The notes under the pieces are model-generated. The model was not told the DNA's origin. It did no database searches and saw only the letters and a program-made list of their open reading frames with translations. Positions 1-64,000 of a stretch of DNA of 64,000 nt are shown in pieces. A program made the position numbers and the translations under genes. Numbering within the stretch: position 1 is the stretch's first letter; each line of letters starts with the position of its first letter. The DNA comes from Marinomonas lutimaris (GTDB lineage Bacteria > Pseudomonadota > Gammaproteobacteria > Pseudomonadales > Marinomonadaceae): assembly GCF_019426345.1 (NCBI RefSeq), contig NZ_JAHLLW010000010.1, positions 1 to 64,000 of the forward strand, in the 5' to 3' direction.

Positions 1-45
1 TTTGAAATTCTTTTAATTAATTTGAATTTCATGCAGAAAGCCTTA

Positions 46-83
46 GATAAACAAAAAGACACCGAAGTGTCTTTTTGTTTATC
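46..83 (-). terminator. Intrinsic terminator downstream of tyrS
   Basis: A perfect 17-bp stem (arms 46-62 and 67-83) closes a CGAA tetraloop. The arms carry A-run and T-run tracts, so the hairpin is followed by U-rich RNA in either direction. It lies about 30 bases past the tyrS stop codon and so probably ends tyrS transcription; it may also work on the other strand. Confidence 0.85.
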
Positions 84-111
84 TCATTACTTAAGCATCA
101 CCTATCAACAA

Positions 112-1416
112 CTACAACACAAACAAATGGTGCTTCTTCTTACCTAATTTGACTAGGAAGTACTTCCCAAAATAACCATTTTCAGCAGTAAAAATATCAG
201 CAGCAGCCATATTGTCGCTTAACCCTTTTGCCACACCATTAACAAACACAGAATCACGCTGAAGAGCATCTTTAACTTGTTTACCACTAGCTGCCAACCC
301 AGCATCAGCCATTAGGCTAGTAAGCGGCATCTCAGAAAGATTAATTCCGGCCAAAGAACTGCTCGGCAAACCATCAAGCTGAATTTGCTCAAGGTCTTGC
401 TCGCTTAACTGATCCGCTTCACCACTAAACAAAGCGTTAGTAATACGCTCAGCCGCTTGCAAGCCATCTTCGCCATGCACCAACTTAGTCGCTTCACGAG
501 CAAGAATTGATTGCGCTTGAGGTTTACCGCCACTTTCTTTATCTGCTTTTTCTATTGCATCAACTTCAGCGAGATCTAGAAAGGTGAAAAATTTCAAAAA
601 TTTATAAACATCAGCATCTGCAGTATTCATCCAAAATTGATAAAACGCATACTGACTAGTCTTAGTAGAATCCAACCAAACCGCACCAGATTCTGTTTTG
701 CCAAATTTAGTTCCATCTGACTTTGTAACCAAAGGAACAGTCAAACCAAATGTTTGAGACTGATTTTGACGACGAGAGAGATCAATACCACCAACAATAT
801 TTCCCCACTGATCACTACCACCTATTTGCAGAGTACAACCATACGCTCGATTCAACTCAGCAAAATCCATCCCCTGTAGCAGAGCGTAAGAAAACTCTGT
901 AAAAGAAATACCAGCTCCTTCTCTATTAAGGCGCTGCTGAACGGATTCTTTATTAATCATTGCGTTTACAGAAAAATGCTTACCGATGTCTCGCAAGAAA
1001 TCCAGTACGCTCATTTCACCAGCCCAATCAAGATTATTGACGACTCGGGCAGGGTTAGGGACCTCATCAAATTTTACAAACTGACTCACTTGTCCGCGAA
1101 TCTTTTCAGCCCAGCTAGCAACTACATCAGATGTATTTAATTGGCGTTCAGCTGCTTTAAAGCTCGGGTCTCCAATCAAACCAGTTGCACCACCAACCAA
1201 AGCAATTGGGTTATGTCCAGCATCTTGGAAGCGTTTTAAAACAAGAAGAGGCACAAGATGACCTAAATGAAGGCTATCTGCGGTTGGATCAAAACCACAA
1301 TAAAGAGTACGACTTCCACCATCTAGATGTTTTTTTAGCTCATCTTCTGCCGTCATTTGGGCGATAAGTCCGCGAGCTTGCAAGTCATTCAAAAGGTCTT
1401 TACTGCTTACAGTCAT
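112..1416 (-). CDS. tyrS: Tyrosine--tRNA ligase
   Basis: Cytoplasmic class I aminoacyl-tRNA synthetase that activates tyrosine with ATP and loads it on tRNA-Tyr. The Rossmann-fold catalytic domain carries the HIGH-type motif as HLGH at about residues 50-53 and the KMSKS-type loop as KFGKT at about residues 237-241. The tyrosine-binding stretch [14 protein letters not shown] and the GGSDQWGN motif are intact. A C-terminal S4-like RNA-binding domain covers roughly residues 365-430. At 434 residues it is close to the Escherichia coli-type enzyme (424). It is divergent from the M23 endopeptidase gene, an arrangement also known from pseudomonads. The ATG start fits the usual N-terminus of the family. 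Confidence 0.97.
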
Positions 1417-1524
1417 TATTTTGATCCATATCCTAGTTAGTTTATCTTACTTAAGCATTCAATTATAAAAGTAATGTTGGTAGGATTATAAGGCTTTTAT
1501 TAAAGATTTTTTCAGGTACGCATT

Positions 1525-2934
1525 TTGATCAAGCTATTACCAACAAAGCATTTACTCCTAATTTCAGGAGTAAGCGTATTCCTCGCCGCAGTGCTTATTG
1601 CACTCCCTGAGGAGAAAACCGACGAAAACAACCTAATTTCCCTCGAAGCAAACTTTGAGGTGATAGACCAGTCTCAGCTCATGCTTCAGGACTTACAAAA
1701 ACTCACACCCAAAAGTAGCACCCTCCCCTTAATAGCCGCTTCACCTAACAATACAAACTCCACCACCTACGAGATACCCACTCCTGACACCTTAGTAAAA
1801 AAGAGCCGCCCAGCCACATTCAGAGAACAATCTGTTGAGGTCAAATCTGGCGACTCCCTATCAAAACTATTAGCAAACGAAGGCATATCAGCACAAGACA
1901 TATATAAAGTATCTCTAGCTGACAAAAAGCAAAAAACCTTACTGCAAATGAGGCCAGGACAAACAATCAACTTCACAACTAATGAAGCATCTGGAGAGCT
2001 TACTCAGTTAACACTTGTTCTCAACCGCTTAGATAGCGTAACTTTTGAACGAAATGATGAGAAATTCAATAGAACAGAAACCTCCAGAACACCAGAAATT
2101 GTCCAAGCTTACAAAGAAGCAGAAATCAATAACTCCTTATTTGTCGATGGACTAAGATCAGGAATAGATCAACCTCTCTTAATAGAGCTCGCAAACATAT
2201 TCGGCTGGGATATAGACTTCGCTCTGGATATACGAAAAGGAGACAGCTTAAGCATTCTGTACGAAGAAAAATTTCTTGATGGTGAAAAAATAGGACACGG
2301 CAACATAATAGCTGCTCAGTTTATCAATAATGGCCGGACCTATCAGGCCATTAGATACAAAACTGAAAAAGGAGCTAACTACTACACCCCAGACGGTCTC
2401 GCTATGAGAAAAGCTTTTATACGCACACCTGTAGATTTCACAAGAATCTCATCAAAGTTCAACCCTAATAGACTACACCCTATATTTAAAACTAGCCGAC
2501 CACATCGAGGCGTAGATTACGCTGCCGCAAGCGGCACTCCAGTCAAAGCCGCAGGCGATGGAAAAATATCCTTTGCCGGCAAACAAAACGGCTATGGCAA
2601 CGTTGTTATCATAGATCACGGCAAAGGCTATCAAACCCTGTACGCACACTTAAAGGGTTTTGCGAAAGGCACCAAACGCGGAGCGAGAACCAAGCAAGGA
2701 GACATTATTGCTTATGTAGGACAAACCGGCTGGGCAACAGGCCCACATCTACATTACGAGTTCAGAATTAATGGAACTCACAAGAACCCAGTTACAGTGA
2801 AGCTACCGAATGATGATCCGATGCCTAAAAATGATTTGAAAAATTATTTACCGTATGCAAAACAAGTGGTTGCCACACTAGCAAACTCACACTCGCCATC
2901 GTTCGCACAAAAATTCGCCTCTCTAAAAGAGTAA
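1525..2934 (+). CDS. mepM: M23 family murein DD-endopeptidase (MepM-like)
   Basis: Membrane-anchored periplasmic peptidoglycan hydrolase, expected to cut peptide cross-links so that the cell wall can grow. A single N-terminal transmembrane segment lies at about residues 9-27. An OapA/LysM-like region (around residues 105-170) follows, then the C-terminal lysostaphin-like M23 domain (about residues 325-425). The zinc-site motifs HRGVDYAA, the HGKGYQTLYAHL stretch and GPHLHYEF are all present, so the enzyme should be active. The frame opens with TTG; an AGG eight bases upstream supports it and there is no good ATG before the membrane segment. It is divergent from tyrS. MepM is the best-fitting name; other M23 paralogues cannot be excluded. 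Confidence 0.88.
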   Translation: MIKLLPTKHLLLISGVSVFLAAVLIALPEEKTDENNLISLEANFEVIDQSQLMLQDLQKLTPKSSTLPLIAASPNNTNSTTYEIPTPDTLVKKSRPATFREQSVEVKSGDSLSKLLANEGISAQDIYKVSLADKKQKTLLQMRPGQTINFTTNEASGELTQLTLVLNRLDSVTFERNDEKFNRTETSRTPEIVQAYKEAEINNSLFVDGLRSGIDQPLLIELANIFGWDIDFALDIRKGDSLSILYEEKFLDGEKIGHGNIIAAQFINNGRTYQAIRYKTEKGANYYTPDGLAMRKAFIRTPVDFTRISSKFNPNRLHPIFKTSRPHRGVDYAAASGTPVKAAGDGKISFAGKQNGYGNVVIIDHGKGYQTLYAHLKGFAKGTKRGARTKQGDIIAYVGQTGWATGPHLHYEFRINGTHKNPVTVKLPNDDPMPKNDLKNYLPYAKQVVATLANSHSPSFAQKFASLKE

Positions 2935-2952
2935 ACCACATTCGATACTTCT

Positions 2953-2989
2953 TTGCATAATCAGCGCAACCAACTCGCTGATTATGCAA
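2953..2989. terminator. Long perfect hairpin between convergent mepM and cheR
   Basis: Arms 2953-2966 and 2976-2989 form a perfect 14-bp stem with a 9-base loop. It sits between the stop codons of two converging genes, where a bidirectional terminator is expected, but no T-run follows on either strand. It may act as an RNA 3'-end barrier rather than a classical intrinsic terminator. Confidence 0.5.
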
Positions 2990-3144
2990 CACCCTATATC
3001 GTTAAACATGTGAAACCAAGACTTAGTCAATATCAGCTTTTTTGATAAAACCCTACCTACAACTTCATCAAAGAACAAATCAGCAGTTACAAAAAAGCCC
3101 ATCTATGCACGCTAGACAGGCTCCTCAACAACAAAGCAAGATCT

Positions 3145-3981
3145 CTATAGAGATTTAGCCTTGTAGACAATACCTGGGTGACATTGAACAATCTCAAAAT
3201 AATCAGATAAACCGCTCAACGCCTCAGACCCACCAAGAAATAAATAACCTCCAGGCTTCAGAGAGGCATGCATTCTTTTCAAAATGTCCAACTTAAGATC
3301 AACAGTAAAATAAATTAGAACATTCCGGCAGAAGATCACATCAAACTTACCTAACATAGAAAATGATTCGATAAGATTCAAGTACTTAAACTCAACTCGA
3401 GCACCCAAATGGGGCTTAATTTTCCAAGTTAATTCGTTCACTTTGTCAAAGTAACGACGCTGTAAATCTGCACCAAGACCTCGAGCAATAGCTAAACTGT
3501 CATACTCACCCTGCTTAGCATGCTGCAAAATATTAGTACAAATATCTGTCGCTATTATTTTCTCACCCGCCTTCAAAACACCAGGTCGAGACGACTTAAA
3601 TTCTTCTATAACCATACTAATAGAATAAGGCTCTTGACCTGTCGAAGACGCTGCAGACCAAATTCTTAAAGGCCCCGCAGTCATTTCAGGCAATACTTTG
3701 TCTTTTAGAATAGTAAAAGGATGAGTATCTCTAAACCAAAGCGTCTCGTTAGTTGTCATTGCATTAATGACTTCTTCTTTTAGCTTAGACCCGCCCAATC
3801 GCTCCAAAGCATCCACTAGCTGCTCGATCTTAGAAAAACCTTCCCTTTCTAAGATTTTCCCTAGCCGACTGGCAACCAAATATTGCTTGTTATCACTCAG
3901 TGAGATCCCGCATACTTTCTGCAGGTAATCTCTGAACCTGATATAACCATTAGGTGTAATTGCATTTGTACTACTGAGCAT
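3145..3981 (-). CDS. cheR: Chemotaxis protein-glutamate O-methyltransferase
   Basis: Transfers methyl groups from S-adenosylmethionine to glutamates of chemoreceptors, setting sensory adaptation. The N-terminal CheR all-alpha domain is followed by the SAM-binding domain with IWSAASSTGQEPYS (SAM loop) and the diagnostic NETLWFRD stretch. FCRNVLIYF and LFLGGSEAL, typical of the family, are near the C-terminus. The longest frame opens with TTG at 4020. I place the start at the ATG at 3981, which has a GGAG five bases upstream and gives 278 residues, a normal CheR length. It lies directly downstream of cheV in the same direction, as in pseudomonads, but no flgB operon follows. Confidence 0.94.
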   Translation of the reverse strand: MLSSTNAITPNGYIRFRDYLQKVCGISLSDNKQYLVASRLGKILEREGFSKIEQLVDALERLGGSKLKEEVINAMTTNETLWFRDTHPFTILKDKVLPEMTAGPLRIWSAASSTGQEPYSISMVIEEFKSSRPGVLKAGEKIIATDICTNILQHAKQGEYDSLAIARGLGADLQRRYFDKVNELTWKIKPHLGARVEFKYLNLIESFSMLGKFDVIFCRNVLIYFTVDLKLDILKRMHASLKPGGYLFLGGSEALSGLSDYFEIVQCHPGIVYKAKSL

Positions 3982-4038
3982 TAAAACTCCATAAGTGTCA
4001 GGTTCAATAAATAAAGGCAAATAGTGAGAGCCTAAACA

Positions 4039-4968
4039 TTACTCTGATTGCACCTGCACTGTTTCTATCGCCAATCGAGCCAATTCATCAGGCTGGAACT
4101 TCGCTAAAAAGCCATCAGCTCCCACTTTTTTAACCATCGCTTCGTTAAACACACCACTCAAAGAGGTATGAAGAAGAATAAATAGGTCTTGCAGACGACT
4201 ATCGTTACGGATCGCAGTCGTTAGCGTATAACCATCCATCTCTGGCATCTCTATATCAGATATGACCATTGAGAATTCTTTCGTCACATCCTTGCCTTCT
4301 GCAACCATATTTTGAAGATAAGTAAGCGCCTCACGACCATCACATAAAACTGTCGTAGCAAAACCAACCTGCTCCATACAACGCTTAATCTGTTTACGCG
4401 CAACCGAAGAGTCGTCTACGATAAGGATATGATGTTTTTGCGCATTTTCTGTCACGCCAGCATTAACAATACCTTCAGAAATATCCTGACGAGTAGGAGC
4501 AACTTCAGATAAAATCTGCTCAACATCAATAATCTCAACCATTTCTTTATCAACCTGACAAACGGCCGTTAGGTAATTATCATTCGACAAACCTTTTGGA
4601 GGCGGCTGAATATCACTCCAATTCATGTTTACAATGCGCTCTACACCTCGCACTAAGAAACCCTGAATTCGACGATTGTATTCCGTGATAATCACAAAAC
4701 ACTGACTGATATTTTCAATTGGGCTCGCGCCCGTAGCCAACCCCAAATCTAAAATAGGAATAGTACCGCCACGAATATGAGCAACACCTCGAACCACAGG
4801 AGAGCTATGAGGCATGGTAGTTAATTTAGGACACTGCAACACTTCTTTCACTTTAAAAACGTTAATGCCATAAATTTGCTTGCCATTTAAGCGAAACAGC
4901 AGCAATTCAAGTCGATTTTCTCCTACGAGCTGTGTACGTTGGTTAACAGTATCCAGAACTCCAGCCAT
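4039..4968 (-). CDS. cheV: Chemotaxis coupling/response regulator protein CheV
   Basis: Soluble coupling protein joining chemoreceptors to the CheA kinase, with an added receiver domain. The CheW-like domain spans about residues 15-155. The receiver domain occupies about residues 180-305, with the acidic pair in ILIVDDSS, the phosphoacceptor aspartate in MVISDIEMPEMDG and the conserved lysine in FLAKFQPDEL. The start is put at the ATG at 4968 rather than a TTG at 4980: a strong GGAGG lies five bases upstream and MAGVLDTVNQRTQLVG is the usual CheV N-terminus. cheR follows after about 57 bases, so the two are probably co-transcribed. Confidence 0.95.
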   Translation of the reverse strand: MAGVLDTVNQRTQLVGENRLELLLFRLNGKQIYGINVFKVKEVLQCPKLTTMPHSSPVVRGVAHIRGGTIPILDLGLATGASPIENISQCFVIITEYNRRIQGFLVRGVERIVNMNWSDIQPPPKGLSNDNYLTAVCQVDKEMVEIIDVEQILSEVAPTRQDISEGIVNAGVTENAQKHHILIVDDSSVARKQIKRCMEQVGFATTVLCDGREALTYLQNMVAEGKDVTKEFSMVISDIEMPEMDGYTLTTAIRNDSRLQDLFILLHTSLSGVFNEAMVKKVGADGFLAKFQPDELARLAIETVQVQSE

Positions 4969-4991
4969 AAACGCCTCCAAAATGTGTAAAC

Positions 4992-5013
4992 ATTATACTG
5001 AGGTATCACCTCA
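4992..5013 (-). promoter_or_regulatory. Candidate cheV promoter -10 with adjacent operator-like palindrome
   Basis: Read on the minus strand, TATAAT lies at 4992-4997, 24 bases before the cheV start. Immediately upstream is a 15-base inverted repeat at 4999-5013 (TGAGGT, three bases, ACCTCA). No good -35 is visible at the usual distance, so the palindrome may bind an activator or repressor. The function is inferred. Confidence 0.4.
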
Positions 5014-5108
5014 AAATTGTTAAAATGTATCATCCAATGATAAAGTGAATTCAAATTTTTTACTAACTATCTTATTTATAACGTAATAATAAACAAAGAG
5101 AACAAATC

Positions 5109-5801
5109 ATGCGAATCATAAGGCTAAGCATAGCCTTCATTTGTTTCCAAGCTGGCTTCACATTTGCCACAACGACTGAAGAACAAATTAATCACTACAT
5201 CAATCAAGTAGAAATCCCTCGGTTATCAGAAATATACCCTGACGCCACTATCAACATAACATTAAATAATCTCGCAGCTCTCAATTACCTACCTGATTGC
5301 GAAGACAAATCCATTCAGATCAACAATCAAAGACCAGACGCCACCAAACGCACAAACTATGAAGTCAGCTGTGACTCACCGACCTGGAAATCCTACGTAC
5401 CAGTAACACAGTCAATAATGATTCCAGCAATAAAGACCATCACCCCGATAAATAGAGGCCAAGTCATCAGTAAATCAAACACTGATGTAGGCGAAGTTGA
5501 CATATCCAACCTAAGAGGACACGTTTATACCAAAAGATCCCCACCTTATGGCCTAATTGCTTCACGAAACTTACGTATAAACACAGTTATCACTGACGAT
5601 CTAACTAATCAGCCGACCTTAGTTAAAAAAGGCGATTCAGTACTAATAACAGCAAGCAGTGGCACTATTATAGTCCGAATGAACGGTGTTGCTTTAGAAA
5701 ATGGTGTTAAGGGTCAACAAATCCGAGTCAAAAACACAAGTTCTGAACGAATTATATACGCCAAAGTTGTAACTGACAGTGAGGTTCTTGTAAACTATTG
5801 A
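5109..5801 (+). CDS. flgA: Flagellar basal body P-ring formation protein FlgA
   Basis: Periplasmic chaperone that helps FlgI assemble into the P ring of the flagellar basal body. A signal peptide covers about residues 1-20, ending near FTFATT. The C-terminal half (about residues 105-228) is a SAF-type domain with the conserved INRGQVIS, a GLIASRNLRINTVI stretch and TLVKKGDSVLI. The length of 230 residues is usual. It is divergent from cheV and stands just before flgM-flgN. A good ribosome binding site is hard to see (AAAGAGAACAAATC precedes the ATG). Confidence 0.94.
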   Translation: MRIIRLSIAFICFQAGFTFATTTEEQINHYINQVEIPRLSEIYPDATINITLNNLAALNYLPDCEDKSIQINNQRPDATKRTNYEVSCDSPTWKSYVPVTQSIMIPAIKTITPINRGQVISKSNTDVGEVDISNLRGHVYTKRSPPYGLIASRNLRINTVITDDLTNQPTLVKKGDSVLITASSGTIIVRMNGVALENGVKGQQIRVKNTSSERIIYAKVVTDSEVLVNY

Positions 5802-5850
5802 GTACAGACTGATCGGCAACAAATAAATACTCTTTTTTGGGGCTTTTAAT

Positions 5851-5877
5851 TAAAGTTCTTATAGACCCAGCCGACAA
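5851..5877 (+). promoter_or_regulatory. FliA (sigma-28) promoter of flgMN
   Basis: TAAAGTTC at 5851-5858, an 11-base spacer, then GCCGACAA at 5870-5877. The enterobacterial FliA consensus is TAAAGTTT-N11-GCCGATAA, so both elements match 7 of 8 positions with exact spacing. flgM starts 36 bases downstream. FliA control of flgM, the gene for its own anti-sigma factor, is established in other bacteria, which supports the call. Confidence 0.85.
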
Positions 5878-5913
5878 CATAGACAGGCAAATCATTAAAG
5901 GGCGGAAAACCCA

Positions 5914-6228
5914 ATGGCAATACATTTTACAGGTCTATCAAACCAGAGCACGATCAACAAAAGCGAACGATCGCAAAAAGACGATGCAACAAGTAGTGCA
6001 ACGGAGAAACAAAGTACAGTTCAAAGTGGCGGCACGTTAGCAGAAGACACAGTCAAATTAAGCGGAACTGCGCAAACGCTACAAAGTCAGCAGTCTAAAA
6101 TTAACAACCTGCCTGATGTCGATATGGATAAAGTAGAACAAATTAAAAGCGCTATTGCAGCTGGCGAATACAAAATAGACACACAGAAGTTAGCGAATAA
6201 TATGGCTTCTATGGATTCGCTATTCTAG
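5914..6228 (+). CDS. flgM: Negative regulator of flagellin synthesis (anti-sigma-28 factor)
   Basis: Small protein that binds FliA and holds back late flagellar genes until the hook is finished and FlgM is exported. It has a polar, low-complexity N-terminal half (about residues 1-45) and the conserved C-terminal FlgM helices, seen here as VDMDKVEQIKSAIAAGEYKI followed by LANNMASMD. The length of 104 residues is normal. A GGGCGG lies some ten bases upstream of the ATG. It forms an operon with flgN (37-base gap) and is preceded by a FliA promoter, which closes the usual feedback loop. Confidence 0.93.
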   Translation: MAIHFTGLSNQSTINKSERSQKDDATSSATEKQSTVQSGGTLAEDTVKLSGTAQTLQSQQSKINNLPDVDMDKVEQIKSAIAAGEYKIDTQKLANNMASMDSLF

Positions 6229-6265
6229 ACTGTTACCTCTATACAGTCTGTAAACGGTTTGTCTT

Positions 6266-6745
6266 ATGATTCCTATCGTACCAATATTTATCAGAAGCAA
6301 AGAGATTTTAGAAAGACTCTCTTCGCTTCTTGATGAAGAACGTTTAGCTTATGGTGAATTAGATACCGAACTTATTGTTAGCCTATCAGAGCAAAAACAA
6401 ACCCTTCTTGATGAAATGAATCAACTTAACGAGAAAAGAGTTAACATTCTCATTAAATTTGACATCATCGACAGAAAAAAACCTACCGAAGAAGAATTCA
6501 AAAACTGGCTTAGCCTTCAAGACAGCTCTATGGACAAGGTTCGCCTATTAATGCAAGAGTGTGAAGCACTGCTAAAAAAATGTAAAACACAAAACAACAC
6601 AAACGCTCGAATTCTCAACACGTTACAAAAGCGTAATAAGCACCTTTTCGAACTACTCCAAGGCCATAGCAGTAAAAACAAAGTTTATACCGCCAGAGGC
6701 TCTACACGACCAATAAGCAGTAAGCACACACTAGGCAGAGCTTAA
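6266..6745 (+). CDS. flgN: Flagellar export chaperone FlgN
   Basis: Cytoplasmic chaperone for the hook-associated proteins FlgK and FlgL in the flagellar export pathway. The protein is predicted almost wholly alpha-helical, with long charged stretches around residues 10-120 (for example LSSLLDEERLAYGELDTELI and LLMQECEALLKKCKTQNN). This is the FlgN-like pattern. The length (159 residues) and position after flgM are typical of pseudomonad-type flgMN operons. No strong Shine-Dalgarno sequence precedes the ATG, suggesting coupling to flgM. Confidence 0.88.
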   Translation: MIPIVPIFIRSKEILERLSSLLDEERLAYGELDTELIVSLSEQKQTLLDEMNQLNEKRVNILIKFDIIDRKKPTEEEFKNWLSLQDSSMDKVRLLMQECEALLKKCKTQNNTNARILNTLQKRNKHLFELLQGHSSKNKVYTARGSTRPISSKHTLGRA

Positions 6746-6781
6746 AAAACCATAAGAATCAACATCATACTTAGCTGCCAT

Positions 6782-6810
6782 TTGTATTTTTATCGTAATT
6801 AATGTATAAA
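6782..6810 (+). promoter_or_regulatory. Sigma-70 promoter of tRNA-Arg
   Basis: TTGTAT at 6782-6787, a 17-base spacer and TATAAA at 6805-6810. The expected transcription start near 6817 is about ten bases before the mature tRNA 5' end, a normal short precursor leader. Confidence 0.65.
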
Positions 6811-6826
6811 TCTCTCCTTGCAATAC

Positions 6827-6902
6827 GTCCTCATAGGTAAACAGGATATACCGGCCGCCTCCTAAGCAGCTATTCCAGGTTCGAGTCCTGGTGGGGACAC
6901 CA
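6827..6902 (+). tRNA. tRNA-Arg (anticodon CCT)
   Basis: A 76-base cloverleaf with encoded CCA. The acceptor arms GTCCTCA (6827-6833) and TGGGGAC (6892-6898) pair with one G-U; the discriminator is A6899. The D stem is GGTA/TACC, the anticodon loop CTCCTAA gives CCT (reads AGG), the variable region is TATT and the T arm is CCAGG-TTCGAGT-CCTGG. The anticodon stem GCCGC/GCAGC has a C-A mismatch at its central pair (29-41). The E. coli tRNA-Arg(CCU) has the same overall plan. Confidence 0.93.
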
Positions 6903-6930
6903 ATACCTCAAGCCCAACAGAAAAAATCAA

Positions 6931-6957
6931 AAAAAAGAACCTCTCGGCTCTTTTTTT
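6931..6957. terminator. Intrinsic terminator after tRNA-Arg, shared with the OsmC gene
   Basis: The inverted repeat has arms 6931-6941 and 6946-6956, a TCTC loop and one internal A-C mismatch. A-runs and T-runs flank the core. It lies between the tRNA (plus strand) and the converging OsmC-family gene and could serve both strands. Confidence 0.75.
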
Positions 6958-6981
6958 AAAACACTCTTATCAAGCAATATC

Positions 6982-7389
6982 CTATTCAGCTTCAATAACT
7001 TCAAAGCTGTGAACAATTTTCACACCGCCTCGCTCTAACATTAGAGACGCTGAGCAATACTCTTCTGCAGACAATTTAACAGCCCGAGCAACAACACTTT
7101 CTTTTAGATTACGGCCCGTAACGACAAAGTGCACACGAATTTCAGTAAATACGGCAGGAACAGCATCAGCTCGATCAGCATCAATTTGAGCAACACAAGA
7201 AACAACATCTTGACGGGATTTTTTTAAAATTCCAACCACATCATAAGAAGTACAACCGCCCAACCCTGCAAGTATAAGTTCCATTGGTCTTGGCCCAGCA
7301 AGCTGATTACCGTCGATTTCTACCCTAAAACCAGAGCCTGTTTCAGCAGTAAAATGCACATCTTCTTGCCAACTAACATTCGTCTTCAT
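6982..7389 (-). CDS. OsmC family protein
   Basis: Small cytoplasmic protein of the OsmC/Ohr superfamily, whose studied members reduce organic hydroperoxides through two redox cysteines. Both expected cysteines are present: one in LGGCTSYDVVGIL (about residue 47) and one in EEYCSASLML (about residue 113). The 135-residue length and motif spacing resemble the YhfA branch, whose physiological substrate is not known. It lies downstream of trpC by 43 bases in the same direction, so it may be read as the last gene of the trp operon; nothing links it to tryptophan synthesis. Confidence 0.85.
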   Translation of the reverse strand: MKTNVSWQEDVHFTAETGSGFRVEIDGNQLAGPRPMELILAGLGGCTSYDVVGILKKSRQDVVSCVAQIDADRADAVPAVFTEIRVHFVVTGRNLKESVVARAVKLSAEEYCSASLMLERGGVKIVHSFEVIEAE

Positions 7390-7432
7390 ATTCCCACCTT
7401 ACTTAATTCTGCTATAGCTGAAGCTATTATCA

Positions 7433-8248
7433 CTACGACTGAAATAGCTCAGCCAATTTTTCACCTGGATCATCAGCGCGCATAAAAGCTTCGCCAACTA
7501 AAAATGCATGAATACCATTTTGTCTCATCAAGGCCACATCATCACGAGTATGAATTCCACTCTCAGTAACAATCAAGCGATTGGAAGGCACACTCCCCAT
7601 CAATTCAAACGTATGATCTAAACTAAGCTCAAAGGTATGAAGATCACGGTTGTTAATCCCAAGCAGTTCGGTCTGTGTGTACTCCAAAGCCAACTCTAAC
7701 TCTGGGCGATTATGCACCTCTACCAAAACATCCATACCAAGATCACGAGCCATTTGATCCAACTCTCGCAATTTTTCACCACTTAGACACGCTGCAATCA
7801 ATAAAACACAGTCTGCACCTATTGCTCTAGCTTCAAGCACCTGATATTCATCGACAATAAAGTCCTTGCGAATCACCGGCAACTTACTAGCCGAGCGCGC
7901 TTCAACCAAATAATCTTCATGGCCTTTAAAGAAATCACTGTCTGTTAGAACTGACAAACAAGCGGCACCGGATCTTTCATAGGAACGGGCAATATCTGCA
8001 GGAATAAATGGATCGCGTATAATCCCTTTACTAGGCGAGGCTTGCTTAATTTCAGCAATAACACCAGATTTACCGATGGCTATTTGATGCCTTAACGCAT
8101 GAGCAAAACCGCGAGGAGCGTTATGAACATTCGCCACAGATGCGGCGACCTCTAAGTTGCCATACGGTGTATGAGATTTGCGCTCAGTAATCTCTTCATA
8201 CTTTCGAGCTACAATTTTCTTTAAAATTGTCGGTGTTTCTATTTGCAT
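7433..8248 (-). CDS. trpC: Indole-3-glycerol-phosphate synthase
   Basis: Closes the indole ring from carboxyphenylamino-deoxyribulose phosphate in tryptophan synthesis. It is a single TIM barrel of 271 residues, with IAEIKQASPSKG (catalytic lysine and phosphate site), PVIRKDFIVDEYQ, LLGINNRDL and VTESGIHTRDDV, all typical of monofunctional TrpC. There is no fused TrpF domain as in enterobacteria. It follows trpD by 19 bases and belongs to the trpGDC operon. Confidence 0.97.
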   Translation of the reverse strand: MQIETPTILKKIVARKYEEITERKSHTPYGNLEVAASVANVHNAPRGFAHALRHQIAIGKSGVIAEIKQASPSKGIIRDPFIPADIARSYERSGAACLSVLTDSDFFKGHEDYLVEARSASKLPVIRKDFIVDEYQVLEARAIGADCVLLIAACLSGEKLRELDQMARDLGMDVLVEVHNRPELELALEYTQTELLGINNRDLHTFELSLDHTFELMGSVPSNRLIVTESGIHTRDDVALMRQNGIHAFLVGEAFMRADDPGEKLAELFQS

Positions 8249-8267
8249 TAGGCTACTGCTCCTATCA

Positions 8268-9308
8268 TTACAGTGAGTCAGGACTCATAAAACAACGCGT
8301 GAAACTGGCTAATTCAGACATCTTAACTTTGGCCGTACCACCACCAATCACGTCTTCCGCAATATTCACACCTTCAGCTAAGGTATCAGCAATACCTGAA
8401 ACATAAATTGCTGCACCAGCATTTAAGGCAACAATGTCCCTAGCTGGGTTTATTTTACCTTTACCATCCAATGCCATTTTGACTAAAGCAAGGCTTTCTG
8501 TCGCATCTGTTGCTTGAATAGTATCAATAGATTGCAATGGAATACCGAAATCTTCAGGAGATATTTTGTATTCTGAGATTTCCCCATCCTTTAACTCCGC
8601 CACATAAGTTGGCGCAGCAATACTAATTTCATCCAAGCCATCTTCAGAATGAACTACCATCACATGCTCACTGCCCAGGGCTTTTAACACCTCAGCAATA
8701 GGACGAACCCACTTCTGATGAAAAACCCCCATCACCTGACATTTTGCATTAGCAGGGTTGGTCAATGGGCCAAGCAAGTTAAAAATAGTGCGTGTTGCCA
8801 TTTCTTTTCGAGGACCGACTGCATACTTCATCGCAGAATGGTGGTTCGGTGCAAACATAAAGCCTAAGCCAATCTCTTCAACACAACGGCAAACCTGTAC
8901 TGCATCAAGACCAAGATAAATCCCTGCTTGCTCCAGCACATCAGCACTACCAGACTTTGAAGACACAGAGCGACCACCATGCTTAGCAACCTTGCCGCCC
9001 GCAGAAGCAACAACAAACGCAGACGCTGTCGATACGTTAAACAAGTTTCCGCCATCGCCACCAGTACCACAGGTGTCAACCACGTGCTCAAGATCCAAGT
9101 GTACTTTGCTCGATAATTCTCGCATTACTTGCGCCGCTGCCGTAATTTCTTCGACAGTTTCACCTTTCATTCTCAGGCCAATTAAAAAACCGCCTATCTG
9201 TGCTGGTGTGGCTTTTCCCGTCATGATGTCATTCATCACTATTCGCATCTCGTCGCCGCTTAAATCTTGGCGCTCAACAACGGTAGCAATCGCTTTTTGA
9301 ATATCCAC
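8268..9308 (-). CDS. trpD: Anthranilate phosphoribosyltransferase
   Basis: Transfers the phosphoribosyl group of PRPP to anthranilate, the second step of tryptophan synthesis. The PRPP/magnesium-binding motif DTCGTGGDGG is at about residues 79-88, followed by KHGGRSVSSKSGSADVLE and the NLLGPLTNPA segment. At 346 residues it matches stand-alone TrpD. It stands between trpG and trpC with short gaps. The ATG start follows directly after the trpG gene (23 bases). Confidence 0.97.
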   Translation of the reverse strand: MDIQKAIATVVERQDLSGDEMRIVMNDIMTGKATPAQIGGFLIGLRMKGETVEEITAAAQVMRELSSKVHLDLEHVVDTCGTGGDGGNLFNVSTASAFVVASAGGKVAKHGGRSVSSKSGSADVLEQAGIYLGLDAVQVCRCVEEIGLGFMFAPNHHSAMKYAVGPRKEMATRTIFNLLGPLTNPANAKCQVMGVFHQKWVRPIAEVLKALGSEHVMVVHSEDGLDEISIAAPTYVAELKDGEISEYKISPEDFGIPLQSIDTIQATDATESLALVKMALDGKGKINPARDIVALNAGAAIYVSGIADTLAEGVNIAEDVIGGGTAKVKMSELASFTRCFMSPDSL

Positions 9309-9331
9309 CAGCCTCTCCTATTGTATTAAAA

Positions 9332-9910
9332 CTATCTTGTTAAGAAATTGGCCAATAAGGCATGGCCTGCTTCGGTCAGAATTGACTCAGGATGAAACTG
9401 CACCCCTTCAACGGCAAGCGTTTTATGTCGAATCCCCATAATTTCCTCTCTATCGCCTCCTGCATTTTGACTCCAAGCGGTCACCTCTAGGCAATCTGGT
9501 AATGAGTCTGCAGAAACAACTAAAGAATGGTAGCGTGTCGCGATCTGTGGATTTGGCAAACCAGAAAACACAGAAGTATTTTGGTGGTAAATCAACGATG
9601 TTTTACCATGCATGACACTTTTAGCACGAATTACCTCACCACCAAAGACCTGACCAATACTTTGATGGCCTAAGCAAATACCCAATATTGGAATTTTTCC
9701 AGCGAATGCCGCGATTGCAGCCAAAGAAATACCCGCTTCATTTGGCGTACAAGGCCCTGGCGAAATAACCAAATGAGAAGGAGCAAGCAGTTCAATGTCT
9801 TTAAGACTAATTTCATCGTTACGATAAACCTGCACATCCGCACCCAACTCACGAAAATACTGAACAAGATTGTAAGTAAAAGAGTCATAATTATCGATCA
9901 TCAATAACAT
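9332..9910 (-). CDS. trpG: Anthranilate/aminodeoxychorismate synthase glutamine amidotransferase subunit
   Basis: Class I glutamine amidotransferase that feeds ammonia to TrpE (and possibly PabB). The nucleophile cysteine sits in [13 protein letters not shown] (about residue 79) and the His-Glu pair in [10 protein letters not shown] (about residues 172-176). The 192-residue length is typical. It heads trpGDC, as in pseudomonads where trpE is encoded elsewhere; no trpE or pabB is in this window, so dual use as PabA is possible. No clear Shine-Dalgarno sequence precedes the ATG; the octamer palindrome GGCGCGCC lies nine bases upstream. Confidence 0.93.
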
Positions 9911-10289
9911 AAAGAAGAGGCGCGCCTATAAAACAATGTTGACCTAAACTAATGTCACAATCCTCAGAAACTGACATCAAAAACTAAATACACCGACAAA
10001 CAAACAATAAAACCGAAGTTTAAAGTGCGCTAAATTCTACACTGTCAGGAAGTCCCTGTCTCGCCAGTCCTTACAACCCTAAAACCAGATAAAGCTTAAA
10101 TAGCACACGCTACTGGCTAACATCTTCATCAACTAACTCAATTATTTGGATTTCATATTTTCAGCATTTTGGAAGGTTTTAAATAATATCGTGTAAAAAC
10201 AAAGCCTTGTTTGATATGCAAGAGGTTATACCGCACACTAGAAAGCATGTTATCTTTACCGCCATCATTCAGTGTTTTAAGGATGCCCA
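9911..10289. other. Intergenic region between divergent trpG and mgtE
   Basis: 379 bases without a supported gene. It must hold promoters for both trpGDC (minus) and mgtE (plus). I see no leader peptide with tandem Trp codons, no clear Trp operator and no convincing magnesium riboswitch. An AAGGA just before 10290 supports the mgtE GTG start. Confidence 0.5.
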
Positions 10290-11621
10290 GTGCATAGCCA
10301 AGTCGCCGCCCTCATCGAAACCCTCATTCATGACGAGCACTCTCCTGAGTCCGTTAACAAGGCCATTTCAGAATTAACACCAGATGATGTGGCATTAGCG
10401 CTTGAATCCATTCCGCTTGCCCAACGACGACAAGCATGGGCCAATATCAAGCAAGCCAATCGCCTAGACATCTTGGTTGAAATGCGCGGGGAATCCCGCC
10501 AGTTACTATTAAAAGAGCTAGATGACTCAGAGATTGAAACCTTATTCACTGATGTCGACGCCGAAGACCTACTCGAAATAACGGACTCATTACCTGACCG
10601 CCTTGTCGACATTGCTTTAAAGCAAATGGACAACAAGCAGCGCGAATACTATCAACAAGGTATTGTTTACGATGATGACGTTGTCGGCCGCTGGATTGAT
10701 CACGAGTTATTAATTGCATCACAGTCTATTCGCACATCTGAAGTAATGAGACTCTTGAAAAAAAGTACGCCAGATTACACAGACATGATCTATCTAGTAA
10801 ACAGAACTGGCCGCTGGGTCGGTTGTGTAAAATTTGATAAGCTTTTTAAAGCACAAGGCCATGAACCCATTTCGAGCCTAATAGATGAAGATTGCACCTT
10901 TATCCGCGCCGATACTGAACTAACAAAAGCTGCTGAGCAACTAGAACGCTCTTATCTCTCAGCACTCCCTGTCGTAGATGACAATCAAATCTTACTAGGT
11001 CGTTTCCATGCGGGACTTGCTATGGAAACATGGCGCTTAGAGCATGAAGCACAGCAGATGTCGACCGCAGGTCTAAACGAAGAATCCGATCTATTTGCCC
11101 CCGTAAAGCGCAGTGCAGCAACACGTGGCATTTGGCTTGGCATAAATTTACTGACGGCTTTTTTAGCCTCGGCGTTTATTGGTCTGTTTGAAGCCACGCT
11201 TCAGCAAGTCGTTGCACTAGCGGTATTAATGCCTGTTGTTGCCTCCATGGGCGGTATTGCTGGTAGTCAAACATTAACCCTGATTGTACGAGGCTTAGCT
11301 CTAGGACAAATCACTCGCAGCAACTTAAAATCACTTTTATCAAAAGAGCTAAAAGTCGGTGGATTAAACGGTATTTTATGGGCCATTGTCATTGGCGTCG
11401 TCACTTTATGGTGGTTCGAAAGCCCAATGCTTGGCATGGTAATCGGCTTAGCCATTATCGTTAATATTATAATGGCAGCCCTGTCTGGCGTTCTAATACC
11501 CGTATTGCTTGATAAGTTACGTATTGATCCGGCGCTCTCTGGGTCCGTCATTTTAACCACTGTAACCGATATTGCTGGTTTCGTTGCTTTCTTAGGATTA
11601 GGAACATTATTACTTATTTAG
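10290..11621 (+). CDS. mgtE: Magnesium transporter MgtE
   Basis: Inner-membrane Mg2+ channel gated by cytoplasmic magnesium. The N-terminal superhelical MgtE_N domain spans about residues 10-125 and the paired CBS domains about 130-250. The C-terminal membrane domain (about 275-443) has five hydrophobic helices, including MGGIAGSQTLTLIVRGLALG, the pore signature. The length of 443 residues is standard. The start codon is GTG, with AAGGA seven bases upstream; an ATG slightly upstream is out of frame. It is followed after 69 bases by a mechanosensitive channel gene. Confidence 0.96.
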   Translation: MHSQVAALIETLIHDEHSPESVNKAISELTPDDVALALESIPLAQRRQAWANIKQANRLDILVEMRGESRQLLLKELDDSEIETLFTDVDAEDLLEITDSLPDRLVDIALKQMDNKQREYYQQGIVYDDDVVGRWIDHELLIASQSIRTSEVMRLLKKSTPDYTDMIYLVNRTGRWVGCVKFDKLFKAQGHEPISSLIDEDCTFIRADTELTKAAEQLERSYLSALPVVDDNQILLGRFHAGLAMETWRLEHEAQQMSTAGLNEESDLFAPVKRSAATRGIWLGINLLTAFLASAFIGLFEATLQQVVALAVLMPVVASMGGIAGSQTLTLIVRGLALGQITRSNLKSLLSKELKVGGLNGILWAIVIGVVTLWWFESPMLGMVIGLAIIVNIIMAALSGVLIPVLLDKLRIDPALSGSVILTTVTDIAGFVAFLGLGTLLLI

Positions 11622-11690
11622 CGTAACACTATAGATCTAACCTCTAATCAGAGCCATTCACGAACTTAACAAAGAGATAGAGTAAGCATA

Positions 11691-12860
11691 ATGAATTGGG
11701 AAACAATGCAAGTATATTTGGGCTTGGGCGACACTAAAATGCACTGGGTTGTCCGAGTTTTTTTAGTTGTACTCGGTACACTTATCGTTAATTTTATTGC
11801 CACTCGCATATTAATGCGCATAGACAAACAACTCGAAAAAACCAAAACCCCTTGGGACAATGTCTTAATTCACGCCGCCCAAAAACCTGTTGGAGTATTT
11901 ATCTGGTTAGCTGGCTTGAGCATTGCGGCAGAAATCTCTGGATCAGAAGTCGACCCCAATTTTTTGTCACTTGTTCATGCAATACGTGAAGTTGGAGTTA
12001 TCGCTATCCTGACTTGGTTTGTATTACGCTGCATATCCGAAAGTGAAAGAACCTTAACAAGCTCTAGTAAAATATCCACCAATGTAGATTACACAACAGC
12101 CAGCGCAATCAGTAAATTACTACGTGCATCCGTTATCATCACTTCCGTATTGGTTATTTTACAAACCCTGGGTTACAGCATTTCCGGCGTATTGGCATTT
12201 GGCGGCATCGGTGGTATTGCCGTCGGTTTTGCAGCTAAAGACTTACTGGCCAATTTTTTTGGTGGTTTAATGGTGTATTTAGATCGCCCGTTTGCGATTG
12301 GCGATTGGATTCGCTCTCCAGATCAAAACATTGAAGGTACGGTTGAACATATTGGCTGGCGACAAACCCGCATTCGCACTTTTGAAAAACGCCCCTTGTA
12401 TGTTCCTAACTCTACTTTTTCGTTGATTTCAGTTGAAAACCCATCACGCATGACCCATCGACGTATTAATGAAACCATTGGGGTACGCTATCGTGACTTT
12501 AGCCTGCTACCAACGATTCTGGCAGATATAAAAGACATGGTTGCCAATCATGAAGATTTGGACACAAACGAAACCTACATGGTGAACTTTAATCAGTTCG
12601 GCCCATCCTCTTTAGACTTCTTTATTTATGCCTACACAAAAACCGTAGACTGGCGGACTTACCACAACGTCAAACAAGATGTGCTATTCAAAGCCATGCA
12701 AATTATTGAGTCGCACGATGCGGAAGTTGCTTTCCCAACCCATACGGTTCATATGGCAAATGATAGCCAAATGACTCTAGTGTCAGAGCAGGCCAACTCA
12801 TCTGAGCTGCTTACAAAAGAGCAACCTCAGAAAGAGTCATCTCCGAGAGAACAGAACTAA
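11691..12860 (+). CDS. MscS family mechanosensitive ion channel
   Basis: Inner-membrane channel of the small-conductance mechanosensitive family, which releases solutes during osmotic downshock. Hydrophobic helices are seen at about residues 18-38, 60-80, 95-115 and 145-165. The pore helix GGIGGIAVGFAAKDLLANFF (about residues 172-191) follows, then the beta domain with DRPFAIGDWI and the VPNSTF stretch. The soluble C-terminal part runs to about residue 360 and ends in a polar tail. The 389-residue length and extra N-terminal helices suggest a YnaI/YbdG-like or MscMJ-like member rather than MscS itself. Confidence 0.9.
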   Translation: MNWETMQVYLGLGDTKMHWVVRVFLVVLGTLIVNFIATRILMRIDKQLEKTKTPWDNVLIHAAQKPVGVFIWLAGLSIAAEISGSEVDPNFLSLVHAIREVGVIAILTWFVLRCISESERTLTSSSKISTNVDYTTASAISKLLRASVIITSVLVILQTLGYSISGVLAFGGIGGIAVGFAAKDLLANFFGGLMVYLDRPFAIGDWIRSPDQNIEGTVEHIGWRQTRIRTFEKRPLYVPNSTFSLISVENPSRMTHRRINETIGVRYRDFSLLPTILADIKDMVANHEDLDTNETYMVNFNQFGPSSLDFFIYAYTKTVDWRTYHNVKQDVLFKAMQIIESHDAEVAFPTHTVHMANDSQMTLVSEQANSSELLTKEQPQKESSPREQN

Positions 12861-12901
12861 AGTAATTCATAACGTTTAAAACACTAAATTTCAAACACAA
12901 A

Positions 12902-12933
12902 AAAAGGCCAAACTAGAAACAGTCTGGCCTTTT
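12902..12933. terminator. Bidirectional terminator between mscS-type gene and gph
   Basis: Arms 12902-12910 and 12925-12933 pair perfectly (AAAAGGCCA/TGGCCTTTT), extended inward by a short AC/GT pair after one mismatch. A-runs and T-runs on the outer sides allow termination of both converging genes. Confidence 0.8.
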
Positions 12934-12957
12934 AGCTTTATCTCACAATCAATAAAA

Positions 12958-13638
12958 TCAGACTAACAGCTCAGCTAAATCATCAATTATTGCATCAGCA
13001 CCTAGCCCCGCAAGATCAATACCTTGGTTGTAACCATAGGTAACCAATGCACATTTGAAACCAGCATTGTTTGCCGCTTTAAAATCGGTAATCGAGTCAC
13101 CGATCATCAGGCAATTTTCAGGTAAGGCTTCGATAGACTCACTACAATGCAACAAAGGCATAGCAGATGGTTTTTTCTCCTCTAGCGTGTCACCACCTAA
13201 CAACCAACCAAACTGTTCGGTCAGCTCAAAATGATCTAGCATGGGTTTCACAAACACACTTGGCTTATTGGTAATCAGAGCCACGGGCACACCGTTATGC
13301 TTAAAGGCTTTCAGTAAGGCTTTCACATTTGGATAAAGCGTCGTGCCATCGGTCAAGTGCGCACGGTAATGCGTCAAGAAAATGCGATACGCTTCTTCAT
13401 GCTTAGCTGAATCAATCTTAGCCCACTCAAGCGCTTGCTCAATCAATTTAGCCGAACCAAAGCCAACCCAACCACGAACAAGTTCCTCGCCCGCAAGCGG
13501 CGCACCAAGTTCAGCTAAGAAAGCGTCTACGGCACCTGCAATATCAGGAACACTATCAACTAGCGTGCCATCAAGATCCAAGCAAACTAACTCAGGCCAA
13601 CCATCAAACCACTTTGAAAAATAGCTAGGCGTTTTCAT
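12958..13638 (-). CDS. gph: Phosphoglycolate phosphatase
   Basis: HAD-superfamily phosphatase that removes 2-phosphoglycolate, formed for example during repair of oxidised DNA ends. Motif I is VCLDLDGTLVDS (about residues 18-29), motif II is the VALITNKPS stretch and motif III/IV is MIGDSITDFKAANNAG. The length of 226 residues and the cap domain between motifs I and II fit Gph. Its ATG overlaps the rpe stop codon by one base (TAATG), so the two are translationally coupled, as in the rpe-gph pair of many proteobacteria. Confidence 0.93.
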   Translation of the reverse strand: MKTPSYFSKWFDGWPELVCLDLDGTLVDSVPDIAGAVDAFLAELGAPLAGEELVRGWVGFGSAKLIEQALEWAKIDSAKHEEAYRIFLTHYRAHLTDGTTLYPNVKALLKAFKHNGVPVALITNKPSVFVKPMLDHFELTEQFGWLLGGDTLEEKKPSAMPLLHCSESIEALPENCLMIGDSITDFKAANNAGFKCALVTYGYNQGIDLAGLGADAIIDDLAELLV

Positions 13639-14309
13639 TAACGTATACTCGCCAATTCTTTACGCATCGCATCGATAACGGCTTTGTAATTGTCTTTACC
13701 AAAAATCGCAGAACCAGCCACAAAGGTATCCGCGCCAGCACGTGCAATTTCAGCAATGTTCTTTTCACTCACACCGCCATCGACTTCAAGACGAATGTCA
13801 TAACCACTGGCATCAATCAAGGCTCGAGCTTCACGTAACTTATCTAAAGTACCAGGAATAAAAGATTGACCACCAAAGCCTGGGTTTACCGACATTATCA
13901 AGACCATATCGATTTTATCCATCACATATTTTAAATGCTCAAGAGAGGTTGCAGGATTGAATACCAAACCGGCTTTACAACCACCATCTCGAATCATTTG
14001 CAAAGAGCGATCAATATGCTCACTGCCCTCTGGATGAAAAGTAATCATAGAAGCACCTGCTTCAATAAAGTCACCAATCATACGATCTACTGGTTTCACC
14101 ATAAGATGAACATCAATATCAGCAGTCACGCCATGTTTGCGTAATGCTTTACAGACCATAGGACCAATCGTTAAATTAGGAACATAATGATTATCCATCA
14201 CATCAAAGTGTATGATGTCGGCTCCGGCCTTCAAGACATTGTCGACCTCTTCACCTAGTCGAGCAAAATCGGCAGAAAGGATCGAAGGGGCAATGATAAA
14301 ATCATTCAT
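13638..14309 (-). CDS. rpe: Ribulose-phosphate 3-epimerase
   Basis: Interconverts ribulose 5-phosphate and xylulose 5-phosphate in the pentose phosphate pathway. TIM-barrel motifs are [46 protein letters not shown] and [12 protein letters not shown], carrying the metal-binding histidines and catalytic aspartates. The frame is open up to 14399, but I choose the ATG at 14309: GGAG lies six bases upstream and 223 residues is the family length. The upstream extension would overlap the divergent DUF3530 gene. It is coupled to gph. Confidence 0.96.
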
Positions 14310-14398
14310 ATCTGACTCCAGCAGTGACACAATAAAGGTCTCATAGTGAAAATTTAGACCGTATTTTAACAAGGCCTTTAGAAGAAGTATTGAAAACA

Positions 14399-15382
14399 AT
14401 GAAGAAAATTACTGCACTGCGTCACGCTATCATTGCACTTCTTTGCTTAGGCATAAACGCCCATCTTTTCGCAGAAGAATCCCAAGCAGCGCCTAGCAGC
14501 ACACCCACTCCGCAACAAACTACGCCAGCAGAAAGCACTAAAGAGTACATCATTCCAAAACCACAGGCATCTCGGATTGACGCGCTAAAAACCTCATTAA
14601 CGATAAGACGCTTAGAACACCAAATCCAAAACCTAGAAGCCAGTGGTGAATCTTTTCTAACGCTTTATCGACCATCACTCACCAGCTCAACCCAAGGCTG
14701 TGTGATCATGCTGCATTCAGATAACGAACACCCTGACTGGCCAGATGCCATTGCACCATTACGAGATGCTATGCCGGAATATAGTTGGTGCACGTTATCT
14801 ATCGAAATACCTGACATTGTCAAACGTGCGGAGCCAGTAAAAATAGCTACACCGCCAACAAACAATACTCAATCACCTATAGGACTTCCTAACCAATCTA
14901 TAGTTTTCGCTCGCATACAGTCCACTATCGATTATGCAAAAAACCAAGGAGTCGAACAATTCACTTTTCTTGGTTACGGAACAGGAGCTAGTTATGCTCT
15001 AAGTTTTTTAGCAGCCAATCCGAGCTCAGGTGAGGCTTTAGCTCTTATCGATATAGAATCCCCACCGAACCTATCAGATTACGAAGTGGCACAACAGATT
15101 CGCCAAGTTACCCAGCCTATCCTAGATTATTATGTCAATAAGACAGGAAACGATCAGTTTGCGCTGTGGCGTAAACAAGCAGCCAACCAAAGAGAGGATA
15201 AAATTGGCGACTTCACTCAAATAGACGCCCTGCCAGATAGAGTCACAGGAAAAAACAGCAAACAATTACTAATTCAACGAGTTCGTGGCTTTTTAAAGCA
15301 AAATACCAGCCAAATAAACCAACGAAAGTCATTACCAAGCGCAAAAAAAGGGCTTTTCTATGAAAGCCCTGTGAACAATTAG
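14399..15382 (+). CDS. DUF3530 family protein (exported alpha/beta-hydrolase-like)
   Basis: Likely exported protein of unknown function. A signal peptide covers roughly the first 25-28 residues (ending near LFAEES). The central part has [20 protein letters not shown] and [16 protein letters not shown], which look like the core of an alpha/beta-hydrolase fold; GYGTGAS stands where a GxSxG-like elbow would be, lacking the serine at its centre. This is the pattern of DUF3530, for which I know no assigned reaction. An in-frame TTG lies nine bases upstream of the chosen ATG. Its 3' end contains the terminator of the converging djlA. Confidence 0.72.
15343..15369 (-). terminator. djlA terminator embedded in the DUF3530 coding region
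   Basis: On the minus strand GGGCTTT, a six-base loop and AAAGCCC are followed by seven T residues (plus-strand A-run 15343-15349; arms 15350-15356 and 15363-15369). It lies 30 bases past the djlA stop and wholly inside the last codons of the plus-strand gene. Confidence 0.8.
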
Positions 15383-15398
15383 ATATTAACTTAAGTTA

Positions 15399-16202
15399 CT
15401 ATTTACGAGCATTTTTTACCATTTCGTAAGCAGACTGAATTTCTTGTGTGCGCTCTTTAGCCAACTCAATCATTTCATCCGGTAAACCTTGTGAACTTAA
15501 TTTATCGGGATGATTTTTGCTCATAAGGCGTCGATAGGCCTTTTTAATATCAGCATCGCTCATCTCTGGCGTAACACCTAGCGCTTCATATGCAGCCTTC
15601 AATAAGTCTTTTGAACCCGCATTGTTAGAAGAATAATCAGAAGAAGATTGGTAACCTTGTCTAAAATGCGCTTGCTGCTTAACTTGAATATGCAAAGCCT
15701 CAAACTCTGCCACAGACACACCAAGATATGCACAGACCTGAGACACAAATGACTTTTCTTCAACGCTAAAGTGACCATCTGCATAAGCAGATACCAGCAA
15801 CACTTCCAATAAAGTTCGCGTTAAATCCCCAGGACCTACAACCTGTTTAAAATTATTTAAAACAGACGCCAAGTCAAAATTGTCAGATTTACCTTCGTTA
15901 AACAATTGCTTCGCTTGCTCTTGAGCTGCTGGCGATAAACGCAATCGCTGCATCACAGATTGCGCTAATTGGATCTCTGCTTCCGATACTTGGCCATCAG
16001 ATTTGGCCAAACGCCCCATTAAAAGAAATAATGTTCGAAAAAAAGTTTCTTGCTGAAGGCGCATATCGGCACGACCACGAATACCGCTGAAAGCGCCGCC
16101 AGTCTGCGCCCTATCTACGACTCCGCCGACAATGAACCCCAACAAAGCGCCTAAAAAACCAGCTAAAATATAGCCCAAAATCGCGCAAACAATTTTCCAC
16201 AT
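15399..16202 (-). CDS. djlA: Co-chaperone DjlA
   Basis: Membrane-anchored J-domain protein that stimulates DnaK at the inner membrane. The N-terminal transmembrane segment (about residues 3-27, glycine-rich) is followed by a TerB-like domain (about 55-175) with acidic GRLAKSDGQVSEAE and SAYADGHFSVEEK repeats. A C-terminal J domain (about 203-265) has the HPD motif in MSKNHPDKLSS. The length of 267 residues is usual. It is divergent from lptD, as in several gammaproteobacteria. Confidence 0.95.
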   Translation of the reverse strand: MWKIVCAILGYILAGFLGALLGFIVGGVVDRAQTGGAFSGIRGRADMRLQQETFFRTLFLLMGRLAKSDGQVSEAEIQLAQSVMQRLRLSPAAQEQAKQLFNEGKSDNFDLASVLNNFKQVVGPGDLTRTLLEVLLVSAYADGHFSVEEKSFVSQVCAYLGVSVAEFEALHIQVKQQAHFRQGYQSSSDYSSNNAGSKDLLKAAYEALGVTPEMSDADIKKAYRRLMSKNHPDKLSSQGLPDEMIELAKERTQEIQSAYEMVKNARK

Positions 16203-16309
16203 AAAGATATTTCTCCAGAATCGGTAGCCCCTATGGGCCTGCTTAGATTATCATTTGTCTTATTACGTGGAACCGCTTAAGGGCAGTATCCGATTTAGGA
16301 CAATAATTT

Positions 16310-18586
16310 TTGGTGGCAAGTATACCCTGCATGGTTAAGCATTTACGCACCTACGCCTTATTTTTTCAAAGTCTTTTCATATTGCCTCTTGCGCAAGCGC
16401 AAGTTGATCAATGGGACTGGACGCCCAAAGAATCCCTGACGACTGAGCAGAAAGCACAGCTAAGTCGATATTGTCAGGGCTCATACATTAGCAGCTGGAC
16501 AGCGACAGATACAGAGGGAACTAATCTCACCGCTGACCTCATCGTTCGTGACGAGAACGGTGTCATTCACCTTCAAGGTGCGGCTGAAATCATTCAGCCT
16601 AAATCTACCTTGTCCGCGGATAGCATAGAAGGCATTCCAGATGATTATTATCTCGCTGAGGGCAATGTCACCTTGCGAAGTGAAAATCAGCTCATCCGCA
16701 GCTCAACGGGTTATATCGCGAACAGCGGTGATGCACCAACAGTATTCAAAGATGCCAAATTCCTTAGCCACGAAACAGGTGCGCGCGGCGAAGCTAAATC
16801 CTTATCTCGCAATCAAGACGGAGTCGTCTTTATTGAGGAAGGCTTTTTTACTACTTGTGAACCAAACCAAGAAAGCTGGAAGCTATATGGCAGCTCAATA
16901 AAGCTAGACACAAAAAGTGGCTTCGGTACAGCAAAGCACGTACAGGTGCGTATTGCTGACATACCTGTTTTCTATTTTCCTTGGTTAAGATTCCCAATAG
17001 ACAATGCTCGTCAAACCGGTCTTCTCTTTCCTACTTTTAGCTATTCCGGATCAGATGGACTGAGTGTTTCGACACCCTTTTACTGGAATATTGCCCCAAA
17101 CTACGATGCGACCATTACGCCGCATTTTATCCAAGAAAAAGGCGAAGGGATTGACTTAGAACTCCGTCATTTAAGCCCTTATGGGGAAACAACTTACGAG
17201 CAATCTACTTTTTCTGACAACGATGAAGGCGAACAGACTCTCTTAAAATTAAAATCCACGCAAAAGTTTAATCAGTCCTTTAGCGCTGGCTTTTTATTAG
17301 AAGACAATCCAACAAAAGATAAATACCCAGAAGCAAACAGCACGTCGATAGCAGAAAAAGACCATTACGAACGCAGTCTGTACTTTGCCTTTAACAATGG
17401 TAACTTTCTTAACAAGGTGACTTACTTAACTTATCAAACACCTGATGATACAGAAGACGAACCATTTGAATGGTTGCCTCGTATAGACAGTTCTTATCGT
17501 ATAGCAACATCCTTCTTGGATTATAAAATTGATGCTCAATACACAGACTTTTATGACCCAGCCGAAGACAACTTTGACGGACAACGTATCGCTCTTAATC
17601 AGGACATCAAACTTGACCTAGGCAGTGACTGGGGAAGCTTAACGCCAGGTATTTTAGCTCAATATAGAGATTACGATCTTCATGACTATACATCAGACTC
17701 TGATAGCAACACCTCTGTTGGGCATATCACCAGCTATGTAGATTCATCATTACTATTTGAACGTAACTTTCTGAATAATCAAACAGTATGGCGCCAAACA
17801 CTTGAGCCTCGTTTAAGTTATTTGAACTCACCATTCGAATCACAAAATCAGATTCCTGATTTTGATGCCAGCGAACCGACTATGACCTACTCTCAAGCCT
17901 TTAGTCATAGCCGATTTAACGGCAATGATCGCATTGGTGATACAGAACAAGTCACTCTTGGTTTAGAAAGTCGTCTATATGATGAAAACAATAATGAAAA
18001 ATGGGCATTCAAAGCAGGTCAGATCTTCTATTTAGAAGACCGTTATGTTGGTATTGAAGGGACAACGGATAAAAATACCGCCATTGATGACGCAAAACGA
18101 AGCGATCTACTGACATCAGCTAATTATAATGGCAACCGCTACAGTCTAACGGGTAATTTGAATTACAACCTAGACGATAGCGAGGTAAACTTAGCTCAGC
18201 TTATCGCGTCTTTAGAGCCAGTTGATGACATAAAAATAAACCTAAGCTATTTGTACTCAATCAATAACACAGACCCGGATGATGATGCCAAACAAGCAAG
18301 CATAGGAACTATTTTGCCGATCAATCAAAATTGGTCCATGTATACACAATATACCTATGATTTCTTAAGAGAGGATGGCACTAAAGAAATTGCAGGGGTA
18401 GGCTATGAAAACTGCTGTATCAAGGTTTCGATGAGCTATCAACATTGGCTCAACAATGACAATGAGTTTGATAGAGGCGTCTTTTTACAATTTATTTTAC
18501 GTAGCTTAAGCAGTTCTGGCGGCGCTAACACCGAAGCCAACAATATTGCTGACAGCTATTGGAACCAAGGAAAAGTTGGATATTAA
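16310..18586 (+). CDS. lptD: LPS-assembly protein LptD
   Basis: Outer-membrane beta-barrel that, with lipoprotein LptE, inserts lipopolysaccharide in the outer leaflet. It has a signal peptide (about residues 1-31), a periplasmic OstA/LptA-like jellyroll (about 60-210) and a C-terminal barrel of alternating strands to the end. Cysteines in SRYCQGSY, FTTCEPN and the NCC pair near residue 705 match the disulfide pattern of the family. The 758-residue length is normal. The start is uncertain: TTG at 16310 has TTAGGA nine bases upstream, with GTG at 16313 and ATG at 16331 as alternatives. surA follows after two bases. Confidence 0.95.
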   Translation: MVASIPCMVKHLRTYALFFQSLFILPLAQAQVDQWDWTPKESLTTEQKAQLSRYCQGSYISSWTATDTEGTNLTADLIVRDENGVIHLQGAAEIIQPKSTLSADSIEGIPDDYYLAEGNVTLRSENQLIRSSTGYIANSGDAPTVFKDAKFLSHETGARGEAKSLSRNQDGVVFIEEGFFTTCEPNQESWKLYGSSIKLDTKSGFGTAKHVQVRIADIPVFYFPWLRFPIDNARQTGLLFPTFSYSGSDGLSVSTPFYWNIAPNYDATITPHFIQEKGEGIDLELRHLSPYGETTYEQSTFSDNDEGEQTLLKLKSTQKFNQSFSAGFLLEDNPTKDKYPEANSTSIAEKDHYERSLYFAFNNGNFLNKVTYLTYQTPDDTEDEPFEWLPRIDSSYRIATSFLDYKIDAQYTDFYDPAEDNFDGQRIALNQDIKLDLGSDWGSLTPGILAQYRDYDLHDYTSDSDSNTSVGHITSYVDSSLLFERNFLNNQTVWRQTLEPRLSYLNSPFESQNQIPDFDASEPTMTYSQAFSHSRFNGNDRIGDTEQVTLGLESRLYDENNNEKWAFKAGQIFYLEDRYVGIEGTTDKNTAIDDAKRSDLLTSANYNGNRYSLTGNLNYNLDDSEVNLAQLIASLEPVDDIKINLSYLYSINNTDPDDDAKQASIGTILPINQNWSMYTQYTYDFLREDGTKEIAGVGYENCCIKVSMSYQHWLNNDNEFDRGVFLQFILRSLSSSGGANTEANNIADSYWNQGKVGY

Positions 18587-18588
18587 TC

Positions 18589-19839
18589 ATGAAGTTGTTT
18601 TCTTTTTTCTGTTACATTCTATTGGCTTTAATGCCGCTACAAACACTGCACGCAGCACCAACAAAAATTGATGGCATTTCGGCTATCGTTGATTCTAAAC
18701 CCATTTTGGAAAGTGACATTGTGAGCCGCTTTCAAATCGTAAAAGACCGCGTTCCAGGCGGAGTAATGACAGATAATATTCATCGTCAAATCCAGAACCA
18801 AATGATTGATGAAGCATTACAAGTCAACTATGCCCGCAAAGTCGGTATGCGCGCATCTAGCTCAGAGGTAGATAATGCCATCCTTGGTGTCGCAAAAAAC
18901 ATGAATTTAGACTTACAAGGTTTGAAAAATGTTCTTGCTAGCAAAGGCATAAATTATGATCGCTACCGCGAGCAGATTGAGCAAGAAATTCTTATCAACA
19001 ACATAAAACGCGAAATCGTTAAAAAACGTATCGCTATTTCAGATCAAGAAATTAACGACTACCTCAGCTCAGACACCAGCATCACCAAAGAAAAAGAGCA
19101 AGTACATCTGCGCCATCTAATTATTAGAGCAAGCAACCCTGAAGAAGCCGCTGCCAAAATTAAAACCATTGCTGGAAAAATAAACTCAGAGGATGACTTT
19201 GTTCAGCAGGCCATTGAAAACTCAGACGGTCAATTTGCCATAGAAGGCGGAGACTTAGGCTGGCGCCCATTAAACCAACTACCACCATTATTTGTACGAG
19301 CTCTCGAAACGGAAAAAGGCCCACTTATTGGCCCATTGCAAAGTAATGCAGGTTTCCATTTATTGTGGGTGATAGAAAAGCGTTCACCAGATGTAACGCT
19401 ACAGCAACAAACTAAAACTCGACACATCCTAGTTCGCGCTAATGAAATCCGTAACATGGAACAAACAAAAGTTCTTGCTGATGAAATTTACAGCAAATTA
19501 GAAAATGGGGCTGACTTCACTCAACTAGCAAAAGAATACAGTGAAGATCAAGGCTCTACGCTACAAGGTGGTGATTTAGGTTGGGTAACGCCTGGGACAA
19601 TGGTACCTGAATTCGAAGAAGTAATGAAAAACACCAACATCGGTGACATTAGTAAACCGTTCCGCACACAATTTGGCTGGCACATTCTGCAAGTCGAAGG
19701 TCGTCGTGAAGCGGACATCAGTGACAAAGTAAAACGTGTCAATGCTGAACGAGCTTTAACAGCGCAAAAACAAGACATAGTACTTGGCAACTGGCTTGAT
19801 GAACTACGAGCTGACGCCTTTATTGATATTAAAAATTAA
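18589..19839 (+). CDS. surA: Periplasmic chaperone/peptidyl-prolyl isomerase SurA
   Basis: Periplasmic chaperone for outer-membrane proteins, LptD among them. A signal peptide covers about residues 1-22 (ending LHAAP), then the N-terminal SurA chaperone domain (about 25-160) and two parvulin domains (about 165-270 and 275-375). [10 protein letters not shown] and [10 protein letters not shown] open the two domains, and both contain the GGDLGW signature. The start is the ATG at 18589 just after the lptD stop; a longer frame would run into lptD. Its position next to its client lptD and before pdxA is conserved. Confidence 0.96.
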
Positions 19840-19849
19840 GAGAAAAACA

Positions 19850-20869
19850 ATGGCACATAATTCGGTAGAATCACTCCCCATTATTGCCATTACCTCTGGT
19901 GAACCTGCGGGTATCGGCCCAGATATTATTTTAAGCGCTTTAAACGAGCAGGCATTCCCTGCTCGTTTAATTATCCTAGCAGATCCTGATTTACTTGAAG
20001 ACAGAGCTCTAACGCTAGGCCTAGCGGTAGAGATTAAAACACTCAATAGCTCACAAGATGTCACAACACACCAGCAAGGTACAATTAGCGTATTGCCGGT
20101 CCAACTGGCAAATAAAACCATTGCCGGTGCTCTGGATATTAGGAACTCCCCCTATGTACTAGAAACCCTAACAAAAGCAGGCGAAGGCTGTATAAACAAA
20201 GAATTTGATGCCATTGTCACACCACCCGTTCATAAGGGTATTTTATGTGAAACCGGAATTCACTTTTCCGGACATACTGAATTTTTTCAAGCTCAATGCA
20301 AGTCACCACATGTCGTTATGATGCTAGCAACAGAAGCAATGAAAGTGGCGTTGGTAACAACACACCTACCACTTAAGGATGTGTCTTCTGCTATCACAGA
20401 GCAAAGTATCAGCCTTGTAGTGAAAGCACTCAATCAAGACCTACAAGAAAAATTCGGTATTGCACAACCTAAAATCTTAGTCTGCGGTTTAAATCCACAT
20501 GCAGGTGAAGACGGCCACCTTGGCCGAGAAGAAATTGACGTCATTATCCCGACCCTCAATAAACTTCGCCAAGAAGGCCTAAACTTAATCGGACCACTCC
20601 CTGCAGACACCTTGTTTACACCAAAATACTTAAATGATGCCGACTGCGCCTTGGCTATGTATCACGATCAAGGTTTACCTGTGTTAAAATATTCAGGTTT
20701 TGGTAATGCCGTCAATATTACATTAGGCTTACCTATTATTCGGACATCCGTCGACCACGGCACAGCCATTGACTTGGCTGGCACAGGCAAAGCAAATAAC
20801 GGCAGCCTTAAAGTGGCCATTCAACATGCTATTAACATGGCAAATAACGCGAAAAAGTTTTCTAAATGA
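19850..20869 (+). CDS. pdxA: 4-hydroxythreonine-4-phosphate dehydrogenase
   Basis: NAD-dependent enzyme of pyridoxal 5'-phosphate synthesis that oxidises 4-phosphohydroxy-threonine. Family motifs are [14 protein letters not shown] at the N-terminus, [15 protein letters not shown] (metal histidine), [14 protein letters not shown] and [12 protein letters not shown]. The start is the ATG at 19850, ten bases after the surA stop, giving 339 residues; the frame open upstream overlaps surA. Its stop overlaps the rsmA start by four bases (ATGA), so the two are coupled. Confidence 0.96.
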
Positions 20870-21666
20870 GCAAACCACAACCCCATAAAGCCAGAAAAAG
20901 ATTCGGCCAAAACTTCCTTCATGATCACGGTGTTATTCGTCGTATTGTGGCGTGCATTGGCCCTAAAAAAGGTCAGCGCATCGTTGAAATTGGGCCAGGT
21001 AAAGGCGCATTAACGGAAGGCATTATCAGTGTTACTGAGCGCATGGACGTTGTCGAGCTTGACCGTGATCTTATTCCTATTTTAAAAGTGAATCTGTTTC
21101 GCTTCCCTGAGCTTACTGTTCATGAAGCTGATGCTATGAAATTTGATTTCACGTCATTAAGTACTCCAGAACAAGCCATTCGAGTTGTAGGTAACCTGCC
21201 TTATAACATTTCGACACCGCTTATTTTTCACCTATTAAGCCAAGCAGATGCAATTGAAGACATGCACTTCATGCTGCAAAAAGAAGTCGTTGATCGTTTG
21301 GCTGCGCGTCCAGGTGACAGCCTATATGGACGATTAAGTGTTATGGCGCAGTATTACTGCTCTGTCGAATCACTTTTTATTGTTGGGCCTGAATCATTCG
21401 ATCCAGCACCGAAAGTTGATTCAGCTATTGTTAGAATGACGCCTCACAAAACGCTGCCTCATCCTGTCAATAACATCAAAATGTTAGAAGACATGGTAAG
21501 AATCGGCTTCCAGCAACGTCGAAAAACCCTACGCAATAACTACAAAGGCGTGTTAGACAATGATGATTTCACTGCTCTAAACATTGACCCAACACTACGC
21601 CCAGAAAGATTAGACGTAGAAGACTTTGTTCGAATTACCAACTACGTCCTCAAAAAGGAAGGGTAA
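20866..21666 (+). CDS. rsmA: 16S rRNA dimethyladenosine transferase
   Basis: Dimethylates the two adjacent adenosines in the 3' terminal helix of 16S rRNA during late 30S assembly. Motifs are [11 protein letters not shown] at the N-terminus, [14 protein letters not shown] (SAM loop), [10 protein letters not shown] and the catalytic [15 protein letters not shown] (about residue 108 on). The C-terminal region has [13 protein letters not shown]-like residues ([12 protein letters not shown]). The length is 266 residues. The start overlaps the pdxA stop and apaG begins directly after the stop codon. Confidence 0.97.
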
Positions 21667-22041
21667 ATGCAAAAATATGACGTCGTGGTTTCCGTTCGTA
21701 CAGAATACCTAGCAGGACAATCAACACCAGCAGAGTCACGCTATGTGTTTGCTTATCATATTTCCATTACCAACTGCGGAACTGAATCAGCCAAGCTTCA
21801 AACCCGCCACTGGATAATTACTGATGGCAACGAGCAAGTTCAAGAAGTGAAAGGTAGCGGCGTCATTGGTGAATACCCGTATTTAGGTCCAGGCGAATCA
21901 TTTCATTACACCAGCGGAACAGTGATGGAAACGGTTGTTGGTAGCATGCAAGGCAGCTACCAATTTCTGGCCGATGACGGCACCGAATTCAAAGCCCCTA
22001 TCCGCCCGTTCACCTTATCCGTTCCAAATCAGGTTCACTGA
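21667..22041 (+). CDS. apaG: ApaG protein (DUF525)
   Basis: Small cytoplasmic protein with a fibronectin III-like fold, also called Co2+/Mg2+ efflux protein in older annotation. Its biochemical role is unsettled. Typical family stretches are FAYHISITNCG, LQTRHWIITDG, VKGSGVIGEYPYLGPGESF and YTSGTVMET with GSMQGSYQF. The length is 124 residues. The ATG follows the rsmA stop without a gap, and apaH follows after eight bases, the conserved rsmA-apaG-apaH arrangement. Confidence 0.95.
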   Translation: MQKYDVVVSVRTEYLAGQSTPAESRYVFAYHISITNCGTESAKLQTRHWIITDGNEQVQEVKGSGVIGEYPYLGPGESFHYTSGTVMETVVGSMQGSYQFLADDGTEFKAPIRPFTLSVPNQVH

Positions 22042-22049
22042 GGCTATTT

Positions 22050-22877
22050 ATGGCTACCTATGTTATTGGTGATTTACAAGGCTGTCTCACGCCTCTCATA
22101 CAGCTTTTAGAGCAAATCAATTATCATCCAGAGCAAGATAAGCTTTGGTTTGCTGGTGATCTAATCAATCGCGGTGAAGAGTCTCTAGAAACGCTACGTT
22201 TCATCAAGTCACTAGGCAATAATGCGACGATTGTTTTAGGTAATCATGACCTGCATTTGCTCGCCGTCTCTCACGGCCATGGAAAGCTAAAACGTGGCGA
22301 TACACTCGCAGAAATACTAACTGCTGGTGACCGTGACGACCTAATGGATTGGTTACGCCATCAACCTCTGTTTCACTATGATGCGCAACTCAATACCGTC
22401 ATGACTCATGCCGGCATTCCACCTTGTTGGGATTTAAAAAAAGCACAAACACTTGCTAAAGAAGTAGAAGACAAACTGAAATCAGACAGTGTTGATGATT
22501 TTTTTGCCACCATGTATGGTAATAAGCCAGATCAATGGAGCGACGATCTGACAGGGCTAGACCGCCTTCGAGCTATTACTAACTATTTAACTCGCATGCG
22601 ATTCTGCGACGAGAACAGTAAACTCGATTTAGAGTCAAAAGAAGGTATCAACACAGCAACTAAAGGTTACGCACCTTGGTTTAACTACCCGACAAAAGTG
22701 CCTGAAGATTGCCATATCGTTTTTGGGCACTGGGCCGCTCTAGAAGGGAAAACCCAAAAAGAACGTATTCACGCACTGGATACGGGTTGCGTCTGGGGTG
22801 GAAGCCTAACCGCTTTGCGCCTTGAAGACAGACAGCGTTTCAGTACACCTTGCACAATAAATCGGAATAATTCATGA
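22050..22877 (+). CDS. apaH: Symmetrical bis(5'-nucleosyl)-tetraphosphatase
   Basis: Splits diadenosine tetraphosphate (and caps derived from it) to two ADP. It is a calcineurin-type metallophosphoesterase of 275 residues, with the metal-site motifs VIGDLQGC, WFAGDLINRGEESLE and VLGNHDLHLLAV. VMTHAGIPP supplies a further histidine and FGHWAALEG lies near the C-terminus. Its last codons overlap the glpE start by four bases (ATGA). Confidence 0.96.
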   Translation: MATYVIGDLQGCLTPLIQLLEQINYHPEQDKLWFAGDLINRGEESLETLRFIKSLGNNATIVLGNHDLHLLAVSHGHGKLKRGDTLAEILTAGDRDDLMDWLRHQPLFHYDAQLNTVMTHAGIPPCWDLKKAQTLAKEVEDKLKSDSVDDFFATMYGNKPDQWSDDLTGLDRLRAITNYLTRMRFCDENSKLDLESKEGINTATKGYAPWFNYPTKVPEDCHIVFGHWAALEGKTQKERIHALDTGCVWGGSLTALRLEDRQRFSTPCTINRNNS

Positions 22878-23194
22878 CTTACACTTGTATCGACATCGCC
22901 GACGCTCTCCCAATCATTGAAAATAATGCCGCTATTGTAGATATCCGCGATTTAGTTAGTTTTCAAAATAGCCACATGACAAACGCTATTAACCTTACTA
23001 ATGACAACGTTCAAAACTTTATTGATAGCACGGAAAAAAGCCAACCGGTTATTGTCTGCTGTTATCACGGCAACAGCAGCAAAGGCGCAGCAGAATACCT
23101 TGCCTCTCAGGGCTTCAAAGAAGTTTACTCTTTGAATGGCGGCTTTAGCCAATGGAGCGCAATGCTCCCTGATCAATGCGAGACAGGTAAATAG
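22874..23194 (+). CDS. glpE: Thiosulfate sulfurtransferase GlpE (rhodanese)
   Basis: Single-domain rhodanese that moves sulfane sulfur from thiosulfate to an acceptor such as cyanide or thioredoxin. The active-site cysteine lies in the loop VIVCCYHGNSSKGAAEYL; a second cysteine stands directly before it. The 106-residue length matches GlpE. It is the fifth gene of the pdxA-rsmA-apaG-apaH-glpE-cca run and overlaps apaH. No metabolic link to its neighbours is obvious. Confidence 0.9.
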   Translation: MTYTCIDIADALPIIENNAAIVDIRDLVSFQNSHMTNAINLTNDNVQNFIDSTEKSQPVIVCCYHGNSSKGAAEYLASQGFKEVYSLNGGFSQWSAMLPDQCETGK

Positions 23195-23200
23195 ATAAAA

Positions 23201-24298
23201 ATGACACTCCCTTATCAAGTTTATCTCGTAGGCGGCGCCGTTAGAGACGCTTTACTTGAACTCCCAGTTATCGACCATGACTGGGTCGTCACAGGCGCCA
23301 CACCAGAACAACTTGAAGAAAGAGGGTTTCAACAAGTTGGAAAACAATTCCCTGTTTTCCTGCACCCAAAGAGTAAAGAAGAATACGCCCTTGCCCGTAA
23401 AGAAAAAAAACAAGGCGAAGGCTACACTGGCTTCATCTGTGATTTCTCACCAGATATCAGTTTAGAAGAAGACCTAGAACGACGAGATCTAACCATCAAC
23501 GCCATCGCAAAAGATGAAAGCGGCACCTTGATTGACCCCTTTAATGGTCAACAAGATTTGCTCGACCGAGTATTTCGCCATGTCTCAGATGCCTTTATAG
23601 AAGACCCACTACGTGTATTACGAGTCGCCCGCTTTGCTGCGCGCTTGCATCACTTTGGCTTTACCATAGCGCCAGAAACCATGCTTTTGATGCAAGCTAT
23701 TAGCGCGTCTGGAGAGCTCTCCACATTAAGTGCAGAACGCATTTGGAAAGAGCTAGAAAAAGCCCTTAACACTTGCCATGCTGATGTTTTCTTTTCCGTA
23801 TTGAAGGAAGCGAACGCCCTTGAGAAACTCTTTCCTGAACTTATTTGGAAAGACAATCAAGTAACGACTAATATCTTAAGCCAAACAGAAATAACACCAG
23901 CTCAGCGCTGGGCCGTTCTCAGTAAAAACACGCCACTTACTGAACTGACCCAGTTACATCAACGTATCCGTAGCCCAAACCAATTCAAAATTCTCGCAGA
24001 GCAAACTCGCTCTTTTTTAGAGAATCAGCGCATTCCAATGAACGCCGTTTCATGGGAGAACTGGCTAATATCCGTCAATGCCATAAAAAAACCTCAACCA
24101 TTTATATTACTGATTGAAGTTCTAAGTCGCTTAACCAATAGCAGGTTTGAGGACTGGCAAAAACTACGAGACACTATTGCAGCAATCAATGCCGCAGGAT
24201 TAATCAAACAAGGCTTAAGTGGTGCAGAGCTAGGGCAAGCACTTAAAAAAGTGCGCGCCGAGGCTCTAGACAAAACACTTTCACCACTGATTAGCTAA
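23201..24298 (+). CDS. cca: CCA tRNA nucleotidyltransferase (short form without HD domain)
   Basis: Adds or repairs the 3' CCA of tRNAs. The class II polymerase head has [12 protein letters not shown], the metal-binding DHD in [18 protein letters not shown] and [16 protein letters not shown], the nucleotide-recognition region. The protein has 365 residues, about 45 fewer than E. coli Cca. I cannot find the HPE...HD stretch of the phosphohydrolase domain, so 2',3'-cyclic phosphodiesterase and phosphatase activity is probably absent. It closes the plus-strand run and converges on folB with only 31 bases between. Confidence 0.93.
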
Positions 24299-24329
24299 CT
24301 CTTAATAGCTCTATCAAACTATCACTTTC

Positions 24330-24695
24330 TTAATAAGTCACAGCAGATTTTCTGTGAATTTTCACACCGACAGCCTGCGCCGCTGAAACCGCGCCGGGTT
24401 TACGCAAAGTTAACGTGACAGCATTCAACTTAAACCGCCCAATCAACTCGCCTACTAAATGCTCAGCTAAGGTTTCGATTAACTCAAACTGACGCTCTGC
24501 ACAAAATGCCAAAATATAATTCGAGATAGCTTCGTAATCTAGGGTCTTAGCCAGATCATCGGTCTCTGCTGGAACACGGTTATCGTGTTCCATTTCTAAA
24601 TCAAATACCAAATCCTGCTGAATCTTTTTTTCCCACTCATAGACACCAATCACGGCTTGAGTTTTTAGACCTTCAATAAAGACCAAGTCTTTCAT
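24330..24695 (-). CDS. folB: Dihydroneopterin aldolase
   Basis: Converts 7,8-dihydroneopterin to 6-hydroxymethyl-dihydropterin and glycolaldehyde in folate synthesis. It has 121 residues with the family opening MKDLVFIEGLKTQAVIGVY and the WEKKIQQDL stretch. DYEAISNYI, the catalytic-site glutamate in LIETLAEHL and the conserved lysine in LTLRKPGAV are also present. It lies one base after the tsaD stop codon, on the same strand. The plsY gene often found between or beside these two genes is missing. Confidence 0.94.
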   Translation of the reverse strand: MKDLVFIEGLKTQAVIGVYEWEKKIQQDLVFDLEMEHDNRVPAETDDLAKTLDYEAISNYILAFCAERQFELIETLAEHLVGELIGRFKLNAVTLTLRKPGAVSAAQAVGVKIHRKSAVTY

Positions 24696-24696
24696 A

Positions 24697-25734
24697 TTAA
24701 GATTCCTTCAAAGGTGGCAATTCAGACAAAGGCCAACGAGCACGTATCGACAAGCTTAACTCAGAAGATTGGCCATTCACCAAACGCTGGGCACCCGCAT
24801 AAGCAATCATGGCACCATTATCAGTACAAAATTCTGGTCGAGCATAAAACACGCTGGCTTTTATTTTTTTCAACTGACTCTCAAGCTGTTCACGCAAACG
24901 CTGGTTTGCACTTACACCACCAGCGATAATTAACTGCTTCAAACCTTCCGCTTCCAGCGCACGGCGACACTTAATTACTAAAGTGTCCACCACTGCGGTT
25001 TCAAATGCCAAAGCGGCATCCGCTTTAAATTGCTCGTCACAACGGTCGTTATCGAGTGCATCATGAACCGACGTCAAAAACGCCGTTTTCAAACCGCTAA
25101 AACTAAAATCTAAACCTGGACGATCTGTCATAGGACGAGGAAATTTCAATCCAGATTTAGGATTACCTTGTTTTGCCAAAGCTGCAATTTGCGGCCCACC
25201 AGGATAAGGCAAACCAATCATTTTTGCCGCTTTATCAAACGCTTCGCCAGCAGCATCATCAAGAGATTGCCCTAGAAGACGATACTCACCAATCCCATCT
25301 ACTCGAACCAACTGAGTGTGTCCACCCGAAACCAGCAAAGCAACAAAAGGCATTTCAGGTTGAGACTCTTCTAACATAGGAGCAAGAAGGTGACCTTCCA
25401 TATGATGAACACCCAAAGCAGGAATCCCTAAAGCATACGCCAGAGAACGCCCAATCGTGGCGCCAGCCATTAAGGCACCAACCAAACCTGGACCGCTTGT
25501 ATAAGCAACAGCATCCAATTCCGACTTTTTCATTCCCGCTTCTTGCAACACTTCATCAATAAGCGGCAAGGTTTTACGAACATGATCACGAGAAGCCAAC
25601 TCTGGCACTACGCCACCATATTCAGCGTGCTGTGCAATTTGAGAATAAATCTTGTGAGCCAACAGACCATTGTCAGTATCGTAAATCGCGATACCCGTCT
25701 CATCACAAGAGGTTTCTAATCCCAATACTTTCAT
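24697..25734 (-). CDS. tsaD: tRNA N6-adenosine threonylcarbamoyltransferase
   Basis: Transfers threonylcarbamoyl to A37 of ANN-decoding tRNAs together with TsaB and TsaE. It is an ASKHA-fold protein with the metal-site motif [41 protein letters not shown] and [13 protein letters not shown]. The start is placed at the ATG at 25734, giving the usual 345 residues and the conserved opening [16 protein letters not shown]; the longer frame adds unsupported residues. It is divergent from rpsU, a widely conserved arrangement. Confidence 0.96.
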
Positions 25735-26169
25735 CAAAATAATCTCATCAATAATTTGAGCGCATTGTACCCTATCTATCTCGACCGTTGCAGAGGAAAG
25801 AACCACTTACTTAAAAGACAAGCCAAATGAAATTAGACACAACAAGACAAAAGCATTATAATGCGCGCGTTTTAAATGTTTAAATTAAAAGGCAGGTGAT
25901 TTTTCTAGTTTGGCACATAGCTTCTGGTGTAAGTACTTCTTATGGCAGTTAAATGGCGATCCAAACACCCTCTTAAAAAATGAATACAGTTACAGACGCG
26001 ACAATAGTCTGTTCAGGGTTGGGCTTTTTATAGCCTAGAAAAATCGATCCATACTGGATCACACTCTGTTCAACAAAAGCGCGCTTTGAAAGCCCATTAA
26101 ATACGGGTATGATTCACGCCGTTTTTGTGAATACTTAAACTTTAGAAAAATATTATTAAAGGTAATAAC
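25735..26169. other. Intergenic region and rpsU leader
   Basis: 435 bases between divergent tsaD and rpsU. A sigma-70 promoter lies at 25833-25862, which leaves an rpsU leader of roughly 300 bases. Inside it is a small palindrome at 26046-26060 (GATCCA, three bases, TGGATC). I see no LexA-type box (CTGT-N8-ACAG), no open reading frame worth calling and no canonical terminator in the leader. Confidence 0.5.
25833..25862 (+). promoter_or_regulatory. Sigma-70 promoter of the rpsU-yqeY-dnaG-rpoD operon
   Basis: TTAGAC at 25833-25838, an 18-base spacer and a perfect TATAAT at 25857-25862, followed by GC-rich bases (GCGCGCG), as in growth-rate-controlled ribosomal promoters. It faces rpsU. Confidence 0.7.
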
Positions 26170-26385
26170 ATGCCAGCAGTAAAAGTAAAAGATAACGAAC
26201 CATTTGACATCGCTCTACGTCGCTTCAAACGCTCTTGTGAAAAAGCAGGCGTTTTGGCTGAAGTTCGTCGTCGTGAATGCTACGAAAAACCAACTACTCT
26301 TCGCAAACGTGCTGCAGCCGCTGCTGTTAAACGCCACGCTAAGAAAGTTTCTCGTGAACAGAAGAAATTCCAACGTTTGTACTAG
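26170..26385 (+). CDS. rpsU: 30S ribosomal protein S21
   Basis: Small basic protein of the 30S subunit involved in translation initiation. It has 71 residues, rich in arginine and lysine, with the family opening [20 protein letters not shown] and the signature [20 protein letters not shown] lies upstream of the ATG. It is the first gene of the macromolecular synthesis operon and is separated from the rest by a terminator, which lets S21 be made in excess over primase and sigma-70. Confidence 0.97.
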
Positions 26386-26455
26386 GCCAATCTGCCGTTT
26401 GGCAATTTGCTAAAAAACAAATGTTTGCCTAGACGTTTCTAACATTTAGGCTTAT

Positions 26456-26491
26456 AAAAAACGGCTAGTTAAGCAACTAGCCGTTTTTTTT
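26456..26491 (+). terminator. Internal terminator between rpsU and yqeY-dnaG
   Basis: A perfect stem (ACGGCTAGTT at 26461-26470 with AACTAGCCGT at 26475-26484) with an AAGC loop is followed by seven T residues and preceded by an A-run. An attenuating terminator between rpsU and dnaG is established for the E. coli operon. Confidence 0.92.
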
Positions 26492-26571
26492 GCTTCCAAA
26501 GAGACCTCTGCGCAGCGTTACAGGCAAACTGTCTCAGTGAATTAAAGCTCTATGAATTAAAAGAGGATCCC

Positions 26572-27018
26572 ATGTCAGAATTAAAAAAGTTTATCTCAGA
26601 GACCCTAAAAACCGCAATGCGCGCTAAAGAAAAACAACGCGTCACTGTGATTCGCACTATTCTATCTGAATGCAAAAAAATCGAAGTTGATGAACGCATT
26701 GAATTAGATGACGCTCGTGTATTAGCCGTTCTAGACAAAATGAACAAGCAGCGCAAAGATTCTAATCAACAATTCATCGATGGCGGCCGTGAAGACCTGG
26801 CTGCAATCGAACAAGAAGAAATGGCAATCATTAGCGAGTTCTTGCCAACACCATTGACTGATGATGAAGTCGGTGAGATTGTTAAAGCGGCAATCGCAGA
26901 AACTGGCGCCAGCTCTATGCAGCAAATGGGTGCCGTTATGGCCATTGTAAAACCTCAAGTACAAGGCCGTGCTGACATGGCACAAATCAGCAAACAAGTT
27001 AAAGCACAACTAGGCTAA
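26572..27018 (+). CDS. yqeY: GatB/YqeY domain-containing protein
   Basis: Cytoplasmic protein of 148 residues, related to the C-terminal tRNA-binding tail domain of the GatB amidotransferase subunit; its own function is not established. Typical features are the all-helical N-terminal part (ETLKTAMRAKEKQRVTVIRT), DELxxI-like EEEMAIISEFLPTPLTDDEV and the C-terminal GAVMAIVKPQVQGRADMAQI. AGAGGA lies just upstream of the ATG. It sits between rpsU and dnaG, as in Pseudomonas-type operons, and dnaG starts four bases after its stop. Confidence 0.93.
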   Translation: MSELKKFISETLKTAMRAKEKQRVTVIRTILSECKKIEVDERIELDDARVLAVLDKMNKQRKDSNQQFIDGGREDLAAIEQEEMAIISEFLPTPLTDDEVGEIVKAAIAETGASSMQQMGAVMAIVKPQVQGRADMAQISKQVKAQLG

Positions 27019-27022
27019 TCTA

Positions 27023-29023
27023 ATGGCGGGGCGCATTCCTGATCAGTTTATTGATGAGCTTTTGGCTCGAACCGACTTAACCGATGTGGTTGCGTCTCGT
27101 ATTAGCTTAAAAAAAACCGGGCAAAATTATAGCGCCCTCTGCCCTTTCCACAATGAAAAAAGCCCGTCTTTTAGCTTAAATCCAAACAAGCAGTTTTATT
27201 ACTGCTTCGGTTGCGGCGCTGGCGGCAACGCCATTTCATTTATTATGGAACATGACCATGTAGACTTTGTCGACGCGATTGAAACGCTCGCAAAAGACGC
27301 TGGCATGGAAGTCCCAAGAGAACAAGGCGCACCAGATAGATACGAGCAAAACGCAGAATTACTAAAACGTCTATCTGAAAGCTCGCAATTTTATCAACAG
27401 CAATTAACCCAACACCCAGACAAGAAAAAAGCCACAGACTATTTATCCAAAGACCGCGGATTATCCGGTCAAATTGCTAAAGTATTTGGCCTAGGTTACG
27501 CACCACCAGGGTGGGACAATCTTCTCAAAAAAATCGGCACCCGCGCAGAAAGCCAAGAACAACTATTGCTTGGCGGCATGCTAATAGAGAAAAAAGACCA
27601 GCTAGGTCATTATTACGACCGCTTTCGTGATCGCATTATTTTCCCTATTCGTGATTCACGAGGTCGAGTTATTGCCTTTGGCGGACGCGCATTTGGGGAT
27701 GAAAAACCCAAATATTTAAACTCTCCTGAAACACCCGTTTTTCAAAAAAGCCAAGAACTTTACGGTTTATTTGAAGCAAAGCAAAACACCCCAATACTCG
27801 ACCAAATTATTGTGGTTGAAGGTTACATGGACGTCATCGTATTGGCGCAACATGGCATTACTAATGCGGTCGCCACACTGGGCACATCCGTAAATAGCCA
27901 ACACATACGCAAATTATTTAAACTGGTCAGCAAAGTGGTACTCTGCTTTGATGGCGATAAAGCTGGCCGTGCCGCCGCAATACGCGGCCTAGAAGCCTCT
28001 CTTCCCGTCATGCAAGACGAAAAACAAATACGCTTTCTATTCTTGCCAGAGGGAGAGGATCCGGATTCTCTTGTTAGAAAAGAAGGCAAAGAAGCCTTTA
28101 ATCGCCGCCTAGAAGACGCATCATCTTTATCTCACGTCCTGTTTGACCACGCCCGAAATCAAGTAACCCTTGGTGATGAAGAAGGTGAAGCGCAATTTGC
28201 CCGCAACGCCATGGAAATGATTAAACAAATACCTAAAGAGCTAACCTTTCGCTCGGTATTAATTCGTCAATTAAGCGACCAATCAGGCATAGACAGCGAA
28301 ACACTAGGCAACACGGTATTTAAAACTCGCCGCCAACACACACCGACGGAAGGTCACGAGCCAACACCTCAAAGCCACACACAGCAAATTCAACATTTTG
28401 ATGGCGATACACCAGATCTAAGCCATTACGATTACGAACCATCCCATGGCGATTATGATGATTTTCACCATAACGATTACACACCCTCAACCACTCAACC
28501 CAAAACACAAGGTTCGTTCAAAAAACCATTTGGAAAAAAACCTTTCTCTAAGGGTAAATTTTACAACGACGAACCAGCTCTTCCACCGGCAGCACCAAGT
28601 CTCAGCCGAATAAAACAAGCCACCCTGTGTATTTTGCTGCATCCGCATATAGCGAAAGAAATCGATTTACCCGACCCATTGGTGAATCAAGCTAACGACG
28701 AACTACAAATCTTTTGCAAAATATGGAGATATTTCGCAAAACACCCTCAAAAAAACACCGGACACTTGCTGGGCGAAATGACAGATAAAACCACAATATC
28801 GTCTATTTACGCACTATTAAACCACCAAGACGCTACAACCAAGCAAAAAATAACCAATGCGCAGCAAGAAGTGCTCGATATGGTTTTAGCGCTAGAAAAA
28901 AACCTTGGATTAAATAGCAGCATCGCACGGTTGAAAAGTAAGGGGAATGAATCCATAAAGGATAATAGCAGCAAGCAGGAATTACGGAATTTAATGGATT
29001 TAATTAGACAAAAAAAACCTTAA
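27023..29023 (+). CDS. dnaG: DNA primase
   Basis: Makes RNA primers at the replication fork. The N-terminal zinc ribbon has CPFH and CFGC motifs (about residues 41-66). The RNA polymerase core follows, with a Toprim domain around residue 270 (VVEGYMDVIVLAQHGI, then CFDGDKAGRAA), and last a C-terminal helicase-interaction region (about 535-666). Between core and C-terminus lies a low-complexity linker of about 90 residues (roughly 440-530), rich in His, Asp, Tyr, Thr and then Lys/Phe/Gly. This makes the protein 666 residues against 581 in E. coli. Confidence 0.97.
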   Translation: MAGRIPDQFIDELLARTDLTDVVASRISLKKTGQNYSALCPFHNEKSPSFSLNPNKQFYYCFGCGAGGNAISFIMEHDHVDFVDAIETLAKDAGMEVPREQGAPDRYEQNAELLKRLSESSQFYQQQLTQHPDKKKATDYLSKDRGLSGQIAKVFGLGYAPPGWDNLLKKIGTRAESQEQLLLGGMLIEKKDQLGHYYDRFRDRIIFPIRDSRGRVIAFGGRAFGDEKPKYLNSPETPVFQKSQELYGLFEAKQNTPILDQIIVVEGYMDVIVLAQHGITNAVATLGTSVNSQHIRKLFKLVSKVVLCFDGDKAGRAAAIRGLEASLPVMQDEKQIRFLFLPEGEDPDSLVRKEGKEAFNRRLEDASSLSHVLFDHARNQVTLGDEEGEAQFARNAMEMIKQIPKELTFRSVLIRQLSDQSGIDSETLGNTVFKTRRQHTPTEGHEPTPQSHTQQIQHFDGDTPDLSHYDYEPSHGDYDDFHHNDYTPSTTQPKTQGSFKKPFGKKPFSKGKFYNDEPALPPAAPSLSRIKQATLCILLHPHIAKEIDLPDPLVNQANDELQIFCKIWRYFAKHPQKNTGHLLGEMTDKTTISSIYALLNHQDATTKQKITNAQQEVLDMVLALEKNLGLNSSIARLKSKGNESIKDNSSKQELRNLMDLIRQKKP

Positions 29024-29081
29024 ACACCGTTTATTTTTCATTCAAAAAAAATAGGATTCGGTGGATAAAAGTGATTGATTT

Positions 29082-29090
29082 TGTTATAAT
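29082..29090 (+). promoter_or_regulatory. Extended -10 promoter before rpoD
   Basis: TGTTATAAT at 29082-29090 is an extended -10 element, 49 bases before the rpoD ATG. No good -35 is visible, as expected for extended -10 promoters. An additional rpoD-proximal promoter within the operon is known from E. coli, where one is heat inducible. Confidence 0.55.
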
Positions 29091-29138
29091 CCGCGGCTTG
29101 CTAAACTCCCAAATGAATTTCTAACGATAGGTTGTCGA

Positions 29139-30977
29139 ATGCCAGACACTCAACAGTCACGTCTCAAAGAGCTGATCTCCAAGGGTAAAGAACAAGGTTA
29201 CCTAACTTTTGCTGAAGTTAACGACCACCTCCCTGATGACCTTTCAGACCCGGAGCAAGTAGAAGAAATCATTGCCATGATCAACGACATGGGCATTACG
29301 GTTTCTGAAGTTGCTCCTGATAAAGATAGCCTTCTTATGGAAGAAGGCGATGCTACAGATGAAGCTGCTGCCGAAGAAGCGGCTGCCGCATTAGCTGCAG
29401 TAGAAGGCGACATTACCAGAACAACCGATCCAGTGCGTATGTATATGCGCGAAATGGGTACAGTTGAGCTATTGACTCGTGCAGGCGAAATAGCCATTGC
29501 AAAGCGTATCGAAGAAGGTACTCGCGAAGTCATGGCGGCCATTTCATACTTCCCTGGTGCGGTAGACGTATTGCTTGATGCATACGCAAAAGTACAGGAA
29601 GAAGAAGGTCGTTTAAGCGATATATTTAGCGGTTTCATCGACGGTGATGGCGAAGAACCTGTTTTTGAAGAAGCAATTACTGAAGAACCGATTATCGAAG
29701 AAGACACTGTAGACAGTGACGACGATGACGATGATTCAGAAACAACTGAAGAAGAGACAGATAACGGCCCTGATCCTGAAGAAACAGCTTTGCGTTTCAA
29801 CGATATCGCACGCATCTATAATGAATTAAAAGTCTTGCTAGAAAATAGCAATAGACAAGATCCTGCAGTTCAAAGCAAGCAAGAAGAGTTAAGCATCAGC
29901 TTTGCTCCTATCAAACTTGTTCCTAAGCTGTTTGATGATTTGATTGATCGCGTTCGTTCACGCATGGAAAAAGTGCGCGACCAAGAGCGTCTTATCATGC
30001 AAGTGTGTGTACGTAAATCAGGCATGCCAAGAACTGAGTTTTTGAAACGCTTCCCAAGCAATGAAACCAACCCAGATTGGCTTAAAGAGCAAATTGCTTC
30101 TGGTGCCGATTACGCGGCAACGCTTGAAGAGAATGAAGCTGAGTTTATGCGCAGCCAACGCAAACTTCGCGCTGTTTCAAAAGAGACTGGCCTAACTATC
30201 GCAGAACTAAAAGAAATTAACCGTCGTATTTCTATCGGGGAAACTCGAGCTCGCCGAGCTAAGAAAGAAATGGTTGAAGCTAACTTGCGTTTGGTTATTT
30301 CTATTGCGAAAAAATACACCAATCGTGGCCTACAATTCTTGGATCTTATTCAAGAAGGTAACATTGGCCTAATGAAAGCGGTTGATAAATTTGAATATCG
30401 CCGTGGTTATAAGTTCTCAACTTATGCCACTTGGTGGATTCGTCAGGCAATTACTCGCTCGATTGCCGATCAGGCTCGCACCATCCGTATTCCAGTACAC
30501 ATGATTGAAACGATTAATAAATTAAATCGTATCTCTCGTCAGATGCTTCAGGAAATGGGTCGTGAAGCAACACCTGAAGAATTAGCTGCTCGCATGGACA
30601 TGCCTGAAGATAAAATTCGCAAAGTGTTGAAGATCGCAAAAGAACCTATCTCTATGGAAACCCCTATCGGTGATGATGAAGATTCTCACCTGGGTGACTT
30701 CATTGAAGACGATGGCGCTGAATCTCCTATTGATATAGCGACGATTGAAGGCTTACGTGAGTCAACAACTATGGTGCTTGCAGGCCTAACCGCTCGTGAA
30801 GCCAAAGTTCTACGCATGCGTTTCGGTATTGATATGAATACCGACCACACTCTTGAAGAGGTTGGTAAACAGTTTGACGTTACTCGTGAGCGTATTCGTC
30901 AAATCGAAGCCAAAGCACTACGCAAACTACGCCACCCTAGCCGTTCAGAGCACCTAAGAAGCTTCTTAGACGACTGA
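29139..30977 (+). CDS. rpoD: RNA polymerase sigma factor RpoD (sigma-70)
   Basis: Primary sigma factor, directing RNA polymerase to housekeeping promoters. It has region 1.1 (about residues 1-80), then region 1.2 with [12 protein letters not shown] non-conserved region holds a strongly acidic run around residues 185-215. Regions 2.1-2.4 have [20 protein letters not shown] and [12 protein letters not shown], followed by region 3. Region 4.2 has the helix-turn-helix [19 protein letters not shown]. The length of 612 residues equals the usual 613. It is the last gene of the macromolecular synthesis operon. Confidence 0.98.
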
Positions 30978-30992
30978 GGTTAGTCAAGCACC

Positions 30993-31024
30993 AAAAAACC
31001 GCTGCCATAAACAGCGGTTTTTTT
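30993..31024 (+). terminator. Terminator of the rpoD operon
   Basis: AAAAAACCGCTG (30993-31004), a seven-base loop and CAGCGGTTTTTT (31012-31023) form a perfect stem ending in a T-run, 16 bases after the rpoD stop. Confidence 0.93.
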
Positions 31025-31325
31025 ATAACTAAAAAATGTTAAAAAATTCTATTAGAACAAGCATAAGCAACAAAACTGTCATACACTCTAATTAGAGTAT
31101 GGATAAAGACAGTGAGGTTTAGCTTGCTACAAAGCCATAATCAAAAGAGTTCAATTTTCCACCCATCCTTGGCGGATACAATATCTAGCCAACCGCTTTC
31201 TATAGTATTTCACTTTCTCTCATTAAAAGCTCAGCTCCCCCCAAAGACACTAAGTACTTATTTGTTTTGTTCGTTTATTCGTTCTTCAAAAGAAAACTTC
31301 ATGTTCATTGCCGGAGTAATACTCT
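31025..31325. other. Upstream region of phoH with palindrome
   Basis: About 300 bases without a supported gene. It holds a perfect 12-base palindrome CTCTAATTAGAG at 31086-31097, flanked by CATA and TATG that could extend the dyad with a bulge. A reading frame at 31112-31348 overlaps the phoH start in another frame and looks like chance. Confidence 0.45.
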
Positions 31326-32732
31326 ATGGAAAAAATCTACGTTCTTGATACCAATGTTTTATTGCACGATCCATTAGCAATTTATGCGTTTGCCGAGCAC
31401 AAAGTCGTTATTCCTATGACCGTCCTCGAAGAATTGGACGTTATTAAAGACAGAAGAGAAAAAGATGTGAGCCGCGAAGCTCGGGTTGCAATTAACACCA
31501 TTGATAAAATAGTAGGCGATGCTTCACCTAGAGAACTACAAGCAGGAGTCCCAATCAGAATCGTGAGCAACGATGTGGATAAAGACCAGAATAAGCGAAG
31601 CGAAGGCTCTTTAGCCATTTACCCAGACCAACAAATCACCCTTACCGACAATGTTCCTTTCTTAAACGGCAACCACGACCACGCCAACGACAATCGCATC
31701 ATCAATGTTGGCCTAAGCCTACAGGCAACCCACCCACGCTCTTCTGTTTGCCTTGTAACCAAAGATATCAATATGCGCATCAAAGCCAAAGGCTCTGGGT
31801 TAGAGCGCGTGGAAGACTACAGAAAAGATAAAGTTCTTGATGATCTAGACTTAATGAGCAAAGGCTATATTCAGTTTAGCGGTAGCTTTTGGTCTACTAT
31901 AGAAAGTGTTAAAACTGAAGCGCATGGCCGCCACACAGTACATGTCATAGACAAAAGGCACTTACCCAACATCTATTTCAATATGTTTGTGATTGATGAT
32001 GAAGACTTTATTGGATTTGTGGTCAATCTGGATCAGGAACACGTTTTTTTACTCGATATAAACAAACAGCACCTGATGAACCAAAACTTCTGGGGTATAT
32101 TGCCACGCAACCTAGAGCAAGCCATGGCGTTTTATTTATTACGCCATGACAACTCAGACCTCATGGTAATGACAGGCCCAGCAGGCTCTGGTAAGACACT
32201 ATTAGCCTTAGCCTATGGACTACAAGTCACCATGGAGGAAAAACGCTTTAATAAGATCATTGTTGCCAGATCAACACCACCAATGGCAGAAGACATTGGC
32301 TTCTTGCCAGGTACGGAAGAAGAGAAAATGGCGCCTTGGCTGGCAGCCTTCGATGATAACTTAGAAATTCTACATGGCGCTGACGAGCACTCTTTTAGCA
32401 GCATCGATTACGTAAAGCAAAAAGCCAACATTCAGTTCAAGTCTTTGAACTTTATGCGCGGCCGATCTTTTAATAATGCGCTAATTATCATTGATGAGGC
32501 GCAAGGATTAACGCAGTTTCAGCTAAAGTCTATCGTGACTCGAGTAGGCAGCAACTCAAAAATCATCGTACTTGGCAACTTGGCACAAATCGATAACAAG
32601 TACATCACCCCACTTACATCAGGCCTAACCTACTTAGTCGAAAAAACTAAGTCCTTTAAATACGCCAGTATCATGCATGTCAATGGCATAGAACGAAGCC
32701 GACTCGCTGAGTTTGCCGAAGAAAATCTATAA
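31326..32732 (+). CDS. PIN-PhoH family ATPase/RNase
   Basis: Fusion of an N-terminal PIN-type nuclease domain and a C-terminal PhoH ATPase domain (the PhoH2 type; a mycobacterial member is a reported RNA helicase/RNase). The PIN domain (about residues 1-150) has the acidic residues in YVLDTNVLLHD, TVLEELDVIKD and CLVTKDINMR. The PhoH domain has Walker A in GPAGSGKTLLALAYGL (about residue 282) and Walker B in ALIIIDEAQGLT. The length of 468 residues is normal. It stands alone between terminators. The physiological role in gammaproteobacteria is unclear. Confidence 0.93.
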   Translation: MEKIYVLDTNVLLHDPLAIYAFAEHKVVIPMTVLEELDVIKDRREKDVSREARVAINTIDKIVGDASPRELQAGVPIRIVSNDVDKDQNKRSEGSLAIYPDQQITLTDNVPFLNGNHDHANDNRIINVGLSLQATHPRSSVCLVTKDINMRIKAKGSGLERVEDYRKDKVLDDLDLMSKGYIQFSGSFWSTIESVKTEAHGRHTVHVIDKRHLPNIYFNMFVIDDEDFIGFVVNLDQEHVFLLDINKQHLMNQNFWGILPRNLEQAMAFYLLRHDNSDLMVMTGPAGSGKTLLALAYGLQVTMEEKRFNKIIVARSTPPMAEDIGFLPGTEEEKMAPWLAAFDDNLEILHGADEHSFSSIDYVKQKANIQFKSLNFMRGRSFNNALIIIDEAQGLTQFQLKSIVTRVGSNSKIIVLGNLAQIDNKYITPLTSGLTYLVEKTKSFKYASIMHVNGIERSRLAEFAEENL

Positions 32733-32752
32733 CAATACCGACAGCGAAAAAC

Positions 32753-32786
32753 AAAAAAGGGAAGAGCATATGCTCTTCCCTTTTTT
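32753..32786. terminator. Bidirectional terminator between phoH and eda
   Basis: A perfect 34-base palindrome (arms 32753-32769 and 32770-32786), starting with six A and ending with six T. It lies between converging genes and should end transcription in both directions. Confidence 0.9.
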
Positions 32787-32833
32787 AATTATATAAATCA
32801 ATAACACTAAATCTATTTACTGTTTACTGCTTA

Positions 32834-33460
32834 TTACTGAGCGACAGATTTCGCCAACTCAGTAATTTCATCCCATTTACCAGCACGAACCAAATCGGTT
32901 GGAACAATCCACGAACCACCCACACAAAGCACGTTAGGCAATGCTAAATACTCACGGAAGTTGTCAGCACCAATCCCGCCCGTTGGACAAAATTTAATTT
33001 GCGGTAATGGACCACCAAATGCTTTCAATGCTTTCACACCGCCATTCACTTCTGCCGGGAAAAATTTAAAACGGTCATATCCGTATTCCATCCCCAGTAA
33101 AATATCAGAAATGGTCGCAACAGCAGGCAAGTAAGGAACATCATACTCTTTACCTACAGCCAATAGATCAGCCGTCATTCCAGGGCTGATAATAAACTGT
33201 GATCCAGCTTCAATCGCCTGAATGTATTGCGCACGTGAACACACGGTTCCCGCGCCAACAATCGCATCAGGCACTTCCTTGCGAAGTGCAGTAATTGCCT
33301 CCAAGGCAGCTGGTGTACGCAAAGTAACCTCTAAAACAGGCACTCCGCCAGCAACAAGTGCTTTACCAAGCGCTACAGCTTGAGCAACATCATCAACAAC
33401 AATAACAGGCACAACAGGCGTAGCTGTCATAACTTGTTCAGCAGTATAAGAAGTGGTCAT
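32834..33460 (-). CDS. eda: KDPG/KHG aldolase
   Basis: Cuts 2-keto-3-deoxy-6-phosphogluconate to pyruvate and glyceraldehyde 3-phosphate, the last step of the Entner-Doudoroff pathway. Trimeric class I aldolase of 208 residues: catalytic glutamate in VLEVTLRTPAA, AGTVCSRAQY, FIISPGMTADLL, Schiff-base lysine in RFKFFPAEVNGG and KFCPTGGIGADN. It follows zwf by 38 bases in the glk-zwf-eda operon. The pgl gene usually found between zwf and eda is absent here. Confidence 0.96.
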   Translation of the reverse strand: MTTSYTAEQVMTATPVVPVIVVDDVAQAVALGKALVAGGVPVLEVTLRTPAALEAITALRKEVPDAIVGAGTVCSRAQYIQAIEAGSQFIISPGMTADLLAVGKEYDVPYLPAVATISDILLGMEYGYDRFKFFPAEVNGGVKALKAFGGPLPQIKFCPTGGIGADNFREYLALPNVLCVGGSWIVPTDLVRAGKWDEITELAKSVAQ

Positions 33461-33498
33461 TATTATTTTCCTTTTTTAAAAGCTTCTTTGTTTTAGGG

Positions 33499-34974
33499 CT
33501 AGTAATCGTGCCAATTACGGCCGTCTTTAATTGGCAATGCCATAGACGCTGCAGGACCCCATGAACCAGAAGCATATTCTTTTGGACGCTCACTAGTTTG
33601 ATTCCAAGCAGACATAATTCCATCCACCCATTTCCAAGCCGCCTCAACTTCATCGTAACGCATAAACAAAGTTGCGTCGTTGCGCATCACATCAAGCAAT
33701 AATCGCTCATAAGCTTCCGGGCTACGCTTATCATTAAATGCTTCAGTCAGACTCAAGTTCAAATCAACTGGCTGAAGAACCATGCCTTCGCTCACGCCTG
33801 GAACCTTATTCATTACAGTTAAAGAGATTTTCTCTTCTGGCTGAAGACGAATAATCAACTGGTTACGCTGAAGTTGGCGATTACTCTCATCACTAAAGAT
33901 ACTGTGCGGAACAGCCTTATATTGAATAACAATCTCAGAATAACGCTGACCAAGACGTTTACCCGTTCTCAGGTAAAACGGCACACCAGCCCAACGCCAG
34001 TTATCAATATCAGCTCGCAAAGCAACAAAGGTCTCAGTTCTTGAATTCGGGTTACTACCCTCTTCATCAAAGTAACCTTGAACATCCTTACCTTTGATCA
34101 TGCCTTTGGCATATTGACCACGCACGGTTTTGGTATAAGCATTTGCTCCAGCAATTGGACGCAGTGCTTTTAAAACTTTGATTTTTTCATCACGTACAGA
34201 GTCCGCATCCATTCGACCCGGAGGCTCCATCGCAACTAAGCATAAAAGCTGGATCAAATGGTTTTGCACCATGTCACGCATTGCACCGGCTTTATCGTAA
34301 TAACCCCAACGACCTTCTACACCAACCGTTTCTGACACAGTAATCTGCACGTTATCAATGTGCGCACTGTCCCATAAAGGTTCAAATAGTGTGTTACCAA
34401 AGCGAATCGCCAACAGGTTTTGTACAGTTTCTTTTCCAAGGTAGTGATCTATACGAAAAGCTTGCTGCTCATTAAAGTTCTTCATTACTTCATCGTTAAT
34501 CGCACGGGATGAAGCTAGATCTCGACCAAGTGGCTTCTCTAACACAACACGCATGCGATCAGCATTTAAACCGTGTGCTGCCAATGACGAACAGATAGAA
34601 CCAAATAGATCTGGAGAAGTTGCTAGGTAAAATACAACGTCACGGTCATCGCCACCGACCTGGTGATCATTCAATCGAGAAAAATCAGACTCTTCCTGCG
34701 CATCAACAGAAACATAGCTCAAACGCTCTTTAAAGCGGGGCCATGTTTTTTCATCACCAATACTTGAAGGTACAAATTCATCAAGCGCAGCTCGAATCTT
34801 TGTCTGATACTCTTCAGTGCTTACTTCTCGTCTTGAAGCTCCAATGATACGCGTCGTCGGAGCAAGCAAACCATCCATATCCAAATGGAACAAAGCAGGA
34901 AGCAACTTGCGCATAGCAAGATCACCACCACCACCAAAAATTACAACATCACAGGCTTTTAAACTGGCCTTCAT
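33499..34974 (-). CDS. zwf: Glucose-6-phosphate 1-dehydrogenase
   Basis: Oxidises glucose 6-phosphate to 6-phosphogluconolactone, yielding NAD(P)H. The dinucleotide-binding loop is IFGGGGDLAMRKLLPALF (the usual GASGDLA is here GGGGDLA), the active-site motif RIDHYLGKETVQN is intact, and GVPFYLRTGKRL is present. The start is the ATG at 34974 with GGAGAAGAG upstream, giving 491 residues; a longer frame would reach into glk. It lies 20 bases after glk and upstream of eda. Confidence 0.96.
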   Translation of the reverse strand: MKASLKACDVVIFGGGGDLAMRKLLPALFHLDMDGLLAPTTRIIGASRREVSTEEYQTKIRAALDEFVPSSIGDEKTWPRFKERLSYVSVDAQEESDFSRLNDHQVGGDDRDVVFYLATSPDLFGSICSSLAAHGLNADRMRVVLEKPLGRDLASSRAINDEVMKNFNEQQAFRIDHYLGKETVQNLLAIRFGNTLFEPLWDSAHIDNVQITVSETVGVEGRWGYYDKAGAMRDMVQNHLIQLLCLVAMEPPGRMDADSVRDEKIKVLKALRPIAGANAYTKTVRGQYAKGMIKGKDVQGYFDEEGSNPNSRTETFVALRADIDNWRWAGVPFYLRTGKRLGQRYSEIVIQYKAVPHSIFSDESNRQLQRNQLIIRLQPEEKISLTVMNKVPGVSEGMVLQPVDLNLSLTEAFNDKRSPEAYERLLLDVMRNDATLFMRYDEVEAAWKWVDGIMSAWNQTSERPKEYASGSWGPAASMALPIKDGRNWHDY

Positions 34975-34993
34975 TATCTCTTCTCCAACTAAT

Positions 34994-35968
34994 CTAGGCT
35001 TTCGACACAAGATGGGACGCATAACATGCACAGCCCATCAGCCCTGGGTATTCAGACATCACAACAAAAGTCGGAATAGGGGAAACAAATTCTTTCATAC
35101 GACCTTTGTCTTGCATCGCGTCACGGAAACCACTTTCAAGAATTGCATTTAAATAACGAGGAACAATACCACCGGCAATATATACACCGCCGCGAGATTC
35201 AACTGACAGCACAAGATCGCCAATCACTCGCCCCAAAAACACAAAGAACTGCTCTAAAGTAGCAGTTGCTATAGGGTCATTACCAAGCTTTAATGCTTCG
35301 CCAATTTCAGGCGCTGTTAAGCGCTTTTCAATCCCGTCGCGCAATGCCAAGGCTTCGTATATATTTTCGAGTCCCATTCCTGATAAAACACGCTCTGCTG
35401 AAACTCGCTTATGACGGGTACGTAGGAATTTTAAAATATCATCTTCGACTTCGTTACATGCAGACAAGTCAACGTGCCCACCTTCTCCAGGCAACACAAT
35501 ATTAGGACCATTATCTTGAGGAACAACACAGGATATTCCCAAACCAGTTCCAGCTCCAACCACCCAACAAGCCCCTTTTGGATCTACTGTTGAGTTTTCA
35601 CCAATGACAACCAGGTCCTTGGGTTCAAGGATTTCCAAACAATGACCAACCGCATCAAAATCGTTCAATAAGGCCACCGCTTTATCATCGCCAAAATAGG
35701 CCTGAACTTCTGCACGGGTAAATTGCCATGGATTGTTAGAAAAGCGTATTACAGGTTGGTTTACAGGCCCTGCAATCGCCAAAACAATAGCGTCTATTTT
35801 ATCCATGCTAATACTACAGTTTTCTACATAGTCTGCTGCAGCATCAAAAAAACTATCGTAATTTTCACAAGGAAGCACTCTAACTTCTAGAGGCTCGTAT
35901 TGATGGATAGGAACCAAGGCAAAACGCGCATTAGTTCCACCAAGATCGGCGATTAAAGCATGGGACAT
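34994..35968 (-). CDS. glk: Glucokinase
   Basis: Phosphorylates glucose with ATP to feed the Entner-Doudoroff/pentose phosphate routes. E. coli-type glucokinase of 324 residues: phosphate loop LIADLGGTNARFALV, sugar-binding NNPWQFT, LLNDFDAVGHC (catalytic aspartate), VVGAGTGLGIS and the LPGEGGHVDL stretch. It is the first gene of glk-zwf-eda and has a HexR-like operator 85 bases upstream of its ATG. Confidence 0.96.
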   Translation of the reverse strand: MSHALIADLGGTNARFALVPIHQYEPLEVRVLPCENYDSFFDAAADYVENCSISMDKIDAIVLAIAGPVNQPVIRFSNNPWQFTRAEVQAYFGDDKAVALLNDFDAVGHCLEILEPKDLVVIGENSTVDPKGACWVVGAGTGLGISCVVPQDNGPNIVLPGEGGHVDLSACNEVEDDILKFLRTRHKRVSAERVLSGMGLENIYEALALRDGIEKRLTAPEIGEALKLGNDPIATATLEQFFVFLGRVIGDLVLSVESRGGVYIAGGIVPRYLNAILESGFRDAMQDKGRMKEFVSPIPTFVVMSEYPGLMGCACYASHLVSKA

Positions 35969-36052
35969 AAACGAACCCTATTTAATTTTTTTGAAATTTT
36001 ACAACAAAATTGAGGTGAAAAATACCGCGACCTTGAAAAAATAAGCGTAATA

Positions 36053-36069
36053 TTGTAATAAAATTACAA
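36053..36069. promoter_or_regulatory. HexR-like operator before glk-zwf-eda
   Basis: Inverted repeat TTGTAAT-AAA-ATTACAA, 7-base arms and 3-base centre. It resembles the HexR site described for gammaproteobacteria (TGTAATNAAATTACA type). HexR, a KDPG-responsive regulator, is known to control zwf, eda and glk genes, so context and motif agree. It ends three bases from the stop codon of the neighbouring cyclase gene. Confidence 0.8.
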
Positions 36070-36071
36070 CA

Positions 36072-37136
36072 TTATCTGAGTCTATTTAAAAATTTAAAGA
36101 CTTTTGTTGGCACCAATCTTTTACGGTTATTTTTATAATCATAGAGGCGCTCATCTGCTACTTTCAGCAAATGCTTATAGTTACTTGGCATGTCAGACAT
36201 GACACTTGCACCACCGTAACTAATAGTAATAGGTACAAGATTAGATTTATACCTTAATGGGTTAGATTGCAGGTATTCTTGAATAGATTCCGCTACTAAA
36301 ATGGCTTGATCATAGCTTTTCCCTGGCATGACAAACACAAATTCATCACCAGCAAAGCGAAATGCCAGCCCTTGCTTATGAACGTATTTTAGCAAACGCT
36401 TAGCGATATACTCCAATACTTCATCACCACAATTATGGCCCAATGTATCATTGATCGATTTAAAGGCATCACAATCAATGAATACGACCGTTAAATCACG
36501 TTCCTGCATCTTAGACCGAGCAAACTCACGATCTAGCATTAACTCTAGCTGTCGGCGATTTAGTAAGCCAGTTAAAGGATCGCGCGTCGCCAAATATTCT
36601 AGTTTTTCCCTTGCCGTCACATTGCTCAAGCAAATAGAAATCTTAATCGCCAACTGATCGAGCAAAAAAGTGTCTTTGGTGGTGGCATCATAGCGAGAAC
36701 TATCTGAATCAGCTTGGCAAAACAACCCAACCAACTCACCATCAATAGTTAATGGTGAGATAGCAACAGAAGAAATAATATCCCGATACACAGGAGGAAT
36801 GATCTCCCAGCAACGACTGAGATTGGTATTAATCAAAATCGTTTTATTACTGGATTTGATGATATCAATCATTGAACGACGTCTTGAAAAAAGTACTCGA
36901 TCACGTAGATCAGGCATTTTTTCTAGACTTTCTATCAGATGAGACAAAGGCGCTTCATTGATTAAGTTTACCCAAACATAGGGCACACTAAATTGCTTTT
37001 GCACTTCTTTGGTTAATGTAGAAACAAACTGATCACAACGGCCAATCGAAAGGATACAGCGCTCGATCTCAAAAAACTTGCGCGCGATCTCTTCATTGCG
37101 TCTAACATTGTCGATCAGTTCGTTAATATCATGCAT
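36072..37136 (-). CDS. GAF-like/GGDEF diguanylate cyclase
   Basis: Predicted cytoplasmic enzyme making cyclic di-GMP from two GTP, with a sensory N-terminal domain. The N-terminal half (about residues 15-175) resembles GAF/DUF484-type domains. The GGDEF domain runs from about residue 185 (RDPLTGLLNRRQLE) to 345. The signature is FAGDEFVFV, an AGDEF variant; such variants have been reported in active cyclases. No RxxD product-inhibition site was noted five residues upstream, where GLAFRFAG is found. The ATG follows a 319-base gap. It has 354 residues and no membrane helices. Confidence 0.9.
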   Translation of the reverse strand: MHDINELIDNVRRNEEIARKFFEIERCILSIGRCDQFVSTLTKEVQKQFSVPYVWVNLINEAPLSHLIESLEKMPDLRDRVLFSRRRSMIDIIKSSNKTILINTNLSRCWEIIPPVYRDIISSVAISPLTIDGELVGLFCQADSDSSRYDATTKDTFLLDQLAIKISICLSNVTAREKLEYLATRDPLTGLLNRRQLELMLDREFARSKMQERDLTVVFIDCDAFKSINDTLGHNCGDEVLEYIAKRLLKYVHKQGLAFRFAGDEFVFVMPGKSYDQAILVAESIQEYLQSNPLRYKSNLVPITISYGGASVMSDMPSNYKHLLKVADERLYDYKNNRKRLVPTKVFKFLNRLR

Positions 37137-37455
37137 GCACTATGCCCTACCGCACTGATGTTAAGCGGCTCACTTTTCTAAATAAAAGCAGAAGATTCTA
37201 AAAATATAATTGATCTGTAATGCATTATAGTACGATGCTTAAACACTTTGGGCTATACATTGAATAAAAATTGATAGCCTTATCTACAAAAAATCACAAT
37301 TAGAAAGCGCTCATATCGTACTATAAGGAAAAATAGTTATATTCCACCCACAAAAGCCTTCGATAAAAAGCATTTTTTAATTAGTTCCCTGTTTTCTTTA
37401 AGAAAAATCACTCTGTGCCGATAGCGTTATCGTAGATAATTTAATAGGCTCATAA
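37137..37455. other. Intergenic region between divergent cyclase gene and small unknown gene
   Basis: 319 bases without a supported gene and AT-rich. It contains the FliA-like promoter at 37398-37424. A CGATA-GCGT-TATCG palindrome at 37419-37432 overlaps the -10 element and could be an operator or chance. Confidence 0.5.
37398..37424 (+). promoter_or_regulatory. Candidate FliA (sigma-28) promoter of the 107-residue gene
   Basis: TTAAG at 37398-37402, 14 bases, then GCCGATAG at 37417-37424. The consensus is TAAAG-N14-GCCGATAA, so the -10 matches 7 of 8, the -35 core 4 of 5, and spacing is identical to the flgM promoter in this window. The ATG lies 32 bases downstream of the -10 element. Weak point: the TTT usually following TAAAG is AAA here. 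Confidence 0.55.
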
Positions 37456-37779
37456 ATGAATATAAGAGAAATTGTTGAAACACAGGTAACCCAAAGCAGT
37501 AAAGCGGGCAAACCGGTTTCTGGCAGTGCTCATTTTGCCTTATTAATGAGTTTATTTAATCAACCCGGCCCATCAATCATTGATACACCAGATGAATTAA
37601 GTCGCCATAAACCTCACGCAATTACACGGCCAATACAGTTTTCGCACAGCATTGGAGAAAATCCAATTGCAAACATAGCCTTGCTAAAAGCATTGAGCTT
37701 CGAACCTTTGGCAGAAGGACCCGCCTACCAATACGATGCGGTTGAAAGTTTAGAGCAACAAATAAATACTCATATCTAA
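37456..37779 (+). CDS. Uncharacterised small protein, putative FliA regulon member
   Basis: I do not recognise this 107-residue protein. It has no signal peptide or membrane helix. The N-terminal third looks helical and polar, followed by SAHFALLMSLFNQPGP, a proline-rich middle (SRHKPHAITRPIQF) and an acidic C-terminus (VESLEQQINTHI). No strong Shine-Dalgarno sequence is visible (AATAGGCTCATAA precedes the ATG). It stands alone, converging on the DUF3080 gene with 11 bases between. The FliA-like promoter 32 bases upstream suggests expression with late flagellar genes. Codon use is like its neighbours, which speaks for a real gene. Confidence 0.65.
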   Translation: MNIREIVETQVTQSSKAGKPVSGSAHFALLMSLFNQPGPSIIDTPDELSRHKPHAITRPIQFSHSIGENPIANIALLKALSFEPLAEGPAYQYDAVESLEQQINTHI

Positions 37780-37790
37780 CGATTTCTTTG

Positions 37791-38822
37791 CTATAACTCA
37801 CCACCAATAGAAACCGAACATTTAGTCAATAAAGCGCTCCACTGCCGAGCATGGTTTTGAGAAGCCCACTGATAACGCTGCCAAACACTATCCGATTCCT
37901 TCAAAGAAAATTGATCCGAAAAATCATGCATATCTCGACTTAGTGGCTCACTGACCGAGAACAGTCGATTCAAAAGCGGTAAAACCTGATAAGCACCTCG
38001 ATTAATTCTCCCCATATAAGGTTGAATAACTTTTACGTAATGCACCTCAAACTGTTGTTTAAGGTAAACCATTGGAGCACCACAAATATCGTCATCTAAT
38101 GTTTTTATCTCACTAGCAACTAAATCCAAATAACTCGAGACCCTAACTAGGGAATACAGCAATCGGCCAGCATACTCGCTATCCATCAATATTTTTAGAT
38201 CGCCTTCAAACACATTAGCATCTACAAGTGGAAGGTCTTCGAGATTTTCGCCAACAACAACTAATCGATTTAAAGCATTTAATAACTCTTGTTGCTCTGC
38301 AGTAGAATAGTTAAGAGGTAAAAAACCATTAGACAAACTAAAAAAAACACCACTTTCTGCGCCATTAAAAAGCGCATTACCAAATGCCATCGGTAACTCA
38401 CGGCGCTTCTGCTGGGCTATCAGATGCAATTCTTTAGACAAGGATTCATTTTTGATATCGCATGATTCAATGGCTCGAATAATATCCAACTCATATAAAA
38501 ATCGTTGGCTATCAGGCATGACCTTGCCAAGAATACTATTTTTTCTGCCCGCCACAATACCAACATCACATTGCTGCAAAGACAAAAAATCCAATAAACC
38601 AATATCAAACTGAGTCAAACTTTGTTGACGATGACGTGATGACGGTAAGCTAGCTGGCATCACGATTGCAGGAGAAGAAACAGACATAAACTGCGAGCGA
38701 TTTAAATCAGCAACATATTGAGATAAAACGTCTTCGGCTTGAAAGCGCGTGTCACAACCACTCATTCCAGCGAGTATAATGCAGCTTAACAGAATCATTG
38801 AAAGAAAGGGTTTTATTGACAT
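37791..38822 (-). CDS. DUF3080 family lipoprotein
   Basis: Predicted lipoprotein of unknown function. A signal peptide ends in a lipobox at LAGMSGC (cysteine near residue 23 from the chosen start), followed by a soluble, mostly helical region. Family-like stretches are LLDFLSLQQCDVGIVAGRKN and GKVMPDSQRFLYELDIIRAI. I use the ATG at 38822; another ATG lies at 38837. The chosen start overlaps the start codon of the divergent thioesterase gene within a shared CATG. Confidence 0.78.
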   Translation of the reverse strand: MSIKPFLSMILLSCIILAGMSGCDTRFQAEDVLSQYVADLNRSQFMSVSSPAIVMPASLPSSRHRQQSLTQFDIGLLDFLSLQQCDVGIVAGRKNSILGKVMPDSQRFLYELDIIRAIESCDIKNESLSKELHLIAQQKRRELPMAFGNALFNGAESGVFFSLSNGFLPLNYSTAEQQELLNALNRLVVVGENLEDLPLVDANVFEGDLKILMDSEYAGRLLYSLVRVSSYLDLVASEIKTLDDDICGAPMVYLKQQFEVHYVKVIQPYMGRINRGAYQVLPLLNRLFSVSEPLSRDMHDFSDQFSLKESDSVWQRYQWASQNHARQWSALLTKCSVSIGGEL

Positions 38823-39231
38823 GAACAAGCTACTCATTCAAAAACGAGAAGAAATATCAGAAACGCGCGTTGCAAAAATGGTCTTTCCAGCAACAACAAA
38901 TCATTACGACACATTATTCGGTGGTATCGCCTTACAGTGGATGGACGAAGTAGCCTATATCGCAGCAACTCGCTTCGCCAGAAAAACCATGGTAACCATT
39001 TCAACTGAGCAAGTAGATTTTAAGCAACCTATCCCTTCAGGTATTTTAGTTGAGTTAATTGCTCGTGTCGTTCACGTGGGCAGAACATCATTGAAAGTAG
39101 AAGTATCGATTTTTCTAGAACAGTTGGACAGTGATAAACGCACAAAAGCAGTAACTGGACACTTCAACTTTGTCGCAGTAGATAGCAATAAAAAGCCCAC
39201 TCCGATTTTTGATGAAGAAACAAATATTTAG
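38821..39231 (+). CDS. Acyl-CoA thioesterase (hotdog fold, YciA-like)
   Basis: Hydrolyses acyl-CoA esters; the in vivo substrate is unknown. Single hotdog domain with the active-site helix region NHYDTLFGGIALQWMDEVAY, including the catalytic aspartate, then VDFKQPIPSGILVELIARVV and GRTSLKVEVSIF. It has 136 residues. I choose the ATG at 38821, preceded ten bases upstream by AAAGGG; a longer frame would run deeply into the divergent lipoprotein gene. The start codons of the two divergent genes overlap. Confidence 0.88.
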   Translation: MNKLLIQKREEISETRVAKMVFPATTNHYDTLFGGIALQWMDEVAYIAATRFARKTMVTISTEQVDFKQPIPSGILVELIARVVHVGRTSLKVEVSIFLEQLDSDKRTKAVTGHFNFVAVDSNKKPTPIFDEETNI

Positions 39232-39237
39232 AGCAAA

Positions 39238-39281
39238 ATAATGATGAGTAGTGCTTAAACTTAAGCACTACTCATCATTAT
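39238..39281. terminator. 21-bp perfect hairpin between convergent genes
   Basis: Arms 39238-39258 and 39261-39281 are perfectly complementary, with only two unpaired bases at the centre. It starts seven bases after the thioesterase stop and ends eight bases before the LPP20-like stop. On the minus strand it is followed by ATTTTG. It probably ends both transcripts, though no long T-run is present. Confidence 0.65.
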
Positions 39282-39288
39282 GGCTTAT

Positions 39289-39882
39289 TTAATTAGCGTG
39301 ACGTTTGGCGATTTCTTCTGCCAATTCATCAAAACTTTTTTCAGATTCTAATTTTTGATACAAAGCTTGTTCATTTTTCATAGAAGTACGCAAAATATCT
39401 TGTGCTACTTTTCCAGCTTGATCAGGATCTAAACCAACCAAAACAACCAAACCGCCACTAGGCGTTGGCATCTGACGCACAACTTTAGAGCCAATCAACT
39501 TTTGCTCTGTTACTTGCTTAGTCACTACGCTGTTTACGCGATCTACTGTTTCCGCATCACCAGCACCCGTTGTTTCAACATACTGCTTCACCATGTTTTG
39601 TAGATCAAGACTTAGCACTTGAGCCAATTCAACACGTGCAGCAGTCGCCGCCATTTGCTTCATGTAGTTAGGGCCAGCAGCTGATTTTTCGCTATAACCT
39701 ACCGCAGACAAAGCAACACCTTCAACTGGCGCGCCACACACCCAAGCAGGAGCAGCTTGGTTCGAGCCATCAGCAAATACACAATCAGGAATCGCCTCAA
39801 CAGGCGTGTTCAAAGCATCTTTACTACATGCGGCCAATACAAGGCTAGCTGCCAATAAACCCACGAATCTCAACGTCATCAT
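39289..39882 (-). CDS. LPP20-like lipoprotein
   Basis: Predicted outer-membrane lipoprotein: signal peptide with lipobox LVLAAC (cysteine near residue 19), then a soluble domain. The part APAWVCGAPVEGVALSAVGY and MAATAARVELAQVLSLDLQN resembles the LPP20 family, as does VVRQMPTPSGGLVVLVGLD. The frame is open to 39948, but AAGGA directly before the ATG at 39882 (a second ATG follows at once) and the signal peptide fix the start. It has 197 residues and no known role. It is downstream of pnp but separated by a terminator-like hairpin on the other side. Confidence 0.8.
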   Translation of the reverse strand: MMTLRFVGLLAASLVLAACSKDALNTPVEAIPDCVFADGSNQAAPAWVCGAPVEGVALSAVGYSEKSAAGPNYMKQMAATAARVELAQVLSLDLQNMVKQYVETTGAGDAETVDRVNSVVTKQVTEQKLIGSKVVRQMPTPSGGLVVLVGLDPDQAGKVAQDILRTSMKNEQALYQKLESEKSFDELAEEIAKRHAN

Positions 39883-39991
39883 CTTTTCCTTTATATAAGA
39901 GACTGAATTACCAAGAGGTAAACAGTGTCGGAAATACAACCAAAACATAAATTCAATACTGTTATTTTAGTCTATTACATACATTAAAAAC

Positions 39992-40016
39992 AAAAAAAGG
40001 CGCTATAAATAGCGCC
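39992..40016 (-). terminator. Terminator of the rpsO-pnp operon
   Basis: GGCGCTAT/ATAGCGCC (39999-40006 with 40009-40016); on the minus strand it is followed by a T-run (plus-strand A-run 39992-39998). It is 26 bases past the pnp stop. Confidence 0.9.
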
Positions 40017-40041
40017 CTTTTACATCAATTTACACTAATAA

Positions 40042-42150
40042 TTATTCAGTATAAGCTGCTTTTTCTTCTTCAGTCACATCTTTCATAGAAAGCTTGATAC
40101 GACCACGAGCATCAACATCTAATACTTTAACGATAACTTCTTGGCCTTCAGAAAGGAAGTCGGTTACCGCACGAATACGCTCTTCAGCGATTTGAGAGAT
40201 GTGAACCAAACCATCTTTACCAGGTAAGATATTTACGAATGCACCAAACTCAGCTAGACGAACCACTTTACCTTTGTAAAGTTTATCTACTTCAGCTTCA
40301 GCAGTGATTTCATGAATCTTCAACAATGCAGCATCAGAAGATGCTTTATCAGCAGCGTAAATACGAACAGTACCGTCGTCATCTAGATCGATAGACGCAC
40401 CAGTTTGCTCAGTGATAGAACGAATTGTAGCGCCACCTTTACCGATAACGTCACGAATTTTCTCTGGATCAATTTTGATCGTCGCCATAGAAGGCGCGTT
40501 TGGAGAAACTTCTGGACGAGCGTAACCAATTACTTTTGCCATTTCACGAAGGATATGAGTACGAGCTTCAAGCGCTTGGCTCAAGGCGATATCCATAATT
40601 TCTTCGTTGATACCTTCGATTTTGATGTCCATTTGAAGCGCCGTGATACCTTCTGCAGTACCCGCTACTTTAAAGTCCATATCGCCAAGGTGATCTTCGT
40701 CACCCAAGATATCAGTTAGTACAGCAAAGCCGTCGTCTTCTTTGATAAGACCCATTGCGATACCCGCAACTGGCGCTTTAAGAGGAACACCAGCGTCCAT
40801 CATAGATAAAGATGCACCACATACAGATGCCATAGAGCTTGAACCATTAGATTCAGTGATCTCAGACACGATACGGATTGTGTACGGGAATTCATCTTCA
40901 GAAGGTAATACAGCTTGAACACCACGACGAGCTAGACGACCGTGACCAATCTCACGACGACCAACACCACCCATACGTCCACACTCACCTACAGAGTAAG
41001 GAGGGAAGTTGTAATGAAGCATGAAGCTGTCTTTGCTTTCGCCAGTCAAACCGTCAGTCATTTGTGAATCGCGGCTCGTACCTAGAGTACAAGTTGCAAT
41101 CGCCTGAGTTTCACCACGAGTGAACAAAGCAGAACCGTGAGTTTTACTTAGTAAGCCAACTTCAACGTTAATTGGGCGAACTGTTTTATTGTCACGTCCA
41201 TCAATACGAGGCTTGCCATCGATTACACGACGACGAACAATGCGTTTTTCAAGTTTAGAGAAAGCACCAGTCACATCAGCTTCTGAGAACTCGCCTTCTT
41301 CAATAACCAGTGCAGCAACTGCAGCATCACGAACAACACCTAGCTGAGCGTAACGAGCCATTTTTTCACTGATTCCGTATGCTTCTTCGATTTGAGCTGC
41401 ATAACCAGACTGAAGTGCATCAGTCAAAGAAACGTTTGCCGCATCAGCAACCCAATCCCAACGAGGCTTAGCACACTCCGCTGCAAATTCAGTAATAGCA
41501 GAAATAGCCGCTTGCATTTCTTTATGGGCGTAAAGTACAGCACCTAGCATTTCGTCTTCTGTAAGCTCTTGCGCTTCAGACTCAACCATTAATACTGCGT
41601 CTTTCGTACCTGCTACAACCATGTCTAGCAAAGAACCATCTAGATCAGAGTAGCTTGGGTTAAGAACGTAACCAGACTCATCGTTAAAACCAACACGAGC
41701 TGCACCGATAGGACCATTAAATGGAATCCCAGAAATAGTCAATGCTGCAGATGTTGCCAACATAGCCGCAATGTCAGCGTCTAGGTTAGTGTTAGTAGAC
41801 ATTACTGTACAAACAACCTGAACTTCGTTCATAAATCCTTTAGGAAACAATGGACGAATTGGACGGTCGATCAAACGAGAAGTCAGCGTTTCTTTTTCAG
41901 AAGGACGGCCTTCACGTTTTAGGAAGCCACCTGGAATTTTACCAACTGCGTAAGCACGTTCTTGATAATGAACAGACAATGGGAAAAAATCTTGACCAGC
42001 TTTAGCTGATTTAGCACCTACAACAGTAGCAAGCACTTGTGCATCACCAATTGTACAAAGAACAGCACCTGTTGCTTGACGAGCAATGCGGCCTGTTTCT
42101 AGCGTTACGGTATCGTTACCGAACTGGAAAGTTTTTGTAGTAATACTCAC
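40042..42150 (-). CDS. pnp: Polyribonucleotide nucleotidyltransferase (PNPase)
   Basis: Phosphorolytic 3'-to-5' exoribonuclease, core of the RNA degradosome. Two RNase PH-like domains (about residues 1-215 and 310-540), with the active-site aspartates in [18 protein letters not shown], are followed by a KH domain (about 555-610; [13 protein letters not shown]) and an S1 domain (about 620-690; [20 protein letters not shown]). The length of 702 residues is standard. It is last in the rimP-to-pnp operon, downstream of rpsO, and has a long structured leader. Confidence 0.98.
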
Positions 42151-42178
42151 ACGTATTCCTTTTATTAAAAAATTTCTT

Positions 42179-42284
42179 CTCCCAAAGACCTCTTTTTAAG
42201 CCAGTACTCATATGAACTCTTTTAGTACTTTCCGATTTTTACGGAAGCAAAAGCACATATGAAGTACAGGCTGTCCCTTGGGAG
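42179..42284 (-). promoter_or_regulatory. Long double-stranded leader of pnp mRNA
   Basis: Read on the minus strand, an imperfect stem spans about 105 bases. Outer arms CTCCCAA/TTGGGAG (plus coordinates 42278-42284 and 42179-42185), then AGCC/GGCT, GTAC/GTAC, CATATG/CATATG and CTTTT/AAAAG pair in order, with CTTCCG/CGGAAG at the tip. In E. coli, RNase III cuts such a stem upstream of pnp and PNPase then represses its own mRNA; the same control is inferred here. Confidence 0.75.
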
Positions 42285-42290
42285 ACCAAT

Positions 42291-42322
42291 AAAAAAAGGG
42301 CCATAATAATTTATGGCCCTTT
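42291..42322 (-). terminator. Terminator/attenuator between rpsO and pnp
   Basis: On the minus strand GGGCCATAA and TTATGGCCC (plus 42311-42319 and 42298-42306) are followed by seven T residues. It lies eight bases past the rpsO stop. Partial read-through to pnp is expected, as in E. coli. Confidence 0.88.
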
Positions 42323-42329
42323 CTCAGTC

Positions 42330-42599
42330 TTAGCGACGCAGACCTAGTTTTTTGATCAAACTAGTGTAACGAGCTGCATCTTTACGCTTAAGGTAATCCA
42401 ACAACTTACGACGCTGGTTTACCATACGGATTAGACCGCGACGAGAATGATGGTCGTGGATATGAGCTTTAAAGTGACCTTGAAGACCTTCGATGTTCTT
42501 AGTCAACAATGCTACTTGAACTTCAGGAGAACCAGTGTCGCCTTCCGCTACTTGAAACTCTTTTACCAACGCTGCTTTTGATTCTGCAGACAATGCCAT
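42330..42599 (-). CDS. rpsO: 30S ribosomal protein S15
   Basis: Primary rRNA-binding protein of the 30S platform. 89 residues, exactly the family length, from the ATG at 42599 with GGAG nine bases upstream; the longer frame opens with TTG inside that ribosome binding site. Motifs are [36 protein letters not shown] and the C-terminal [12 protein letters not shown]. It lies between truB and pnp in the conserved operon. Confidence 0.98.
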
Positions 42600-42710
42600 A
42601 ATCTTAATCTCCAAATTAATATGCTATTAAAAGTAAAGGATAGCCGAGCATATTTTCAGTCATCCTAAGTTTGCAAGTTTAACACTCTTTTTAGCAGAAC
42701 TCACTGCTAT

Positions 42711-43637
42711 TTATAAAGAGAACTCGCTAGTATTTACCAATCGATAAGGACGAATAAACGCACCTTTAATTTGCCCAAGACCTAAGAACCGCTGCGATCC
42801 CTGATCATACATTCTCACCACCGCCTCATGATCTAATGAAGCAGGACTCGGAATGGTTCGACCAAACATCATGTCCAGTGTATCCGCCTCAGGTAAATCG
42901 ACTCTAGTGAAGTGCTCTACAGCGGTATCCATCGAAATTAGATGAGAATCTAATGCCTCATATCCTTGCTCTGCTATCGCTTCGAACTGCTCTAGTGTCA
43001 TCATATTTTCAGGCAAATAACCTGCTGTCGAAATACGATGCAAAGAATGAAGATGCGCACCACAGCCTAACGCCTCTCCAATATCCTCACCAATGGTTCG
43101 AATATAAGTACCTTTGGAACACTGAATATCAAGAGTCAGTGTATCTTCGGTTCTCGAAACAAGAGTTAGATTTGAAATAGTAACGCGACGACGTTTCCTT
43201 TCTATAACGATGCCTTGACGGGCATATTCATACAAAGGCTTACCTTCATGCTTTAAAGCAGAATACATAGGAGGTATTTGCTCAATTTCACCACGAAATC
43301 CATCTAGAATTTCTTCAAGAGATTCATCTGTAAGGATAGGAATCAACTCTTCAGTTAATACCTCACCTTCACGATCACCGGTTGTGGTTCTTTTTCCCAA
43401 CTGTATGCAGGTTAAATAACGCTTATTTGCATCCAATAAATATTGAGAGAATTTTGTCGCTTCTCCGAGACACAATGGCAACATTCCTGTTGCCAAAGGG
43501 TCAAGCGCCCCAGTATGTCCAGCTTTTGCCGCCTGGTAAAGGCGACGTACACGCTGCAGCGCTTGATTCGAACTCAAACCTATCGGCTTGTTCAGTAGGA
43601 CGATACCGTCTACTGAACGCCATTTTGCTTTAACCAT
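42711..43637 (-). CDS. truB: tRNA pseudouridine(55) synthase
   Basis: Converts U55 of the T loop of tRNAs to pseudouridine. The catalytic aspartate is in AGHTGALDPLATGMLPLC (about residue 47). Also seen are KRYLTCIQLGKRTTTGDREG, PPMYSALKHEGKPLYEYAR and CSKGTYIRTIGEDIGEALG; a PUA-like C-terminal region runs from about residue 250. It has 308 residues. It follows rbfA after nine bases in the nusA operon. Confidence 0.97.
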   Translation of the reverse strand: MVKAKWRSVDGIVLLNKPIGLSSNQALQRVRRLYQAAKAGHTGALDPLATGMLPLCLGEATKFSQYLLDANKRYLTCIQLGKRTTTGDREGEVLTEELIPILTDESLEEILDGFRGEIEQIPPMYSALKHEGKPLYEYARQGIVIERKRRRVTISNLTLVSRTEDTLTLDIQCSKGTYIRTIGEDIGEALGCGAHLHSLHRISTAGYLPENMMTLEQFEAIAEQGYEALDSHLISMDTAVEHFTRVDLPEADTLDMMFGRTIPSPASLDHEAVVRMYDQGSQRFLGLGQIKGAFIRPYRLVNTSEFSL

Positions 43638-43646
43638 ACGAACTTA

Positions 43647-44036
43647 TTACTCGTCTTCGTTACCGTTTTTTGTCTCATCATCACGAATTGCTTCGTCAAT
43701 CAGAGCAGACATGCGCGAACCATTAACAACACTCTGGTCGTAGTGGAAACGCAAATGCGGCATAACACGAAGTTTTACTTCTTGTGCTAAACGACGACGC
43801 AAGAACCCTTTTGCACTATCGAGTGCAGCTTGGTTCTCAGCCAATACTTCTGGCTGATCATCTTTACCAAGTACGGTGTAATAAATATCCGCATAGCCTA
43901 AATCTTTTGCTACACGTACTTCGTTGACAGTAACCAATCCTAAACGCGGATCTTTTACTTCAAACTGGATCAAGGACGCCAGCTCCTTTTGGAGCTGGTC
44001 ACCAATCCGACTAGTACGACTAAATTCGCCTGCCAT
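43647..44036 (-). CDS. rbfA: 30S ribosome-binding factor RbfA
   Basis: Assembly factor binding the 5' helix of 16S rRNA during late 30S maturation. It has 129 residues with a KH-like fold: family motifs FSRTSRIGDQLQKELA, VKDPRLGLVTVNEVRVAKDL, AKGFLRRRLAQEVKLRVMP and LRFHYDQSVVNGSRMSALI. It lies between infB (12-base gap) and truB. The tail after residue 118 is acidic. Confidence 0.96.
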   Translation of the reverse strand: MAGEFSRTSRIGDQLQKELASLIQFEVKDPRLGLVTVNEVRVAKDLGYADIYYTVLGKDDQPEVLAENQAALDSAKGFLRRRLAQEVKLRVMPHLRFHYDQSVVNGSRMSALIDEAIRDDETKNGNEDE

Positions 44037-44048
44037 GATCTTGTCCTA

Positions 44049-46622
44049 TTAAAGCGTACGCGCTACTTCGACGGTTTCAAAAACCTCGATCTTATCGCCT
44101 ACTTTGACATCGTTGTAGTTCTTCACGCCGATACCACATTCCATACCGCGACTAACGTCGTTAACGGCATCTTTGAAACGACGAAGAGACTCAAGTTCAC
44201 CTTCGTAAATAACAACATCATCACGCAATACACGAATCTGCTTGTTACGGTAAACCGTACCTTCAATAACCATACAGCCGGCAATCAAACCAAATTTAGG
44301 CGAACGGAACACATCACGTACTTCAGCCGTACCTTTGATGTCTTCACGAAGATCTGGCGACAACATGCCAGACAAGGCAGACTTAACATCATCAATGATG
44401 TTATAGATAACGCTGTAGTAGCGAAGATCGATGCTTTCGCGTTCGATAAACTGCTTAGCAGAGTTGTCAGCACGTACGTTGAAACCGAAGATAACGGCAT
44501 CAGAAGCCAAAGCCAAGGTTGCATCCGTTTCGGTGATACCACCAACGCCACTAGAGACAACATTCACTTTCACTTCGTCAGTGTTCATATCAGTCAATGA
44601 TTTAATCAAAGCTTCTAGAGAACCACGAACATCGGCTTTTAAAACAACATTCAAAGTACGAACTTCGTCTTTGCCCATTTCAGAGAACAAGTTCTCCAAT
44701 TTAGCAGAGTGTTGACGAGCAAAGCGTACTTCACGGTATTTACCCTGACGGAAGTTAGCTACTTCACGCGCTTTACGCTCATCAGCAACAACGATGAACT
44801 CTTCACCAGCTTCTGGCGTTCCGTCAAGACCAAGAATCTCAACAGGAATAGATGGACCAGCAGAATCAATAGCCTTACCAGTTTCATCCAACAAAGCTCG
44901 AACGCGACCCATTTGAAGACCAGCCAACACTATGTCGCCCTTCTTCAAAGTACCGTTTTGCACAAGCAAGGTTGCAACAGAACCACGACCGCGATCAAGG
45001 CGAGCTTCCACAACAACACCTTTAGCTGGTGCGCTAGGAACAGCCGTCAACTCCAATACTTCAGCTTGTAAAAGAAGCGCTTCTAGCAGCTCTTCAATAC
45101 CTTCGCCCGACTTAGCAGATACACCAACGAACTGGATGTCACCACCCCATTCTTCCGGCACAACTTCTTGCGCTACCAATTCGTTTTTAACACGATCGAT
45201 ATCAGCGCCTTCTTTATCTATCTTAGTCATGGCAACAACCATCGGCACGCCAGCAGCACGTGCGTGCTGGATTGCTTCGATTGTTTGCGGCATAACACCA
45301 TCATCAGCAGCACAAACCAGGATAACAATGTCTGTTGCCTTAGCACCACGAGCACGCATAGAAGTAAACGCTGCGTGTCCAGGTGTATCCAAGAAACTGA
45401 TCATGCCATGTGGTGTTTCTACATGGTATGCACCAATGTGCTGGGTAATACCACCAGACTCACCCGCAGCAACGCGAGTGGTACGAATGTAATCAAGTAG
45501 TGATGTTTTACCATGGTCAACGTGACCCATTACCGTAACTACTGGTGCGCGTTTAATTGCTTCACCTTGGTAGTCAATGGCTTCAATCATGTCATTTTCG
45601 ACGGCATTCTCATCGATAAACTTAACCGTGTGACCCATTTCTTCAACAACCAAAGTCGCTGTATCACGATCAATTGTTTGGTTAATAGTCGCCATAGCGC
45701 CCATTTTAAACATGATCTTAATAACTTCAGCGCCTTTCACTGCCATTTTTTCAGCAAGGTCAGCAACAGTAATGCTTTCTGGTAATGCTACTTCGTGAAT
45801 CATTTTAGCTGTAGGCTTTTGGAAACCATGTTCTTGTTTAGATGGCTTCTTATTCTTACGACCCAATTTACCACGACGAGTAAATTCATCTTCGTCATTC
45901 ACATTGACGCGTGAAGTACGTTTGTTATCTGGGTTTACGCGTCCACGAGGTTTGTCTTTATCTTTGTCGTTATCATGTCTAACCGGACCTTTTTTACCTT
46001 TAGGTGCAACAGTAGATTTTTTACTATCCATTGCTGGTTGAGACACTTTTTTCGCCGCTTTAGGCTGCTTCGGTGATTCCACGGGTTCTGCCGCTCCTGT
46101 ATCGGAAACATACTGCTCCGTTTCATTGACCGCGCCAGCATCCGCTACGACGTTTTTCACCGCTGCTTCTTGACGCGCTTTTTCTTCGGCTTCAGCCTTC
46201 GCTTTGGCCGCCTTCTCTTCTTCTAACTTACGCTCTGCTTCAAGACGAGCTTTTTCTTGTGCCAAACGCTCTTGCTCTTCTGCAAGACGCTTCGCTAACT
46301 CTTCTTTCTGTTGAGCTTCTTCATCAGCATCATCACGCTTAACATAAGTACGCTTTTTCTTAACAGCAATATTGACGGCTTTTCCACCATCGCCACGAGA
46401 CAAAGTGCTTGTCGTCTTACGCTGCAAGGTAATACGTTGGCTATTATCGCCTTCTTCGCCATGTTGACGCTTCAAATAATTCAATAGAGCTTGCTTTTCA
46501 ACTTCAGAGACTTCTTGACTTGCACTCGTTTGAGGTAAGCCAGCGTCTTTCATCTGAGCTAGTAGCTTATCGACTGGTGTATTTACCAGCTCGGATAGTA
46601 TCTTTACGGTTTGAACTGTCAT
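44049..46622 (-). CDS. infB: Translation initiation factor IF-2
   Basis: GTPase that brings initiator tRNA to the 30S subunit and promotes 50S joining. It has an N-terminal IF2_N domain (about residues 1-50), then a highly charged Lys/Glu/Ala helical stretch (about 100-160) and a basic linker. A second IF2_N domain lies near residues 275-330. The G domain has GHVDHGKTS (about residue 365), DTPGHAAF and MTKIDKEG, followed by domains II-IV to residue 857. An internal start giving a shorter isoform, known from E. coli, is possible but not obvious here. Confidence 0.97.
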
Positions 46623-46648
46623 TAAGTTCCCCCTTATGTACTCAGATT

Positions 46649-48139
46649 TTATTCAGATTCAGTAAACCAAGGTGCGCGAGCAGTCAAAATAAGACGACCT
46701 GCACGCTCTTCAGTCATACCTTCAACGTCAAGCAATTCATCAACCGATTGTTCAGCCAAATCTTCCATAGTGATCACACCCATAGAAGCAAGGACCAAAG
46801 CAAGGTGATTATCCATTCCTTCCATCGCCAATAAGTCGGCAGCAGGTTTGGCATCGTCTAATTGCTCTTCAGCCTGAAGCGCTTGATTCAGCAAGGCTTC
46901 TTTTGCACGTGAACGTAGTTCGTTTACTAAATCTTCATCAAATCCGTCGATGTCTAACATTTCTTCCATTGGGATATAAGCGACTTCTTCTAAAGAAGTA
47001 AATCCCTCATCAACCATCTGGATCGCCAAATCATCATCGATATCTAATCCATTAACAAAGATATCAATCAGCTTTTGCGACTCTTCTTGTTGCTTAGCTT
47101 CTGCATCTTCGCTGGTCATTACATTCAAAGACCAACCAGTCAAAGTGGACGCCAAACGAACATTTTGACCGTTGCGGCCAATCGCTTGCGCTAAATTATC
47201 ACTCTTAACTGCTACATCCATTGAATGCGCATCTTCATCAATAACAATAGAATCTACTTCTGCAGGCGCCATTGCGTTGATCACTAGCTGAGCTGGGTTA
47301 TCATCCCACAATACGATATCGACGCGCTCACCATTCATCTCGTTAGAGACAGCTTGCACGCGCGCACCGCGCATACCAACACAAGCACCGATTGGGTCAA
47401 TACGGCGATCGTTTGTTTTCACAGCAATTTTGGCACGTAGACCAGGATCACGCGCTGCACCACGAATTTCGATAACTTCTTCAGAAATTTCTGGCACTTC
47501 GAGGCGGAACAATTCGATCATGAACGCTGGCGCGTTACGAGAAAGAATCAATTGCGCACCACGGCTATCATCGCGAATTTCAAGCAACAACGCACGAATA
47601 CGGTCATTCATTCTGAAGCTTTCACGAGCGATCAATTGATCTTTTGGTAATGACGCTTCCGCGTTTTCACCAAGATCGATGATCAAGCTATCACGAGTCA
47701 CTTTTTTCACTTGACCATGAACAAGCTTGCCAACTTTTTCTGTATACAACGCCACCATTTTAGCGCGTTCAGCTTCTCGTACTTTTTGCACGATAACTTG
47801 TTTTGCTGTTTGAGCAGCAATACGACCGAACACTTCAGACTCAACTTCTTCTTCATAAATCTCGCCAATAGGCACGCCAAGATTTTGCTCTTCAGAATCA
47901 TCGATTGTTAATTCAAACGCTGGTGCAGAATAATCTTCATCTGCAACAATGTGCCATTGGCGGTAAGTTTTATAATCGCCTGTACGCTGATCAATAGAGA
48001 CACGAATTAATGCGTCTTCTTCAAAACGGCGTTTGGCAGCACTAGCTAAAGCAATTTCAACGGCTTCGAAAATAACTTGTTTCGGAACATCTTTCTCGTT
48101 GGAAACGGCTTCCACTACCAAAAGAATTTCTTTGCTCAT
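46649..48139 (-). CDS. nusA: Transcription termination/antitermination protein NusA
   Basis: RNA polymerase-associated factor controlling pausing, termination and antitermination. N-terminal polymerase-binding domain (about residues 1-125), S1 domain (about 135-200; [20 protein letters not shown]), two KH domains (about 230-345; [20 protein letters not shown] and [13 protein letters not shown]) and two C-terminal acidic repeats (about 365-495). The length of 496 residues matches E. coli. It lies between rimP and infB. Confidence 0.98.
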
Positions 48140-48167
48140 CCTTTTAGCCTCTCTTCAAGGTTAATTT

Positions 48168-48629
48168 TTAAAATTGTGGAACAACATTTGCCTTGTCGAT
48201 CAAATCAATAGGCAATAAGTATTCTTCTTGATCTACGCGAATAACAATATCTTCGCTTTCGATCCCCATTAGTTGCCCTTTAAATTTACGACGGCCATCA
48301 AAAGGCACACGCAAACGCAAAGAAACAATAGAACCGATATAAGCCTGATATTGAGCCAAACTGAATAAAGGCCGATCTAAACCTGGTGACGATACTTCTA
48401 GGTTGTATTCCCCTGTAATTGGGTCTTCAACATCTAGAATAGAACTAACTTGACGGCTAACGCGGGCGCAATCTTCTACATCAATCCCTTTTTCATCATC
48501 CGTTTCAATATAAATACGAAGTACAGAATCCTTACCTAAAGATAAGTATTCCATCCCCCAAAACTCAAACCCTAAACCTTCAACGACTGGTCGAATAAGT
48601 TCTTCTAAAATCGTATATTTTGCTGACAA
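48168..48629 (-). CDS. rimP: Ribosome maturation factor RimP
   Basis: Needed for 30S subunit maturation. Family motifs are [14 protein letters not shown]-like ([14 protein letters not shown]), [23 protein letters not shown] cut here to its core [11 protein letters not shown], and [16 protein letters not shown] place the start at a TTG at 48629, with GGAG seven bases upstream. This gives 153 residues, the family length, and the usual opening (M)[10 protein letters not shown]. The frame is open upstream to a GTG at 48809, but that stretch crosses two terminator-like hairpins and has no family resemblance. Confidence 0.93.
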
Positions 48630-48668
48630 TCGTTTTCTCCGAAAACCAATTTTGTAAAACGCAGAAAC

Positions 48669-48688
48669 AAAAAACGGGCTCAAGGCCC
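48669..48688 (-). terminator. Second terminator-like hairpin in the rimP leader
   Basis: On the minus strand GGGC, a five-base loop and GCCC are followed by G and six T residues. The stem is only four GC pairs, so termination is probably partial. It is 39 bases before the rimP start. Confidence 0.55.
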
Positions 48689-48722
48689 ATTTCCATTTAT
48701 AAACAGTCACAGTACAGATAAC

Positions 48723-48743
48723 AAAAAACCCCATATAGGGGTT
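48723..48743 (-). terminator. First terminator-like hairpin after tRNA-Leu
   Basis: On the minus strand AACCCC, a five-base loop and GGGGTT are followed by TTTTG (plus arms 48727-48732 and 48738-48743, A-run 48723-48728). It is about 215 bases past the tRNA-Leu 3' end and before rimP-nusA. Confidence 0.75.
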
Positions 48744-48957
48744 CTCAGCACTCTGCTCAAATAAAACTGAGAGAGCATCCTTCATAAAGAAGGTCGTCAA
48801 TCCTGACACTAAATACCAAGAACAAACTGGTGCGGATACCTAAACTAGGAAAACCATGAGAAGAATATCTTTTTAAAAGAACTCAAATCTCGACAAACCA
48901 GATCATTCTGCATCAATATCCCGACATCATACACAGAATACGACATCATTTCAAGAT

Positions 48958-49043
48958 TGGTGCGGATGGGGGGACTCGAACCCCCACGAGCAAAGCTCAC
49001 CACCCCCTCAAGGTGGCGCGTCTACCAATTCCGCCACATCCGC
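48958..49043 (-). tRNA. tRNA-Leu (anticodon GAG)
   Basis: 86-base class II tRNA with encoded CCA (plus TGG at 48958-48960). The acceptor arms GCGGATG/CATCCGC pair (3' arm at 48962-48968). The anticodon loop TTGAGGG in a CCACC/GGTGG stem gives GAG (reads CUC/CUU). The long variable arm TGAGC...GCTCG and the T loop TTCGAGT are present. Its position after secG and before rimP is conserved in gammaproteobacteria. Confidence 0.96.
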
Positions 49044-49093
49044 AAAACACTACACTACTAACAAAAACACTTTTAGAACAATGCAACTAAATA

Positions 49094-49450
49094 TTATTCA
49101 GTTACAGGCAAGTCCGATGATGTTTTTTTCTTCTCACCAAGCTCAGGCAAACCCACTGTTTCATCAACCTGAGGAGCCGAAGGAACAAAATCAAGCGCAC
49201 CTGAAACACTTTTTGCCTGTTCACTGGCAAAATAAGCCAGACCAAAGCTAGTCAAAAAGAAAACTAATGCAAACACTGCAGTCATTTTCCCAAAGAAACT
49301 ACCACCACCTTGGCTACCAAATACAGTTTGGGACGCACCACCACCAAAAGAGGCGCCAGCGTCCGCACCCTTGCCTTGCTGCAACAAAACCAACGCGATA
49401 ATAACTACCGCCGCCAGTACATGCAAAACTAAAATTAGTGCTTCCATCAA
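49094..49450 (-). CDS. secG: Protein translocase subunit SecG
   Basis: Inner-membrane subunit of the SecYEG translocon. Two transmembrane helices at about residues 3-22 and 52-72 flank the conserved cytoplasmic loop VLLQQGKGADAGASFGGGAS and FGSQGGGSFFGKMTA. The polar C-terminal tail extends to residue 118. It starts one base before the tpiA stop region ends (adjacent genes) and lies upstream of tRNA-Leu. Confidence 0.95.
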   Translation of the reverse strand: MMEALILVLHVLAAVVIIALVLLQQGKGADAGASFGGGASQTVFGSQGGGSFFGKMTAVFALVFFLTSFGLAYFASEQAKSVSGALDFVPSAPQVDETVGLPELGEKKKTSSDLPVTE

Positions 49451-50200
49451 TTAACCTGCTGTTTTTACAATCGCGATAAATTCTTTTGCATCAAGAGATG
49501 CACCACCAACAAGAGCACCATCTACATCAGGCATTTGAAACAAAGCCGAGCTGGTTGATGCCTTAACACTTCCACCATACAAAATCTGCACTTTTTGAGA
49601 TACAGATTCTGACGATTTTGCCAAAAAGGCTCTAATAGAACTATGAACTTCTTGAGCCTGCTCCGCACTTGCAGACAAACCAGTTCCTATTGCCCATACC
49701 GGCTCATAAGCAATAACCATCTGCTCAAATGACACAATACCAACAACATCAATCACTGCCTGAAGCTGCTGCTCGCATACTCCAAGCGTCTTGCCTGACT
49801 CTCGCTCAGCCAATGTTTCACCGATACATAACATTGGAGTCAGACCAGAATCTAAAACTGCCTTTACTTTAGAAGCAACAAGCTCATTGGTTTCACCATA
49901 AAGAGAACGCCGCTCTGAATGACCAAGCAATACATACTTAACCCCAAAGTCACCCAACATTGAAGTGGACACTTCACCTGTGTAGGCGCCTTTAACTTCT
50001 TGACTCACATTCTGCGCAGCTAAAACAATACTGCTGTCAGATATTAAATCATTAACTTGTGACAAATAGGGAAAAGATGGAGCAACAACCACTTCAGAGT
50101 TAGAATCTTCCATCTCAAGCAAGCCATTAATCAGCGAAACAATAGACTCTTTAGAGCCATTCATTTTCCAGTTACCAGCCACTATCTTTTGACGAATCAT
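49451..50200 (-). CDS. tpiA: Triosephosphate isomerase
   Basis: Interconverts dihydroxyacetone phosphate and glyceraldehyde 3-phosphate. The TIM barrel of 249 residues has the catalytic lysine in VAGNWKMNGSKE (about residue 12), histidine in LLGHSERRSLYGE (about residue 95), glutamate in AYEPVWAIGTG (about residue 165) and the phosphate loop ILYGGSVKAS. It stands between glmM and secG, as in pseudomonads; enterobacteria have it elsewhere. Confidence 0.98.
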   Translation of the reverse strand: MIRQKIVAGNWKMNGSKESIVSLINGLLEMEDSNSEVVVAPSFPYLSQVNDLISDSSIVLAAQNVSQEVKGAYTGEVSTSMLGDFGVKYVLLGHSERRSLYGETNELVASKVKAVLDSGLTPMLCIGETLAERESGKTLGVCEQQLQAVIDVVGIVSFEQMVIAYEPVWAIGTGLSASAEQAQEVHSSIRAFLAKSSESVSQKVQILYGGSVKASTSSALFQMPDVDGALVGGASLDAKEFIAIVKTAG

Positions 50201-50221
50201 ATTCTAACCCCTAAATTCGAG

Positions 50222-50245
50222 GCGCCCATTCTATGGAATGGGCGC
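50222..50245 (-). other. Intercistronic hairpin between glmM and tpiA
   Basis: Arms GCGCCCATTC (50222-50231) and GAATGGGCGC (50236-50245) pair perfectly with a four-base loop. No T-run follows on the minus strand, so it looks like a processing or stability element rather than a terminator. Confidence 0.55.
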
Positions 50246-50289
50246 TTTGGTTTCAAGTATTTATTGTTATTCAACACATAAAATTCGTT

Positions 50290-51636
50290 TTATGCGTTCG
50301 CTTTTGCAGAAACGACAGAATTAACTTCTTCAACTAAATATTCAACAAGCTCATCGACAGTATCATCATCTCGACCTTCGACCATAACTCTAATCAAAGG
50401 CTCAGTACCAGAGGCCCTAAGCAATACACGCCCCAAGCCATTTAAACGCTCGTTTGCCACCGCGATTGCCTTTTGCAAAGCCGGCTCTTCATTTGGAATA
50501 AAGCGCTTAGCCACACGGATGTTTTTCAATTTTTGCGGAAATTTAACCAAACCAACTAAAAGCTCATCGAGCGCCTTACCCTCTTCAACCATGGCGCGAA
50601 GCACCTGAAGCGCAGCAATGATACCATCACCTGTTGTCGTAATTGAACGACATACGATATGGCCAGATGGCTCACCACCCAACACCCAACCATGCTGCAT
50701 CAACTTTTCATTCACATAACGATCTCCAACCGCAGCGCGACTAAAACCAATACCCGTTTCAGAGAAAGCCAACTCTAAACCAAAGTTACTCATCAGAGTA
50801 CCAACAACACCACCACTAAAGCGCCCAGTACGCATCAAATGATTGGCGATAATATATAGAATATCATCACCATCGCGCACCACACCGTGACGATCGACCA
50901 ATATTAAGCGATCACCATCACCATCCAGAGCAATGCCAAGATCAGCCTCTTCCGCCAAGACGTTTTTGCGCAACAACTCAGGCTTAGTTGCCCCACTAAA
51001 TTCATTAATATTCAAACCGTCAGGATTAACACCAATAGGAACAACTTCCGCACCCAACTCAGAGAATACTCGAGGGGCTACGTGATAAGTAGCACCATCA
51101 GCACAGTCAACAACAATCTTAAGACCACTTAACTGCAAGCCAATAGGAAATGTACCTTTACAATATTCGATATAACGCCCAGCAGCATCATCAATACGCT
51201 TAGCTCTACCTATAAGACTAGACTCAACCACTACCATTGGCTGCTCAAGAAAGTATTCAATGCGCTCCTCTATCTCATCAGAGATTTTGCCACCTTCAGC
51301 AGAAAAGAACTTAATGCCGTTATCCGTATAAGGATTATGAGATGCACTAATAACAATACCCGCACTTGCACGAAATGTACGTGTTAAATAGGCAATTGCA
51401 GGTGTAGGCATAGGGCCAACCAAACGCACATCCGCTCCTGCAGCAACAATGCCAGACTCAAGCGCAGATTCGAACATATAGCCAGAAATACGAGTATCTT
51501 TGCCTATCAGGATTTTTTTATCATTTTCTTTAAAAACTTGGCCAGCCGCCCAACCAAGCTTAAGCATAAACTCTGGCGTAATTGGTGTCGTACCGACTTT
51601 TCCACGAATTCCATCTGTACCAAAATACTTACGCAT
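50290..51636 (-). CDS. glmM: Phosphoglucosamine mutase
   Basis: Converts glucosamine 6-phosphate to glucosamine 1-phosphate for peptidoglycan and LPS precursors. It opens with [13 protein letters not shown]; the phosphoserine is in [19 protein letters not shown] (about residue 101), the metal loop in [13 protein letters not shown], and sugar-binding GGEPSGHIV and [17 protein letters not shown] follow. It has 448 residues. Its ATG overlaps the folP stop by one base (TAATG). Confidence 0.97.
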
Positions 51637-52469
51637 TAAATCTCTCTCTCAATACGAGACATTAACGCCAACATTTCAACATGCGGCCTAACGTCATGAA
51701 CTCTAAAAATACGAGCACCCTTCAAGTAAGCAGAAGCATTTGCTCCCATAGTACCATATAAGCGCTCTTCAACAGGCAAACCTAAAGCCTCTCCTATCAT
51801 AGTCTTTCTCGATAGACCGATAAGAACCTCAAAACCCATACCTTTGAACACTTCAGTGTGCTTCAGCAACAATAAATTATGCGCTAGCGTTTTCCCAAAC
51901 CCAATACCAGGATCCAAAATAAGGCGAGAACGGTGAATCCCCATCAACTCGCACTGAACTACTCTTGACATCAAATAGCTCATCACATCATCAACTACTG
52001 ATACATAATCAGGTCGATCCTGCATCGTTTGTGGCATACCTTTCATGTGCATCAAACAAATGGGCAAATTAGTTTCAGCTGCAGCCAGCAAAGCCCCTTC
52101 GCGCTCAAGCGCCCTAACATCGTTTATCAACCCCATTCCAAGCAGAGCGGCTCCCCGAATAACCTCTGTCGTACTAGTATCTACAGACACAACAATATCG
52201 AAGCGTTTTTTTATTGCTTCAACAATAGGCAATACACGATCCAACTCTTGCTGAATAGAAACAGGCGCCGCACCGGGACGAGTTGACTCTCCGCCAACAT
52301 CAATAATACTAGCACCTTCTTGAATCATCTTTTCAGATTGACGCAAAGCGGCATCTAAGGAGTTAAAAGCACCGCCATCAGAAAACGAATCCGGCGTAAC
52401 ATTTAATATCCCCATTACATGAGGAAGGGACAAGTCTAGCGACTTGTCCCCAAAAGGCATTAACGACAT
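51636..52469 (-). CDS. folP: Dihydropteroate synthase
   Basis: Joins p-aminobenzoate to hydroxymethyl-dihydropterin diphosphate in folate synthesis; the target of sulfonamides. TIM barrel of 277 residues with [62 protein letters not shown] and the C-terminal FRVHDVRPH. It lies between ftsH and glmM, the conserved order. Confidence 0.97.
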
Positions 52470-52503
52470 GAAAAAACCATATCAAAAAATTAACAGTTCG
52501 AAG

Positions 52504-54495
52504 TTACTCACCTGCAGGCTTAGGCGAGGCCTGACCTGAGTCAGAATCAAGATCACCTGACTCCACCTCACCTTCAGTAGAGCCAACATCAGATGAAGCA
52601 ACAACGCCATCGTTCACTTTATCTGCATCATCACCTTTCGGAGCATTAGCACCAGGATCAGACCAACCCTCAGGAGCAGAAGGCTTCTTACCATCCATAA
52701 TTTCTTTAATTTGCTTAGCATCAATTGTCTCATACTGCATCAAGGCTTCCGCCATCACATCCAGCTTAGGACGATTCTCAACTAATATAGTTGTCGCTTT
52801 TTCATAGCAACGACTAATAATGTCTTGAACTTCAGCATCAATAATCTTGCCAGTTTCAGGTGAAAAATAGTTTGCTTTGCTTCCGGTTGGCCCAGAAATA
52901 TAGCTACCACTATTATCATCTTCTTCATATGCGAATGGACCAAGTTTTTCAGACAAGCCCCATTTAGTCACCATATTACGAGCAATACTCGTTGCACGCT
53001 CAATATCATTTGATGCGCCCGTAGAAACACCATCAAAGCCATGAATCATTTCTTCAGCAATACGACCGCCGTACAAACTACAAACCTGACTTTCAAGACC
53101 GCGCTTACTAATACTGTATTTATCCTCTTCAGGTAAATACATAGTGACACCAAGAGCTCGACCTCGAGGAATAATCGACACTTTGTAAACCGGATCATGC
53201 TCAGGCATCAAGTAACCAATAATAGTATGACCAGCTTCATGGTAAGCAGTATTAAGCTTTTCTTTATCGCTCATCACCATGGTTTTACGTTCAGCACCCA
53301 TGAGGATTTTATCTTTCGCTAACTCAAGTTGTTCCATATTCACTAATCTACGATTAGAGCGAGCCGCAAACAATGCTGCCTCGTTGACCAAGTTAGCTAA
53401 ATCCGCACCAGAGAAACCTGGCGTACCACGGGCAATGTTTTTTGGCTCAACATCATCATCGCAAGGCACTTTGCGCAAATGCACTTTTAGAATCTGTTCA
53501 CGACCACGAATATCTGGCAAACCTACCTGTACTTGACGGTCAAAACGACCAGGACGAAGCAAAGCTGGATCCAATACGTCTGGACGGTTTGTCGCAGCAA
53601 TAACGATAATACCTTCGTTACCTTCAAAACCATCCATTTCAACCAATAACTGGTTCAATGTTTGCTCACGCTCATCGTTGCCACCGCCCATACCGGAACC
53701 ACGGTTACGACCCACGGCATCAATCTCATCAATGAAGATGATGCATGGTGCATGCTTTTTAGCTTGTTCAAACATGTCACGGACACGAGAAGCACCAACA
53801 CCAACAAACATTTCAACGAAGTCAGAACCAGAAATAGTAAAGAACGGCACTTTTGCTTCACCGGCAATCGCCTTAGCAAGCAAAGTTTTACCTGTACCTG
53901 GAGGCCCGCACATCAAGATACCGCGAGGGATTTTACCACCTAGGCGCTGAAATTTACTCGGCTCACGAAGGAAGTCCACCAACTCAGATGTGTCTTCTTT
54001 TGCCTCATCACAACCAGCAACATCTGCAAAAGTTGTTTTAATCTGATCTTCAGGTAAAAGTCGTGCTTTAGACTTACCAAAAGACATTGGACCACCCTTA
54101 CCACCGCCACCGCCTTGCATTTGGCGCATGAAAAACATGAAAATGGCAAGAATAAGAAGAATAGGAAAACTGGCAACTAATAGTTGAGTCCAAATACTTT
54201 GCTGCTCAGGCATACGCCCTTCAACAACAACATTATTACTAAGCAAATCATCCATTATTTTTGGATCAGCTGCCGCAGGACGCACTGTATCAAAAGTGTC
54301 GCCACTAGTTCGGCTGCCGCTAATGGTGTAACCATCAACAACTACTTTAGCTATACGCCCATCTTGGACCTCTTTCACAAACTCAGAATAAGAAATTCGA
54401 TTTGTGTCAGATGTCGTATTAAAGTTATTAAACACAGTTAGTAGTACAGCAGCTATTACCAACCACAACAGTATATTTTTCAGCATATCGTTCAA
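52504..54495 (-). CDS. ftsH: ATP-dependent zinc metalloprotease FtsH
   Basis: Hexameric inner-membrane AAA protease that degrades misfolded membrane proteins and regulators such as LpxC and sigma-32. Two membrane helices lie at about residues 5-24 and 105-125. The AAA domain has Walker [14 protein letters not shown] (about residue 198) and [10 protein letters not shown]. The zinc site is HEAGH (about residue 420). The acidic tail of about 50 residues is rich in Asp, Ser and Gly. Start: a TTG at 54495 has AAGAGG seven bases upstream; a GTG at 54501 and ATG at 54486 are alternatives. Confidence 0.96.
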
Positions 54496-54555
54496 GAGCA
54501 CACCTCTTAACGGTTATTTTAAATGTCTCTGGCAATCATACCAGAACATATCCCA

Positions 54556-55176
54556 TTAACCTTTATATTGTCTTCCTAATAAGTAAACTTCGCGACTTCT
54601 TGCTCGCGATGCATCCGGCTTACGTGTCACCACAGAATCAAATTGAGCCCGCATGGTTTTGAGATATTCTTCAAATCCCTCCCCCTGAAACACTTTTACC
54701 AGAAAATTCCCACCTGGACGTAGCACTTGAGACGCCATATCCAAAGCAAGTTCTACAAGATACATAGCTTGTGGCTGATCAGAAGAACTGTTACCACTCA
54801 TATTGGGGGCCATATCCGAAATTACAAGATCTGCTTTCTTATCTCCAATTTCAGCCAAAATCGCCTCGTACACTTCTTGCTCAGTAAAATCCCCCTGAAC
54901 AAAACTTACACCAGGCAAAGGCGCCATCTCTAAAATATCAGAAGCCACAATAGTCCCGTTATCACCCACCAGCTTTGCCGCCACTTGAGACCAACCACCA
55001 GGAGCAGCACCAAGATCAACAACACGCATCGCAGGTCTAAATAACTTGTCCTTGTCATTAATCTCTATGAGCTTATAACTCGCTCTAGAGCGATAACCAT
55101 CTTGTTGGGATTTTTTGACATACGGATCGTCAAAATGTTCCTTCATCCAATTATTACTACTTTTTGATCTTGCCAC
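54556..55176 (-). CDS. rlmE: 23S rRNA (uridine(2552)-2'-O)-methyltransferase
   Basis: Methylates U2552 in the A loop of 23S rRNA at the 50S stage. It has 206 residues with the RrmJ/FtsJ fold: basic N-terminus ([19 protein letters not shown], catalytic lysine), SAM loop [19 protein letters not shown], catalytic DMAPNMSGN and [14 protein letters not shown]. It heads the rlmE-ftsH block and is divergent from yhbY, the usual arrangement. Confidence 0.97.
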
Positions 55177-55275
55177 GTTTTCATCATACCTAAATCAGTC
55201 AATATTCCGCTATAATATCGCTTAACCTCTTAAGCCTCCAATAAAGAGGGTCAACTAATATGAGAAATTTTTACT

Positions 55276-55578
55276 ATGAGTCTTACAAACGCCCAAAAAA
55301 AGCAATATCGCCTAATCGGCCACGCACTTAATCCTGTGGTTATGATTGCGGGCAACGGTTTAACAGAAACCGTTCTCACTGAAATCGATCGTGCTCTTGA
55401 AGATCACGAGCTGATTAAAATACGCATCAGCATTACGGATCGCGAAGTTCGCACCGCACTGATTGAAGAAATTAATAAAATAATGAAGTCTGAAACCGTG
55501 CAAACCATTGGTAAAGTAGCACTTTTCTACCGCGCTGCTTTAAAACCAAACCCAAAATTGTCTAACTTACTTCGTTAA
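55276..55578 (+). CDS. yhbY: Ribosome assembly RNA-binding protein YhbY
   Basis: Small CRS1/YhbY-domain protein binding pre-50S particles. It has 100 residues with a KH-like fold: LTNAQKKQYRLIGHALNPVV, MIAGNGLTETVLTEIDRALE, the HELIKIRI stretch and IGKVALFYRAA. It is divergent from rlmE; this pairing is conserved across gammaproteobacteria. Confidence 0.95.
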   Translation: MSLTNAQKKQYRLIGHALNPVVMIAGNGLTETVLTEIDRALEDHELIKIRISITDREVRTALIEEINKIMKSETVQTIGKVALFYRAALKPNPKLSNLLR

Positions 55579-55584
55579 AAAAAC

Positions 55585-55626
55585 TTAGAGATAGTCTTTT
55601 TTGAGTAAAAAACAGACTATCTCTAA
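55585..55626 (+). terminator. Long hairpin after yhbY
   Basis: TTAGAGATAGTCT (55585-55597) pairs with AGACTATCTCTAA (55614-55626). An inner T-run/A-run can extend the stem around a GAGT loop. It is seven bases past the yhbY stop. There is no T-run after the 3' arm, so the mechanism is uncertain; its 3' end overlaps the start of the next promoter. Confidence 0.6.
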
Positions 55627-55650
55627 ACTCTTCAAAAATACGGCCGATAC
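55624..55650 (+). promoter_or_regulatory. Candidate FliA (sigma-28) promoter of the 280-residue gene
   Basis: TAAACTCT at 55624-55631, an 11-base spacer and GCCGATAC at 55643-55650. Against TAAAGTTT-N11-GCCGATAA this is 6 of 8 and 7 of 8 with exact spacing. The AAAGGAG ribosome binding site is at 55665-55671 and the ATG at 55679, so the leader would be about 20 bases. Confidence 0.6.
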
Positions 55651-55678
55651 CTTTGACAGCTAACAAAGGAGTCGTACC

Positions 55679-56521
55679 ATGCTATTTATAGAGGCACTCA
55701 ATAGAGCCAGCACTCAGCCGAATGAAAAAAAGTTGATTTCTAGAGCCAAATATCGCCCTATAATCAGCAATAAAGACTCTGTCGACTTAAGCTCTGCCGC
55801 ACACCAAGTAAAGGAAATACATTTAGATAGCCAAACCAAATCACCACTCACTGCATCAACAAGTGTTTTTGCCAACCTTATTGAGCACGTATTGAGCCAT
55901 CTTATAAACACCAATGCGCACTTACATTCCCCAGAAGAGCTTAATTTAGACACAAAAGACTGGAAACTCTTTCTACAAGTCCCACCAATGACAAAAGAGA
56001 AGGACAACAAATCAGTAGAATATGTTGCACCAGAAGTGTTGCAGCGGCCACCAGCCAAACAACTTATATTCCATATTCCAGTAAAGCCGTCATACGGCAT
56101 CCCTATAGAAATGACACTATTGCTGTCGCCTCATAACGGCTCACCTGAAGCACCAAGCATCTTCTACACTTTCCCTAAGGAAAACTGGTTGCCAGTATTG
56201 CGTACACCCTACCCACCAGAATTTCTTGAACAGCAAATCACTCATTATCACATACTGCTTGATCAAGATGGCGAACCAGACCAGCTGTCCTCCCTCTACA
56301 CGCACATTAATCAAAGCAGAGTGATGAGCGAAGACACATTTTCACCACAAACTTTCGGCCTACGAATTTGGAGAGCAAAGAACAACGCCTTAACACCTGT
56401 TGTTTTAGGGGATAGTCAGATTGGCTTATTATTTGTTGGCCATTTCAAACCGATTGAAGGCAATCCGATCAGCGAAGAAGAAAGAGCCCGGCAAGCGAGC
56501 AACCTTTATACAAAGGCCTAA
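55679..56521 (+). CDS. Uncharacterised protein, putative FliA regulon member
   Basis: I do not recognise this 280-residue protein. It has no signal peptide or membrane helix and is probably cytoplasmic. The first 60 residues are polar. A helix-rich part follows (SVFANLIEHVLSHLINTNAH), then beta-type stretches (KQLIFHIPVKP, IPIEMTLLLSPH) and a C-terminal domain with TFGLRIWRAKNN, SQIGLLFVGHF and a charged tail. A strong AAAGGAG lies seven bases before the ATG, and a terminator follows, so expression is likely. A FliA-like promoter upstream hints at a motility-linked role. Confidence 0.75.
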   Translation: MLFIEALNRASTQPNEKKLISRAKYRPIISNKDSVDLSSAAHQVKEIHLDSQTKSPLTASTSVFANLIEHVLSHLINTNAHLHSPEELNLDTKDWKLFLQVPPMTKEKDNKSVEYVAPEVLQRPPAKQLIFHIPVKPSYGIPIEMTLLLSPHNGSPEAPSIFYTFPKENWLPVLRTPYPPEFLEQQITHYHILLDQDGEPDQLSSLYTHINQSRVMSEDTFSPQTFGLRIWRAKNNALTPVVLGDSQIGLLFVGHFKPIEGNPISEEERARQASNLYTKA

Positions 56522-56536
56522 GTCGCATTTCATGCA

Positions 56537-56580
56537 ATAAAAAAACCCTTCATGCAATTCGCATGAAGGGTTTATTTTTT
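56537..56580. terminator. Bidirectional terminator between the unknown gene and erpA
   Basis: AAACCCTTCATGC (56543-56555) and GCATGAAGGGTTT (56561-56573) with a five-base loop, flanked by A-run and T-run. It separates converging genes. Confidence 0.92.
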
Positions 56581-56614
56581 ATCGACGAACTTAATGAACT
56601 TTTAAGGCCGAGTG

Positions 56615-56962
56615 CTAAACACTAAAGCTCGCACCACAACCACATGTAGAGGTGGCATTAGGATTTTGCACTACGAAGCGCGAACCTTCTAAGTTTTCTT
56701 TATAGTCCACTTCCGATCCAACAAGATACTGGAAGCTTAACGGATCAACAACCAAAGTGACTCCATTACGCTTTACTTCTGTATCGTCTTCTTGATGCTC
56801 TTCATCAAACGTAAAACCATACTGAAAGCCGGAACAACCGCCCCCCGTCACATAAACACGCAACATGAGTCGATCATTTTCTTCTTCTTCAATTAACGAT
56901 TGCAGCTTTGCCGCTGCAGCGTCTGTAAATTCAATAGGATCAATCGATTCAACCATGCTCAT
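56615..56962 (-). CDS. erpA: Iron-sulfur cluster insertion protein ErpA
   Basis: A-type carrier that delivers Fe-S clusters to apoproteins such as those of isoprenoid synthesis. It has 115 residues with the three ligand cysteines: one in [13 protein letters not shown] (about residue 43) and two in STCGCGASF near the C-terminus. [16 protein letters not shown] and the [20 protein letters not shown] part favour ErpA over IscA. It has no isc genes beside it. Confidence 0.93.
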
Positions 56963-57031
56963 TCCACTACCACTAAAACCATTTCGATAAATGAATTATC
57001 CGCTTATCCTAGTAATTTAGTCAAGTATTGA

Positions 57032-58618
57032 TCAGTGCTCACGAGTAGAACGGAAACGCACCTGAGGCCATTTCTCTTCCGCCATCATCAAATTCACTCG
57101 CGTTGGTGCCAGATAAGTCAAATGCCCACCACCATCAATGGCTAAGTTATCACGACATTTATTCTTAAATTCTTCAAACTTCTTAGCATCGTCACATTCA
57201 ACCCAACGAGCCGTATTAACATTAACCGGCTCGTAAATACATTCCACCTTGTATTCATCTTTTAAGCGATAAGCAACAACTTCATATTGCAACTGACCAA
57301 CAGCACCAACAATAAGTTCGTTGTTACGTTGAGGCATAAACAGCTGGGTAGAGCCTTCTTCAGAAAGCTGCTGCAAGCCTTTTTGCAAGGCTTTCATTTT
57401 CATCGGATCTTTTAAGCGTACACGGCGGAATAACTCAGGCGCAAAATGAGGAATACCAGTGAACTTTAAATCCTCACCTTCCGTAAAAGTATCACCTATC
57501 TGAATCGTACCATGGTTATGCAAACCGATAATATCACCAGAGAAAGCCTCTTCAACACCCTCACGATCACCTGCTGTGAAAGATACCGCATCAGTCACCT
57601 TAATATCTTTACCAATACGGCAATGACGCATTTTCATACCACGATTATATGTCCCTGAGCACACTCTCATAAACGCAATACGGTCACGGTGCTTAGGATC
57701 CATGTTAGCCTGGATTTTAAAAATAAAGCCGGAAAACTTTTCTTCCTTTGCTTCAACTTTGCGGCTATTGGTTTCGCGATCAATAGGAGCTGGCGCCCAT
57801 TCCACAAAACCATCGAGCATTTCACGAACACCAAAATTAGAAAGCGCAGTACCGAAAAATACTGGCGTCAACTCACCTGCTAAATAAGCAGCATGATCAA
57901 ATTCATGGCTCGCACCACGAACCAGTTCGATTTCATCGACATAAGCTTCCCAATCATCACCAAGCAATTCTTTTGCTTCGTCAGACTGTAGACCTTCGAT
58001 ACGAATATCGTCCATCAATGTATGACCACGACCACGAACAAACACATGGATAGTATCTGTATAAAGGTTATAAACCCCCTTAAAGAAATCGCTCATACCA
58101 ATCGGCCACGTAATCGGTGCGGCAGCGATTTTTAGGACTTCTTCTACTTCATCTAACAATTCAATAGGATCACGAATATCGCGGTCCATTTTGTTGATGA
58201 AAGTCAAAATAGGCGTATCACGTAAACGACAAACGTCCATCAATTTGATAGTACGGTCCTCTACCCCTTTTGCGCCGTCAATGATCATCAATACCGAATC
58301 AACCGCAGTAAGTGTACGGTAAGTATCTTCCGAGAAATCTTCGTGCCCAGGTGTATCAAGCAAATTCACAGTACGATCTTTGTATGGGAACTGCATCACT
58401 GAAGAGGTAATTGAGATACCACGCTGCTTCTCCATCGCCATCCAATCAGATGTCGCGTGCTTATCACCTTTACGGCCTTTTACGGAACCCGCTGTTTGAA
58501 TAAGCTGACCAAGCAACAAAAGCTTTTCAGTGATGGTTGTTTTACCTGCGTCAGGGTGGGAGATTATAGCAAAGGTTCTTCGTTCGCTTACTTCGTTGAG
58601 AAAATTCTGGTCTGCCAT
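57032..58618 (-). CDS. prfC: Peptide chain release factor 3
   Basis: GTPase that recycles RF1/RF2 after peptide release. It has 528 residues: G1 [16 protein letters not shown] (about residue 20), [24 protein letters not shown], then domains II and III with the [20 protein letters not shown] and [18 protein letters not shown] stretches. This is the E. coli-type RF3. It is the only gene of its transcription unit visible here. Confidence 0.97.
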
Positions 58619-58989
58619 TAAAGTGTTCTTTTAAGTTATACGCGGGTTCTACAAGCACTCGACATAAAAGCCAATACTCAACCCCGTTATGTTAATCGTG
58701 ATTTCATTACGGCTATTTTCGCTGATCTCGGCCTTATAAACAATCAATGCCTATGGAATTAATCACTATTTAAACTTTCATGCGATAACCACCTAACATC
58801 CTCTGCATAGCACAACAGCAGATAATCAACACATACCCACCAAGAAAATCAAAAGTTAAATTTACAAATGATTTGCATTACCATTATCAACAACAATAAA
58901 ATAACATCCCGTTAGAGTTTCAGTACAAAGCCTCAAATGCGGGTATAAGCACGATAAATCATCGATTTAAAATAGTAGAGCCTTAAAAA
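58619..58989. other. Intergenic region between divergent prfC and fhuC
   Basis: 371 bases with no supported gene. It must hold promoters for prfC (minus) and the fhu operon (plus). The Fur-box-like site is at 58866-58889. No riboswitch fold (for example cobalamin) was recognised. Confidence 0.5.
58866..58889. promoter_or_regulatory. Fur-box-like site before fhuCDB
   Basis: Read on the minus strand, the 24 bases divide into hexamers TGATAA, TGGTAA, TGCAAA and TCATTT, close to the NATNAT repeats of Fur boxes (consensus GATAATGATAATCATTATC). It lies about 100 bases before fhuC, the first gene of an iron-siderophore import operon. Iron repression is inferred. Confidence 0.6.
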
Positions 58990-59754
58990 ATGATAGAGTC
59001 TAGAGAACTGCAGTTTAGTATCGGTGACCGTTCACTATTAAAAAACTTTTCAATGTCATTTGAGCCAGGGAAAATTTACGCTCTGGTTGGTCACAATGGT
59101 TCTGGCAAATCGACTCTTTTAAAACTCCTTGCTCAGCAACAAAAACCAACAGCTGGCAATATTTTGTTAGACAGCAAATCTATTACTTCTTGGTCTCAAA
59201 AAAAGTTTGCTCAGCAAATAGCGTACCTTCCTCAACAAACACCTTCTACAGACAGTCTTTCTGGAAGAGATCTTGTTAGCTTTGGTCGCTATCCTTGGCA
59301 TGGATTACTCGGACGACTAAACAAAGAAGATCAACAATACATTGACGAGGCAATGGAACTAACCGATACAACAGGCTATGCCGATCGGTTGGTTGACACC
59401 TTATCAGGAGGTGAGCGCCAGCGCTTATGGTTGGCTATGTTATTGGCCCAACAAACACAATATCTACTTCTCGATGAACCTCTTTCGGCACTCGATATCG
59501 CACACCAAGTTGATATGCTCAATCTCATAAAAACACTCAGTGAAAAACTCAACTTAGGCGTTATTATCGTCATCCACGACATCAATATGGCGGCACGCTT
59601 TTGTGACCATATTGTGGCACTTCACAGCGGTGAAATGATTGCTTCGGGCTCTGTAGAGAGCATTTTTAACCAAGATCAATTGCAAAAAATTTATGGTATC
59701 AAGATGCATATCTCTGAACACCCAGCCGGCTACCCAGTTGCTATGCCCTACTGA
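58990..59754 (+). CDS. fhuC: Iron-siderophore ABC transporter ATP-binding protein (FhuC-like)
   Basis: ATPase of an inner-membrane importer for ferric siderophores. It has 254 residues: Walker A GHNGSGKST (residues 34-42), Q-loop region AYLPQQTP, signature LSGGERQRLWLAMLLAQQ, Walker B YLLLDEPLSALD and the switch histidine in IVIHDINMAARF. Its stop overlaps the next start (TGATG). Operon order C-D-B equals the ferrichrome system; a vitamin B12 or catecholate transporter would normally have a shorter, single permease. Confidence 0.92.
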   Translation: MIESRELQFSIGDRSLLKNFSMSFEPGKIYALVGHNGSGKSTLLKLLAQQQKPTAGNILLDSKSITSWSQKKFAQQIAYLPQQTPSTDSLSGRDLVSFGRYPWHGLLGRLNKEDQQYIDEAMELTDTTGYADRLVDTLSGGERQRLWLAMLLAQQTQYLLLDEPLSALDIAHQVDMLNLIKTLSEKLNLGVIIVIHDINMAARFCDHIVALHSGEMIASGSVESIFNQDQLQKIYGIKMHISEHPAGYPVAMPY

Positions 59755-60641
59755 TGAAAAAAGACTTTATAACGATGAAACACTCAATGATTTTAATGGT
59801 ATTTTTTGCTTTTTTCGCATCAAATATTCTTCAAGCAGAACAAACAACGCCACTTAGAGTGATGTCGATTGACTGGACTCAAACTGAAACACTTATCGCG
59901 CTTGGTGTAAAACCTATTGCCATGGCACAACAGTCTGGTTACGACGCTTGGGTTAAAGAACCAGCGATCCCGACTACAACCGCAGATGTGGGATTAAGAA
60001 CCCAACCAAACCTAGAACGACTTTCAGAGCTCAAGCCTAACAAGATTTTCATTTCACCCATGTTTAGCTCGCTTATCCCTAAGCTTTCCCATATCGCTCC
60101 TGTTACTAATATCACCCTTTATAAGCAAGACAACATCTCTTGGAATGGTCTTAAGACCTTTACTCGTAGGCTTGGCGACGAGACAAATACACAGGCAGAA
60201 GCAGAAGCCCTAATTTCCTCCTCAGAAAAAAAACTCGCCGATCTAGCCGGTCAAATAGCAAAAGACACTCCACCACTACTGATGGTCCAATTTATGGACA
60301 GTCGTCATGTCCGAGTTTTTGGTGCAAACAGCATGTATAAAGTTGCAGCGAATAAAGTCGGTTTAGAAAGTGCTTGGAAAGAAGAAACCAATGCTTGGGG
60401 ATTTTCGCTGGTAGGCATAGATAAATTAATGAATACCCAGGGTCAAATCATCATTATTAAACCTTTACCTGTTGGCGTAGAACAAAACTTACAACAAGAT
60501 TTATTTTGGCAATATTTAGTGAAGAAATCTGGCCAACCCGCTTTGACTGTAGCGCCCACATGGAGCTTTGGCGCGATCCCATCTACGGTTCGCTTTGCAG
60601 AGTTACTCACCAACACTTTAAGCAATAAGGAGAAGCAATAA
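59754..60641 (+). CDS. fhuD: Iron-siderophore ABC transporter substrate-binding protein (FhuD-like)
   Basis: Periplasmic binding protein that hands ferric siderophore to the FhuB permease. A signal peptide of about 28 residues (ending ILQAEQ) lacks a lipobox, so it is probably soluble. The class III binding-protein fold has [19 protein letters not shown] at the N-terminus and [20 protein letters not shown], both typical of FhuD-type proteins. It has 295 residues. It overlaps fhuC and fhuB by one base each. The actual siderophore cannot be told. Confidence 0.88.
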
Positions 60642-62617
60642 TGCGATTTTTTCCTATTAGCTTTATCACCATATTAACCGCCAGTGTCGCATTACTTATC
60701 GGATGGCAATTGTCACTTAATGACACTTTTATCCATAATCTCACAAGTTTAATACAGCCAGATTGGCTCTCGGACAACTCAATAAAGCTTCACTTGACCT
60801 GGTGGCCTCGACTCTTTACCACTTTAATTTGTGGTGCCGCATTAGCTATTGCAGGCCTACTAATGCAACAAGTATTAAGAAACCCATTAGCCTCACCAAC
60901 TACGCTTGGTGTTGCAAGCGGGGCCAGTTTTAGCTTAATGATGGCAACGCTCTATGCGCCATGGTTGATCGAATTGTCTCAAAGTTTAGTCGCACTGGCT
61001 GGTGGCTTAATAACCATGGGGATTGTTTTTGCCCTTTCTTGGCGTCGTGCTCTTTCACCTACCATTGTGGTTATATCTGGACTCATCCTTAACCTCTACT
61101 TTGGCGCTTTCAGCTCTGTCCTCCTCATCATGAACCAAGAGAAACTCGCGGGACTAATGATCTGGGGTGCAGGTTCGTTAGTGCAAACAGGCTGGGAAAA
61201 TGTTGCCTATTTGGCACCTAGAATTATCGTACTTATTCTTATTGCCTTCCTTTTCGTTAAGCCTTTAACACTCTTACAACTGTCTGAATCTGGCGCAAAA
61301 AGCCTTGGTGTCTCACTCGCTAAATTGAGAGTTATCTGTCTAGGTCTTGCTGTATTATTAACCTCCTTTGTAGTGGCCACCGTTGGCATAATAGGTTTTA
61401 TTGGGCTTGCCGCACCAGCTATCACACGCCTTATTGGCGTTCATAGATTACTACCGAAATTTCTAGTATCTATGTTTATTGGCGCATTTTTATTAACCCT
61501 GACTGATTTGCTGATACAACGCTTACCTGGCCTCATGTCGATCATGCTTCCAACAGGCGCCGCAACGGCTGCTCTCGGTGCGCCACTCATGTTGTGGTTA
61601 TTACCAAAACTGACAATGCGCAGCCAAGCACATACCGAAACGGTTTTAACTCGCCACAGCGAACAAGGACGATACCTGAGCAAATACACCATCTGGATTG
61701 CTCTTAGTAGTGTTTTGATCGGGTTCTTTGTTTTTTCAAGCCTGTCTATTGGCAATCATGGCTGGAGCTGGATATTCACCACAAAGGATTGGCCAGTATT
61801 AGAGTGGCGACTGCCTCGATTACTAGCTGCCATTCTAGCTGGCGCCATGCTGGCAACAGCTGGAACCATTATTCAACGTCTAAGTGGCAACCCAATGGCA
61901 AGCCCAGAAGTCATTGGCATCAGTTCAGGAACAGCTCTTGGCGTTATTGCTGTGCTATTTTCTGGTCTGAGCGCAAGCTTAACCGGAATGTATGTTGGCG
62001 GTTTAATTGGTGCTCTATGCGCTGTTGGTTTAATCATATTACTCAACCGGAAAACCGGCTTCCAACCAGAAAAAATGCTATTAACCGGTGTTGCTATAAC
62101 CGCATTAATGGGAGCGGTACAAAGCATTGTTTTGGCTGGTGGCGATCCAAGAAGCTATCAGTTACTTGGCTGGCTGGCTGGCACAACGTATTACGTTACG
62201 ACTGATGCCCTCATTCCACTAACAACGATTACATTTATCTTTATCTCTATTGGTTTTCTCTGCCATCGTTGGCTGGATATTTTGCCGTTAGGCGAAGCCA
62301 GTGCTCGAGCTTTAGGAGTAAATGTCTCTCGATCAAGAATGCTACTGTTATTGCTCGTTTCAGGACTAACAGTTAGCGCAACGTTAGTAGTTGGCCCTCT
62401 TAGCTTCATCGGCCTAATGGCACCACACCTAGCTCGTTTATTGGGATTTAGCCGTGCCAAAGAACATCTGATTGCCTCTATTCTGGTTGGCAGTACATTA
62501 ATGCTTTTCTCTGATTGGCTTGGTCGTCAGATACTTTATCCTCAGGACATTCCAACCGGTATGGTTGCCTCTATTATCGGCGGGCTCTATTTGATGTGGG
62601 GGCTGATAAGACTCTAA
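60641..62617 (+). CDS. fhuB: Iron-siderophore ABC transporter permease, double length (FhuB-like)
   Basis: Inner-membrane permease with two fused BtuC/FecCD-type halves (about residues 1-325 and 340-658), each with around ten helices. Repeated motifs occur in both halves: [20 protein letters not shown] and [20 protein letters not shown], then [16 protein letters not shown] and [18 protein letters not shown]. Such fused permeases are characteristic of FhuB. No TonB-dependent receptor or siderophore reductase gene follows; the operon ends and converges on type III secretion genes. Confidence 0.93.
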
Positions 62618-62771
62618 ATTACAATTGAAAAATTCTCTTTGATCATTCAGAGCCACAAACTTGTTAAAGAGTTAATGCTCGCTAAAGCAGGCGATATTCA
62701 GACTAAGGGGCTCTGGACATCAAATTATTATCACTGTTTCAGCGGTTGTCAGATTGAAGTCACCAACAAAA

Positions 62772-63383
62772 CTAACTTGTTAATTGCTCACAAAGGGACT
62801 GCCAAGAACAACGAAAACTCCCCATTCCCGTCACAAGAGAAATTTCACCAGATAACAAATTTGAGTCAGTAACAGCATGCCAATGCAAAATTTTCTGCTG
62901 ATCTAGTACCGTTTTAACACTATCGAACAATTCAGGAGAACACAAAAGGGTCCCATTATGTGATTGACGCTGAACCTTCACAAGCTGCCTTACAAGAACT
63001 TGCGCCTTTTCCTGATGTCCTGCTTGCCCCATAAATTGCAGGAGTGCTTCATTCAAAACCACTGTTGCACTCTTCTCAATATCATCCCACAACTTCTCCT
63101 TTTGTTGATTCAACTCTGCAATAAGCTGATTCAACTCACGCCAAGCCTCCTGCTCTATTTCTTGCCGGACAAGTAAAGCTTGCTCATTTGCTTCCTTTTC
63201 AGCCTGTTGGCGAATATGTTCTGCTTGCTCCAATGCTTCATCCAATATGTTCTGAGCACGTTGTTGGGCATTAGCGATGATATCGTCAACAGTAAGACAC
63301 ACGTTTATATCTTGGGCTTTAAGCAAGGACAACACCGCATCATCATTTTTCGAGAGGTTAAACTGCCGTTTCACAAATGACAT
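62772..63383 (-). CDS. sctL: Type III secretion system stator protein SctL
   Basis: Cytoplasmic protein of the YscL/HrpE/FliH family that binds the SctN ATPase and links it to the sorting platform of the injectisome. A long charged coiled-coil (about residues 40-120; AQQRAQNILDEALEQAEHIR, EKEANEQALLVRQEIEQEA) precedes the C-terminal domain with NEALLQFMGQAGHQEKAQVL and SGEISLVTGMGSF. The start is the ATG at 63383 with AAGGA upstream, giving 203 residues. It follows sctK by four bases. Flagellar FliH is the alternative, made unlikely by the sctK neighbour. Confidence 0.85.
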   Translation of the reverse strand: MSFVKRQFNLSKNDDAVLSLLKAQDINVCLTVDDIIANAQQRAQNILDEALEQAEHIRQQAEKEANEQALLVRQEIEQEAWRELNQLIAELNQQKEKLWDDIEKSATVVLNEALLQFMGQAGHQEKAQVLVRQLVKVQRQSHNGTLLCSPELFDSVKTVLDQQKILHWHAVTDSNLLSGEISLVTGMGSFRCSWQSLCEQLTS

Positions 63384-63387
63384 TTTT

Positions 63388-64000
63388 TTATTCCTTACCA
63401 GTATCGGCAGCATGATCATCTAACGATTGGTTAACAGATTGCAGCTGTGATACCCGCCACATCACCGCATGCCAGAGCTGATTTAAACGCTTCTCAGGAA
63501 TCTCTAAAAAAGGTTCTACTGATAAAGAGTCTACAAGGCCTTTATCGTAAAAAAGACGCAGTCTCTGCCAAGTAATAGGAGACACCCACTGACGCATAAG
63601 CAACAACCCAACCTGCTCAACTAGTAGTAATTTCCATGAGGCCACAGACCATTTCCCAGGTGTGAGCGCTTTAGCTATATGACGCCCCCATTTAATATCG
63701 TCATTTTCCAAGTCAGCCCTACCTATCTCAGGTATTACAATTTCAGCTGCTAACTTTAGCGCATATGAGCGAGCCTTATCGTTCATCATAAGCCAATATT
63801 GCAGTGCCTCTCCTGGCTCCGACGGGATACTATCTTCAATAGAAAAGACTGAGCGCATGCATTCGGAAGGAAATTGCTCCCTGCGCCAGCTACCTTGCTT
63901 CTTCCATTCTTCAGGAACACATACCTCCCAACTAGGATGCATGCTAACCCAAGGAGACTGCCAAATTCTCAGCCATGCTAAAAAGCAAGATGGAAAAGGG
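63388..64000 (-). CDS. sctK: Type III secretion system protein SctK (partial, runs off the window)
   Basis: Sorting-platform protein of the YscK/PscK family. The reading frame stays open from the ATG at 63942 to the window edge, and the upstream codons continue a plausible protein (FLAWLRIWQSPWVS before MHPSWEV). The HPSW motif is typically internal near the N-terminus of SctK, so the true start lies beyond 64000. At least 204 residues are visible. Other family-like parts are ALKLAAEIVIPEIGR and WRVSQLQSVNQSL at the end. It lies directly upstream of sctL, the usual sctK-sctL order. Confidence 0.75.
   Translation of the reverse strand, partial: PFPSCFLAWLRIWQSPWVSMHPSWEVCVPEEWKKQGSWRREQFPSECMRSVFSIEDSIPSEPGEALQYWLMMNDKARSYALKLAAEIVIPEIGRADLENDDIKWGRHIAKALTPGKWSVASWKLLLVEQVGLLLMRQWVSPITWQRLRLFYDKGLVDSLSVEPFLEIPEKRLNQLWHAVMWRVSQLQSVNQSLDDHAADTGKE

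Follow-up and report, generated by a model that had tools for sequence, protein, structure and literature searches.

The self-processing module (SPM) of FrpC from Neisseria meningitidis is the closest described counterpart of the proteins considered here. According to the available text of its published description (PMC7078468), the module is unstructured without calcium and folds in its presence, cuts the Asp414–Pro415 bond through an anhydride, and then has its aspartate joined to a lysine; calcium is bound at about 150 µM, and the module is said to act only outside bacteria. As far as the accessible sources go, FrpC has 1829 residues, and FrpC-type SPM proteins are exported by type I secretion, not through the flagellum. 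The same sources place SPM chemistry (the Asp anhydride and the Asp–Lys bond) in RTX proteins of pathogens, describe its use as a protein-ligation tool, and leave the role of SPM-bearing RTX proteins largely open. A further point of comparison, by regulation, is FrhA of Vibrio cholerae, a cadherin-domain RTX adhesin that the available text places under the flagellar hierarchy (PMC3034196); the likeness lies in the flagellar regulation of an RTX-type secreted protein. In the accessible text of the literature found (including PMC7078468, PMC12538545, PMC7846742, PMC3034196 and PMC13377108), we encountered neither a link between the SPM and the flagellar sigma factor nor the 280-residue gene described below. 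Among the matches listed, a single paper contained both SPM and flagellar terms, and its flagellar passage, in the text available, concerns FrhA.

The locus analyzed here lies in a window of 64,000 nt, the whole stretch of Marinomonas lutimaris DNA under study. Its promoter is of the same type as those of the classical late genes flgM, flagellin and flgK in this genome and shares their N11 spacing; we take the FliA consensus to be a TAAA-type −35 box and a GCCGATAA-type −10 box separated by N11. Unlike these genes, the 280-residue gene stands outside any flagellar cluster, and its product is no known flagellar part.

A FliA-type promoter between yhbY and a 280-residue gene

The locus comprises the following features:

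55276–55578, plus strand: yhbY, the upstream neighbor, encoding a CRM-domain RNA-binding protein (Pfam CRS1_YhbY, E 9.4e-25)
55585–55626, plus strand: stable hairpin after yhbY and ahead of the promoter (fold −19.8 kcal/mol, z −6.2)
55624–55631, plus strand: −35 box TAAACTCT of the predicted FliA (sigma28) promoter (TAAA invariant in 31/31 close orthologs)
55643–55650, plus strand: −10 box GCCGATAC of the predicted FliA promoter, N11 from the −35 box
55665–55671, plus strand: ribosome-binding site AAAGGAG, from sequence
55679–56521, plus strand: ORF of the 280-residue protein
56543–56573, no strand assigned: bidirectional terminator-like hairpin between the 280-residue gene and a convergent iron-sulfur gene (erpA-like)

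The FliA-type boxes, the 28 nt separating the −10 box from the ATG (55679), the AAAGGAG and the 280-residue ORF had all been reported in the initial annotation, and each was confirmed at its position. The promoter had also been described as identical in spacing to that of flgM in the same window (TAAAGTTC-N11-GCCGACAA); this holds between the boxes and does not extend to the leader, which measures 28 nt here versus 36 nt for flgM. The convergent erpA-like neighbor matches Pfam Fe-S_biosyn.

The hairpin at 55585–55626 probably terminates yhbY transcription and shares its final three bases with the −35 box. On the plus strand it lacks a trailing T run; in several divergent species, by contrast, other hairpins occupy the site between yhbY and the promoter, some of them with T runs behind them. 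By eye, the stem is visible in most of 14 upstream sequences (the window and 13 named loci), and three loci (L054, L055 and L057) keep the promoter with no hairpin apparent at this site.

Within the window, TAAA-N15-GCCGATA occurs once versus 0.07 expected, and it is present in 7 of 100 shuffles; across the whole genome, TAAAN{14,16}GCCGATA occurs 21 times versus 8 for a reversed-pattern control (about 2.6-fold). The bare motif is barely beyond chance and not decisive alone, so a comparative test was needed. Promoters were scored with hand-set weights against the Escherichia coli sigma28 consensus. The promoter of the 280-residue gene scores 22, in the same range as flgM (21.5) and flgK (22.5), and the two flagellin genes of the genome score 21 and 19.5. 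Lower values were obtained for flgG, flgH, flgI and flgJ (14–16), flgL (15), flgE (16.5), flgB (17) and flgD (17.5); fliS (20) and fliD (18) score high though inside a cluster, so the score is no clean divider of flagellar genes. These flagellar genes were scored in 300-nt windows and named by eye, except for flgM in both respects and flagellin in naming. The genome encodes FliA (a single hit exceeding the FliA_WhiG cut-off, E 1.5e-82), as well as FlgM, above its model cut-off, and flagellin.

A second gene of this genome (L016, 1058–1465; contig C9 of G000, promoter at 49831–49856, minus strand) carries TAAA-N15-GCCGATA 35 nt before its ATG. Its 136-residue product matches PilZ (E 7e-5); on the strength of this match and the upstream site, it may be a late-flagellar c-di-GMP protein.

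Conservation across Marinomonas

Of 48 Marinomonas-family genomes, 47 have the 280-residue gene, in one case as a broken copy; the sole genome without it is 77% complete. Thirteen named Marinomonas records carry the gene, and yhbY lies upstream in the same orientation at all 59 Marinomonas loci checked. The broken copy, represented by L012 and L068, belongs to a Marinomonas pontica assembly (G026) and consists of two matches that overlap in different reading frames, the first of them interrupted by a stop.

Two ortholog sets were compiled. Set A1 consists of the window together with all named loci except the broken L012 (12 of 13). Set A2 has 46 rows, namely the window plus L035–L083 (49 loci) minus L036 (the window itself), L065 and L066 (duplicates of L072 and L081) and L068 (broken); L001–L013 are not part of it. 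The 46 distinct orthologs divide into 31 close and 15 divergent sequences, the latter 23–32% identical to the window protein.

Exact TAAA-N15-GCCGATA is present in 13 of 14 aligned upstream regions (the window and 13 named loci), the remaining one reading GTCGATA. An N11 FliA-type site scoring at least 18 precedes all 46 orthologs (31/31 close, 15/15 divergent) versus 7 of 247 control upstream regions (about 3%); at a score of at least 20, the counts are 31/31, 10/15 and 0/247, respectively. In the close set, TAAA and the first G and CGATA of the −10 box are invariant, the second base of that box is C in 27 sequences, and most spacer columns are variable. Several of the 15 divergent orthologs have a weaker −35 box (TCAA, TTAA). 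It had been stated beforehand that close relatives retaining the gene without the motif would speak against the promoter, and no such relative occurs among the orthologs at the threshold of at least 18.

Membership of the late flagellar regulon, the central suggestion of the initial annotation, is strongly supported by these comparisons: the site is kept genus-wide and before most of the long homologs described below, and FliA is encoded. Late-flagellar expression of the gene is accordingly best described as predicted and well supported. The accompanying idea of a link to ribosomes is not supported, since the adjacency to yhbY is genus-wide synteny, a stable hairpin separates the two genes, and the long homologs lie mostly in other contexts.

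Library and fold searches with the 280-residue protein

The protein matches no family in Pfam or PHROGs, and its one NCBIfam match (E 0.17) is far below the cut-off of that model. The earlier statement that it matches no family thus stands for these libraries and gives way at the level of profile comparison, which leads to the FrpC SPM. An AlphaFold model computed with 46 sequences reached a mean pLDDT of 74 and a pTM of 0.68 (pLDDT 39 with 13 close sequences); confidence is mostly good in the core, which starts near residue 44, and low at residues 105–119 and 275–280. Of the remote-homology and structure checks suggested for the protein, profiles reached the SPM family and the model gave no credible fold match (best E 0.65 with Foldseek, best VIA Z 2.6). 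The FrpC module 6sjw is not among the matches listed by Foldseek or VIA for this model (mean pLDDT 74), and its absence there is no evidence against SPM homology. Searching the PDB by sequence with the short-family profile found nothing, as did searching 280 genomes that lacked an earlier match, all outside the genus, with a profile of the close sequences.

A long family related to the FrpC self-processing module

The profile of the 46 short proteins found one protein outside the genus, in genome G340 (E 5.7e-5). A match in G317 with the same profile (E 0.017) was judged from its ORFs to be due to chance. With the 360-residue G340 protein as query, some match was obtained in 52 of 244 genomes of the order, the weak ones being partial and often inside much larger ORFs; a family-profile search returned a full-length member at E < 1e-80 in 30 of the 244. 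Further long members turned up in class and phylum samples. These proteins span 312–759 residues and have no specific library model, library scans giving scattered matches (EF-hand_6 in 2/30, EF-hand_1 in 2/30, single members elsewhere). The SPM-related domain also occurs within ORFs of 1000–4800 residues. The set of 54 long members used below (L087, L119–L157, L196, L199–L208 and L211–L213; 12 from Marinomonas) leaves out giant ORFs and partial matches such as L158–L162, one of which scored at least 18. A plasmid search with one long member returned 11 records, none covering 80% of the query.

Compared with the PDB, the long-family profile matches the FrpC SPM structures 6sjw (E 1.7e-17) and 6sjx (E 1e-16). 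The match spans profile positions 197–345 and begins at the proline of an Asp-Pro-Leu motif that is invariant in the family (54/54); the first EF-type loop pattern is likewise present in 54/54 members and the second in 49/54. By eye, the FrpC calcium sites are partly kept, and one of the paired tryptophans is missing. The long family retains the Asp-Pro site and two EF-hand loops of the FrpC SPM, as far as the available text describes the latter (PMC7078468), and differs from FrpC in that its genes are small and FliA-type, the carrier apparently being no RTX giant. Given the SPM match and the conserved Asp-Pro and EF loops, the long family looks like a family of free-standing, predicted calcium-triggered self-cleaving SPM proteins, mostly preceded by FliA-type promoters. 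Four medium-length relatives (L193, L194, L195 and L197; frames of 274–365 residues) also contain Asp-Pro-Leu, and FliA-like sites lie upstream of L194 (18.5) and L197 (20). One long member, L138 (the same gene as L094), ends in a C-terminal tail with dozens of Val-Asp-Asp repeats.

In the 150 nt before the start codon, 45 of the 54 long members have a site scoring at least 18, always with N11 spacing; 28 score at least 20, and 9 lack a site of at least 18. An earlier set, examined with 300-nt windows, comprised 45 loci (five partial), of which 35 scored at least 18. The nearest controls for the 150-nt windows are those of the 300-nt set, with a score of at least 18 in 3.1% (194 other ORFs) and 2.9% (2250 shuffles), and the 247 control regions mentioned above. 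Flagellin is encoded in all 30 genomes with a full-length long member versus 181 of 244 overall (hypergeometric P 6.5e-5, the 30 genomes representing 21 genera and not being independent). When two flagellar stretches of the M. lutimaris genome, holding part of the flagellar genes without the mot, che and fliE–flhB genes, were compared by tblastn with 28 long-member contexts, one weak match was obtained. Flagellar genes are hardly found near long members, so the promoter is not tied to a flagellar cluster as far as this comparison extends. The 28 contexts have hardly any neighbors in common, apart from four loci that share one neighborhood and a scattered ATPase group, the commonest shared neighbor (8 loci), whose longest member resembles a soluble ABC-F protein by eye.

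The Marinomonas protein as a degenerate relative

Profile–profile comparison (hhalign) of the short and long families gave a probability of 91.4 (E 9.3e-7) over 184 aligned columns. At E ≤0.01, the short-family HMM recovered 25 of the 54 long proteins and none of 1080 shuffled decoys. The reverse direction is weak: at the same threshold the long-family profile finds 5 of the 46 short proteins, and it gives E 1.1 for the window protein. In this framework, three segments of the short protein can be described:

55679–55807, plus strand: predicted disordered N-terminal segment, residues 1–43 (pLDDT <50)
56192–56212, plus strand: PVLRTPY, residues 172–178, in place of the scissile Asp-Pro-Leu of the long family, with no Asp-Pro
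56261–56275, plus strand: DQDGE, residues 195–199, remnant of the FDLDxDG loop of the family, from the alignment

Two short–long alignments differ in register by four residues, and neither places an Asp-Pro at the scissile site; in either register, none of the 46 short proteins (0/46) has one there. One of them (L069) contains Asp-Pro-Leu elsewhere, within the DxDGE remnant. The EF-hand insert that follows the FDLDxDG loop in long members is missing. Because the Marinomonas protein, compared with the FrpC SPM, has neither an aligned Asp-Pro nor the EF-hand insert, we do not file it as an SPM; judged by its sequence, it is a degenerate SPM relative.

A full-length long member is also present in 12 of the 15 genomes that have the divergent short form, so the two are separate genes. 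No full-length long member is present in any of the 32 genomes with the close short form (0/32), one of which (G045) has a partial long-family match within an 1847-residue frame; the long gene is absent wherever the close short form is found.

Proposed function and alternative explanations

We propose, with a probability of about 0.6, that the 280-residue gene forms its own FliA unit and that its product is a degenerate member, peculiar to Marinomonas, of a broad, FliA-controlled, SPM-based family that would work as follows. Transcription by FliA RNA polymerase would begin after completion of the hook and export of FlgM. The product would leave the cell unfolded, as we suppose because the N-terminus is signal-less (by hydropathy, neither short nor long members begin with a strongly hydrophobic stretch), folding in the family is predicted to depend on calcium and the start is predicted to be disordered. 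The likeliest route would be the flagellar type III exporter, to which we assign slightly less than even odds; the lack of a Sec signal and the disordered N-terminus of the short protein are permissive of such export, not specific to it. Once outside, the long members would fold in response to calcium and cleave themselves at Asp-Pro, with the N-terminal part becoming joined to a lysine. The short Marinomonas protein is unable to cut in this way; as a non-cleaving partner located on the flagellum or the cell surface, it would most likely have a binding or structural role. A more far-reaching version, which we offer tentatively, would apply to many flagellated Pseudomonadota. In it, FliA-controlled SPM proteins would pass unfolded through the flagellum, take up their fold on meeting calcium outside, undergo self-cleavage at Asp-Pro and become covalently attached, by the N-terminal segment, to lysines on the filament or cell surface; Marinomonas would have fixed a short version incapable of cleavage, which works alongside the long form in one branch and has taken its place in the other.

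It is very improbable that the FliA-like boxes are coincidental or part of the yhbY terminator, the gene being read from yhbY or from a sigma70 promoter. The −35 box does overlap the hairpin end, the bare motif reaches genome-wide only about 2.6 times its control, and one sigma70-like site (TTGACA, 10/12) lies at 55653–55680; however, N11 stays constant while the spacer sequence drifts, the boxes are kept where the upstream hairpin differs, the same promoter type precedes most long homologs, and the sigma70-like site overlaps the start codon, with shuffles yielding 2.8 such sites. We give scarcely any credence to the gene encoding a second, FlgM-like anti-sigma factor. That idea draws on the short N-terminal motif DSVDLSSAAHQV (55775–55810), which by eye resembles EDTVKLSGTAQTL of FlgM (5914–6228), a likeness that is probably superficial: the FlgM model finds the true flgM above its cut-off and omits the 280-residue protein even at E 10, and the protein has no Pfam match. 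Its identity as FlgM was rejected on the E 10 result.

FliA-controlled genes include cytoplasmic motor and chemotaxis genes, and the protein could be a cytoplasmic late regulator or chaperone of the flagellum that reuses an SPM-like fold. No signal peptide is seen, the calcium loops are gone in the short branch and the AlphaFold core is ordered, all of which fit this unlikely but still appreciable alternative. It sits poorly with the occurrence of the same domain in ORFs of 1000–4800 residues, a size usual for secreted RTX-type proteins, and with the FrpC SPM, which, according to the available text (PMC7078468), binds calcium at about 150 µM and is said to be active only extracellularly. Export by a different pathway (type I secretion, for example) or a role as a surface protein of swimming cells seems distinctly improbable. 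FrpC-type SPM proteins are type I substrates in the accessible literature, and the RTX adhesin FrhA offers, in the text available, a precedent for control by the flagellar hierarchy (PMC3034196), but the proteins described here are far smaller than the 1829-residue FrpC, and the longest member of the commonest neighboring ATPase group (8/28 loci) looks by eye like a soluble ABC-F protein.

If the reading of these proteins as FliA-controlled and SPM-based is true, an orphan late class would be added to the flagellar regulon, bringing many new modules to test. The Marinomonas gene itself, as an SPM relative that persists without the cutting site, raises the question of what role the fold has besides cutting. 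In motile environmental bacteria, SPM chemistry would gain a general role from a set of small, free-standing SPM proteins, if their control by the flagellar sigma factor is confirmed.
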